Below are positions 1 through 46,767 of a stretch of DNA of 46,767 nt, in pieces (position 1 is the first letter of the stretch; every line of letters begins with the position of its first letter). The DNA comes from an uncultured Clostridia bacterium (GTDB lineage Bacteria; Bacillota; Clostridia; Christensenellales; UBA1242), in assembly GCA_946630785.1 (NCBI GenBank), contig CAMOZC010000002.1, positions 1 through 46,767 on the forward strand, written 5' to 3'. Both the position numbers and the translations under genes were made by a program. A model generated the notes under the pieces. The model did no database searches. It was not told the origin of the DNA and saw nothing but the letters and a program-made list of their open reading frames with translations.

Positions 1-781
1 TTTTTAAGCCACTGCAATTAGCGAACGCGTGACCGCCAATACTGGTCACTCCTTCTGGTATCGTAATACTCGTTAAGCCACTGCAATACCCGAACGCGCA
101 ATAGCAAATATCGGTCACTCCTTCGGGTATCGTAATACTCGTTAAGCCACTGCAACCATAGAACGCGATATTGCCAATACTGGTCACTCCTTCGGGTATC
201 GTAATACTCGTTAAGCCACTGCAACAAAAGAACGCGGAACTGCCAATACTGGTCACTCCTTCGGGTATCGTAATACTTTTTAAGCCACTGCAATAAGCGA
301 ACGCGGCACCGCCAATACTGGTCACGCCTTCTGGTATCGTAATACTCGTTAAGCCACTGCAACCAGAGAACGCGGAATCGCCAATACTGGTCACTCCTTC
401 GGGTATCGTAATACTCGTTAAGCCACTGCATTTATAGAACGCGGAATTGCCAATACTGGTCACACTTTTGGGTATCGTAATACTCGTTAAGCCACTACAA
501 TAATAGAACGCGGAATCGTCAATACTGGTCACATAAGATGGAATTTCCACACGGTATTTTGCATGGTTTTGAATCCATGTTTCTCCGTCCGCGGTAAATG
601 CACCACCCGTACTTCCATCGCCCAAAACACCATCGTTAATACTTAAATACCCAACAGGTACCGTTTCAATTACTTCACTGTCCGCGCTAACCCGTGGTCC
701 AATCGCGAAAACCAAAGACACTGACAAAACCACCATTGCAACAATCGTACTTAAAATTGAATAAATGGCTTTTTTATTCAT
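1..781 (-). CDS. BspA-like leucine-rich-repeat surface protein, C-terminus truncated by window edge
   Basis: Frame read from ATG at 781 on the minus strand: MNKKAIYSILSTIVAMVVLSVSLVFAIGPRVSADSEV... then repeated CSGLTSITIPEGVTSIGxxAFxx units, open to base 1. SD-like aaaggaga upstream. The ORF track lists only an out-of-frame ORF here (18..431). Confidence 0.9.
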   Translation of the reverse strand, partial: MNKKAIYSILSTIVAMVVLSVSLVFAIGPRVSADSEVIETVPVGYLSINDGVLGDGSTGGAFTADGETWIQNHAKYRVEIPSYVTSIDDSAFYYCSGLTSITIPKSVTSIGNSAFYKCSGLTSITIPEGVTSIGDSAFSGCSGLTSITIPEGVTSIGGAAFAYCSGLKSITIPEGVTSIGSSAFFCCSGLTSITIPEGVTSIGNIAFYGCSGLTSITIPEGVTDICYCAFGYCSGLTSITIPEGVTSIGGHAFANCSGLK

Positions 782-806
782 ATTTTATTTTCTCCTTTGT
801 TCCATT

Positions 807-833
807 TAGTATCTGCCAATTAAACAAATACTA
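807..833 (-). promoter_or_regulatory. 9-bp inverted repeat (TAGTATCTG-N9-CAAATACTA) at the predicted transcription start of the LRR gene
   Basis: Arms match with one mismatch. Predicted -10 TATACT (839-844, minus) lies immediately upstream. The same element precedes the paralogues at 28558 and 39819. Confidence 0.65.
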
Positions 834-863
834 CTTACAGTATAATTCCCTCCCTAGCCGATT

Positions 864-877
864 TGCAAGCGCTTTCA
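864..877. promoter_or_regulatory. cre-like site (CcpA operator candidate) overlapping the -35
   Basis: TGCAAGCGCTTTCA, one mismatch from the palindromic cre TGAAAGCGCTTTCA. It contains the minus-strand TTGCAA -35. Confidence 0.5.
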
Positions 878-924
878 GGTTTTCGTATAATTTGTCCAGT
901 TACCCCAAAAATTACTGACAAAAA

Positions 925-1575
925 TTAATTTTCTTCCGTTGTTGTAGTATCCTTTTTTGCACGGCGCTTTTTAATAATGTGCAAAACAACTTTAGTGGTT
1001 ACCGCAACCAAAATTAACAGCAAGAAAATAATCAATAAAATATCGGTAATTTGTGGGAAAACATGACAAACAAAGGTGATAATTACACCACACAAAATAT
1101 TACCTAAAATCACGGTACCACAAATCACCCAGAAATTAAGACCAAGGAGTACAGCAAAACAGGTACCAGTCCAAACACCTGTCATCGGCACGGGAAAAGC
1201 CACAAACAAGAACACCGCTAAAATTTTCAACCACAAAACACGACGTGTGCTTTGGGTTTGGTTTTCGGTTTTTAATTGGTCCGAGCGTTTCGCTACATCG
1301 CCAACTACGAAATCAACAATGACTTTAAAGAATTTTTTATCTTTCATCCAATTGTAAATTGGACGGAATAACAAGGCGACAATCGGAACCACCAAAGAAC
1401 TACCTAACAAAGCCCACAAAAAAGCTTGCCACGAACTTAACGCTGCGGCACCCCAAATCGAAGTACTAACCCCTAACGGAATCGCTCCCTTCAATTCAAC
1501 CAAAGGTAACATGGCAACCAAAACCGTTGCTATAATTGAATTACTACCAAAAATATTCGCCAGCAATGTCCCCAA
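925..1575 (-). CDS. putative small multidrug export protein family membrane protein (COG2426-like)
   Basis: Polytopic membrane protein; VAMLPLVELKGAIPLGVS and FLFVAFPVPMTGVWTG motifs typical of the family. Confidence 0.75.
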   Translation of the reverse strand: MGTLLANIFGSNSIIATVLVAMLPLVELKGAIPLGVSTSIWGAAALSSWQAFLWALLGSSLVVPIVALLFRPIYNWMKDKKFFKVIVDFVVGDVAKRSDQLKTENQTQSTRRVLWLKILAVFLFVAFPVPMTGVWTGTCFAVLLGLNFWVICGTVILGNILCGVIITFVCHVFPQITDILLIIFLLLILVAVTTKVVLHIIKKRRAKKDTTTTEEN

Positions 1576-1589
1576 AATATTTTTCCCCC

Positions 1590-2312
1590 TTAGGCTTCCG
1601 TACCCGAATCGGCAATCGCGCCAAAACGACGGTCGCGACTTTGATATTCTAACAAAGCGTTGTACAAATCTTCTTTACCAAAATCTGGCCAATAAATCTT
1701 GGGGAAGTATAATTCGGCATATGATACTTGCCACAACATGAAATTGCTTAAACGTTGTTCGCCGCTGGTACGTACCACAAAGTCTAATAATGGTTGGTCT
1801 TTCGTATACAAATAATTTTGCAATGTCGCACGGTCAACCTTGGGTTCAAGTTTTTCCGCCAACATCGTATTTACAGCACGCACCAGTTCATCTTGTCCAC
1901 TATAATTTAAACCTAAATTTAAAACAAATTGAGTTTCATTTTTAGTTGCTTCAATGACACTTTTGGCGTTCTTGACCAAAGCCTCTGGAAACTTCGTGTA
2001 ATCACCCATAATATTTAAACGCACATGCGGATATTTTTTCACAAAATCTTTCGCATTTAAATAATCGGTAAAATATTTAAACAAAAAATCTAATTCAGTT
2101 TTGGGACGATTCCAGTTTTCCGTTGAAAACGCGTAAACGCTGACAACCGGGATATGATAATTGAAGAAACATTCTTTAATGACGACATCTAAATTTTTAA
2201 CACCATAACGATGGCCTTTATTACGTGGCCAACCACGTTCTTTGGCCCAACGCCCATTGCCATCAATAATAAAACCAATGTGCTGTGGCAATTTCTTAAG
2301 TTCAGTCGTCAT
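1590..2312 (-). CDS. uppS: isoprenyl transferase (undecaprenyl diphosphate synthase)
   Basis: HIGFIIDGNGRWAKERGWPRNKGHRYGVKNLD, VSVYAFSTENWNRP, RTSGEQRLSNFMLWQVSYAELYF motifs. Confidence 0.95.
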   Translation of the reverse strand: MTTELKKLPQHIGFIIDGNGRWAKERGWPRNKGHRYGVKNLDVVIKECFFNYHIPVVSVYAFSTENWNRPKTELDFLFKYFTDYLNAKDFVKKYPHVRLNIMGDYTKFPEALVKNAKSVIEATKNETQFVLNLGLNYSGQDELVRAVNTMLAEKLEPKVDRATLQNYLYTKDQPLLDFVVRTSGEQRLSNFMLWQVSYAELYFPKIYWPDFGKEDLYNALLEYQSRDRRFGAIADSGTEA

Positions 2313-2445
2313 GGTTAAATCTCCTTATGCGGTTTACGGTTTTCTTAATATAAATATATACTCTTTTCAACTATGCGATACCGCTCACCGCGCAGTCTTT
2401 ATTAAAAGAATATCACAAATATAGGTTTTATGACAAGCATTAACA

Positions 2446-3477
2446 TTACTTGGCTTTTTTGGTTTGGGTTGGTTTCAGCCCAGTTGTCTTTTGTGGAACT
2501 ATCTTGGTCGGTTTTTTAATGTATGGTTTAACCATTGAATCCGCATTATCAACATTTTCGGTATCATATTCCAAAGGAATGCCATAAGTACGTTCGTAAC
2601 ATTTACGCCAAGCCTCAAAGTTAGCCTGTTTCATATATTCCGCATTATCACGCTCATCCAAATCTTTACGCGGAAAAATTGGTGGTAAAATATGAATGGT
2701 ATAGTCGCCAAAATTAACACGACCTTCCGCATCTAAATGTTCTGGCTTATCTTTAATTGTAATAAACAAAGGCACGATGGGACGACGGTATTTAGCGGCA
2801 TAGTGAAACGCACCAGGTTTTAAGACGCGTGGTTTTTTATATTCACGCCACATGGATTGTTCCGGATAAATTAAAATTGGCCATTTCTTACGCAAGAAAT
2901 ATTCCATGGCGTGGTTAAATTTACGCATCACCGACAAACTTAAATTAGCGGGAATCGGCAAGTAACCCGTATTACGTGAAATATTACCAATCACACCTTT
3001 CCAGTTGTTAAAATCCGCCGCGACAAATTTAATATCCATACCGACAGCGGCACGCACCGCAAACGAATCAACTTTACTGATGTGGTTACAAGTAACAATA
3101 TAACCACCAACAATACCAAACAAGTTTGTACGGCCAACCACTTTAAGGTTCGTCAATTCACGATTAATCTTATTGCAATACTTTTTCAGCGCGCGCATGT
3201 ACCAAAAGTGTTTCCAGCGGTCACGATAACGACGACGCAAATAGTTAAAAGTTTCATCGACAGGGTCACAGGCATCATAACTACATTCGTCAGTGTTTTG
3301 GTTAAATTTACCTTCACGTTCATACACTTGACGTCTTTGTACATCTTCATCAAAAATTTCTTGAGGTTCTTTCAAACTATTGACATCTAACATCTGTTTA
3401 ATTTCCTTTATTGCTTTTGTATCTGGGTTTGTTTTTTCGGTCGGCACCAAGTCTTCAATCCTATCCATAGGATACAT
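2446..3477 (-). CDS. lysophospholipid/1-acyl-glycerol-3-phosphate acyltransferase-like (PlsC family)
   Basis: NHISKVD (NHx4D) motif, YPEQSMW, GAFHYAAKYRRPIVPLFI. Lys-rich C-terminus. Its start overlaps the GT2 gene by about 70 bp, so a later start is possible. Confidence 0.85.
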   Translation of the reverse strand: MYPMDRIEDLVPTEKTNPDTKAIKEIKQMLDVNSLKEPQEIFDEDVQRRQVYEREGKFNQNTDECSYDACDPVDETFNYLRRRYRDRWKHFWYMRALKKYCNKINRELTNLKVVGRTNLFGIVGGYIVTCNHISKVDSFAVRAAVGMDIKFVAADFNNWKGVIGNISRNTGYLPIPANLSLSVMRKFNHAMEYFLRKKWPILIYPEQSMWREYKKPRVLKPGAFHYAAKYRRPIVPLFITIKDKPEHLDAEGRVNFGDYTIHILPPIFPRKDLDERDNAEYMKQANFEAWRKCYERTYGIPLEYDTENVDNADSMVKPYIKKPTKIVPQKTTGLKPTQTKKAK

Positions 3478-4367
3478 TTGAACAATTTTTTTGCCAAACG
3501 ATTTTTATATAAGTAGTCACGATAAATGTCAGCAAAGTGTCTCATTCGCGCAATAATTTCCGGATAACGGCGTTTATTTGCTAAATAAACCGAACCGCAG
3601 CAACTAAATGCTGCCCAACCACGGATTGCATCGCGGGCAACGAGATTAGTTTCAGTTTCAGACAATTCTAACAATTTATTAATCAAATTAACATTATTTT
3701 CAGAAAACTTTTTGTGCACTTCAGAACCCGCACGCCAAGAATAACAATACAACTTTGCATTGATACACACCATTTTTTGGCAACGCTTTAAATATCCTAA
3801 ATTAAATAGCAAATCTTCACCATAACAATATTTAGGGTCAAAGCGCAACGGTTCGTCATTGTTAATTAAATCAACACGAAACATTTTATTCCAAAGCACC
3901 AACCCCGCTTTGTAAATCAGTTGTGGTACCATTTCATCGTTTTCATAAGTACGAGTAGTTTTACGCCAAGGAGAAAACACCGGAAAACGAACTGCGCGGA
4001 TAGCAAACCGACAAACACTCAAATCAGCATGATTTGTGATTAAGGCTTGATATAGTTTTTCCACATAGTTGGCTTTAATACAGTCATCACTATCAACCCA
4101 AACACAATACTGTCCATGACAGTGATCCAATAAAAAGTTACGTGTCTTGGCAACATTTTTTTCGTTGACCTTCTGCAACAAAACAATCCGACTATCACTG
4201 TCGGCATATTGTTTGGCAATTTGGTAGGTATTATCAACAGAACCATCATCCACAACAATAATTTCCAGATTTTGATAAGTTTGTTTCAAAACAGAACGTA
4301 AGCAACGACCAAGATATTTTTGTACGTTGTATGCTGGTATTAAAACACTAATCAAATCGTTTTCCAC
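3408..4367 (-). CDS. glycosyltransferase family 2
   Basis: ISVLIPAYNVQKYLGRCLRSVLKQTYQNLEIIVVDDGSVDNT ... WVDSDD. Confidence 0.93.
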   Translation of the reverse strand: MENDLISVLIPAYNVQKYLGRCLRSVLKQTYQNLEIIVVDDGSVDNTYQIAKQYADSDSRIVLLQKVNEKNVAKTRNFLLDHCHGQYCVWVDSDDCIKANYVEKLYQALITNHADLSVCRFAIRAVRFPVFSPWRKTTRTYENDEMVPQLIYKAGLVLWNKMFRVDLINNDEPLRFDPKYCYGEDLLFNLGYLKRCQKMVCINAKLYCYSWRAGSEVHKKFSENNVNLINKLLELSETETNLVARDAIRGWAAFSCCGSVYLANKRRYPEIIARMRHFADIYRDYLYKNRLAKKLFKCILWIGLKTWCRPKKQTQIQKQ

Positions 4368-4369
4368 TT

Positions 4370-5125
4370 TTACTCCTTAGGTGTTTCGTCTTGTTTCGTG
4401 CTAGCTTCATTTACCGTTGCAACATTTTCAGAATCCGCGGTATTCGATTTTTGACTGCGCATCAATCGCGTCTTTAACATCAATAAACGCGGCTTATTAT
4501 AGCGCAATACCATTAAAGGTAACAAATTTAAAATCGCATCTACCAACGCCACTGGGAATGCAATCGACCAAAAACCTGGTACTGGAACCAACAAAATCAA
4601 AAAAGAACCCAAAGTGCCAACCGTGTGCATAAACATTCCTTTGTTTAATTCCACGATAAAACGGTCAATGTAGGCAGGGTCATTTGGCGATTGAACTTTC
4701 TTTTTGCTAAAACCGCCTAAAGCACCTAGTTCACAAATATGGTCTTTCCAGACATTAATCTTAATGGCACGATAGAAGTTTACTTCACGTTTACTAACTG
4801 CATAGATTTTTGACTCACGATAGAATTTTCTCGGCACACACCAACCTGTCAACATTGCCAACAAAACAGTAATAATAATTTGAATACCCGTTGTTGACGT
4901 TACCCAAAACAAAGCATTAACAAAAGTCCAACCCAACACCAACCAGTTGAATATGGTTACAACAATCATGCTGATAATGATAATCATCATGTACAAAATC
5001 ATTAAAAATAGTTTAACACAATCATCCCAGCAAACAAACATATATTTACAAAAATCGTCAAAAGACGATTTTTTGACCCTAAAATCCATCCAATTTGGGT
5101 ACTGCAATGTAAAAGTTGTAGACAA
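4370..5125 (-). CDS. membrane protein resembling the CrtO-like (glycosyl-4,4'-diaponeurosporenoate acyltransferase) family
   Basis: About four TM segments; YRAIKINVWKDHICELG, VELNKGMFMH, LNLLPLMVLRYNKPRL resemble the WKD / ETxxxExxH / NLPxxxxQRYNRxRL pattern. TTG start as called; the start is uncertain. Confidence 0.5.
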   Translation of the reverse strand: MSTTFTLQYPNWMDFRVKKSSFDDFCKYMFVCWDDCVKLFLMILYMMIIIISMIVVTIFNWLVLGWTFVNALFWVTSTTGIQIIITVLLAMLTGWCVPRKFYRESKIYAVSKREVNFYRAIKINVWKDHICELGALGGFSKKKVQSPNDPAYIDRFIVELNKGMFMHTVGTLGSFLILLVPVPGFWSIAFPVALVDAILNLLPLMVLRYNKPRLLMLKTRLMRSQKSNTADSENVATVNEASTKQDETPKE

Positions 5126-5154
5126 CTAAAAATCAAAAATGTTAATCTACACAT

Positions 5155-5168
5155 AGTGGTTTACCACT
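5155..5168 (+). promoter_or_regulatory. small inverted repeat AGTGGT-TT-ACCACT just upstream of the GT8 ribosome binding site
   Basis: Perfect 6-bp arms, then tagaggagaaattATG. Confidence 0.35.
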
Positions 5169-5181
5169 TAGAGGAGAAATT

Positions 5182-6252
5182 ATGAATCAACAAGAGATAA
5201 TTCCAATTTTCTTTGCCACCGATAATAATTATGCACCTTATCTTTGCGTGGCACTAAAATCAATTACTACTAACTGCAACAAAAACTATAATTACAAAGT
5301 GCACATTTTAAACACTGGTTTAGCAACTGGTTTATCCGAAGCCAACATGCAAGCCATCAAAGCCTTTGAAACCGATTACTTAAAAATTGAATTTAACGAT
5401 GTTTCCAGCATCATTGCTCCCATCAAAGAATTACTAAATAAGAGTTTGCGCGATTACTACAGCGATACCACTTTCTATCGTATTTTCATACCTAAAATGT
5501 TCCCAGAATACCATAAAGTACTTTACTTAGATTGCGATATCGTTGTCTTAGGTGATATTGCCGAACTGTACCATACCGACTTGAAAGATAATATTTTAGG
5601 TGCAGTGACTGACGAAGTTGCACCATCACACCCTACATTAATTCGTTATGTCGAAGAAACTGTTGGTGTACCGGTTAACGATTATTTTTGTGCTGGCATT
5701 ATTTTATTTAACCTTGATGCTATGCGCGAACATAAGGTTGATGAAAAATTTGTCGGACTACTTTCAAAGTATCACTTTACTACCGTGGCACAAGACCAAG
5801 ATTACTTAAATGTCATCTGTAAAGGACATGTTATGCTTTTACATCCAGGCTGGGACAAACAAGCTAATGACCGCAAATATAAAGACAAACTTAATTTAAT
5901 TCACTACAACATGTTTTCAAAACCATGGCGCTATAAAAAAGTTCCCTACGAAAAATATTTCTGGAAGTATGCTAAAAAAACACCATTCTATAAAGACATG
6001 TTAAACAGCAGAAAAAACTACACCCAAGCACAGCGTGATGATGACGCGGCACGTGGCGCTGGAATGATTGAATTGAGTTTAAAAATTATTAATTCGGATA
6101 AAACCTTCAAAAAGGTTTTGGAAAACACCACCATTGAAGCGGCAATTGCAGAAACTAGTAAAACAACCAAAACCACCACCAAAAAGGCTCCATCCAAAAC
6201 TACCAAAACAGCTAGCAAATCCAAAACAACGAAAACTACCAAAGCTAAATAA
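5182..6252 (+). CDS. glycosyltransferase family 8 with Lys/Thr-rich C-terminal tail
   Basis: IPIFFATDNNYAPYLCVALKSI, KVLYLDCDIVVLGDIAELY, FCAGIILFNLD, LNVICKGHV. SD aggaggag. Tail SKTTKTTTKKAPSKTTKTASKSKTTKTTKAK. Confidence 0.93.
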   Translation: MNQQEIIPIFFATDNNYAPYLCVALKSITTNCNKNYNYKVHILNTGLATGLSEANMQAIKAFETDYLKIEFNDVSSIIAPIKELLNKSLRDYYSDTTFYRIFIPKMFPEYHKVLYLDCDIVVLGDIAELYHTDLKDNILGAVTDEVAPSHPTLIRYVEETVGVPVNDYFCAGIILFNLDAMREHKVDEKFVGLLSKYHFTTVAQDQDYLNVICKGHVMLLHPGWDKQANDRKYKDKLNLIHYNMFSKPWRYKKVPYEKYFWKYAKKTPFYKDMLNSRKNYTQAQRDDDAARGAGMIELSLKIINSDKTFKKVLENTTIEAAIAETSKTTKTTTKKAPSKTTKTASKSKTTKTTKAK

Positions 6253-6263
6253 ATTAACTAATT

Positions 6264-6292
6264 AAAAAGCCCGGAATTGTCGGGCTTTTTTT
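6264..6292. terminator. bidirectional intrinsic terminator
   Basis: AAAAAGCCCG-gaattgt-CGGGCTTTTT between convergent genes. Confidence 0.85.
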
Positions 6293-6722
6293 AACGCATT
6301 ATATCTAATAGTTTGTGCAATGTTTGATATAAACCTTTAGCTTCTTCAGGTTCAAGCGCAACACAAGCGGCAACCTGACCAGGAATTTTAACGGCTTCTG
6401 TTTTCAAGGCTTGACCTTTGGCAGTAATTTCCACCATTAACAAACGCTCATCCGCCTCTGAACGCGCCCGTTTGATTAAGCCTTTCTTTTCCAAACTCTT
6501 TAAAACTGGTGTCATAGTACCTGAATCCAAATACAACTTATCGCCAAGTTCTTTAGCACTACACTTACCTTTTTCCCAAAAAACCATCATGGTAATATAT
6601 TGCGTATAAGTTAAATCAATTTTCGCCAAGTACGGATTATATTTTTTAACCAAACTACGTGCACACGCATACAACGGGAAACATAACTGGTTATCCAATT
6701 TTAAACAATCAAATTCATCCAT
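6291..6722 (-). CDS. MarR/OhrR-family transcriptional regulator
   Basis: LDNQLCFPLYACARSLVKKYNPYLAKIDLTYTQYITMMVFWEKGKCSAKELGDKLYLDSGTMTPVLKSLEKKGLIKR; OhrR-like N-terminal Cys context. Confidence 0.9.
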   Translation of the reverse strand: MDEFDCLKLDNQLCFPLYACARSLVKKYNPYLAKIDLTYTQYITMMVFWEKGKCSAKELGDKLYLDSGTMTPVLKSLEKKGLIKRARSEADERLLMVEITAKGQALKTEAVKIPGQVAACVALEPEEAKGLYQTLHKLLDIMR

Positions 6723-6761
6723 GACAAACTCCTTTTTAAAATGAAATGTAAGTTTGAAAGA

Positions 6762-7301
6762 TTATAACACACTTTCAATTTTTTTTCTAACATCTTTCAT
6801 GCTTACAGTTGGTTCAAAACGAGCAATAATTTCGCCGTCACGACTAATTAAAAATTTGGTAAAGTTCCATTTAATCTTGCTGTTATTTTTAAAATCTTTA
6901 TCCTTGTGTTTAAGCACCTGTGACATCACAAAACCGCCCACGCCTTTGAAACCTTCAAATTTAGTGTTAGCAACTAAATATTGATACAGTGGAATTGCAT
7001 TCTCACCATTAACATCAACTTTTGCAAACTGCGGAAAGGTGATTTTATAACGCATTGCACAGAATGAATGAATCTCTTCATTTGAACCTGGTGCTTGTTC
7101 ACCAAATTGGTTACAAGGAAAATCCAAAATTTCCAAACCATCTTTCTGGTGTTCTTCGTATAATTTTTGCAAATCATTATACTGCGGAGTAAAACCACAT
7201 CCCGTGGCGGTATTAACAATCAAAAGCACTTTGCCACGATAGTCCGCCAACTTCACTTCCGCCCCGTCTCGTCTTTGAACTGTAAAATCATAAATATTCA
7301 T
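6762..7301 (-). CDS. glutathione peroxidase family thiol peroxidase
   Basis: MNIYDFTVQRRDGAEVKLADYRGKVLLIVNTATGCGFTPQY ... DFPCNQFG; KWNFTKFL. Start corrected from 7388 to 7301: SD (aaaggagagagaaATG) is at this ATG and the longer ORF would include the promoter. Confidence 0.92.
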   Translation of the reverse strand: MNIYDFTVQRRDGAEVKLADYRGKVLLIVNTATGCGFTPQYNDLQKLYEEHQKDGLEILDFPCNQFGEQAPGSNEEIHSFCAMRYKITFPQFAKVDVNGENAIPLYQYLVANTKFEGFKGVGGFVMSQVLKHKDKDFKNNSKIKWNFTKFLISRDGEIIARFEPTVSMKDVRKKIESVL

Positions 7302-7322
7302 TTCTCTCTCCTTTTTAATTAC

Positions 7323-7352
7323 GTTCAATTTAATTGAACTCAATCTATTATA
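7323..7352 (-). promoter_or_regulatory. promoter (TTGCGT-16-TATAAT) with perfect 8-bp inverted repeat operator GTTCAATT-T-AATTGAAC
   Basis: Palindrome 7323-7339 lies just downstream of the -10 (7347-7352 on minus), upstream of the GPx-MarR operon. Confidence 0.65.
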
Positions 7353-7461
7353 ACACTTTTTCGCTGCAACGCAAGTATTTTTTTGCATTAATGATAAATT
7401 TTACAGCCAACATAATCCGTGTTATACTGAAATAGTATTAACAATAAAAGGAGAAAAAATT

Positions 7462-8256
7462 ATGCCACTATTGGAAGATTTTGAAGAATTTCAAAACGTC
7501 AGTCCCCTGTTACAATGGGCAATTTTCATTGTTGGGGTTTTAATCGCAATTGTTGCAATCATCTCAATCGGGGTTTCGCTTTGGTTAGCCTATAAATACA
7601 TCAGATTTAATCGCACAAAAAACAGTGCTGGTTTAACTGGTAAGGAGGTTGCTAGAAACCTTTTGGATAAAAATGGATTACAACACATTAAAGTTTCAAA
7701 GTGGGGTTCCTTCCTTTTTGGTAATAGTTATTCCCACTACTTTAACAAAGTTCGTCTGCGCCGTTTTACACAAAACAAAAAGAGTGTCACATCTATGGCA
7801 ATGGCAGCCGAAAAAACCGCATTAGCAGTTTTAGACAAAGAAGGCGATGCTGACATGCAAACCCGCATCCGTTTGACACCTTTCATCTACTTTGGACCAA
7901 TTGCTTTCATTCCGCTAGTTTTATTGGGAATTTTAATTGACTTCATGATTTTTAATTTCACTGGTGTGGCTACTATTATTTCCGCCATGGTTGGTTTAGG
8001 GCTCTATGTGATTTCTTTTGTTTTGGCAATCAAGGTTTTAAAAACCGAAATCAAAGCCCAGGCTAAAGCCTTACAAATGCTTGCCAACGAAAACATGGTA
8101 ACCGCTGAAGAAACCGCGATGATGCAAGAATTATTCCACATTTACAATGTTCAATACGTTAATGACATCATCATGGCATTCTTGGAAATGATTATGCGTG
8201 TCTTAAATATGATTGCTGATACACAAAGACAACAATCATTTGGCAAACGCAACTAA
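7462..8256 (+). CDS. YugP-like (Zn_peptidase_2-type) membrane protein lacking the HEXXH motif
   Basis: NSAGLTGKEVARNLLDKNGLQHIKV matches the YugP N-terminal motif; the AAHEVGHAIQ position reads AAEKTALAVLD. SD aaaaggagaaaaa. Confidence 0.6.
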   Translation: MPLLEDFEEFQNVSPLLQWAIFIVGVLIAIVAIISIGVSLWLAYKYIRFNRTKNSAGLTGKEVARNLLDKNGLQHIKVSKWGSFLFGNSYSHYFNKVRLRRFTQNKKSVTSMAMAAEKTALAVLDKEGDADMQTRIRLTPFIYFGPIAFIPLVLLGILIDFMIFNFTGVATIISAMVGLGLYVISFVLAIKVLKTEIKAQAKALQMLANENMVTAEETAMMQELFHIYNVQYVNDIIMAFLEMIMRVLNMIADTQRQQSFGKRN

Positions 8257-8276
8257 AAAAATTCAACTATCAAAAC

Positions 8277-8307
8277 AAAAACCTAAACAATTCAGTTTAG
8301 GTTTTTT
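8277..8307. terminator. bidirectional intrinsic terminator
   Basis: AAACCTAAAC-aattca-GTTTAGGTTT followed by T run. Confidence 0.85.
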
Positions 8308-9316
8308 ATAATTCAATACTATCATTACGTTCATGTTGAATTTTTTCTATCTCACGTGCGAACAGATTATTCTGAACATGACTAAGCATGGATTTAATCT
8401 TACTTAAAAAGAAATCAGCATCAGGTTTAGGAATCCAATGTTCACTCCTTTGATTTTGTAAACCATTGGAAATGGCGTACGCCAAAGCCACACCCATGGC
8501 TTTAGAAACATTATCGCTATACGCAACCGACCTTTTGACCGCAATTTTCCAATTTTCATCGCGTTCAATAAAATCAATGGCGTGCTCATCATTGTAGAAA
8601 TTAGACATATCCGACACGATTAAACTGATAACATTTTTACTTTCTTTATAGGCAACGGTACCCTTACCACTGCTTTTGTCATGAAATCTTTTTTCCAAAA
8701 ACTTACTAGATATTTCAGCGAATATCGGTCCCCCGCGAATCACTTCATCTTTTTCGGGAATAACTTGCAGTCCTGGAGTTGAAAGCGGACGAATTGGCGC
8801 ATAACAAACAGAAAATGTTTGCATCAATGCATCTTTCGCCGTTTGCTGATCAATTTCCGATTCAATCATTTTACAATAAACACGCATTAGCAAAGTCGAA
8901 ACTTCTTCGACACCATGACAATGAGCAAAAAAATTAATTAGACTGAAATTTTTCAAAATTTGTTCTCTGGATAAAGGCGTACCATCCGCACCTAAATACA
9001 ATGGTTCGAAGATGTTTTTAATCAACTCTGATTTAGCTTCTTCACCTAGAAAATGACGTTCACTGTATGCAATTCCGATGAAATCAACATCATTTGTGGT
9101 TGCGATTTCGTTTTCGTGTTTTGGTTCTTTGATTCCAACTAGACTTTGTGCAACACGACACATATAGTTAGCACTTTGTGGAGTAACTGACCCGTTACCA
9201 CCGAAACACAGCACTGTTGGTTTGGTAACACGGAAATTAACGCCATTCAAATTTTGCCAATGGTTATCTTTTTTTAAATCACGTTTTCCGATATGATAAT
9301 GTTCAAACCAACTCAT
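8306..9316 (-). CDS. hypothetical protein (336 aa)
   Basis: Long ORF; KPTVLCFGGNGSVTPQSANYM segment. No confident family. Confidence 0.75.
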   Translation of the reverse strand: MSWFEHYHIGKRDLKKDNHWQNLNGVNFRVTKPTVLCFGGNGSVTPQSANYMCRVAQSLVGIKEPKHENEIATTNDVDFIGIAYSERHFLGEEAKSELIKNIFEPLYLGADGTPLSREQILKNFSLINFFAHCHGVEEVSTLLMRVYCKMIESEIDQQTAKDALMQTFSVCYAPIRPLSTPGLQVIPEKDEVIRGGPIFAEISSKFLEKRFHDKSSGKGTVAYKESKNVISLIVSDMSNFYNDEHAIDFIERDENWKIAVKRSVAYSDNVSKAMGVALAYAISNGLQNQRSEHWIPKPDADFFLSKIKSMLSHVQNNLFAREIEKIQHERNDSIEL

Positions 9317-9399
9317 GTGTTTTTACACCCCCTTTAGGTTACCAGTTCCTACTTGCTTTTGCAAGTCACTTACAGTAAAAATGACCCACAGGCCATTCA

Positions 9400-9861
9400 T
9401 TACATAGTTTTTTCATTTTGCAATTTATCACGCAACTCTTCTTTTTCCACATCTGCTTTCAACGCACTCAAAGCATTACAACCTTTCATCACGTCACCAG
9501 CAGGACAATTAAAAGTTCCCACTTCACGCACTTGTCGTCGTGAATCTTCTGCCACCTTGGCAATTTCCAAGAAAACCAACCGCCTTTGGTCAGCATTCAT
9601 CGCATGAATCGTATCTTTTAATTTGCCAGCAATCTGCCAACTTTTCTTTAATGCCGCTGGTGAATAATTTTGATTTGCCACTAAAACAATTTTTTCGTGT
9701 TCGTTTTCTTCCGGATGGTATTTATTCATACAGCGCACACTCTTGACCCAGTTTTCACCCAAGGCAATCATTTGTTTTGCTGTCACCGCCGAATTAAATT
9801 CGGCTCGCTTTCCCAACTTTAAACCCTTAAATAATTTCATTCGTATTAATCCTTTCGCCAT
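9400..9861 (-). CDS. hypothetical protein (153 aa)
   Basis: ORF consistent with neighbouring coding strand; no recognised domain. Confidence 0.6.
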   Translation of the reverse strand: MAKGLIRMKLFKGLKLGKRAEFNSAVTAKQMIALGENWVKSVRCMNKYHPEENEHEKIVLVANQNYSPAALKKSWQIAGKLKDTIHAMNADQRRLVFLEIAKVAEDSRRQVREVGTFNCPAGDVMKGCNALSALKADVEKEELRDKLQNEKTM

Positions 9862-9918
9862 AATTATAGCACACCACTAAATGACAAATCAATACCACCC
9901 ATTAAAATGCAAACATAA

Positions 9919-9943
9919 AAAAGCCAGCAATTACTGGCTTTAA
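9919..9943 (-). terminator. intrinsic terminator
   Basis: AAAGCCAG-caatta-CTGGCTTT with T run on minus strand. Confidence 0.75.
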
Positions 9944-9982
9944 CAATAACGGCTAAATGCCTTCGCTAATAATTTTATTTCA

Positions 9983-10270
9983 TCAATCCAATAATTCTGG
10001 ATTGTCTTTTAAAGCGACTTCTATATCATCGCTAATTTGCGCCAATTTACGCGCAGTGTCCGCCGGATTGTTTAGTAAAAAGTTTGGATTTAAACTAATT
10101 AACCCATCAATATCACTTTCTGGATATCCCGCGCGCACCACGGCGGCAAGATTAGCTAAAGCCCGTTCCCCTGAAATAATTTCCAAGCCGGGACAAACAC
10201 GACACAAGAATTTAATGTCGTCATCATCATAGCCCACTTTAATCAAATAATCATAAAGGATTTGGTCCAT
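9983..10270 (-). CDS. hypothetical protein (95 aa)
   Basis: ORF with plausible composition, followed by terminator. Confidence 0.55.
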   Translation of the reverse strand: MDQILYDYLIKVGYDDDDIKFLCRVCPGLEIISGERALANLAAVVRAGYPESDIDGLISLNPNFLLNNPADTARKLAQISDDIEVALKDNPELLD

Positions 10271-10331
10271 TAAACCAATATATCACAAAAACGCCCAAAG
10301 ACCACCAAAAAATGTTTTCCACTATCCAACA

Positions 10332-10366
10332 AAAAAGGCCCAACCCATCATCGGATTAGGCCTTAT
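10332..10366 (-). terminator. intrinsic terminator (stem with G-U pairs on minus strand)
   Basis: aaggcctaatcc-gatgat-gggttgggccttttttg read on minus strand. Confidence 0.6.
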
Positions 10367-10428
10367 CTGGCGGAGTTAATATAACATAAAACAATAATTA
10401 ATAATCACATACTTTAATAACGTATTGT

Positions 10429-10698
10429 TTACCTTAACGAATCAACTATTTTATTAACTGCATCTACTCCGATATTAAAAGCACTTAATGCTTTCTTCGA
10501 TGTGAGAAATGCTTTTGATTTAATATGTCCATTTATTGATGCAGTTTCCAATAATTTCTTTGCTTGTTTCTCATCTTTTTTCAAAACAGTTCCATCTAAA
10601 TATATCATCGCCAACTCATATCTTGCATCATCATTATTATCTTCTATTTGTTTTTTTAATCGAGCAATTTTTCTCTTTAATTTTAGTTTATCAAACAT
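10429..10698 (-). CDS. small Sel1-like/TPR repeat protein
   Basis: DDARYELAMIYLDGTVLKKDEKQAKKLLETASINGHIKSKAFL matches a Sel1-like repeat; SD aaaaaggagaaat. Confidence 0.7.
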   Translation of the reverse strand: MFDKLKLKRKIARLKKQIEDNNDDARYELAMIYLDGTVLKKDEKQAKKLLETASINGHIKSKAFLTSKKALSAFNIGVDAVNKIVDSLR

Positions 10699-10727
10699 AT
10701 TTCTCCTTTTTCGATTTAGTTTACGTT

Positions 10728-10817
10728 TGGCGGAGAGTCTGGGGTTCGAACCCAGGCCACCTGTTACAGTGCTACTCCCTTAGCAGGGGAGCCCCTTAAC
10801 CACTTGGGTAACTCTCC
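10728..10817 (-). tRNA. tRNA-Ser (anticodon GCU), CCA encoded
   Basis: GGAGAGT ... CTCCC CTGCTAA GGGAG ... long variable arm ... TGGGTTCGAACCCCA G ACTCTCC GCCA. Confidence 0.95.
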
Positions 10818-10824
10818 AAATAAC

Positions 10825-10854
10825 AAAACCAGTCTATGCGGTAAATCTGGTTTT
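10825..10854. terminator. terminator-like hairpin downstream of gpmI
   Basis: AAAACCAG-N14-CTGGTTTT. Confidence 0.55.
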
Positions 10855-10872
10855 GTCAAGTTAAGTTCTGTA

Positions 10873-12402
10873 TTATTTATGTTGCAACATACTTGGATTA
10901 AAATGCGAATCGGCCGGAACAGTCAATAAATCGCAAATCGTAGCCGCCAAATTGGTTAAACCATAAACACCACTTTCCGTGTTTGCCAGTTTAACATCCG
11001 GTGTTCCAAATGGGCAAATCGCAATCGGTACCAAGTTGTTAGTATGCGATGTTTTGACTTTACCGTTTTCATCGGTCATTTCTTCCGCATTACCGTGGTC
11101 AGCTGTAATGATTAAATTTACTTTATTTTTTTGACAAACATCGTACAAGCGACCAACACATTCGTCAACGGTTTTGCAAGCCACCACGGCAGCATCAAAC
11201 TCACCACAGTGACCGACCATATCCGGATTTGGTAAATTACATTTCAGGAAATCAAATTGACCGTTTTCAATGTTTTCAATCAATTTATCCGTAATTTCCA
11301 CTGCTTTCATCTTTGGTGCTTTACTGTATAAGTTATTCAACTTATCACTAGGAATTTCCAACCAAGTTTCTAACTTCGGGTCGATTGGCGCACTTTTATT
11401 ACCATTAAAGAAATAAGTCATATGTCCAAATTTAACTGTTTCCGTAACGGTATATTGGCGTACGCCATGTTCACACAACCAAGCGGTTAAGGTGTGGTTA
11501 ATTACTGGTGGTTCACATAAGTAATTCTTTGGCAAATTCATTTCGGCGTCATACTGCAAAATTCCAGCGAAATAACAATCTTTAATTAAAGCCCGTTGTT
11601 CTTGGGAAATATAATCACCATTATCAAACATACGCGCAGTTTCAACAGCACGGTCACCGCGATAATTCAACAATAAAATCGCTTCGCCGTTTTTAATTAA
11701 ATTATCTGGATCAACGACAACCGGTGGAACTTGTTCATCCGATAAACCCGGATTAGCCTGATAAAATTCATTCAAATAAGCACGCCAATCTTTAACGACC
11801 GGAGCTTTACCCTGCACGCAAACTTCAAATGCTTTGGTTAACATTTCAGTTTGGGCTTGATAACGATCCATGAAAATTTGTCCACGACCACCAATAACAG
11901 ACAAGTTCGGTACCTGCGCCAAAAACTCTGCTGCTGAACGTGGGCTGACGTCACGACCATCAGTAATTGCAATCACATTGAACGGTAAATTTTGTTTTTC
12001 ACATTGTGCAATCACTTTAAACAAATGTTCAATGTTACTGTGTACGCGTCCATTACTACATAAAATAATAATGTTCAATTTGGGATAAGTACTGATTTTT
12101 TGCCAAACAGCTGATTCAAAAATCTTGCCAGTTGCAAAAGCATCATTCAATAAGGACAACCCTTGTTTAATGGTTATACCTGCGCCCATGGCGTTGTGAC
12201 CGACTTCACTGTTACCAGCATCCTTGGCACTATCCAAGCCAACTTCGTGCCCACTGGCTTTAATTAAAGTCGTCAAATGTTCGTTGCGCGCTTTAGTTAA
12301 ATTAGGCATACCTGCCGCAACCACGGCATTACCTTCGACTCGGGGACTATAGCCCAAACCATCCATTACACATAAAACTGTACGATTAAATTTATTTGTC
12401 AT
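10873..12402 (-). CDS. gpmI: 2,3-bisphosphoglycerate-independent phosphoglycerate mutase
   Basis: VMDGLGYSPRVEGNAVV, DAGNSEVGHNAMGAG, TDGRDVSPRSA, NPDMVGHCG, ITADHGNAEEM. Confidence 0.95.
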   Translation of the reverse strand: MTNKFNRTVLCVMDGLGYSPRVEGNAVVAAGMPNLTKARNEHLTTLIKASGHEVGLDSAKDAGNSEVGHNAMGAGITIKQGLSLLNDAFATGKIFESAVWQKISTYPKLNIIILCSNGRVHSNIEHLFKVIAQCEKQNLPFNVIAITDGRDVSPRSAAEFLAQVPNLSVIGGRGQIFMDRYQAQTEMLTKAFEVCVQGKAPVVKDWRAYLNEFYQANPGLSDEQVPPVVVDPDNLIKNGEAILLLNYRGDRAVETARMFDNGDYISQEQRALIKDCYFAGILQYDAEMNLPKNYLCEPPVINHTLTAWLCEHGVRQYTVTETVKFGHMTYFFNGNKSAPIDPKLETWLEIPSDKLNNLYSKAPKMKAVEITDKLIENIENGQFDFLKCNLPNPDMVGHCGEFDAAVVACKTVDECVGRLYDVCQKNKVNLIITADHGNAEEMTDENGKVKTSHTNNLVPIAICPFGTPDVKLANTESGVYGLTNLAATICDLLTVPADSHFNPSMLQHK

Positions 12403-13138
12403 AATTAATTACTCCATAAAATGAATCTATATTTAAAGAAGAACCGACGAAGAAAATTCCGTCCAATTCTGGTAACGCCATATAACTCTTAACGTTAGCT
12501 GGCGTAATTTGTCCACCATACAGAAGTGGTAAACTGGCATCCAAGGGATTATTTTTCAATTCAATCAAACACTTACGAATATGTTTAGTTACCATATCAA
12601 TATAATCGGGTTTTGGTAAGATACCGCGCTGTACTACCCAAATCGGGCGATAGCAAACCACAATATCGTTAATGTTGGAAATACCCACTAATGCGCCTTG
12701 GATTTGACGTTTGATAACTTCAAAAGTCAAATTGTTTTGGTTTTCTGACCAAGTTTCACCGACACACAAAACTGGTGTAATTCCATATTTTTGTAGCAAC
12801 TTGATTTTCTTATTGACGGTTTCATCACTTTCAAAGTTCTGACGCCAAGTACCATCACCAACAATACAATATTTGACACCGTATTCTTTCAACAACTGGA
12901 CACTAAGTTCGCCCATGCGTCCGCCGTATTCAATATCGCTGACATCCTGTGCACCCAGTTGCAATGGTTTTGGCATTTTTAAACGTGCAATTTCGTAATA
13001 ACAAGCCGCTGGTGCTAAAATGACTTCGGTTTTGTTTTTTAATTCCAAGCCACGTTTATAAACTTGTTCAAAAAATTCCAATACCTCTTTGGGCGTTTTG
13101 TTGGATTTCCAACACGCAAAAAACATTGGTCTTCGCAT
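12392..13138 (-). CDS. triosephosphate isomerase homologue with degenerate active site
   Basis: Full-length TIM fold by motif order (ACWKSNK, LGAQDV, TPVLCVGET, YGGQITPANV), but H95 (GHSERR becomes GDGTWR) and E165 (YEPVWAIGTG becomes YRPIWVVQRG) are replaced. Confidence 0.85.
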   Translation of the reverse strand: MRRPMFFACWKSNKTPKEVLEFFEQVYKRGLELKNKTEVILAPAACYYEIARLKMPKPLQLGAQDVSDIEYGGRMGELSVQLLKEYGVKYCIVGDGTWRQNFESDETVNKKIKLLQKYGITPVLCVGETWSENQNNLTFEVIKRQIQGALVGISNINDIVVCYRPIWVVQRGILPKPDYIDMVTKHIRKCLIELKNNPLDASLPLLYGGQITPANVKSYMALPELDGIFFVGSSLNIDSFYGVINYDK

Positions 13139-13139
13139 T

Positions 13140-14192
13140 TTATTTTTCCCCCTTTTGTTTTAAACACGCAATTCCTGGCAAAGTCGTGCCTTCAATATAT
13201 TCTAAAGCTGCACCACCACCAGTGGATACATGCGTGAATTGATAGTCCTTTACCGCCGCTGCTGTATCACCACCACCAACGACGCTTACAGCATGACTAT
13301 TAACAACTAACTGAGCTACAGCACGTGTACCAGTTCCATTCTTCGCATCAACATCGAATTGTCCCAACGGACCATTCCAAAAAATCGTTGCACTATTTTC
13401 AATAATTGGTTTCCAAGTTTCCACAGTCGCTAACGAAATGTCCAAACCGCGATCAGGTGCCACATAAATTTTAGCTCGACGTTTGATTCCATCATCCTGC
13501 CATTCCTGTGCAATCCGTCCGCCAACCAAAACATTGTCCGCCCTGTCAGCCAATTTGCGCGCTAACGGTAATTTGTCACTGGCTTTCTTACCACCAATAA
13601 TCACAGTAAACGGACGTTTTGGGTTATCAGTAATTTTGCTTAAATACTCAATTTCACGTGCCATCAGAAAGCCCGCATAACCCGGCAAATAACTAGCAAC
13701 ACCGACGGTGCTGGCATGGGCACGATGTGCCGCACCAAAAGCATCATTCACAAAAATTTCACCAAGACTTGCTAGCTGTTTAGCAAATGACGGATTATTG
13801 GCAGTTTCGTCTGGCGTAAAACGGGTATTTTCTAACAATAGCACGCTGCCATTCGGCATAGTTTCAATTTGCTCTTCCACCGCTTTACCGACAGTTTGTT
13901 CGCTGAAACGCACCATTACATTTGGTAACAATTCTTGCAAGTGCTCATAAACCGGGCGTAAAGAATATTGTGGTTCAGGTTTGCCATCTGGTCGTCCAAA
14001 ATGGCTACACAAAATTACACGTGCACCACGTTCCAACAAATAACGAACTGTCGGCAAACTATCCACCATGCGTTTATCATCACTAATTTCGCCATCGACC
14101 GTCATTGGTACGTTATAATCCACGCGCATTAACACACGTGTACCAATTTTTATCGGAGCATCTTCCACTGTTGCAATCGGTATAGTCTTCAT
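13140..14192 (-). CDS. pgk: phosphoglycerate kinase, shortened C-terminal domain
   Basis: RVDYNVP, SHFGRPDG, ENTRFTPDE, NDAFGAAHRAHAST, GGKKASDK, WNGPLGQFD, VGGGDTAAA, STGGGAALE. Confidence 0.92.
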   Translation of the reverse strand: MKTIPIATVEDAPIKIGTRVLMRVDYNVPMTVDGEISDDKRMVDSLPTVRYLLERGARVILCSHFGRPDGKPEPQYSLRPVYEHLQELLPNVMVRFSEQTVGKAVEEQIETMPNGSVLLLENTRFTPDETANNPSFAKQLASLGEIFVNDAFGAAHRAHASTVGVASYLPGYAGFLMAREIEYLSKITDNPKRPFTVIIGGKKASDKLPLARKLADRADNVLVGGRIAQEWQDDGIKRRAKIYVAPDRGLDISLATVETWKPIIENSATIFWNGPLGQFDVDAKNGTGTRAVAQLVVNSHAVSVVGGGDTAAAVKDYQFTHVSTGGGAALEYIEGTTLPGIACLKQKGEK

Positions 14193-14257
14193 TGTACCTT
14201 ATTATAATACGCAACATTCATCTTGCCAAACAAAACACGACAATACCTGTGCTGTTT

Positions 14258-14689
14258 TCAGCGTAATTTAGCACCACACCCTTGACAGCGAACATTACTA
14301 GATAAATTCTGTGATCCACAATATCCACAGATGATTGTTTCGGGTGTAGTACTTTGTTTTTTTATTTCTAACTCCTCGCGTTCTAATTGAATTCTTGCTT
14401 TTTCCAGTTCCATTTTTTCACGTTCTAAATCACCTTGGTCATCATTGCCCATGATAGTTTCGCCTGGATTCATGCGTGATTGCATTCTATTTTGAACAAT
14501 TTTCACTATAATGATTAATACAAAAAAGAACCAAATTAAAGCAAAAAATGGAATTATCATAAACAAAAAATCCATATCATCAAAAAAGATAAGATTGATA
14601 AGCACAAAAGCGAACATAAAAAAGAAAGCAATTGGTACAAAAATCAATATCCCCATTTTGTTTTTGCTTGATTTAATATCCACAATCAA
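14258..14689 (-). CDS. membrane protein with C-terminal zinc ribbon
   Basis: Two TM segments then ICGYCGSQNLSSNVRCQGCGAKL (CxxC...CxxC). Confidence 0.7.
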   Translation of the reverse strand: MIVDIKSSKNKMGILIFVPIAFFFMFAFVLINLIFFDDMDFLFMIIPFFALIWFFFVLIIIVKIVQNRMQSRMNPGETIMGNDDQGDLEREKMELEKARIQLEREELEIKKQSTTPETIICGYCGSQNLSSNVRCQGCGAKLR

Positions 14690-14759
14690 AATCTCCTTTG
14701 TTCCTTAATTAACTTATTAAGATAATTTAGCGTTATCGTGTGGTTTTGTCAAGATATAC

Positions 14760-15521
14760 CTATTTTGTCTTTTGGCGTTTTGCTTGCAGATTATAAACAA
14801 TTCGCGCCACCCAAGTGGTTGGTAGTAAACCAATCGCAAAACGTGCTAAACGGACAGTGAAAGTTGGCACAATATAAAATTGATTTAAATGTTGAATGGC
14901 ATAACGCGCCACCTTGGTACTATCAACTCCATGAAAGTTGAATTTTACATCAGCTGTTTTTGCGAAATTAGTATCAACTGGACCCGGACACAAAACGCTG
15001 ATTTTAACTTTTGATTTGGCGCGTCTTAACTCTTCGCGAATCGCCTCACTCAAACGTACTACGTAATTTTTTGTAGCATAATAAGTTGCCATCAACGGTC
15101 CTGGCATAAAGCCCGCAATCGACCCAATATTTAAAATGTGACCACTGTTACGCGCTTGCATATCTGCTAAATACAATTTAGTTAAAACATGCAACGCCAC
15201 CACATTGGTATTAATCATGGACAAATCTTTTTCCAATGGTCTTTCGGCAAAAACACCACTATCACCAAATCCAGCATTATTAATCAATAAATCAACATCG
15301 GGATGCATCGTATGTAATTGCTGACAGTACTCTGGATTACTTAAATCCAAACTAACCGTGGTAACATTTACTGCTGGATGAGACGTCATAATTTCTTGTT
15401 GCAAAAGTGCCAACCGATTTTGGTCGCGTGCCACCAGTACCATTTGGTCATATTGGTCCGCTAAAATTTTTGCCATTTCGCGTCCCATACCTGAAGACGC
15501 ACCAGTAATCAAAACTTTCAT
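14760..15521 (-). CDS. SDR family NAD(P)-dependent oxidoreductase
   Basis: MKVLITGASSGMGREMAKIL, NNAG, YYATKNYV. Upstream extension to 15548 is less likely. Confidence 0.9.
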   Translation of the reverse strand: MKVLITGASSGMGREMAKILADQYDQMVLVARDQNRLALLQQEIMTSHPAVNVTTVSLDLSNPEYCQQLHTMHPDVDLLINNAGFGDSGVFAERPLEKDLSMINTNVVALHVLTKLYLADMQARNSGHILNIGSIAGFMPGPLMATYYATKNYVVRLSEAIREELRRAKSKVKISVLCPGPVDTNFAKTADVKFNFHGVDSTKVARYAIQHLNQFYIVPTFTVRLARFAIGLLPTTWVARIVYNLQAKRQKTK

Positions 15522-15557
15522 AAAAAAAGATTGCCATAAAAATGACAATCTGTCGAT

Positions 15558-16592
15558 TTAAAGTTCTTGGTTTTTATCTAAATCAATTTGCAACGTATTG
15601 TAATTACGCACAGACGACAGAGCCGTTTGAATGTTTAAAGTAGACTTCTTATCTTGTTTTTTTTTAAACTTCTCAAATTCACCCTTTAATTCGTCAATAT
15701 GACTTTGCATAACCGGATTGTTATAAGGGCTTTGTTCTGCTGCTAAAATACGAACTTCCAAGGTTTTAGCACATTTAATTGCTTCACTTTCGCGCGTTTT
15801 TTCTACAGCATCGCGCGCACTCTTAAAGCCATAAGTTTGGGTTTCTTTTGACATATTCGTACAATCTACCAACGCTTCAATAGTTTTAGCCTCGGTTACT
15901 GGATTAAACTTTGCATAAACCAATCCAGGTTGGTTTGGATTTTCAGTTCTTTTATAAATTTCCAAAAAATCATACTTACCAGATTGTTCAATGTAGTCAA
16001 CAGTTTTTGGCAAACCCTCAATCGCTGCATCGTGGTCAACTTTTGCGACATGGCGACAGAAATGCAATTCTTCTAATTGACCTTCACAACGTTCAATTTG
16101 TGACATCTTGCTTTCGAAATACGGCACCGCAAAAGCACGTACACCGACAACATAACCAGCCGCAATAAATTTAGTAATTGCATCATCGACCACACGGTTG
16201 TTTTTTAAAGTCTGGTGTAAAATAATGTTATAATTATGTTCACGGAAATAATCGATAACTTTCGACGTAACGCCCAAGCCAAGTTGGTCGGTCGCTGTTA
16301 CGTAATAATCTGGAAAACGGTCCTTAATTTCATCGGCCTTCGGATGGAAACTACGGAAATAGTCATTATCAATTTCAATAAATTCACGCTTAGCAGAAAT
16401 TTGTTCTGTATAGTGAATTAATGAAGTTTTACCAGAACCCGACTGTCCGCCAACCACGATTGCTATCGGGTGCTTTGATGGTAAGACATCAGCCGCCATA
16501 ACCTTAACAATGTATTGAGTGATTTTATCAATCTCTTCGTTACTTAAATAGTATAATTGCTTAATCTCTTGTAAATCATCAAATTTATCCAT
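15558..16592 (-). CDS. zeta-toxin-like kinase (UNAG kinase/PezT-type)
   Basis: IAIVVGGQSGSGKTSLI (Walker A), FIEIDNDYFRSFHP, HQTLKNNRVVDDAITKFIAAGYVVGVRAFAVP. Confidence 0.8.
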   Translation of the reverse strand: MDKFDDLQEIKQLYYLSNEEIDKITQYIVKVMAADVLPSKHPIAIVVGGQSGSGKTSLIHYTEQISAKREFIEIDNDYFRSFHPKADEIKDRFPDYYVTATDQLGLGVTSKVIDYFREHNYNIILHQTLKNNRVVDDAITKFIAAGYVVGVRAFAVPYFESKMSQIERCEGQLEELHFCRHVAKVDHDAAIEGLPKTVDYIEQSGKYDFLEIYKRTENPNQPGLVYAKFNPVTEAKTIEALVDCTNMSKETQTYGFKSARDAVEKTRESEAIKCAKTLEVRILAAEQSPYNNPVMQSHIDELKGEFEKFKKKQDKKSTLNIQTALSSVRNYNTLQIDLDKNQEL

Positions 16593-16595
16593 TGT

Positions 16596-16823
16596 TTAAT
16601 TACCTTCCTTCTTACTACGCGCAATTGGTCCATAGGTTTTAATAATTCGTTCAATCGCTGCCATATCATTGTGTTTCATTGCTTTTTCATCAGCCAATAC
16701 TTGCATCAATTCCTTATTGTTGCGGTCGTAACCATTTTTACCGTAATGCCCAATCATGTAATTCATGATTTCGCGGGCTACTTCAATTTTTGTATTGTCG
16801 TTCATTTGTAACTCCAAATTCAA
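16596..16823 (-). CDS. small protein upstream of the zeta toxin, candidate antitoxin
   Basis: 75 aa ORF ending 3 bp before the zeta-like gene; helical, charged; no recognised family. Confidence 0.6.
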   Translation of the reverse strand: MNLELQMNDNTKIEVAREIMNYMIGHYGKNGYDRNNKELMQVLADEKAMKHNDMAAIERIIKTYGPIARSKKEGN

Positions 16824-16950
16824 TATACCACAGTCACGGTTAACATTTCAACTTCTTTCGACTAATAATCATCCCCAATATCGGAGTTTTATTTTAAATT
16901 TTTCATATTTTATGCTATGATAATATGTATCGACTAAAAAAGGAGAAAAG

Positions 16951-18012
16951 ATGAAAATTTATCAAAACAATCTCTTAAACAAAATTTTTACCACTTTATG
17001 CGCACTCTCCTTGTCATTTGCCAGCATGTTTATATTCTCCGCTTGCGGCACAGTATACCATTCACTTGCTGGTACCATGTCTGATATTGCTGGTACTTAC
17101 AAACTAACGAGATACATTCAAAAAGACGATAATGGAAACCCTATTGATCGTATTAACCAATTACACGTCAACGCATATTTAGTCGTAGATACAGATGGTT
17201 ATGGCTACTATGCATACCAAGACGATGAGACTGAATTCTGGTATGATAGTATCTTAATTCATTATAATATAGATGAAAAAAACCCTAACTTATATAAATC
17301 AATTCAATTCACAAAGGGTATTTCACAGGAACAGCAATACATTAACCACCAGAAACCAGGTAATGGTTATGAACCTGTTATGGGATTTAATGTTAATAAC
17401 AAAACTTTTAATTACTTTATCCCTGATTATAAACCAACCCTAAAAGGCATCATTCCCAGCTACTACACCGATGTTGTTTATACTAAAATAAGCACAAGCG
17501 TTGACTTAAGTAAAATTTCTGCCGAAACTAATCGCTATTTAACGCCCCTGCCCGAATATGAATTAAAAAACTTAAACGGGGTTCTTGTCTTCACTGCTGG
17601 AATACCAAATCACAATGTTGCCCCCGAAATTGATAACCCACAATATGATAAATACAAATATTATGTTGTTGATTTTAATGCCACTACTAAAACCGCAGAT
17701 ATTTACTACGAACGAACGGAAGGCAACGATGGTGCCCATGTCGAGTACAACGTAGCCATACCAACCTATATTATAATCAATCCGATTGGAACAAATATGG
17801 TTGTAATGAAATTCTTCGATCAAGAGTATATCGCAGAAGTTAACCCTAAATATGAAACACCAAAAGCGGTTACATACATTGTTAATTCTAAATCAAATGA
17901 AGATAATTTATCCACTATGGTTTATTATAATGTTTTTTGGAAATACGAAAATGCCTCAATTGAAGAGGCTATTGCTATTCAACTAGAAAATTACGCCAGG
18001 TCACAAAATTAA
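16951..18012 (+). CDS. predicted lipoprotein of unknown function
   Basis: Signal peptide with lipobox-like FIFSACG; SD aaaaggagaaaag. Confidence 0.8.
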   Translation: MKIYQNNLLNKIFTTLCALSLSFASMFIFSACGTVYHSLAGTMSDIAGTYKLTRYIQKDDNGNPIDRINQLHVNAYLVVDTDGYGYYAYQDDETEFWYDSILIHYNIDEKNPNLYKSIQFTKGISQEQQYINHQKPGNGYEPVMGFNVNNKTFNYFIPDYKPTLKGIIPSYYTDVVYTKISTSVDLSKISAETNRYLTPLPEYELKNLNGVLVFTAGIPNHNVAPEIDNPQYDKYKYYVVDFNATTKTADIYYERTEGNDGAHVEYNVAIPTYIIINPIGTNMVVMKFFDQEYIAEVNPKYETPKAVTYIVNSKSNEDNLSTMVYYNVFWKYENASIEEAIAIQLENYARSQN

Positions 18013-18468
18013 TTGCAGGCATCATTGCAGTTGCTTTCACGATTACCGAAGGAATCTTCAGTCACTTTACTGCAATCTATACAATTGCAACTATCTGCTT
18101 TGTATAGGCAGGCACGTTTTATACATTACAATATTTTTATGCCAAACGCCCCTGGCAAGTTTTAATTGGTTCTGTCTTGAAATCTATGGCAGCAATTTTC
18201 TTCTTAATGCATTATATTTTGGCTTTAACTGCATTTGGTGGTAACATGAAACAGCTAGAATTAGATAATTATCTCAAGAAAAAAAACGTATACCAAAAAC
18301 CTATCACAAAAAAACAGTTGACACGAATGATTGGAACATCTCACAAACTATTATCGTCATTGAAAAAACAGTTTCACCCCCCCCCGCACCGAATTAGCAA
18401 TTCTTTTAAGTATAGAACTTGATTGTAAAGTTGAAGATTTATTTAGCATAAACCCTACCCTAATTTAA
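18010..18468 (+). pseudogene. degraded membrane protein with C-terminal XRE-like HTH
   Basis: Continuous coding signal LIAGIIAVAFTITEGIFSHFTAIYTIATICFV*AGTFYTLQYFYAKRPWQ...ITKKQLTRMIGTSHKLLSSLKKQ/RTELAILLSIELDCKVEDLFSINPTLI*, broken by TAG (18105-18107) and a frameshift at a C9 tract (18377-18385). Confidence 0.65.
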
Positions 18469-18537
18469 GTTTAGAGTTTTGTTTTATTTTTCTGTAGTTC
18501 ATGATAAAATTAACTATAACAACCAAGAAGGAGTAAG

Positions 18538-19584
18538 ATGAAAGCATATCGAAAAGAACTTATGTACATTCTAACAATTATCGGCACAAGTTGTGGCGTA
18601 ATTGGTGGATGGTTTATTTGTGCGACCAAAGGATTTGAACAAGGCGACTGGTTTTTGTTTTGGAGCGGAGTTGTCACAGTTGTTGGTATGATACTTGGAC
18701 TAATTGGCTGGGGTGTAAAATTAATTATTGCGGCAAAAAAATATTTTTCCGTGCTTAAACTCACTAAAAACAACGAACTAATGGTTAAAAACTTGTTGGG
18801 ACAAGTTAATGAAAAAGCATGGAAAATGAAAGATTTCGTTCAAAACGTTAATCACCAATTTTATAATTTCGTATTACGTTACGATACCAAAAACGATAAC
18901 ATTATTCGTAAAATTATTCATACAACCACGGTTGCCGACATGTGCTTTACCATTGCTTGTAAATTAAATTTAAATGAATCTGACCGACACTTAGCCTACT
19001 TAGGCGGTATCTTGCATGACATTGGACGTTTCGAACAATGGAAACGTTATCAAACCTACGATGACCAAAATTCAGTTGACCATGGTGATTTATCATACGA
19101 ACTTTGCAATCAATTTGATTTATCAATGTTAACCCAAACAGACCAAGAAATCATTAAACTGGCGGTCAAATATCACACTAAACCCTACACTGGTAATAAC
19201 GAACGCATTAAACTTTTCAACCAAATTATCATGAACGCTGATGCTTATGCTAACGTTTTAAACACTGCCAACGGTGCACAACGCATGACAACAACCGCCA
19301 ATGGCTATACGCCAACCATTCTTAATGATTTTATTAATCTTAAACGTTTACGCGGTTATTCACCCAAAACCAAAGTTGACCGTGCCTTAATGTTAACCGC
19401 CTGTCTCTATTATGTGCGTTATGATTTTTTACGCGAACAAATTTTAAATTACAATTTTTTCGAGGCCGTCAGCCACAGCTTCCTACAATACCTCAATGAA
19501 GAAGATCAACAAACCTATTTAAACGCAGTCAAAACCATGCAATCGCGTTATCTGAAATCCGCTTATGCACAACATTTAATCTAA
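18538..19584 (+). CDS. membrane-anchored HD-domain phosphohydrolase-like protein
   Basis: Two N-terminal TMs; HLAYLGGILHDIGRFEQW, VDHGDLSYEL, KLAVKYHTK; SD aaggag. Confidence 0.85.
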   Translation: MKAYRKELMYILTIIGTSCGVIGGWFICATKGFEQGDWFLFWSGVVTVVGMILGLIGWGVKLIIAAKKYFSVLKLTKNNELMVKNLLGQVNEKAWKMKDFVQNVNHQFYNFVLRYDTKNDNIIRKIIHTTTVADMCFTIACKLNLNESDRHLAYLGGILHDIGRFEQWKRYQTYDDQNSVDHGDLSYELCNQFDLSMLTQTDQEIIKLAVKYHTKPYTGNNERIKLFNQIIMNADAYANVLNTANGAQRMTTTANGYTPTILNDFINLKRLRGYSPKTKVDRALMLTACLYYVRYDFLREQILNYNFFEAVSHSFLQYLNEEDQQTYLNAVKTMQSRYLKSAYAQHLI

Positions 19585-19590
19585 ACAAAA

Positions 19591-19616
19591 AAAAGACCGC
19601 TTCACACGGTCTTTTT
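19591..19616. terminator. bidirectional intrinsic terminator
   Basis: AAAAGACCG-cttcaca-CGGTCTTTT. Confidence 0.85.
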
Positions 19617-19634
19617 TTATTATCTGCTATTACC

Positions 19635-20318
19635 TTAAATTTGAGCAGCAACTTGAACACCAACACCCATTGATGAACATACGGTGATGCGTTTCAAATA
19701 AGTACCTTTGGCGGCAGCAGGTTTAGCTTTAACGATTGCGTCTAATAAGACTGCATAGTTTTCTGCCAATTTTTGTGCACCAAAAGACATTTTACCGATA
19801 ATACAGTGAATAATGTTGGTTTTATCCAAACGATATTCAACTTTACCACCTTTAGCATCCGCAACAGCTTTTTTAACGTCCATAGTAACAGTACCACTCT
19901 TTGGATTTGGCATTAAGCCTTTTGGACCCAAAACACGAGCGATACGACCAACCATACCCATCATATCCGGGGTGGTAATACAAACGTCAAAACCCAACCA
20001 GCCGCCGTTAATTTTCGTAATCATATCTTCAGCACCAACAAAATCTGCGCCAGCTTTTTCCGCTTCAGCAGCTTTGTCACCTTTCGCAATTACCAAGATT
20101 TTTTGGCTACGTCCAGTTCCGTGTGGTAAAACCACAGTTCCACGAACTTGTTGATCAGCTTGTTTACCATCAACACCCAAGTTAATATGGACTTCGATGG
20201 TTTCATCAAATTTTACGCGTTTAGTTTTTTCAACTAAAGCCAATGCTTCGGCAATTGGCAAAGCGTGTACGCCTTTGGTTTCTTCCAAGGCTTTATTGTA
20301 ACTTTTACTGTGTTTCAT
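19635..20318 (-). CDS. rplA: 50S ribosomal protein L1
   Basis: [61 protein letters not shown]. Confidence 0.97.
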
Positions 20319-20322
20319 CGTA

Positions 20323-20751
20323 TTACTCCTCTACGGTCACGCCCATGCTGCGTGCACTGCCTTTAACCAAGCGTTCTGCCGCTTCCATTGAAGCAACGTT
20401 CAAATCAGGCATCTTTTGTTCTGCGATTTTACGAACTTGTTCTTTGGTTAATTTGCCGACTTTTTCAGTGTTTGGACGTTTGCTGCCACTCTGTAAGCCT
20501 AAAGTCTGTTTAATTAAAACAGCGGCTGGCGGAGTTTTCAATACAAAGTCAAACGAACGGTCGCCGTAAATTGTTACGACAACTGGAATTACCAAGCCTT
20601 TATTTTTGGCTGTAGCATCGTTAAATTGTTTAACGAAGCCTGGTAAGTTAATACCGTGTGGACCTAAAATGGTACCAACGGGTGGTGCTGGAGTTGCAGC
20701 ACCGGCTTGCAATTGTAACTTGACAACTGCCTTAATTGGTTTGTCTGCCAT
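20323..20751 (-). CDS. rplK: 50S ribosomal protein L11
   Basis: [58 protein letters not shown]. Confidence 0.97.
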
Positions 20752-20877
20752 TTTTTTAATTTTTCCTTTTAAGCGGTACCAACGACTGCGTAACTTTGTT
20801 ACACATCTCCCGCGTGAATAAAGACAATATACTTTAATTTTAAATATTTGTAAAGAGCTTTACACAAAATAAAAACA

Positions 20878-22143
20878 ATGCGCCACAAAAAAAGATGGAT
20901 TTTTTGTTTAATTTTGGTCTTAATCTCCTGTGTTTGCGGAGGTTGGACCCCCAGTGCGGGTACACCGACCGCTTTAACTTTAAATTTTGGCTCACAACAA
21001 ATTGTATTAACTGATAAAATTCTACAAGGCGGCTGGTACAATTATGAAGCCAAACAAAATCTCACCCACGGCAAAAGTTTGTTTTCGCGTGCCATAAGCA
21101 TGCAAGAAAGCGACACTTTTGAAGGCACCTTTCCTGATATTGTACAATACCTTAACCGCATTGCGCCGAATTTTGAAACCGCCGCTTTTAACGGACAAAT
21201 TGATTTTCACCCCCACGCTACACCACGTTTTACGCTTCACGGACAAAAAACCGGACGCGAAATTGACCGCGAACGTTTATATACCGACATTATCTCCGCC
21301 CTAAAAGGAAATCAGTATCCCTGCATCAATGTTTGTTATCGGACAGTTGAACCAACCCCGTCGTCCGAAATTTTAAGCGCCATTAAACAACGCAGTCGTT
21401 TCAGTACCGACTGCACCAACAATCCCGACCGTAAAAACAATATCGCCCTAGCTTTGGGTAAATTCAACGGGTTACGCGTTAACCCTGGTGAACAAGTTTC
21501 TTTCAATCAAATTGTCGGTCGTCGTTCAGCCGCCAGCGGCTTTCGCGAAGCCAAAATCATTATCAATGGCGAATACGTTGATGGTATTGGTGGCGGTGTT
21601 TGCCAAGTCAGTACCACCATTTTCAATGCTGCCGTTCAAGCCGGATTACAAATTACCGAATCACACCACCACAGTTTACGTTCATCATATGTACCTTTAG
21701 GACACGATGCCATGGTTTCTGGTTCTGCCGATTTACGTTTTGTAAACAACACTGGTGCACCAATTTATTTTGAAACTAGTTTCCACGACCATCGTCTAAC
21801 CGCAACTATTTACGGACGCGATAAAGGCCCTAATATTAGTTACCGTTTGGATACCGCCGTTACCAAAACCTTAGAACCCAAAGATAAATGGGTTGACGAC
21901 TTAGACACGACCATGCTTAAAGATTACAAAAAACACCCTGAACAATATGACAAAATCTTGGTAAAAACCGGCAGTATCGGACATGTCGTTGATACCTATA
22001 TTGAAACCTACCAAGGCAGTAAACGCCTGTCACGTAAACTTTTGCGTCGCAACACTTACCAAGCCACCCCTAATTACTACACACTGAAACACCACGAAGA
22101 CCCAAAGCCCAAACTAACAGAAACCGACCCAACCAACTTATAA
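20878..22143 (+). CDS. VanW family protein
   Basis: NPGEQVSFNQIVGRRSAASGFREAKIIINGEYVDGIGGGVCQVSTTIFNAAVQAGL. Confidence 0.92.
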   Translation: MRHKKRWIFCLILVLISCVCGGWTPSAGTPTALTLNFGSQQIVLTDKILQGGWYNYEAKQNLTHGKSLFSRAISMQESDTFEGTFPDIVQYLNRIAPNFETAAFNGQIDFHPHATPRFTLHGQKTGREIDRERLYTDIISALKGNQYPCINVCYRTVEPTPSSEILSAIKQRSRFSTDCTNNPDRKNNIALALGKFNGLRVNPGEQVSFNQIVGRRSAASGFREAKIIINGEYVDGIGGGVCQVSTTIFNAAVQAGLQITESHHHSLRSSYVPLGHDAMVSGSADLRFVNNTGAPIYFETSFHDHRLTATIYGRDKGPNISYRLDTAVTKTLEPKDKWVDDLDTTMLKDYKKHPEQYDKILVKTGSIGHVVDTYIETYQGSKRLSRKLLRRNTYQATPNYYTLKHHEDPKPKLTETDPTNL

Positions 22144-23031
22144 TGTTGGCACAGGCCTATCGGGATAATATTTTTTTAACTGCTTTTGATAACTGAGCCA
22201 GTGTTTAATCAAATCACTAGGATTACCATTATGTAAACGTTTTTGCAACTGCATTAATTCCACGATACGTTCATAAGTTGGTACACTGTCATCCAAGTTA
22301 ATTTTCCAAGGCGCACCACACAAAGCCCGCCCAATCATCACACCGTCAGCGTGGGTTTCTGCCAGACATTTTTCATAACTTGCACGGTCGCGCACATCGC
22401 CATTGGCAATAACCGGAATTTTAACCGCCACTTTGACTTGCGCAATTGCAGCATAATCCGCCACTCCGCGATAACCATCTACACCCAAACGCCCATGCAC
22501 AATTAAACGGTCTACACCGGCACGTTCACACATATGCGCAAATTCTACCGCGATATTTTGACTCCACCCTAAACGCATTTTTACACTTAATGCTTGTCCG
22601 CTTTGTTTAGTAGCAGCGCGACATAATTCAATTAAATGCTGGGCATCATCCAAATGACGCATCAAGTCACAACCGCAATGATTTTTAATAATTTTCGGCG
22701 CGGGACAACCCATATTTAAATTAACTTCGTCATAATCTTTTAACAAACCTGAATTGATTACCGTGACAAAATCCGCAGGTTCACGTCCAAACAATTGCAC
22801 CACTTGACGCACGTGCAAATTTTCAACAGGTTTTAACATATTAATTGTTTTCGCATTATCACGCACTAATGCCGTAGCATTAATCATTTCCGTCCAAACT
22901 TCGCGTGCCCCGCATTCAACTAATACAGCACGCATTGCATAATCACTCCATCCTGCCAAAGGTGCCGGCAGAATGATTTTATCGGACAACTGACGTTGCG
23001 TTTGATGTTTCACCTTGATAAGATACCACAT
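22138..23031 (-). CDS. dus: tRNA-dihydrouridine synthase
   Basis: LPAPLAGWSDYAMR, VNLNMGCPAPKI, MRLGW, IVHGR, IPVIANGDV. ORF extends to 23076 but the start probably lies downstream; it overlaps the MFS gene. Confidence 0.92.
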   Translation of the reverse strand: MWYLIKVKHQTQRQLSDKIILPAPLAGWSDYAMRAVLVECGAREVWTEMINATALVRDNAKTINMLKPVENLHVRQVVQLFGREPADFVTVINSGLLKDYDEVNLNMGCPAPKIIKNHCGCDLMRHLDDAQHLIELCRAATKQSGQALSVKMRLGWSQNIAVEFAHMCERAGVDRLIVHGRLGVDGYRGVADYAAIAQVKVAVKIPVIANGDVRDRASYEKCLAETHADGVMIGRALCGAPWKINLDDSVPTYERIVELMQLQKRLHNGNPSDLIKHWLSYQKQLKKYYPDRPVPTL

Positions 23032-24373
23032 TGCATGGGGCTTTGTCTTGATATTTTCCAAACAACCACCAGGCACCCAAACCCGCTACAGTCACACCAC
23101 CAACCAACACCCAACCAAGTGCGGTACTTACTTGCCAAGTTTGAACCGCGACACCACTTTGAAAACCAATTAAGTCCAAAATCAATCCAATCACGAAAGT
23201 TACGATTGCATTCGTACATTTGGTACAAAAAGTTAAAAATCCAGTCGCCATGGCAGTGCTCTCTAATTTAATGTTATCCGCAAACATGCTAATCGGCAAA
23301 GAATAGATACAGCCGACACCGACAGCAATTAAATAAATATTTACTGCCAACAACCATAAAGTCACCGAATTGGGCAAATAAATGCGCGCCGTTAACAACA
23401 AAGCAAAAACACAAACACCACTCAACACTACCAACAGAGCGGTTTGCACTGTCCGTTTTTTACCTAGGCGACTGCTGACGTGACACCATAAAGGTTGTCC
23501 ACTAATTACGCCTGCAACCAAGCATCCTAAAATAAAAGAAATTTGTAGCGATGTAAAATGAAAAGTATAAGTAAACACGTGCATACCCAAACTGGTTAAA
23601 AAAGCACTACATGACAAAGCCACGGCATAGGCTGCAATCAAATAAACACGATTCCGTTCATCCAAAATCGCAAAAAACTCACTCAAGAACGAAACTTTAT
23701 TTTTCGGTACGTTTACCTGAACTGGTTGATTTTTATTACCAGTCGAACGATAACGGAACGTACCAATAATTGTAATCAAAGCGGTTACCACACAAAAAGT
23801 ACTGGTAATTGCAGCAATCACGCGATAACCGCTGGTGGCAGTATGCATAGTCGCAACGGCTTTAGGATTTAAAACAATACCCATTAAAACCGAAGGCACC
23901 AACAACGCCGCCGATTGAAAAACGGTTTTGTAACTTTGAATACTGGTGCGTTCATGATAAGTCTGACACATGTCAAAACCCAACGCGGAATACGGTGTTG
24001 AATAAACTGTATTAAAAGTTTCAATTAACAACAACCCGACCAACAACGCAAAAAATTTAATTGTTTCACTCCAAGCAGGATTAATATTCCAAATCATTAA
24101 ATTTAAACCCGCCACCGCTAAGCACCCCACCGCCATAAAAGTATGTCGCTTACCCAGTCGCCCACGATAATTATCCGACATGGCACCTACCAGTGGGTCA
24201 GTGACGGCATCCCAGACTGTGGAAATGGCAATAGCCAAACCCATTAAAGTTCCGGATAATCCCAACACACCAGTCCCGAAAAACATTAAAAAATTATTCA
24301 GCGTTTGATTAACACTGCCATAACCAAAAGCCCCCACACTGTAAATTAACTTATCCGTACGCGAAACTTTCAT
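22979..24373 (-). CDS. MFS transporter, glycoside-pentoside-hexuronide (GPH) type
   Basis: LIYSVGAFGYGSVNQTLNNFLMFFGT, WDAVTDPLVGAMSDNYRGRLGKRHTFM; 12 TM pattern. Confidence 0.88.
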   Translation of the reverse strand: MKVSRTDKLIYSVGAFGYGSVNQTLNNFLMFFGTGVLGLSGTLMGLAIAISTVWDAVTDPLVGAMSDNYRGRLGKRHTFMAVGCLAVAGLNLMIWNINPAWSETIKFFALLVGLLLIETFNTVYSTPYSALGFDMCQTYHERTSIQSYKTVFQSAALLVPSVLMGIVLNPKAVATMHTATSGYRVIAAITSTFCVVTALITIIGTFRYRSTGNKNQPVQVNVPKNKVSFLSEFFAILDERNRVYLIAAYAVALSCSAFLTSLGMHVFTYTFHFTSLQISFILGCLVAGVISGQPLWCHVSSRLGKKRTVQTALLVVLSGVCVFALLLTARIYLPNSVTLWLLAVNIYLIAVGVGCIYSLPISMFADNIKLESTAMATGFLTFCTKCTNAIVTFVIGLILDLIGFQSGVAVQTWQVSTALGWVLVGGVTVAGLGAWWLFGKYQDKAPCNVVSYQGETSNATSVVR

Positions 24374-24487
24374 CTGTTACTATTTTTATTTGCACCTTGA
24401 CGAATTTAGCAGCAGACAATGCGATAAAATTTTTAAAGTTTTTTATTTGCTAAAAATTCAATTTAACAGCATACTATATACGAAGAT

Positions 24488-25015
24488 ATGGGGAATTTTT
24501 CAACCGGTGACAAACCAAAGTTTGATTTAATCGCAGCTTCTAAAACCAAGAAGTACAAAATTATCACTGCGGTATTTTTAATTATTGGTATTCTACTCTT
24601 GGGATTAAGTTTGTTATTACGCACGACATTAACTTCGGCAGTTACCCCCAACGCCCTTTCGCTTAGTCAATTATCTAATCTTGATGGTACCGGACCATTG
24701 AATTACATTTGCACGATTTCCGAAGACGAAATTTTTGCTTTATCAACTGCTACTCCACGCGACCGCGCACTAGCCAATCCGATTACATTTGATTTGGATG
24801 AGGGAGCCAGCGCATTTTTGGAAATCCGCGACAAATCTGATTCTTATGCCATCAATCAAGCCAATTACCAAGGCATGTTCTGGTTACACATCCGCGAAGA
24901 CGCCCCCGCATTTGTCACTAATATTATTGGCGAAAACGAAGAACCCAGTGGCTATCTTACCATTACTTGTGGTTCCAAAGTTTTACGCATTAAATTTACT
25001 TATCACAAAATTTAA
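24488..25015 (+). CDS. hypothetical protein with one N-terminal TM
   Basis: TM IITAVFLIIGILLLGLSLLL; extracellular-type remainder. Confidence 0.7.
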   Translation: MGNFSTGDKPKFDLIAASKTKKYKIITAVFLIIGILLLGLSLLLRTTLTSAVTPNALSLSQLSNLDGTGPLNYICTISEDEIFALSTATPRDRALANPITFDLDEGASAFLEIRDKSDSYAINQANYQGMFWLHIREDAPAFVTNIIGENEEPSGYLTITCGSKVLRIKFTYHKI

Positions 25016-25069
25016 TTGATTAACTGACAATTTTTGCATATTTCCAAATTTCATTCCATATGCATGGAC

Positions 25070-25786
25070 ATGAAACTGAAAAAAATCTTTCACAAAAAAT
25101 TTTGGATTGCCGCCAGTATCATTCTTTTCGCCGCCATTGTTACCATCATTGGTGTCGTTAATTTTAAACGCAGTGATACCTATCAAATGGCATTGGAAAA
25201 CATCGCCGAAGCCCGCTTTTATTTAAAAACAGCGGACAAAGAAAACACCATCGGCAACGTGCAATTATACAGTGGTATTCGTGAAACTGAATTCAACGCC
25301 GACGGTATCGCTACCGCGACCGTACCATTTACCGTTTTATCCGTTGAACCCAGCAACGACAAAATTGTTTACAACGGTTGCATTACAACCTTGATAAAAG
25401 TTAACGACCAAGCACCCATCACTTTGGTTTTGGAAAAAAATCCTTACGGCAACAATTACGCAGGTGACTTAGAAAACAACGTGGATGTCAACGCCAACGT
25501 AACCGTTACTTTCCAAGCCAACGGCGAAACCATTGGCACCGTCACTTTAAACAGTGTAATGCCTGCCGAAGCCATCAGTTGGGAAACCGCATTGGAAATT
25601 GCCTGTAAAACTATGAACGGAATTCTGACCACTGACACCCGCATGGAAAGCTCCACGAAAATTTTATGCGACAGTACCACGGTCAACACTCCATACTGGT
25701 TTGTCTCTTTTGTCACGGAAAATGGCAACCGCTATTTCGTCGTTGTCAGCCACGACGGCAAAGTCATCGGCACCAGCGAAAAATAA
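25070..25786 (+). CDS. hypothetical membrane-anchored protein
   Basis: MKLKKIFHKKFWIAASIILFAAIVTIIGVV TM; ORF extends upstream to 25034 but without SD. Confidence 0.7.
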   Translation: MKLKKIFHKKFWIAASIILFAAIVTIIGVVNFKRSDTYQMALENIAEARFYLKTADKENTIGNVQLYSGIRETEFNADGIATATVPFTVLSVEPSNDKIVYNGCITTLIKVNDQAPITLVLEKNPYGNNYAGDLENNVDVNANVTVTFQANGETIGTVTLNSVMPAEAISWETALEIACKTMNGILTTDTRMESSTKILCDSTTVNTPYWFVSFVTENGNRYFVVVSHDGKVIGTSEK

Positions 25787-25799
25787 TTTCGCACAACAA

Positions 25800-25826
25800 A
25801 AAAGACCCGAGCATTACGGGTCTTTT
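25800..25826. terminator. bidirectional intrinsic terminator
   Basis: AAAAGACCCG-agcatta-CGGGTCTTTT. Confidence 0.85.
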
Positions 25827-25843
25827 CTCTTTTTTAGTTTTAA

Positions 25844-28558
25844 TTATTTGCGGCGGCGTTTGCTAATCACAATGCCAAATACAATGCCACCGACCAACAG
25901 GATTCCGCCGGATGTTCCCAAGATGCCCCATAGCAAACCATTATTGTTTTGGTTGTTCACTGTGGGGTTTTCTTCCGTGGGGTCTGCCGGGTCATCTGGG
26001 AAATCTGGATTGTTACTTTTCCATTTCGCGGTTAAGGTCATATTGTCGGTTACGAATTCGTCAAAATTATACTCTTCATTATTTAGGTACCAACCGAGGA
26101 AATCATATCCTTCACGAACTGGGTCAGATGGGCGGGAAATTTTGGTATTCCAATTTACAGTTTGTGGTAAGACTGAACTACCTTGTTTACTGTCAAAGGT
26201 TACCGTGTATTGGTTAATGGTCCATTGAGCAAATAAACCAAAATCTTCGGTTACTGGGGTGTTGAAATCATATGGATGTTGGTATAAATCATCTGTGAAC
26301 CAACCCACAAAGGTATAACCTTCTTTGGTTGGGTCGGTTGGTCTTTGAACTGGAGTACCATAGTCTACCGTTTGACTTCCGGTATGGGTTCCGTTTTGCC
26401 ACCAGAATTCAACGGTGTATTGGTTAATATTCCATTTCGCATATAAAGTCATTGAACCCGTAATTGGTGTACTAAAATCAAACTCGTCGGTTAAAGTTGC
26501 ATTTGTATACCAACCAGCAAAAGTGTAATGTTCTTTGGTTGGATCGGTTGGTCTTGTTATCGTTTGTCCGTTTTCAACTTCTTGAGCAGATACTGCACTA
26601 CCACCGTTAACGTTAAATGATACGATGTAAACATTTTCCCATTTAGCAAATAAGGTAATGTTTTCCGTAATTAAGGTATTAAAATCAAATGATTCCGCAT
26701 CTTGTAAATCTCTGTACCAGCCTTTGAAATTGGCACTGGCTCTGGTGGGGTCAGTTGGACGAATGGCTTTCTCATTATAATTTACCGGTTGTTCTACTAA
26801 TGCATCGCCGTTACATGCGTCAAAGGTAACTGTGTAAACGTTAATATCCCAGTCGGCAATTAAATTCATATCTTCTGTAATTGGATTATTGAAATCATAG
26901 GCTACACCATCTTTTAACCAACCTTTAAAGGTGTAACCTGTACGGGTAGTTACAGGTGAACTAATTACAGTATTGTAATCTACCGTTTGATTTGAAACTG
27001 CACTACCATTATTACTGTTTAAGGTAACGGTATATTTATTTACTATCCAATCTGCTGTTAAATTTATATTACCTGTTACCGGTGTATTGAAATTATATTC
27101 ACTGTTGTTTAATAACCATTTCTTAAAAGTATATCCCGTACGGGTTGGAGCTTCCGGACGGCTTACTTTGTTGTTGTAATCTACGGTTTGACTGGCTACC
27201 ACACTACCATTGTTGCTGTCAAAGGTAATTGTATAATGGTTAATTTCCCATTTTGCAATTAAATTCATATCTTCCGTAATTGGATTACTGAAATCATAGG
27301 CTACACCATTATTTAACCATCCTTTAAAAGTATAACCCGTACGGGTGGTGACTGGTGAATTAATTACTGTACCATAATCCACGGTTTGACTGGCAACCGC
27401 ACTACCGCTGTTACTGTCAAAAGTTACTGTGTATTGGTTGATTTCCCATTTAGCATATATAGTAATATCATATTTAACTGGTGTATTAAAAGTAAATGGT
27501 TGAGTATATTGTTCGTCTAAATACCAACCGCTAAAACAGTGTCCGGCTTTTTCTGCGGTTGGCTCACTGGCGAATTCACCAAAATCAATTACTTGGTCGG
27601 GAACTTCTGTTCCGCCCATGGTATTGAAGGTCACTGTGTTTTGCTCCGCACCATAATGTAATTTGCTTGCATATGATTGCAACTCTGTATTGGTCATTAA
27701 ATCCGGATTACGAACAATAATTTCGGTTAAGCCACTGCAATCACGGAACGCGTAACTGCCAATACTGATCACTCCTTCGGGTATCGTAATACTTGTTAAA
27801 CCACTGCAACCTTCGAACGCGTAATTGCCAATACTGGTAACTCCTTCCGGTATCGTAATACTTGTTAAGCCACTGAAACCACGTAACGCGTAATCGCGAA
27901 TACTAGTCACACCTTCGGGTATGACGGTATTTTGACAACCATAGAGCAATGTATTAGATGATTTTTCAATAATACAGTTACATTCATGGCCTTCATTGTC
28001 TTGGCTGGTATATTTAGTATTGTTGGGGTCAACAGTGATACTTGTTAAACCACTGCAAGCAGAGAACGCGTAACTGCCAATGCTGGTCACACTTTCGGGT
28101 ATCGTAATACTTGTTAAGCCACGGCACCAACAGAACGCGTAATTGCCAATACTGGTTAATTGAGAATTCTCAGCAAAAGTAACACTCGTTAAACCACTGC
28201 AATTCTTGAACGCGCGAGCGCCAATACTGGTCACTCCTTCGGGGATCGTAATACTCGTTAAACCACTACAACAATCGAACGCGTAACTGCCAATACTGGT
28301 CACGGTAATATTTGCGGGAATTTCCACGCGGTATTTTGCATGGTTTTGAATCCATGTTTTTCCGTTCGCGTTAAACGCACCACTATTAGTTCCATCGCCC
28401 AAAACACCATTGGTAATATTTAAACAATCAACCGGCACCACTGGAATTTCTTCACTGTCCGCGCTGGCCATAGGTCCCACGGTAAACACCAACGCCAGTG
28501 ACGCCACCACCATTAACACGACCGCACTTAAAATGGCTATAATTGATTTTTTCTGCAT
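25844..28558 (-). CDS. BspA-like LRR surface protein with eight InlB B-repeats and C-terminal TM anchor
   Basis: Signal peptide; CSGLTSITIPEGVTSIG repeats; eight NxYTVTFDSNxGSxVxxQTVxYxxxxxxPxxPTRxGYTFxGW...ITLxAKW units; TM then SKRRRK. Confidence 0.95.
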   Translation of the reverse strand: MQKKSIIAILSAVVLMVVASLALVFTVGPMASADSEEIPVVPVDCLNITNGVLGDGTNSGAFNANGKTWIQNHAKYRVEIPANITVTSIGSYAFDCCSGLTSITIPEGVTSIGARAFKNCSGLTSVTFAENSQLTSIGNYAFCWCRGLTSITIPESVTSIGSYAFSACSGLTSITVDPNNTKYTSQDNEGHECNCIIEKSSNTLLYGCQNTVIPEGVTSIRDYALRGFSGLTSITIPEGVTSIGNYAFEGCSGLTSITIPEGVISIGSYAFRDCSGLTEIIVRNPDLMTNTELQSYASKLHYGAEQNTVTFNTMGGTEVPDQVIDFGEFASEPTAEKAGHCFSGWYLDEQYTQPFTFNTPVKYDITIYAKWEINQYTVTFDSNSGSAVASQTVDYGTVINSPVTTRTGYTFKGWLNNGVAYDFSNPITEDMNLIAKWEINHYTITFDSNNGSVVASQTVDYNNKVSRPEAPTRTGYTFKKWLLNNSEYNFNTPVTGNINLTADWIVNKYTVTLNSNNGSAVSNQTVDYNTVISSPVTTRTGYTFKGWLKDGVAYDFNNPITEDMNLIADWDINVYTVTFDACNGDALVEQPVNYNEKAIRPTDPTRASANFKGWYRDLQDAESFDFNTLITENITLFAKWENVYIVSFNVNGGSAVSAQEVENGQTITRPTDPTKEHYTFAGWYTNATLTDEFDFSTPITGSMTLYAKWNINQYTVEFWWQNGTHTGSQTVDYGTPVQRPTDPTKEGYTFVGWFTDDLYQHPYDFNTPVTEDFGLFAQWTINQYTVTFDSKQGSSVLPQTVNWNTKISRPSDPVREGYDFLGWYLNNEEYNFDEFVTDNMTLTAKWKSNNPDFPDDPADPTEENPTVNNQNNNGLLWGILGTSGGILLVGGIVFGIVISKRRRK

Positions 28559-28577
28559 ATCGCTTGTTCTCCTTAAA

Positions 28578-28603
28578 TAGTATTTGCACTTTTACAAATA
28601 CTA
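28578..28603 (-). promoter_or_regulatory. perfect 9-bp inverted repeat (TAGTATTTG-N8-CAAATACTA) at predicted +1
   Basis: Predicted -10 TATACT at 28609-28614 (minus); element ends one base from predicted +1. Confidence 0.7.
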
Positions 28604-28663
28604 CCGATAGTATACCATCCTCCACACATAAAACACAAGCACGTGTTATTGTGCACAAGCAAA

Positions 28664-28684
28664 AACCCGACACGCGGTCGGGTT
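28664..28684 (-). terminator. intrinsic terminator
   Basis: AACCCGAC-acgcg-GTCGGGTT, T run on minus strand. Confidence 0.75.
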
Positions 28685-28688
28685 ATCA

Positions 28689-29375
28689 TTAGCCATGGTT
28701 TTTACGCATCAATTCCGCAGCATCTCTAGGTGTTTTGGGTTGAATCATTTTCACATGTGATACGCGGCGAACTTCGGGGCGGGCATCGGAAAAAGCAACT
28801 TCCGGAAGCCCCGCCGCTTGCAAACGGGCATTAACTTGTTGATAAATTTCCGCGCAATGAGTTTTTTCGGCAGATAATTCCGCAGCCGTCATTTTGGTCG
28901 GACAAGCCTGTTCATAACTGCGCTCGGTAAAATCCGTTTCTTTCCATGGTAATTTAGTAATCGCGTAAATCGCCGGTTGACGCACTATTCCAGTTTCACT
29001 GTCGATGATGGCAGGCTGTACCAATTTAAGTTGCAATTTTTCTTTCAACATACGCATAAAACCATTTTTCTCTTCATCGGTTAAATAGGGATATGACAAC
29101 TTCAATTTGTTCTCATCAAACGGATTAATTTCCATGGCCCCATATGGTGTATAAAGACAATAGGGGATAACATCATTCATGAATTCTAAATAAAAAGCTG
29201 CTTTCTGATTTTTGTTAATGCGTCGATAAAAAGAATTCAAGTCACCGTTCGAAGGATTAACTGCGTCAATCATCTCGCAGCGGTACATTAATTGCGAAAT
29301 ACCATAACGAATTTTGGCCAGGTCGGTAAAGTATTCCACTTCATCAAACTGATTGATTACGCCATTCATCACCAT
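28689..29375 (-). CDS. hypothetical protein (228 aa)
   Basis: ORF with terminator immediately downstream; no recognised domain. Confidence 0.7.
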   Translation of the reverse strand: MVMNGVINQFDEVEYFTDLAKIRYGISQLMYRCEMIDAVNPSNGDLNSFYRRINKNQKAAFYLEFMNDVIPYCLYTPYGAMEINPFDENKLKLSYPYLTDEEKNGFMRMLKEKLQLKLVQPAIIDSETGIVRQPAIYAITKLPWKETDFTERSYEQACPTKMTAAELSAEKTHCAEIYQQVNARLQAAGLPEVAFSDARPEVRRVSHVKMIQPKTPRDAAELMRKNHG

Positions 29376-29419
29376 TATTATAGCAAAAGGCTTTGCTCAC
29401 GGCAAGACTATAAAAAAAA

Positions 29420-29437
29420 GTCGCGGTAATCCGCGAC
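29420..29437 (-). terminator. intrinsic terminator
   Basis: GTCGCGG-taat-CCGCGAC followed by T run on minus strand. Confidence 0.75.
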
Positions 29438-29454
29438 AATTTTCGTTCTAAGAA

Positions 29455-29688
29455 TTAATCTTTTGCACGACCAGGAATGGTTAAACCAATAAAACCCAAC
29501 ATTGTTAAGACAATTGCGTTACCAGCTTCATCAAAGAACGCCAACAATTGATTAACAAAAGTGTTGAAATTAAATGGTTTAAAGGCAGTCATAAACTCAC
29601 CCCAATTGTAACGCATACAAACTCCAACCAAAACGATTACCGCTGCAACTAAAATAACAAATGAAACAATGCGACGTAAAATTCCCAT
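29455..29688 (-). CDS. small membrane protein (77 aa)
   Basis: Two TM segments; SD aggaggggaaac. Confidence 0.65.
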   Translation of the reverse strand: MGILRRIVSFVILVAAVIVLVGVCMRYNWGEFMTAFKPFNFNTFVNQLLAFFDEAGNAIVLTMLGFIGLTIPGRAKD

Positions 29689-29809
29689 ATTGTTTCCCCT
29701 CCTTCTTTTTATTGGCTTTATTATAACAAAAGAAAAGGGCTTTGTCTACCCTCTTCTCATCCAACGCGCGCGACTTACCATAGCCCAGTTTATGATTTTT
29801 CAATGACAA

Positions 29810-30490
29810 TTATTTATTGTCGTTACTTAACGATTCGACAAAATTTTCTGGATTAACGGGTTTACCATTTTTATAGGTCATTAAACGTACATGTGGCATA
29901 TCAAAAGTTTCATAATTGGCCGTATTACCCACCGTGCCAATCTGGTCACCGCCTTTCACTTTATCACCGACAGCGACATTGATTGAATCCAGACTACTAT
30001 AAACTGTTTCGACACCATCGGCATGTTTAATCCGAATTAACTTACCCGTACTGGCATCGCCGCTTTCAATTACCGAAGTCACTTCGCCATCATAGCAAGC
30101 TACGACACCGGTACCCGCATTGGCGCCAATCGTATAACCCAAATCAAACTCATACCACTTAGTGGTGTTGTTGTATTGTGGCATATCAAAGTCGGCAGAT
30201 TTTAAAATTGTCACCGCTGATGTGCTAACCGGCATCACCCAAGTTTTCACAACAGGTTTAATTGTTGGTCCATTAACCAAAGTCGTTTCCTCATTTGGCG
30301 GTGTGCTTGTCCTTCTCGCAAACGCCATCCCAATAAAAGTCGTTGCCGCACCTAACATCATCACCACCAGTAAAGTACTGATAGCAATTGCGTTACGACG
30401 TGTTTTTTCCATTTGTGTTGCAGTACGAATGTCCATTTCTTTTCCCTCCCTTGATTTTGATTTTTGACGATTCGGCGGGGTTTTATACAT
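29810..30490 (-). CDS. LytM/M23-like (SpoIIQ-like) protein lacking the zinc-binding motifs
   Basis: TM; GTGVVACYDGEVTSVIESGD...GKLIRIKHADGVETVYSSLDSINVAVGDKVKGGDQIGTVGNTAN...PHVRLMTYKNGKPVNPENFVESL. Confidence 0.75.
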   Translation of the reverse strand: MYKTPPNRQKSKSREGKEMDIRTATQMEKTRRNAIAISTLLVVMMLGAATTFIGMAFARRTSTPPNEETTLVNGPTIKPVVKTWVMPVSTSAVTILKSADFDMPQYNNTTKWYEFDLGYTIGANAGTGVVACYDGEVTSVIESGDASTGKLIRIKHADGVETVYSSLDSINVAVGDKVKGGDQIGTVGNTANYETFDMPHVRLMTYKNGKPVNPENFVESLSNDNK

Positions 30491-30495
30491 AAAAG

Positions 30496-30792
30496 TTACC
30501 GTTCAATAAAAGTAGCACAATCGGCATGATTACTGGCTTCATTATCCACCACAGCAATGCCGTTAGCAGCGCAACGACAATCATGATTGTATAAACAGGC
30601 ACAAACGGTACAACTCAGCGGAACATTGTTGGGTTTTGTCGGCGCCAATTCAGACGCTAATTCTAAATCAAGTTTGCGTTGGTCTTTTTGATAAGTGGCG
30701 CAATACGCTCCACGACAGACGTGAACTTCCCGCGCATGGCAAGTACCAGCATGATTGAATTTACAATTAATTTTACGACAACGAATATTCAT
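30496..30792 (-). CDS. DUF1540-type Cys-rich protein (two copies)
   Basis: IRCRKINCKFNHAGTCHAREVHVC... and LSCTVCACLYNHDCRCAANGIAVVDNEASNHADCATF. Confidence 0.8.
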   Translation of the reverse strand: MNIRCRKINCKFNHAGTCHAREVHVCRGAYCATYQKDQRKLDLELASELAPTKPNNVPLSCTVCACLYNHDCRCAANGIAVVDNEASNHADCATFIER

Positions 30793-30826
30793 TATACATT
30801 TATTATTTCTTATATTAAAATAAAGT

Positions 30827-31267
30827 ATGCAAATTTATTTATTAAAAGATTTAAAGGGACACGGTAAAGCCGGTGACATTGTCAATTTAAACGACGGATA
30901 TGCCAAAAATTTCGTCATTAAAAACAAAATCGGCAAACCGGTTGACAATGCCATTTTAAGTGACATCAAAGCTAAAGCCGAAAGTGCGGCATTCAAAACA
31001 CAAACCGAAATCGCCGCTATAAAAAAACAAATTGAGCAATTAAAACAAACATCAGTTACCTTACACTGCAAAGTCGGCGCTAATCAAAAATTATTTGGCA
31101 GTATTACCGCCACCGAAATCAGTAACGCTTTAGCCGAAAAAGGTATCACGATTGACAAACATTTAATCGTCATTAATGAACCAATCAAAACAACTGGTTC
31201 ATATAATGTAACTATTAAATACAATCATCAATTAACGGGTTCAGTCACCGTCAACGTGGAGGAATAA
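30827..31267 (+). CDS. rplI: 50S ribosomal protein L9
   Basis: MQIYLLKDLKGHGKAGDIVNLNDGYAKNFVIKNKIGKPVD. Confidence 0.95.
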   Translation: MQIYLLKDLKGHGKAGDIVNLNDGYAKNFVIKNKIGKPVDNAILSDIKAKAESAAFKTQTEIAAIKKQIEQLKQTSVTLHCKVGANQKLFGSITATEISNALAEKGITIDKHLIVINEPIKTTGSYNVTIKYNHQLTGSVTVNVEE

Positions 31268-31269
31268 AA

Positions 31270-32301
31270 ATGCAAAACGACAACATTTTTGTCTTGGTAC
31301 TATCTTTAGAACAATACCAAAACACCACTCTGTTGTCACAATCAATTTGTGGGCGTACCATGGACCAATGGGTCGCTGCAGCTGTGGCTCCATTTAAAAC
31401 TAAATCAATCATTGCTTCACCAGAAGATGATATCATTACCTTATTCAAAAACAATTTAACCGAATCCAGTTTTACGGTTATTACTTACGATGATATGCCA
31501 TTGCTAACCACTAAAGATATTACTGATGCGGTTGATTATTGTTTTCACAAAAATGTACCAGCCGTAAAATTACCGCGTGGTTGGGTTTTCAATACCGAAT
31601 TAGTGATGCAAAGCGAAACCTTTCCCATTACTGAATTCCATGCTGCCAAACAAGAAAACTATACGGTTGCATTTAACAACTCTCAAATTGCCAAAATTCG
31701 TATGATTATGCAGGAACGCATTAATCAACACTGCTTAAAAAACGGCGTTATTATGATTGACCCTAGCCACACCTACATTGACGCTGATGTCCAAATTGAC
31801 GCCAACGTAACTTTGGAGCCGAACGTTCATTTGTGTGGCAAGACCACAATTCACGGTGGTACGGTAATTTTAGATGGTAGCCACATCACCGATTCTGCAA
31901 TTGGCCAAAATTGTGAAGTGGGACCATATGCCCATATCCGCCCTAACAGCAGTATTGGCAACAACTGTCGCATTGGCAATTACGTTGAAATTAAACGCTC
32001 ACGTATTGGCGATGGCACCAAGGTTGCCCATATGACTTATGTTGGCGACAGCACCATTGGTAAAAACTGTAACCTAGGTTGTGGCGTTATTTTCTGTAAC
32101 TATAATGGCAAAACCAAAAGTAATTGCATCGTAGGCGACAACGTTTTCATTGGCAGCAACTCTTGTCTAGTGGCACCACTACAAATCGGCAACCACGCTT
32201 ATATTGCTGCCGGCTCAGTGATTACCGACGAAGTTCCCAACAATGCTTTAGGTATTTCACGTGCACGCCAAGCCATCAAAGAACATTACGTGACTGAATA
32301 A
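31270..32301 (+). CDS. GlmU-like protein: intact left-handed beta-helix acetyltransferase domain, degenerate/truncated N-terminal domain
   Basis: MIMQERINQHCLKNGVIMIDPSHTYIDADVQID...GPYAHIRPNSSIGNNCRIGNYVEIKRSRIGDGTKVAHMTYVGDSTIGKNCNLGCGVIFCNYNGKTK; no LAAGxGTRM motif. Confidence 0.88.
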   Translation: MQNDNIFVLVLSLEQYQNTTLLSQSICGRTMDQWVAAAVAPFKTKSIIASPEDDIITLFKNNLTESSFTVITYDDMPLLTTKDITDAVDYCFHKNVPAVKLPRGWVFNTELVMQSETFPITEFHAAKQENYTVAFNNSQIAKIRMIMQERINQHCLKNGVIMIDPSHTYIDADVQIDANVTLEPNVHLCGKTTIHGGTVILDGSHITDSAIGQNCEVGPYAHIRPNSSIGNNCRIGNYVEIKRSRIGDGTKVAHMTYVGDSTIGKNCNLGCGVIFCNYNGKTKSNCIVGDNVFIGSNSCLVAPLQIGNHAYIAAGSVITDEVPNNALGISRARQAIKEHYVTE

Positions 32302-32593
32302 TTTTACGTAAACGATTAACGACACCACTTTTCGTGATTCTTAAAAGATGTGCCAGTTCTTCATAAGTTGCATCTGGGTTTTCAATGCGCGCCAAGGCGG
32401 TCTCCTGCAATTTAGGACTTAATGTGTACAAAGTACCGCTGGCTTTTAATTGCTCAATTAAGGCAATTTGCTGACTAGCAGCCTTAACTTGTTTTTTAAT
32501 ATTACCCGCATCACAATTCGCCGCCCGATTAGCATTGTTACGGATAATACCCATAATGATTTTATCGCATTTAGTTAGATCTGGATTTGTCAT
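32276..32593 (-). CDS. WhiA C-terminal HTH domain-only protein
   Basis: RNNANRAANCDAGNIKKQVKAASQQIALIEQL...LSPKLQETALARIENPDATYEELAHLLRITKSGVVNRLRKI matches the WhiA HTH. Confidence 0.8.
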   Translation of the reverse strand: MTNPDLTKCDKIIMGIIRNNANRAANCDAGNIKKQVKAASQQIALIEQLKASGTLYTLSPKLQETALARIENPDATYEELAHLLRITKSGVVNRLRKIIQSRNVL

Positions 32594-33389
32594 TTTCCGC
32601 CTTTACGATTTGGTCAAGTAACTGCGCCTTCGGACGTACAAAGGGTTTATCAAGATTTAAAATGCAACTTGGGTCATAATCACACAACTTCAAGAAATCA
32701 TCAACACGGTCTATGCGTCCCACGTTTTCCGCTTTATGTGCATCACTGTTAATCACAAATTTTACACCCATGGCCGCCATGCGCTCAAAATCAATCGGAC
32801 GGAAACTGATTTTTTTGTTATTTAATTCCATGGCTGTTCCACGCGCGATACAAGCTTTCGCTACTTCAATTACGTCAACACGGAAATAACGGCTGGGGTG
32901 TGATAAAATATCAATATTGTTTTTTTGAATGACATTTACTACAGCTTGTGTGTTTTTACGGATTAAATGTTTTGGGGTGTAATTAATTCCTAAACGACGC
33001 ATCACAAACCAAAACATATTGGGAATGTAATAAGTAAAGAATTGCCAAAACTTTTTTGGTTGCACAGAAACGTGAATGCCACAAATTAAATAGTCGTATA
33101 ATTTACGTTCATCATTAGCAACATCAATGTCACCATCAGCGCCAACTACATTACATTCAATGCCATAAAAAGTTTTAATGTCGTGGTTTTTCCCCGAGCG
33201 CAAAACTTGGGCCTTGGCTAATAAGGCATTTTCAAAACGTTTCTTTTTGTTACGGACACGGTAATGAGCGTGATCGGTAATACCAATTTCAGATAAGCCA
33301 CGCTTTTTCGCCGCAGCAACGTTTTCATCAATTGTTGTCGTACCATCACTATCTAAAGTATGAGTGTGATAATCCCCGTAAACTTTCAT
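32571..33389 (-). CDS. PHP-domain phosphatase-like protein
   Basis: YGDYHTHTLDSDGTTTIDENVAAAKKRGLSEIGITDHAHY ... FVINSDAH. Confidence 0.88.
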   Translation of the reverse strand: MKVYGDYHTHTLDSDGTTTIDENVAAAKKRGLSEIGITDHAHYRVRNKKKRFENALLAKAQVLRSGKNHDIKTFYGIECNVVGADGDIDVANDERKLYDYLICGIHVSVQPKKFWQFFTYYIPNMFWFVMRRLGINYTPKHLIRKNTQAVVNVIQKNNIDILSHPSRYFRVDVIEVAKACIARGTAMELNNKKISFRPIDFERMAAMGVKFVINSDAHKAENVGRIDRVDDFLKLCDYDPSCILNLDKPFVRPKAQLLDQIVKAENDKSRSN

Positions 33390-33466
33390 GATATTTTAAT
33401 TATAACAAACGCCGAATACGCGGTCAATCACTAACAAATTCAACCTAGTTCCGCATAAAATGGCGT

Positions 33467-35299
33467 ATGTGCGGAATCAACGGATTCATTAATTTTAAAT
33501 ACTCAAAACCACAAGCCAAAACTATTTTGACCAAGATGAACCAAGCGTTAATCAATCGTGGCAATGACGACCACGGAATTTATTTTCATGACAACGCCTA
33601 TCTGGGACAACAACGCTTAAGCATTGTGGACCTAAGTAAAGGTCACCAGCCAATGAGTTACACTCACCACGGTAAAACTTTCACCATTGTTTATAACGGA
33701 GAATTATATAATGCCCCAGCGTTGCGCGAGCGATTAAGACAACACCACATTCGGTTACGTACCACTTGCGATACTGAATTGGTTTTAAAACTATTCGCTG
33801 TAGAAGGTCCGCAAGCACTACACCGCTTGAACGGTATTTTTGCATTTGCTGTTTACGAAACCTCAACTAATCGCATTTTTCTAGCGCGCGACCCATTAGG
33901 CGTAAAACCACTTTTTTATAGTTACCAGAACGGTGCCCTGGCATTTGCTTCCGAGATTAAAGCCTTGTTCAGTCATCCCTCAATCCAACCACGCGTAAAC
34001 TTGCAGGGGCTACGCGAACTGTTCGGTATTTGCCCAGCGCGTACCCCTGGAAAAACTGTTTATACAGGAATCAATGAAATTAAACCCGGACAATATGCTT
34101 GGTGGCAGGACGGTAAATTAACCACCAAAACTTGGTTCAAATTAAAAAGTTACCAACATCAACAAAGCACCGCTGAAACCATTCAAACCATTCGCAATAT
34201 GTTACAAAACATTGTTCAAAATCAATTAGTCAGTGATGTTCGCGTTGGCTTAATGTTAAGTGGTGGCTTAGATTCCAGTGCTGTCACTGCCATGGCGGCA
34301 CGTGCCGGCCAAACATTCAAAACATTTTCAGTTGACTATGTTGGCAATGCTGATAACTTCCAACCAACCGATTTTTCACCATCGCGTGATAACTATTACA
34401 TTGATTTAGTTGCGAAACAATATCACACCGACCATAGTTATAAAGTTTTAACTTCGGCGCAACTCTGTTCCGCTTTGCGCGAAGCATTAATCGCCCGCGA
34501 TTACCCAGCCATGGCCGATATTGACAGTTCGCTTTTATTATTCTGTCGTGCCATTAAAACCGATGTTTCAGTTTGTTTAAGCGGTGAATTTGCCGATGAA
34601 ATTTTCTGTGGCTATCCTTGGTTTTACCGAGCAGATACTAATCGCGCCACAACTTTTCCCTGGGCAATTGATTTATCCATTCGCGAACAAACAATTGCGC
34701 CTGCATTACGTACCAAATTAAACATCAAAGATTTTGTTAACAAAACCTATGCGGCGGCAGTTGCCGAAGTCCCATTAAGTTCCACCGACACCCCTGCAGA
34801 CCGTCAAATGAAAATTTACAGTTATTTAACCATGCGCTGGTTTGGTTTGAATTTATTAGAACGTGCCGACCGCATGGCGATGCGCTGTGGTTTAGAGGTC
34901 CGTGTTCCTTTTACCGATATCAATCTTGTCCAATATGTTTACAATATTCCTTGGAAGATGAAAAACTACGGCGGGCAAGAAAAAGGTATCTTACGCGCCG
35001 CCCTCCAAAATTACTTACCCGAAGCCGTTGTTACACGTAAAAAATCGCCTTACCCCAAAACTATTGACCCAGTATATACACAACTGATTGAACAAGAAAT
35101 TCGTACGTTAATTGCCAATCCACAACATGCCGTTTGGCAAATTGTTGATATAAATTATGTTACCACCATCTTAAACGAAAGCAACCCCAACAAGACACGC
35201 CCCTGGTTCGGTCAATTAATGCAACGACCGCAATATTTAGCTTTCATTTATCAAATCGCTTTATGGCTAACTGAATATAAAATTATCTTAGACCTTTAG
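33467..35299 (+). CDS. asnB: asparagine synthase (glutamine-hydrolysing)
   Basis: MCGINGFI, RGNDDHGIY, YNGELYN, VGLMLSGGLDSSAVTAMAA, SGEFADEIFCGYPW. Confidence 0.95.
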   Translation: MCGINGFINFKYSKPQAKTILTKMNQALINRGNDDHGIYFHDNAYLGQQRLSIVDLSKGHQPMSYTHHGKTFTIVYNGELYNAPALRERLRQHHIRLRTTCDTELVLKLFAVEGPQALHRLNGIFAFAVYETSTNRIFLARDPLGVKPLFYSYQNGALAFASEIKALFSHPSIQPRVNLQGLRELFGICPARTPGKTVYTGINEIKPGQYAWWQDGKLTTKTWFKLKSYQHQQSTAETIQTIRNMLQNIVQNQLVSDVRVGLMLSGGLDSSAVTAMAARAGQTFKTFSVDYVGNADNFQPTDFSPSRDNYYIDLVAKQYHTDHSYKVLTSAQLCSALREALIARDYPAMADIDSSLLLFCRAIKTDVSVCLSGEFADEIFCGYPWFYRADTNRATTFPWAIDLSIREQTIAPALRTKLNIKDFVNKTYAAAVAEVPLSSTDTPADRQMKIYSYLTMRWFGLNLLERADRMAMRCGLEVRVPFTDINLVQYVYNIPWKMKNYGGQEKGILRAALQNYLPEAVVTRKKSPYPKTIDPVYTQLIEQEIRTLIANPQHAVWQIVDINYVTTILNESNPNKTRPWFGQLMQRPQYLAFIYQIALWLTEYKIILDL

Positions 35300-37447
35300 T
35301 TACGCGGCTGCACGCAAATGATAGGCTTTTGATTTGGCTAAATCTTTAAAGCCATTATGGTCATAAAGCCAAGTATCCAAATAGATTGAGGCATAAGTAC
35401 GATTAACCAACGGTGTAATTTCATCGATTTGTTCAAGCGTCAAAGGTGTGCCTTTGAAATTGACGAAATCCGCAGTCCGCCAGAGTTGCCAATTGGCCTT
35501 ATCGGTGCGATAGGTTCTTCCCTGATATTGGAAGGATTGAGTTTCCTCACCATTATAGCCGACAGCACCCCAGGTAAGTCCGCCCAAATAGCCCACGCCG
35601 ATGGATTGTTCATTATCAAAAATACTATGTCCATATGTCAATTGTTTGTCAGTTTGAATTCCGAACAAACTGCACACTGTCGGATAGATATCCATTGTTG
35701 AAGTAAAGCGACGCAAGGGTACACCGCATTGGTTACGTTCTGCCAAACTTTTGTTGGTATTCTCAACAGCGTTTTCAGCCTGGGTTTTGTCACTATCCTT
35801 AATTTTCGCCTTAGGATTATAAACAATCATCGGACAACGGTTACCCAATAAATCACGCGGGTTATTATTTTCCGGTTTTAACGCAAACGGATTAACATAA
35901 TAATAATGGTCACCAAACATCATAAAGGCTGTGGTTTCAATTAGGAACTTGCCATCTTTTCCACGTGTTGTGCGTAAACGGTTTAACAATGCGCCAAAGC
36001 CCAAATCAAAATTATAAGTCCCAGCCAGATAATTTTCGGCGGTCAAAATTTCTAATTCACTACCTTTTGCCAACACAGGATAAATTTGTTTTAATGCATT
36101 CCAATTTTCTGGCTTTTCAATGTAATCAAAATAATCCGGATAATAATCTCTTAAATTAAACCGTGACGCATTTAATGAGTGCGTTGAGACACTTACCAAG
36201 TAACTATAAAAATTCTTGTCGGCTGGTGCAATTTGTTCCAAGTTTTCTTCAAACAACTCTTTATCAGAATTCAAACCGCAGTGTGCAGTATAACGTGGAT
36301 TTTCATAATCATAAAAGTCCGTGAAACTCTGAAAGCCGAATCGATTGGTAAAAATTTTACGACGTTGATAACTGCGACCGTCATAATCGTGGAAAGCCGC
36401 CGTTTGGTAATTACTGCGATCAAAAATATTTGCTAAAGAATGAGGCACTGTCACATCGCCATAATTATTCCATAGTTCCTTACCGACTTCGTGCATACCA
36501 TTTTGTCCGACATGGTCAGTAAAGCAAGTACGTTCAATACTATAGTAGCCGTCCACTTCATAACAACTTTCCCGCATAAAGTGGTATAAATTCGGCATCG
36601 TAATTGGATTAACGGCAGCACGTTCAAATGTTTCCATCAAAATCATAATTAAGTTGTAACCCTCGCCTAGAACTTCATCATCATTCAAAGCGAATTCGTT
36701 CGCCTCAAATTCTTGATTCAGTTTTTCTTGCATGACATCGGTCATATCAGATTTCGCACCAATTAATTTCAAGAAGTTATCAATGTAATAACTGTAACTA
36801 CCAAATGTACGCAAATCCGCTACACGATTACTAAAAGTATCATAAAGAAATTTTTCATTACTTAAATTAGCAACATAATTGTCAGTACCGTTTTGATATT
36901 TTGGTAATCCCGAATAAGCGATGGTATAACTGAAGAAACTAACAAACGCCATAATGCCACACAACGTGACTTGCCAAAAATGATTGTTTTGTTTTTTCGG
37001 CACCCGACAAAACCACATTACTAAAACCGTTACAATGACATAAAGCACAATCAAAGCAATAATTGGCACCAAGAACAAGAAGTCAATCTCCACTGCACCC
37101 ACATTACCAAACGCCATAACTAAACTCTTCAAAGTTTCCAACGAAAAAATTTCCATACACGCATCATAAGCAATAATGTTAGAAATCGTCGTTGTTAAAT
37201 GCCAAGCGAACAGCAAAGAAAGGATAATGACTTGAATCCATTTTTGTTGAATCAGCGCCACTAGCGCCGCAATCATCAAAATAATTGATAAACTGAAGAT
37301 GTAAGCTTTCGGAAAAGAAATATCCATAATTGAAAACATCATTACTTCCAACAATAACGAAGTAACAACGAACAATGCCGGCAAATACAGATAACTGACA
37401 CGTTTGTAAAAAGGAACCCGTGCCGCATCCTGCATTCTAATCTTCAT
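35300..37447 (-). CDS. LTA synthase/sulfatase-family membrane protein
   Basis: Five N-terminal TMs; ILMETFERAAVNPITMPNLYHFM, YYSIERTCFTDH, PHSLANIFDRSNYQTAAFHDY, MMFGDHYYY. Confidence 0.85.
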   Translation of the reverse strand: MKIRMQDAARVPFYKRVSYLYLPALFVVTSLLLEVMMFSIMDISFPKAYIFSLSIILMIAALVALIQQKWIQVIILSLLFAWHLTTTISNIIAYDACMEIFSLETLKSLVMAFGNVGAVEIDFLFLVPIIALIVLYVIVTVLVMWFCRVPKKQNNHFWQVTLCGIMAFVSFFSYTIAYSGLPKYQNGTDNYVANLSNEKFLYDTFSNRVADLRTFGSYSYYIDNFLKLIGAKSDMTDVMQEKLNQEFEANEFALNDDEVLGEGYNLIMILMETFERAAVNPITMPNLYHFMRESCYEVDGYYSIERTCFTDHVGQNGMHEVGKELWNNYGDVTVPHSLANIFDRSNYQTAAFHDYDGRSYQRRKIFTNRFGFQSFTDFYDYENPRYTAHCGLNSDKELFEENLEQIAPADKNFYSYLVSVSTHSLNASRFNLRDYYPDYFDYIEKPENWNALKQIYPVLAKGSELEILTAENYLAGTYNFDLGFGALLNRLRTTRGKDGKFLIETTAFMMFGDHYYYVNPFALKPENNNPRDLLGNRCPMIVYNPKAKIKDSDKTQAENAVENTNKSLAERNQCGVPLRRFTSTMDIYPTVCSLFGIQTDKQLTYGHSIFDNEQSIGVGYLGGLTWGAVGYNGEETQSFQYQGRTYRTDKANWQLWRTADFVNFKGTPLTLEQIDEITPLVNRTYASIYLDTWLYDHNGFKDLAKSKAYHLRAAA

Positions 37448-37503
37448 TAAATTTAGTATAGACTTTTCACACGTTTTTTGTCAACGCAACACATTTTTTT
37501 AAA

Positions 37504-38595
37504 TTATTTTTCTTCATAACCATGTGGGTTTTGACTGTAAAAACGCCACAAATCACGCGCCATTGCATCTAAATCATATTGCGCATGCCAACCTAAATCC
37601 TTGGCGGCGCGTTGTGGGTCAGCATAGCATGCCGCAATATCTCCCGCACGACGTGGCTTAATTTGATAGGGAATTTCACGACCAGCAGCACGCTCGAAAG
37701 CATGTAAAACATCCAACACGCTGTAACCTTGACCAGTACCTAAATTGTAAACGTGGGCACCAGGTGTTTTAATTTTAGCAATCGCTTGCAAATGTCCGTC
37801 CGCCAAATCACAAACGTGAATGTAATCACGCACACCCGTTCCATCTGGCGTTGGATAATCATTACCAAAAACTTGTAAGAACGGCAATTTACCCGTTAAA
37901 ACTTGAGCAATATACGGCGTTAAATTATTAGGAATGCCTTGTGGATTCTCACCAATCAATCCTGACGGATGTGCACCCACCGGGTTAAAGTAACGCAAAA
38001 TTACCGCCGTCCAATTTTTATCCGCATGACAAATATCACGCAAGATATCTTCAATCATTAACTTAGTTGCACCATAAGGGTTAGTTGTGTGCAAAGAACA
38101 ATCCTCGGTCAATGGCAAACGTTCAGGGTCGCCATATACGGTCGCACTGGAAGAGAAAACAATCTTTTTACAATCATGCGCCTGCATCACGGTCAACAAT
38201 GATAACGTCGCATTTAAGTTGTTTTCATAATAACGCAAAGGTTGTGCCACACTTTCGCCCACCGCTTTTAATGCTGCAAAATGGATGACCCAATCAATGT
38301 GATGTTTGGCAAAAATTTCATCCAACTGCGTACGATTACGCAAATCGGCACGATACCAGGGGAAAGTCTTACCCGTGATTTTGGTTACGCGTTCCAAACT
38401 AACTGGCGAACTATTAACGAAGTTATCCACCACCACAATGTCATAACCTTGTTCCAGCAAAGTCACACAAGTATGGCTGCCGATATAACCAGCCCCACCC
38501 GTTACCAAAACGGTACCTTTACTTTGTTTTTTATCCACATCTGTTTTTTTCTTTTCCATTACTTTCATTTTACCCACCAAACCCAATCCTGGCAA
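37504..38595 (-). CDS. galE: UDP-glucose 4-epimerase
   Basis: VLVTGGAGYIGSHTCVTLLEQGYDIVVVDNFVNSS, FSSSATVYGDP, YGATKLMIE, LRYFNPVGAHPSGLIGE. Confidence 0.95.
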   Translation of the reverse strand: MPGLGLVGKMKVMEKKKTDVDKKQSKGTVLVTGGAGYIGSHTCVTLLEQGYDIVVVDNFVNSSPVSLERVTKITGKTFPWYRADLRNRTQLDEIFAKHHIDWVIHFAALKAVGESVAQPLRYYENNLNATLSLLTVMQAHDCKKIVFSSSATVYGDPERLPLTEDCSLHTTNPYGATKLMIEDILRDICHADKNWTAVILRYFNPVGAHPSGLIGENPQGIPNNLTPYIAQVLTGKLPFLQVFGNDYPTPDGTGVRDYIHVCDLADGHLQAIAKIKTPGAHVYNLGTGQGYSVLDVLHAFERAAGREIPYQIKPRRAGDIAACYADPQRAAKDLGWHAQYDLDAMARDLWRFYSQNPHGYEEK

Positions 38596-38643
38596 ACAAA
38601 AAACCGCCCCTTTTCAAGAGCGGCTTGCTTAATTGTAAATTAA

Positions 38644-39819
38644 TTATTTGCGGCGGCGTTTGCTAATTACGACGCCAACAATGATGCCAGCGATAATTAA
38701 GATACCTACCGATGTTCCCGCAATACCAACAATTAAACCAGCGTTATTTTGGTTATTTACTTCTGTGCTGTTTTCTTCTGCTGGAGTTTCTGCTTCTGGT
38801 TGTTCCAGAGTTTCTGGTTCAGGTTGCAATTGCACTTCTTTCCATTTGGCGGTCAATGTGATGTTTTCGGTTACTTGAGTAGAGAAATAATATTCACCAT
38901 CATTTAAATACCAACCCAAGAAACGATAACCTTCACGCGTCGGATCAAATGGCTTTTGTGCACTACAACCATAATTAACACTTTGCTGTTCAACCGGCGT
39001 GCCACCATCGGTATCAAAAAATACCGTGACTTTGGCAGGATGTAAAATACCTGCGTCAACATATTGTGCAAAATTGTCATTATTCAATAAATCTTCATTT
39101 TCCACCGTAATTTGCACACGAGTACAACCTTGAAATATATCTTCACCCACAGCATTGACAGTAGTTGGAATGCTAATTCTTTCCAGTTGACTGCAACCAG
39201 TAAATGCTCTGTCGCCAATACTTTCCAACCCTTCTGGAAGATAAATGTTTTTTAAGTCTCTAAAGCAATCTGCAAAAGACTCATTACCAATTTTCTGCAA
39301 ACTTGCTGGGAAATTAACACTTCTCAGCCACGAACAACCAGCAAATGCTTTATCACCGATTTCGGTGACACCATTCTGAATCGTGACACCCTCTAAAAAG
39401 GTACCTGCAAAAGCGTTTTCGCCAATAAATTCGACACTTCCCGGAATGGTAATTGAACTGATTATACTACTCGCAAAAGCACGATTACCAATTCTGGTGA
39501 CTCCGTTGGGGATACTGATTTTTTTAATAACTGAACTTGCTAATGCCGCGTCAGCAATTTCTTTTACAGTATCAGGAATGGTAACATCGATGGAAACTGC
39601 GGCGTAACCAGTATACTGGCTGTAGCTCGTCCAAGCAGCGTCGGATAATCCTGTTAACACACCATTTTCATCAATTTTAAAATCACTTTCTTCTCTGACA
39701 TACATTGTCGCATACTTACCCGCCGCATGAACGTGTGTCACCGCCAAAACGAGCACAATTGAAGCAAAAATCAACGCACAGGTTGCACACAATACAGCAA
39801 AGATTGATTTTTTATTCAT
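38644..39819 (-). CDS. BspA-like LRR surface protein with one InlB-type repeat and C-terminal TM anchor
   Basis: Signal peptide; LRR units; PAKVTVFFDTDGGTPVEQQSVNYGCSAQKPFDPTREGYRFLGWYLNDG...LTAKW; TM-SKRRRK. Confidence 0.93.
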   Translation of the reverse strand: MNKKSIFAVLCATCALIFASIVLVLAVTHVHAAGKYATMYVREESDFKIDENGVLTGLSDAAWTSYSQYTGYAAVSIDVTIPDTVKEIADAALASSVIKKISIPNGVTRIGNRAFASSIISSITIPGSVEFIGENAFAGTFLEGVTIQNGVTEIGDKAFAGCSWLRSVNFPASLQKIGNESFADCFRDLKNIYLPEGLESIGDRAFTGCSQLERISIPTTVNAVGEDIFQGCTRVQITVENEDLLNNDNFAQYVDAGILHPAKVTVFFDTDGGTPVEQQSVNYGCSAQKPFDPTREGYRFLGWYLNDGEYYFSTQVTENITLTAKWKEVQLQPEPETLEQPEAETPAEENSTEVNNQNNAGLIVGIAGTSVGILIIAGIIVGVVISKRRRK

Positions 39820-39844
39820 AATTTATTTTCTCCTTTGTTTATTT

Positions 39845-39871
39845 TAGTATTTGCAAAACTTACAAACACTA
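39845..39871 (-). promoter_or_regulatory. 9-bp inverted repeat (TAGTATTTG-N9-CAAACACTA, one mismatch) at predicted +1
   Basis: Predicted -10 TAAACT at 39877-39882 (minus). Confidence 0.6.
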
Positions 39872-39899
39872 CTAACAGTTTACCCCTCCCCAGCCAATT

Positions 39900-39913
39900 T
39901 GCAAACGCTTTCT
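39900..39913. promoter_or_regulatory. cre-like site overlapping the -35 of the LRR gene
   Basis: TGCAAACGCTTTCT; contains minus-strand TTGCAA. Confidence 0.45.
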
Positions 39914-39964
39914 ATTTTATCAAATCTTTACCTGTTCTTTAAAATTGTTACTTACAGAACAAAA

Positions 39965-39984
39965 AACCCGGGGTGTCCCGGGTT
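39965..39984 (-). terminator. intrinsic terminator
   Basis: AACCCGGG-gtgt-CCCGGGTT, T run on minus strand. Confidence 0.75.
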
Positions 39985-40000
39985 GAATCTTGTTTTGATT

Positions 40001-41452
40001 TTACGCTACCGTAATCACAACTTTAATCTTTTGCTCAAAAACATCGTCGCCATCCCAATTAAATTGCCAAATCAAAACAGTTTCCGCGGTCGGCAACGTG
40101 TCACAATGAACTTGCAACGACATGACACCATTGTCATTATCAACCACATTACTCATATCTTCAAATAAAACATCGTCAAATTTATATTGTGAATATTGAG
40201 AATAAGTACCAGGAAGGGTAATTTTAATCACAGCATCATAACCACTTTCCGTAGCAGTCAAAGCACTTGCACTGATTTTAAATACATCATAATCAATAAT
40301 ACGTTCAGCACCGGTTGTTTCGTAATCACCGATGGTTACATTGTTACGGTTGAAATTATTATTCACTAACTTTGCAAAACTTGGTACTGTTTGTCCGCCC
40401 TGGTGTTCACCACAGTGTGTACAAGTTTGATAATACATAACATTAACTGATTTAACCTTATTTTCAGCATCCAAGTAACGATATGGCACCGCATCGTCAA
40501 CGCGATTTTCTGGCAAGCAAATCATTTGCCAATCATGGTCATATGTTTTGTAAGCCTCAAATATACTTTCATCCAATGGTCTGGTGCAGGCTTGGTCAGC
40601 AAATTTTTGACCGCAACCATGGATACAAACCCAATATTCTGGATTGCCGTCTTCCAAACATGTTGCTTCCTTACGTGCAAAATGTTGATTACCCTCCGAC
40701 CAGTGATTTAACTTTGCCACAACAACTTCATCATCGGTTAATGGTTCAGTACAATTTTCATCAGCAAATTTACGACCACAATCATCGCATACATAATAAG
40801 CACGACTTCCGGTATGTTCACAGGTTGGTGCTTGTGCAGCTTCATAATGTACATGGTGTACAGTTGGGATTACTAAGTCGGAATAATTGCAAGCAATACC
40901 ATATTCATTGAAGTATTGGTCGCAATGGACACATTGTCGATAGGCATAGTGACCTTCGTATTCACAGGTGGCCGGTTCGTAAGGAACTAACGCACCAATT
41001 TCGTGTGAACGGTTGGTATTATGAATAATTGTGCTTTCATAAGTAATCTCGGTTTTAGTTTTAGGATCAAAATATTTTTCACATTGGTCACAATACAAAT
41101 AATCACGATGTCCATCGTGGTCACAAGTAGCATTTTTATATTCATGCAAATGGAAATCATGATTAATTTTTGGGGCTACATGCCAGGCTGCAAAATCTTC
41201 GGCTTTAATTTCATTAATTCCATCGGCGTCACTGAAATACAAATGGCATTCTGGGCATTCCCAATAATCTTTGTAACCTGTCGTTTCGCAAGTTGCTTCC
41301 ACACCTTGATGAAATTCTAATTCATGTCCGTGCCCAACTTCACCAGCCGCACTAGCACTATGGGTACCCCACATAATTGCCATACCCGCACCCATTCCAA
41401 CGAGTCCAGCAATAAATAAGAAGGCAAATTGTTTCAAAGCTTTTAATTTCAT
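40001..41452 (-). CDS. secreted protein with five Cys-rich ~45-aa repeats
   Basis: Start at 41452 (SD aaagggggaaa); TM/signal; repeats of form xATCExxGxxxYxxCxxCxxxFxDxxxxxxL. Confidence 0.8.
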   Translation of the reverse strand: MKLKALKQFAFLFIAGLVGMGAGMAIMWGTHSASAAGEVGHGHELEFHQGVEATCETTGYKDYWECPECHLYFSDADGINEIKAEDFAAWHVAPKINHDFHLHEYKNATCDHDGHRDYLYCDQCEKYFDPKTKTEITYESTIIHNTNRSHEIGALVPYEPATCEYEGHYAYRQCVHCDQYFNEYGIACNYSDLVIPTVHHVHYEAAQAPTCEHTGSRAYYVCDDCGRKFADENCTEPLTDDEVVVAKLNHWSEGNQHFARKEATCLEDGNPEYWVCIHGCGQKFADQACTRPLDESIFEAYKTYDHDWQMICLPENRVDDAVPYRYLDAENKVKSVNVMYYQTCTHCGEHQGGQTVPSFAKLVNNNFNRNNVTIGDYETTGAERIIDYDVFKISASALTATESGYDAVIKITLPGTYSQYSQYKFDDVLFEDMSNVVDNDNGVMSLQVHCDTLPTAETVLIWQFNWDGDDVFEQKIKVVITVA

Positions 41453-41474
41453 TGGTATTTCCCCCTTTGCTTTC

Positions 41475-41496
41475 ATTTATATGATAACATATAAAT
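41475..41496. promoter_or_regulatory. perfect 9-bp inverted repeat ATTTATATG-ATAA-CATATAAAT upstream of Cys-rich repeat gene
   Basis: Direct reading; about 22 bp upstream of corrected start 41452. Confidence 0.5.
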
Positions 41497-41577
41497 TCTT
41501 AATCTCAAATAGGTTACTGCAAAATTTTTTATTTTCTTATTTCGGCGGAAATTTCAAAAAAAACTGCTGTCACGCTG

Positions 41578-42477
41578 TTAATTCTGCTCTTTACCAAAAT
41601 CAGTGTTTTTAACATTCATCATATCATAAATCGGTTGTGTCATATTTTGGTAATTTCCATACCAAGCACGACTTCGCAACATTGCCTCGCGGGGGCTAAT
41701 TTTCATATCCGTGGTTGCCGTTCCCAGTTCATCAATAATACTTTTATGCCTTTGTCCATATTCAAAACTGCGAATTGCTCGCCAACCATCAAAAGAAGCT
41801 AATACTTTATCTTTAATATCTTCAAATTGTCGTGCGTCGATGGAACTGGATACCATTTCAAGCGGACGAACAAAACGGTTATAGTATTCCACCATCATGG
41901 TTTGTTCTAACCATAAATAACTATTCTTTTCCAGCCCAGCTTCAATTGAATGGTGGTCAAGGTTCAACCGACTTACGTTATTCATAATTTCTTGGCGTGC
42001 CAATTCGTCAATATTACTTGAATAATCAATTTTAATTTGTTCCAAAGTTCTGAACGAAACATTATAGTTATGTTTATCCATGTAATCTTCAATTTCAGCA
42101 GCAACCACGTCTTCCTCATATTGTACTCGCCTGTCATTAAACTTTGGATCACTTTCAACAAAAGTTTCAATACTATGTCGTTTAACCTTATTGCTTTTTA
42201 AACCATTCGCCGAATCATTAACCACACGCTCAATATGATTAACCATCCATTCACAATCGCGGACATGTGCTGGCAAATTTACCATGCTAATAACATCTTT
42301 GCATTGATTTTTTGAAGATTTCAGAAGATTATAGAAAATTTCAACACCATCTCTTGACGGGAAGATTTCATTCAATTTATCATGTAAAATATGTAAATCA
42401 ACTTCATATTGTATTTTTTTATTGTTTACTTGATTTTCATGTATCGTTTGAATTAAATGTTTTAATTTTTGTCGCAT
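41578..42477 (-). CDS. uncharacterised protein, paralogue of the divergent neighbour
   Basis: GLEKNSYLWLEQTMMVEYYNRF...FEYGQRHKSIIDELG; SD gaagga. Confidence 0.75.
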   Translation of the reverse strand: MRQKLKHLIQTIHENQVNNKKIQYEVDLHILHDKLNEIFPSRDGVEIFYNLLKSSKNQCKDVISMVNLPAHVRDCEWMVNHIERVVNDSANGLKSNKVKRHSIETFVESDPKFNDRRVQYEEDVVAAEIEDYMDKHNYNVSFRTLEQIKIDYSSNIDELARQEIMNNVSRLNLDHHSIEAGLEKNSYLWLEQTMMVEYYNRFVRPLEMVSSSIDARQFEDIKDKVLASFDGWRAIRSFEYGQRHKSIIDELGTATTDMKISPREAMLRSRAWYGNYQNMTQPIYDMMNVKNTDFGKEQN

Positions 42478-42559
42478 GTGTTTACTATCCTTCGGATTTC
42501 ATTCTACTACAATTATTAATTAATTTCAAGATAATGATGAAATATTTGTAACACCCATC

Positions 42560-42587
42560 TTGACTTCCATTTTTTTAGTGGTAAAAT
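42560..42587 (+). promoter_or_regulatory. promoter TTGACT-16-TAAAAT placed 7 nt before an ATG (leaderless candidate)
   Basis: Direct reading; no SD; AGTGG...CCACT repeat flanks the -10. Confidence 0.55.
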
Positions 42588-42594
42588 AGCCACT

Positions 42595-43731
42595 ATGAAG
42601 TTTAAAAATATCAAAAAAAATACATTCAACAAAGAAAATTTAATCGCATCTAAAGAACATGAAGAACGCGAGTTCGCAATCTTACGCAGTTATCTGCCTG
42701 ATATTTTCATGACAGAAAACCAGCCAGGTTTAAAATCAGATGAAATTGGTGCAATTCGTGATTTTTATTATGATTTGATTGCTAACATCCGTCGCGAAGA
42801 TGACCGTCCAAAACATATTCACACAGAAGATTACTTACCATATAATACACAAAACGAAAAATGGATGGTTAAATACATTATGCGCACCATTAAAGACATT
42901 ACCAAAGAAAACGAACGTGCACAAAAAAGTTTCTTAAAAATTCACAAAGAATTTGAAAAAAATCATAAAGTCATTACCAATGATAGATACGACGAATTTT
43001 CACCAGCACAAAAAAATGATTACGAAGAAAAATATGATGAAATCGTTTTAGTAGATTCCAACAAGCACACCAAAATTTCTGCTAAAACCATCCTGAAATT
43101 TATTCAAACCGACCCGGCTTATCAACAAGCACGTACTAATTACACCGTCGGTTTAACCTTGGCTCAAGTTGAATATATGATGAACGCCCAAGAACCAAAC
43201 GAAGTTTTAACTCGTCGCCGCTATAGTCGTACCGAACCATATTCAGTTGAAACCATTTATCACCCCAGTATTTCACGCTTCAAAAAAGATACTGATAAAT
43301 TATTCCGTAACGGTGCCTTTGTCGGCTTAACACAAAACCTGCATCTTGACCCCGAAGCCGTTGAATACGGCTTGGAAAAATACGCCGACATTTGGCTTGA
43401 CCAAACCATGAGTGATGCCTATTACAACCAATACATGGTTGATGTAAACGACATGGATGCAATGCATTATAAAGAATGGTATTTCGATACTGTACTTCAT
43501 CAATTCCGTAATGATTGGATGACAAAACGTAAACACGAATACGAACAAGAACACCGCGCAGTTATGCAAAAAGCCGGTCGCAGATTAATGAATCTTGCAC
43601 CTGAAGCAGTAAAAGCTTTAAATTCACGTGTTGATATGTTAAATGAACGCTTCCAAGAAATGGTTATCAAATTCAACGCGAAGAAAACTCACACCTTCGA
43701 CAACGATAGAAATGCCGATATCACTTTGTGA
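42595..43731 (+). CDS. uncharacterised protein, paralogue of the divergent neighbour
   Basis: GLEKYADIWLDQTMSDAYYNQY...HEYEQEHRAVMQKAG aligned with the 41578-42477 product. Confidence 0.75.
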   Translation: MKFKNIKKNTFNKENLIASKEHEEREFAILRSYLPDIFMTENQPGLKSDEIGAIRDFYYDLIANIRREDDRPKHIHTEDYLPYNTQNEKWMVKYIMRTIKDITKENERAQKSFLKIHKEFEKNHKVITNDRYDEFSPAQKNDYEEKYDEIVLVDSNKHTKISAKTILKFIQTDPAYQQARTNYTVGLTLAQVEYMMNAQEPNEVLTRRRYSRTEPYSVETIYHPSISRFKKDTDKLFRNGAFVGLTQNLHLDPEAVEYGLEKYADIWLDQTMSDAYYNQYMVDVNDMDAMHYKEWYFDTVLHQFRNDWMTKRKHEYEQEHRAVMQKAGRRLMNLAPEAVKALNSRVDMLNERFQEMVIKFNAKKTHTFDNDRNADITL

Positions 43732-43782
43732 AAACATTTGCAGTCACATCTTTGACTTACCATTATGATTGATTGTTTAAAA

Positions 43783-43977
43783 TTACCGCGTATGAACAAC
43801 ATAAGGCGGGTTAAATGTTTCGTAACCGTAGCATCCACAAGCAAGCCGAACGCGTCCGTTTCGTGGATTAACACGAATAGTTGCTACTTCAAAGCCACCC
43901 TGGTTGGTGGCTTTGGTTGGATATTGAGCATTGTTAGTTGTTAAAACACTCCAATTTTCGCCGTCGTTTTGGCTTGC
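43783..43977 (-). pseudogene. C-terminal gene fragment without a start codon
   Basis: ASQNDGENWSVLTTNNAQYPTKATNQGGFEVATIRVNPRNGRVRLACGCYGYETFNPPYVVHTR*; an in-frame TAA immediately precedes it (43978-43980), directly adjacent to the hairpin at 43981. Confidence 0.55.
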
Positions 43978-43980
43978 TTA

Positions 43981-44037
43981 GTGTGCTTGTCTATGGCGGA
44001 GCGAAGCGACGCCACTTGTATATATAGACAAGCACAC
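43981..44037. repeat. long hairpin: 14-bp perfect inverted repeat with inner stem
   Basis: GTGTGCTTGTCTAT ... ATAGACAAGCACAC, inner TGGCG-gagcgaagcga-CGCCA. No adjoining T run. Confidence 0.85.
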
Positions 44038-44075
44038 GTTTAACTGCCAAATTAATAAATTGATAAGTTTTTTTA

Positions 44076-45065
44076 TTATCCCTTACAACCAGTCCAAAAT
44101 TTGTTCACATAATCTTTTTCAATTGATAGTTTTAATTCATCTACTTCTTTATTTGAGATTCCTTTATTTTCCAAAATAGATAATAATTTATTATTTCTTT
44201 CTTTCAATTTATCAATTTGTTCTTTAGTTGGAATAACATTGCTTTTTATCGAATTGCAATGTTGACATACATAAACTAAATTCCAAATATCGTCGCTATA
44301 CATATATGACCAGGGTATGACATGGTCAATAGAAAGTTCTGTATTTTGAGTTTCTTTTCCGCAAATAAAACAATGGTGATTTGGATTTTCAATATCCAAA
44401 TAAGTTTTAAACTTTGATAAAGAATTTCTTTTAATATTTCTCTCGTCAATAATTCTAACTTTTTTGTTTATTCTTGGTGAACTATTAAAAGTTTCCAATA
44501 TCAAACTCCACCGGTAATTAATTAAATCGTATAAATCTTGTTCATTATTTTTTAATATTTGGGCGTTACATTTTTTAATAATTAAAGAGTTATCACCTTT
44601 TGTATATTGATATAATTTAGGTGAATTATCTTCAATGTTATCAAATCGCCAACTAACATCAAATTTTAAAGTTCGTTCTATATTGTTTATGGTTTTCTCA
44701 TAATCTGCTTTTAAGCCAATATTTGAAAATCTATCTTCAACTTTTTCAAATACTTCAGGCTGTTTTTTGCCGATAGTAATAAAATATTTTTCAATCAAAT
44801 TTTTTGTTAACGACAAAATAACTGGTGGCTTTTTTAAGTTGCTACCTTGAACTAAATCAAAGAAAATAGTCTGATTCCAGTAGTATTTTAAAAACTTAAA
44901 CGTAATATCGTGTAATGTAATTACAATATTATCTTCATTTAATTCTTTAGTTGAACATAATTCAACAATTGATTTTGCCCAAGCCATCTTGTAAGTATTA
45001 TCATAGTTACAAGACCTAATAATTTTAGTAAAGCGGTTATAAAACTTATTTTCCATCGTCCACAC
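44076..45065 (-). CDS. HNH endonuclease domain protein
   Basis: HHCFICGKETQNTELSIDHVIPWSYMYSDDIWNLVYVCQHCNSIKSN; start may be 45056. Confidence 0.85.
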   Translation of the reverse strand: MWTMENKFYNRFTKIIRSCNYDNTYKMAWAKSIVELCSTKELNEDNIVITLHDITFKFLKYYWNQTIFFDLVQGSNLKKPPVILSLTKNLIEKYFITIGKKQPEVFEKVEDRFSNIGLKADYEKTINNIERTLKFDVSWRFDNIEDNSPKLYQYTKGDNSLIIKKCNAQILKNNEQDLYDLINYRWSLILETFNSSPRINKKVRIIDERNIKRNSLSKFKTYLDIENPNHHCFICGKETQNTELSIDHVIPWSYMYSDDIWNLVYVCQHCNSIKSNVIPTKEQIDKLKERNNKLLSILENKGISNKEVDELKLSIEKDYVNKFWTGCKG

Positions 45066-45363
45066 TCTCTAAAAAGATTTTTTTCTTAAAACTACCTCTT
45101 TTTTCGTTTTTGCTATTTCTAATCTTTTCAAAATCGGTATAGTCAATTTTTTTAGCATCAAGTATTGCTCTTAAAACTTCTTCTAAATCAGCCAATTCTT
45201 CAACATCGCCACTTTCTAAATACTCTTTAAGTTCTTCTTCTAGTTTTATATTTAAACTTTTTAGGTATTCTTCATTATTTAATATTTTTGTAACACAGGT
45301 GCTACCATTTTTATTGATTATTTCAGGAATCTTATCCCTAACTAGTTTATTGTAAATTTTCAT
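45046..45363 (-). CDS. MazG-like all-alpha NTP pyrophosphohydrolase (COG4997-type)
   Basis: MKIYNKLVRDKIPEIINKNG ... LEEELKEYLESGDVEELADLEEVLRAI. Confidence 0.85.
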   Translation of the reverse strand: MKIYNKLVRDKIPEIINKNGSTCVTKILNNEEYLKSLNIKLEEELKEYLESGDVEELADLEEVLRAILDAKKIDYTDFEKIRNSKNEKRGSFKKKIFLESVDDGK

Positions 45364-45386
45364 ATTTATCGCCTATATTGGTAGTG

Positions 45387-45406
45387 TATCATAAAACTTT
45401 ATGATA
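45387..45406. promoter_or_regulatory. perfect 9-bp inverted repeat TATCATAAA-AC-TTTATGATA upstream of the MazG-like gene
   Basis: Direct reading; lies in the 94-bp gap between the kinase and MazG genes. Confidence 0.5.
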
Positions 45407-45457
45407 TTGACATTTAAATATCAAAATAATACTTACAGCTCTCATCAATATTAATGT

Positions 45458-46767
45458 TTAAATTAAATTAGTAATTTTCTTTTCCAATTCAACAGTTTCT
45501 TCATTGTCCAATGCAGCTATTCTTCTCCGAATATATGATGATTTACTTTTATATGCTTCCTGTTGAGTCCCTGATTTTAATCCTAAACTTTCACAAATAC
45601 TTGGCAAATCATTAGCGGAATAATTTTTTAAATTTTCAATTATATTAAGTTTAATTTGTTTAATATCACAATCATTATTATTTGTTAAATCTTTAATAAT
45701 TTCATTTACGGTTTTATATCTTTCAGATAAATTAGTAGTTACGCATTTTGAAATAATATTATGCATTTTAGTTGAACCAGTAGATATATTTTGTTTTCCA
45801 AAATAAATATAATTTATCATCATCCCAAGCGCGTAAATATCATTTTGAGCATTGTAATTTTCAAATTTTTCCAAACAGGGATCTATAAAAGTTCCTTTTA
45901 TAGATGAATCACTACTCGTAATCTTGTTGTTTTCATCTTTGATTAAACCAAAATCTGAAATTTTTAAAAATAATAAGTCATCGCATTTTGTATCTATTAG
46001 AACATTATTATAACTTATGTCTCTATGATATAAACCTCTATCATGTAAGAATTTAATGCCATCTAATAGTTGATAAATTAAATTTTTTCTCTGTTCATTA
46101 GTAAGTTTTGTATTATTAGAATCTATAAATTTTTTTAGCGATGTTCCACAATAATCCATTGTATAAGAATTGTCATCAAAATATTTATAAACTCGAACAA
46201 TGTTCGGATGTGGGTTTGATTTCATCAACCTATATTCTTGCTTAAATCTTATTAAATCTTTCTCAGTGGCATTTTTCTTAAGTCTTTTTAAGACAAATTT
46301 TTCATTATAATCTTCATCCTTATATTCAAAAACATTTGCATAAGACCCAGAACCTATTAGCTTTAATTGATATGACGATTTATTTTTCTTTACTATTTGA
46401 TTTTCAGCAAAGACAAAGATTGGAATTGTATAATACAATTCAATTTTCTCCACATGTCTTGGAATCTCACTACCATAGTATTTATTTATAAAAGTCTTAC
46501 AAAGTTTTATTTTTTCATCATAATAATCATCCAGTTTGAATTTATATTCAGTATCTTCAAGATTTTTTTGCAATCTCTCAATTATCTCAAAAATATATAA
46601 TAAACTCCTACTATCTTCTGCATGATAGTATGCAGTATATTCCTCGGTAGGTAATTTTGTATTCAAAGATTTAATTTCTATTAATAAGTTAAAATGCACT
46701 GTAGAAAAAATTTCGGAAACTTTTTGATTCCCAAAATTTCTATATAAATCAATAAAATCTAAATGCT
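45458..46767 (-). CDS. eukaryotic-like Ser/Thr protein kinase with N- and C-terminal extensions, 5' end beyond window
   Basis: IGSGSYANVFEYKDEDYNEKFVLKRL, LYHRDISYNNVLID, ISDFGLI, DIYALGMMINYI. The called start at 46699 is GTG and the frame stays open to 46767 (HLDFIDLYRNFGNQKVSEIFST-V...), so the CDS probably continues off the edge. Confidence 0.88.
   Translation of the reverse strand, partial: HLDFIDLYRNFGNQKVSEIFSTVHFNLLIEIKSLNTKLPTEEYTAYYHAEDSRSLLYIFEIIERLQKNLEDTEYKFKLDDYYDEKIKLCKTFINKYYGSEIPRHVEKIELYYTIPIFVFAENQIVKKNKSSYQLKLIGSGSYANVFEYKDEDYNEKFVLKRLKKNATEKDLIRFKQEYRLMKSNPHPNIVRVYKYFDDNSYTMDYCGTSLKKFIDSNNTKLTNEQRKNLIYQLLDGIKFLHDRGLYHRDISYNNVLIDTKCDDLLFLKISDFGLIKDENNKITSSDSSIKGTFIDPCLEKFENYNAQNDIYALGMMINYIYFGKQNISTGSTKMHNIISKCVTTNLSERYKTVNEIIKDLTNNNDCDIKQIKLNIIENLKNYSANDLPSICESLGLKSGTQQEAYKSKSSYIRRRIAALDNEETVELEKKITNLI

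Follow-up and report, generated by a model that had tools for sequence, protein, structure and literature searches.

Three consecutive minus-strand genes lie at one end of a 46,767-nucleotide stretch of DNA from an uncultured Clostridia bacterium (the window), and their predicted products, a protein kinase, a small nucleotide pyrophosphohydrolase and an HNH nuclease, raise the question of whether they constitute a single defence system. The first-pass annotation had proposed such a system, in which the kinase senses or signals, the pyrophosphohydrolase alters nucleotide pools and the HNH enzyme cuts nucleic acid. The neighbourhoods of homologous genes support a different grouping: the MazG-like and HNH genes form a conserved unit, the HNH protein and its partner very probably function as one pair, and the kinase in all probability lies outside it. 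The features concerned are as follows.

43982..44073, no strand: one copy of a dispersed short repeat of this genome, with copies on C5, C22, C26 and C7
44076..45065, minus strand: HNH nuclease gene, 329 aa, GTG start (Pfam HNH, 2.3e-10)
44229..44372, minus strand: HNH domain, residues 232-279 (Pfam HNH 232-276; catalytic D247, H248, N262, N271)
45046..45363, minus strand: MazG-like (COG4997-type) NTP pyrophosphohydrolase gene, 105 aa, ATG start
45387..45406, no strand: perfect 9-bp inverted repeat TATCATAAA-GT-TTTATGATA between the kinase and MazG-like genes
45458..46765, minus strand: Ser/Thr kinase gene, 435 aa, reading frame truncated at the 5' end where the contig stops
45461..45682, minus strand: C-terminal module of the kinase (residues about 362-435), a candidate helical module of the abortive-infection type

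The identities initially given to the three genes are upheld by profile matches for the kinase (Pfam Pkinase, 6.5e-37) and the HNH protein, and by the EExxE...ExxD motif for the MazG-like protein. The description of three AT-richer genes on one strand also agrees with their coordinates and with GC contents of 0.258, 0.264 and 0.246 for the HNH, MazG-like and kinase genes respectively (about 25% for the segment), against 0.387 (38.7%) for positions 1-43731 of the window; the lowest value among the 40 other CDS is 0.317. As other contigs of the genome fall at 0.37-0.39, the segment is of foreign composition. Its left edge, at which GC steps from 0.43 to 0.26, coincides with the dispersed repeat at 43982-44073, and a 14-bp inverted repeat (43981-44037) is found at the same edge. 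The dispersed repeat at this step may represent an insertion boundary or an assembly junction, and a wrong join is possible because the same family also includes genomes of low GC (L160). A misjoin would leave the conclusion on the MazG-like and HNH pair unaffected, because the evidence for it comes from other genomes. The window is a complete contig, ending at position 46767, and the kinase N-terminus is consequently cut; alignment to the L093 and L140 homologues indicates that about 18 residues are missing.

The HNH and MazG-like genes overlap by 20 bp if the GTG start is used, or by 11 bp from an ATG three codons on, matching the overlap of about 11-20 bp first reported. The kinase gene is separated from the MazG-like gene on the same strand by a gap of 95 bp. 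The inverted repeat in this gap might, speculatively, mark an operator for the pair or its promoter region; it lies in AT-rich DNA, and a promoter scan found promoter-like matches no more often than in shuffled sequences.

Close relatives of the HNH protein (40-72% identity) were found in assemblies of Clostridia and Bacilli/Erysipelotrichia. In eight of the nine with a readable upstream flank, counting the window, a MazG-like gene is positioned directly upstream of the HNH gene. These eight are the window and L033-L039, in which the two genes mostly overlap, and only in the window is the kinase gene present; the exception is L040, the downstream side of which is unread. Comparing the window with L033 and L034, both genes have pS values of 0.62-0.74 and pN values of 0.14-0.18, and both are under strong amino-acid constraint.

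The distribution of the kinase is quite different. A search of a further 246 genomes from the family revealed no close or strong homologue. The nearest homologues are solitary genes carried by plasmids in Sarcina (41%) and Campylobacter (38%), and another solitary one is chromosomal, in a member of the same class (L141). Among all the other HNH-family loci examined, the kinase was absent from beside the HNH gene except in one island, L140, assigned to Clostridium by gene content. This is the sole other locus at which all three genes are near one another, with genes of the HNH family, of MazG-like type and for a kinase of 43% identity all inside about 9 kb. The order there is MazG-like, NERD, HNH, HamA, HamB, kinase and further defence-type genes, such that NERD stands between the MazG-like gene and HNH, and the Hachiman genes between HNH and the kinase; this order therefore points to shared defence islands rather than one operon. 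The three-gene system can draw on this proximity, and on the common strand, 95 bp gap and low GC throughout the window segment, but no contiguous triple was found at the other loci examined, which is the outcome that the first-pass annotation had named as refuting its proposal; the two-gene unit withstands the same test. The neighbourhoods, the solitary plasmid homologues and the interspersed arrangement at L140 lead to the rejection of the kinase as a component, and the three-gene system, largely refuted by them, is highly improbable. What survives of the original proposal is a two-gene system: a conserved, overlapping MazG-like/HNH pair with intact catalytic residues that recurs in defence islands.

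The kinase itself has the structure first ascribed to it, with non-kinase extensions on both sides of a Pkinase domain that spans residues 134-360 of 435, leaving about 130 residues before and about 70 after; both the HRD and DFG motifs are in the sequence. The suggestion that its C-terminal module resembles abortive-infection-type proteins gains support from tblastn, in which it matched, at down to 2e-7, proteins that carry the annotation 'abortive infection family protein'. For the module, a candidate AbiJ-type one, the Pfam search returned no domain match. It is absent from the closest kinase homologues, which end near residue 362. The defence-associated kinases Stk2, PD-T4-6 and MAD6 likewise combine a Ser/Thr kinase domain with flanking domains, but their profile matches to the window protein are confined to the kinase domain, covering positions 120-373 of 500 in the Stk2 profile and scoring 73 bits against a cut-off of 460 for NCBIfam MAD6. 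The gene is most likely a separate, neighbouring kinase gene of the Abi-type or solitary kind.

The HNH protein consists of an N-terminal helical domain and a C-terminal Cas9-like HNH domain. The PF01844 score of 40.9 bits, relative to a cut-off of 21.4, places it in the HNH superfamily, and by sequence its closest relatives in the PDB are the HNH domains of Cas9 (3e-13). The spacing of D247, H248, N262 and N271 is that of D839, H840, N854 and N863 in SpCas9. Across 54 relatives, the histidine is retained in all 54 and the aspartate, N262 and N271 in 53 each; the full set is kept in 52 of the 54 rows, the exceptions being the partnerless L075 and the frameshifted L006. The AF2 model has a mean pLDDT of 81.7 and is mostly helical over the first 200 residues. 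With Foldseek, it retrieved only Cas9 HNH domains, weakly (E above 0.005), and neither Foldseek nor the PDB provided a convincing match for the N-terminal domain, in which Y25, K26, W63 and Y152 are near-invariant among the 54 relatives.

Although the window protein shares the Pfam HNH domain and the D-H...N...N spacing with Cas9 and IscB, it is without RuvC, the bridge helix and the RNA-guide parts, and has another N-terminal domain. Identity with either was rejected on scores of 34.3 bits against 175 for IscB and 21.4 against 100 for Cas9, and on its length of only 329 aa. Septu (PtuAB) is also a small defence operon that encodes an HNH protein, and PtuB profiles match the HNH stretch; however, that match is limited to about 50 residues (231-277), the partner in the window is a small enzyme, and no PtuA ATPase is present among the readable neighbours, so this candidate too was rejected. 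A strong HNH match is found in just four of 297 genomes of the family, a patchy distribution. Viral contigs searched with the window HNH protein and kinase contained no relatives; searched with the HNH profile and an Acinetobacter member, they contained Acinetobacter methyltransferase-HNH pairs and one relative from a longer subfamily. Matches in phage records were limited to the HNH domain, and the PHROGs search identified general HNH families only.

The metal-binding motif of the MazG-like protein, EExxE...ExxD, is that of all-alpha NTP pyrophosphohydrolases and is invariant in all 44 relatives; the spacer within it is presumably shorter than in canonical MazG. The Pfam search yielded no match for the window protein. 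Its profile has a weak match to HisIE phosphoribosyl-ATP pyrophosphohydrolase (PRA-PH; 0.0034), and a Rhodococcus relative matches PRA-PH with an E value of 1e-4. The structure is predicted with confidence (pLDDT 94) to consist of four helices, and for this model Foldseek listed PRA-PH and MazG chains, all non-significant with E > 1. The assignment to the MazG fold is thus based on the motif together with weak or distant profile matches. The motif is shared with COG4997-type MazG proteins and other all-alpha NTP pyrophosphohydrolases, with which the predicted all-helical fold and the distant PRA-PH match would agree, but COG4997-type copies often stand alone, unlike the nuclease-coupled copy in the window.

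MazG-like genes are present in 32 of 197 family genomes, and an HNH gene adjoins in only three (the window, G090 and G113); about 30 of the 33 matches have no adjacent HNH gene, near-identical copies included. HNH-linked and stand-alone copies are intermixed on the MazG-like tree. Because most MazG-like genes occur without HNH, some of them near-identical to linked ones, the nuclease appears to recruit, or travel with, an enzyme able to stand by itself, and the dependence between the two genes is one-sided.

Wider sampling of the HNH family gave 62 loci from Bacillota, Pseudomonadota, Actinomycetota, Spirochaetota, Bacteroidota and Cyanobacteriota. When a partner is defined as a MazG-like, small SAM methyltransferase or HIT gene on the same strand and no more than 150 bp from HNH, 30 of the loci have one (13 MazG-like, 14 methyltransferase and three HIT), and at a further 11 such a gene is farther away or on the opposite strand. 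No separate partner gene was recognised at the remaining 21, some of which have one side unread, hence a partner is common rather than proved obligatory; these 21 include L060, where a methyltransferase is fused ahead of the HNH part in a single protein. Partner families account for 21 of the 63 ORFs adjoining HNH and six of the 311 elsewhere in the same (larger) loci (odds ratio 25, p = 3e-13), a test made on non-independent loci and partly circular because the families were chosen after being seen beside HNH. HNH-family genes thus recur next to MazG-like, methyltransferase or HIT genes in unrelated lineages, as a two-gene module requires. Partner types interleave on the HNH tree, which requires at least eight changes between them, implying that the small enzyme has been exchanged repeatedly. 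By inspection, the HxHxHxx motif of the HIT proteins, the glycine-rich SAM loop of the methyltransferases and the EExxE...ExxD of the MazG-like proteins are intact, so that partner catalysis probably matters. The HNH copy at L075, in contrast with the intact partnered loci, has lost its catalytic residues and has no partner.

The genes found beside HNH-family loci include AbiL genes (L033), Hachiman (L140), BREX (L046), CRISPR type I-Fv (L050), McrBC (L100), an AAA-ATPase/HNH pair (L043) and DUF4007 with cysteine desulfurase, which are Dnd-like (L103 and L105). At L035 and L036, a type IV methyl-directed restriction enzyme (mREase) and a Schlafen-3 helicase are accompanied by a NUDIX gene and a second MazG-like gene. 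This is a list of settings with no background frequency behind it, but its length and variety make a role in defence the natural reading; such a role appears likely, and the pair most likely serves as anti-phage or anti-plasmid cargo of defence islands.

That the combination corresponds to no named system, as originally remarked, is also true of the smaller unit, in that none of the PADLOC, NCBIfam and Pfam models describes the MazG-like and HNH pair. The main text on DefensePredictor places the MazG NTP pyrophosphohydrolase among predicted, unvalidated nucleotide-modifying defence domains, and contains no account of this HNH family or of methyltransferase/HIT partner exchange (PMC13092281). 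HNH endonucleases are auxiliary effectors of BREX and Dnd (phosphorothioate) loci (PMC12839542, PMC10853773). Members of the present family, too, lie next to genes of BREX and to DUF4007/desulfurase genes. The auxiliary effectors differ in having ParB, wHTH or SRA domains, or in pairing with an OLD ATPase, and the passages of those papers that deal with them describe no MazG, HIT or methyltransferase pairing (PMC12839542, PMC10853773). A search of the main text of openly available papers located no report joining any of these three enzymes with an HNH defence gene. The pair would be of a known kind, the small nuclease-based defence module, with exchangeable MazG/methyltransferase/HIT partners that are undescribed in the literature searched.

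The coupling of the genes, the conservation of both active sites, the exchange of partners and the island setting are all observed, and make it rather likely that this is a two-gene module in which an HNH nuclease is translationally coupled to a small nucleotide or small-molecule enzyme as defence-island cargo. We infer from these sequence comparisons that the HNH domain would cut the DNA of an invader, or that of its own cell as a form of abortive infection, while the N-terminal domain, with its near-invariant YK, W and Y residues, would recognise the target or gate the nuclease. The partner enzyme (in the window a MazG-like NTP pyrophosphohydrolase, in relatives a SAM methyltransferase or HIT protein) would strip or alter nucleotides, possibly modified ones, by which the invader is marked or on which its replication draws; alternatively, it may set a small-molecule signal that licenses the nuclease. 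Two versions follow. The nuclease may be held off or switched on by the chemistry of its partner, as a metabolite-gated nuclease or under toxin-antidote-like control, which is tentatively put forward at less than an even chance; or the pair may attack modified phage DNA in two tiers, first as nucleotides and also as polymer, which is possible if somewhat doubtful. A more general scheme is an immune module in which one sensor-nuclease (the YK/W/Y domain plus HNH) is served by interchangeable MazG-like, SAM methyltransferase and HIT enzymes. When the nuclease cuts, or what it cuts, would then depend on the substrate of the enzyme or on its product, and not on a protein or a guide RNA; this scheme is rather unlikely.

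Other explanations of the pair itself have to accommodate the same data. A toxin-antitoxin-like arrangement would have a toxic HNH protein whose activating cofactor or signal is removed or modified by the MazG, methyltransferase or HIT protein until phage attack upsets the balance. The small gene preceding and overlapping that of the nuclease would suit this, as would the exchangeable partners with intact active sites and a mobile, plasmid-borne distribution; however, at many loci the partner gene follows that of the nuclease (L042, L056, L058, L062 and L076), which is atypical of antitoxins, some HNH genes are partnerless (L043, L052 and L084), and the methyltransferase-HNH fusion would be odd for an antidote. 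This explanation is considered unlikely. Nucleotide house-cleaning is the classic role of MazG, NUDIX and HIT proteins, and a DNA maintenance function, whereby the partner would clear away nucleotides that are damaged or non-canonical while HNH nicks DNA containing them, would be in keeping with the NUDIX and second MazG-like genes in the same operon at L035 and L036. It is made improbable by the patchy, plasmid-borne distribution, the low-GC island and the defence neighbours, which argue for accessory cargo. Finally, HNH is a frequent domain of homing nucleases, the family is found on mobile elements and MazG-like genes also occur without HNH, all of which could reflect a homing-type or selfish endonuclease landing beside small accessory genes. 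Yet the HNH gene overlaps genes rather than interrupting them, the same three enzyme families are chosen repeatedly across phyla and in one case fused, no homing-type counterpart of the conserved N-terminal domain was found, and defence genes are frequent neighbours; little credence is given to this reading.

Nucleotide house-cleaning enzymes are frequent in defence islands, although their role there is not known. The two-gene module of nuclease and small enzyme replaces a plausible but wrong three-gene grouping, and it offers a direct lead, since a feature shared by the MazG-like, methyltransferase and HIT partners should point to the input that the nuclease senses or to the mark on its target.

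The fall in GC content from approximately 0.40 to 0.25 at the left edge of the low-GC island carrying the HNH, MazG-like and kinase genes coincides exactly with a copy of a dispersed repeat, further copies of which are found on contigs C5, C22, C26 and C7 of the same genome. This repeat may mark the boundary of an acquired island, or alternatively a point of misassembly. The gene adjoining the island encodes a protein with no match among Pfam or NCBIfam models. Elsewhere in the window, an Internalin-like surface protein has 66 matches within the genome, a striking expansion of paralogues for a genome of 0.9 Mb.

Window 42595-43731: gene for the 378-aa protein adjoining the island
Window 43982-44073: dispersed repeat copy
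Window 25844-28558: Internalin-like/TIGR02543-repeat surface protein
Window 5-781: second member of this surface protein family

Among the loci compared from other genomes, L140 contains a defence island whose kinase is 43% identical to that of the window. The defence operons of L035 and L036 each combine a NUDIX gene with two MazG-type enzymes.

L140 1625-10959: consecutive MazG-like, NERD-HRDC, HNH-family, HamA, HamB and kinase genes, then a Ppl-type PHP-ATPase gene
L035 2066-8975 and L036 1007-8149: PF12643 MazG-like, type IV mREase (DUF3427 helicase), NUDIX, Schlafen-3 helicase, COG4997-like MazG and HNH
L060 754-2427: small SAM methyltransferase fused to an HNH-family nuclease (557 aa)
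L055 2551-3489: ADP-ribosylglycohydrolase-like gene, immediately downstream of an HNH-family gene

The gene in L055, a single case, is possibly a fourth type of partner for the HNH family, judging from its sequence. Frameshifts or nonsense codons in the HNH-family copies of L006, L037, L038, L044, L057 and L079 suggest either frequent inactivation, reflecting a cost, or assembly errors. Stand-alone MazG-like genes in L108, L111 and L112 (1501-1827) are almost identical to the HNH-linked gene of L033; in L112, the 3' end is overlapped by a gene other than HNH, as if the MazG-like gene too exchanges its downstream partners.
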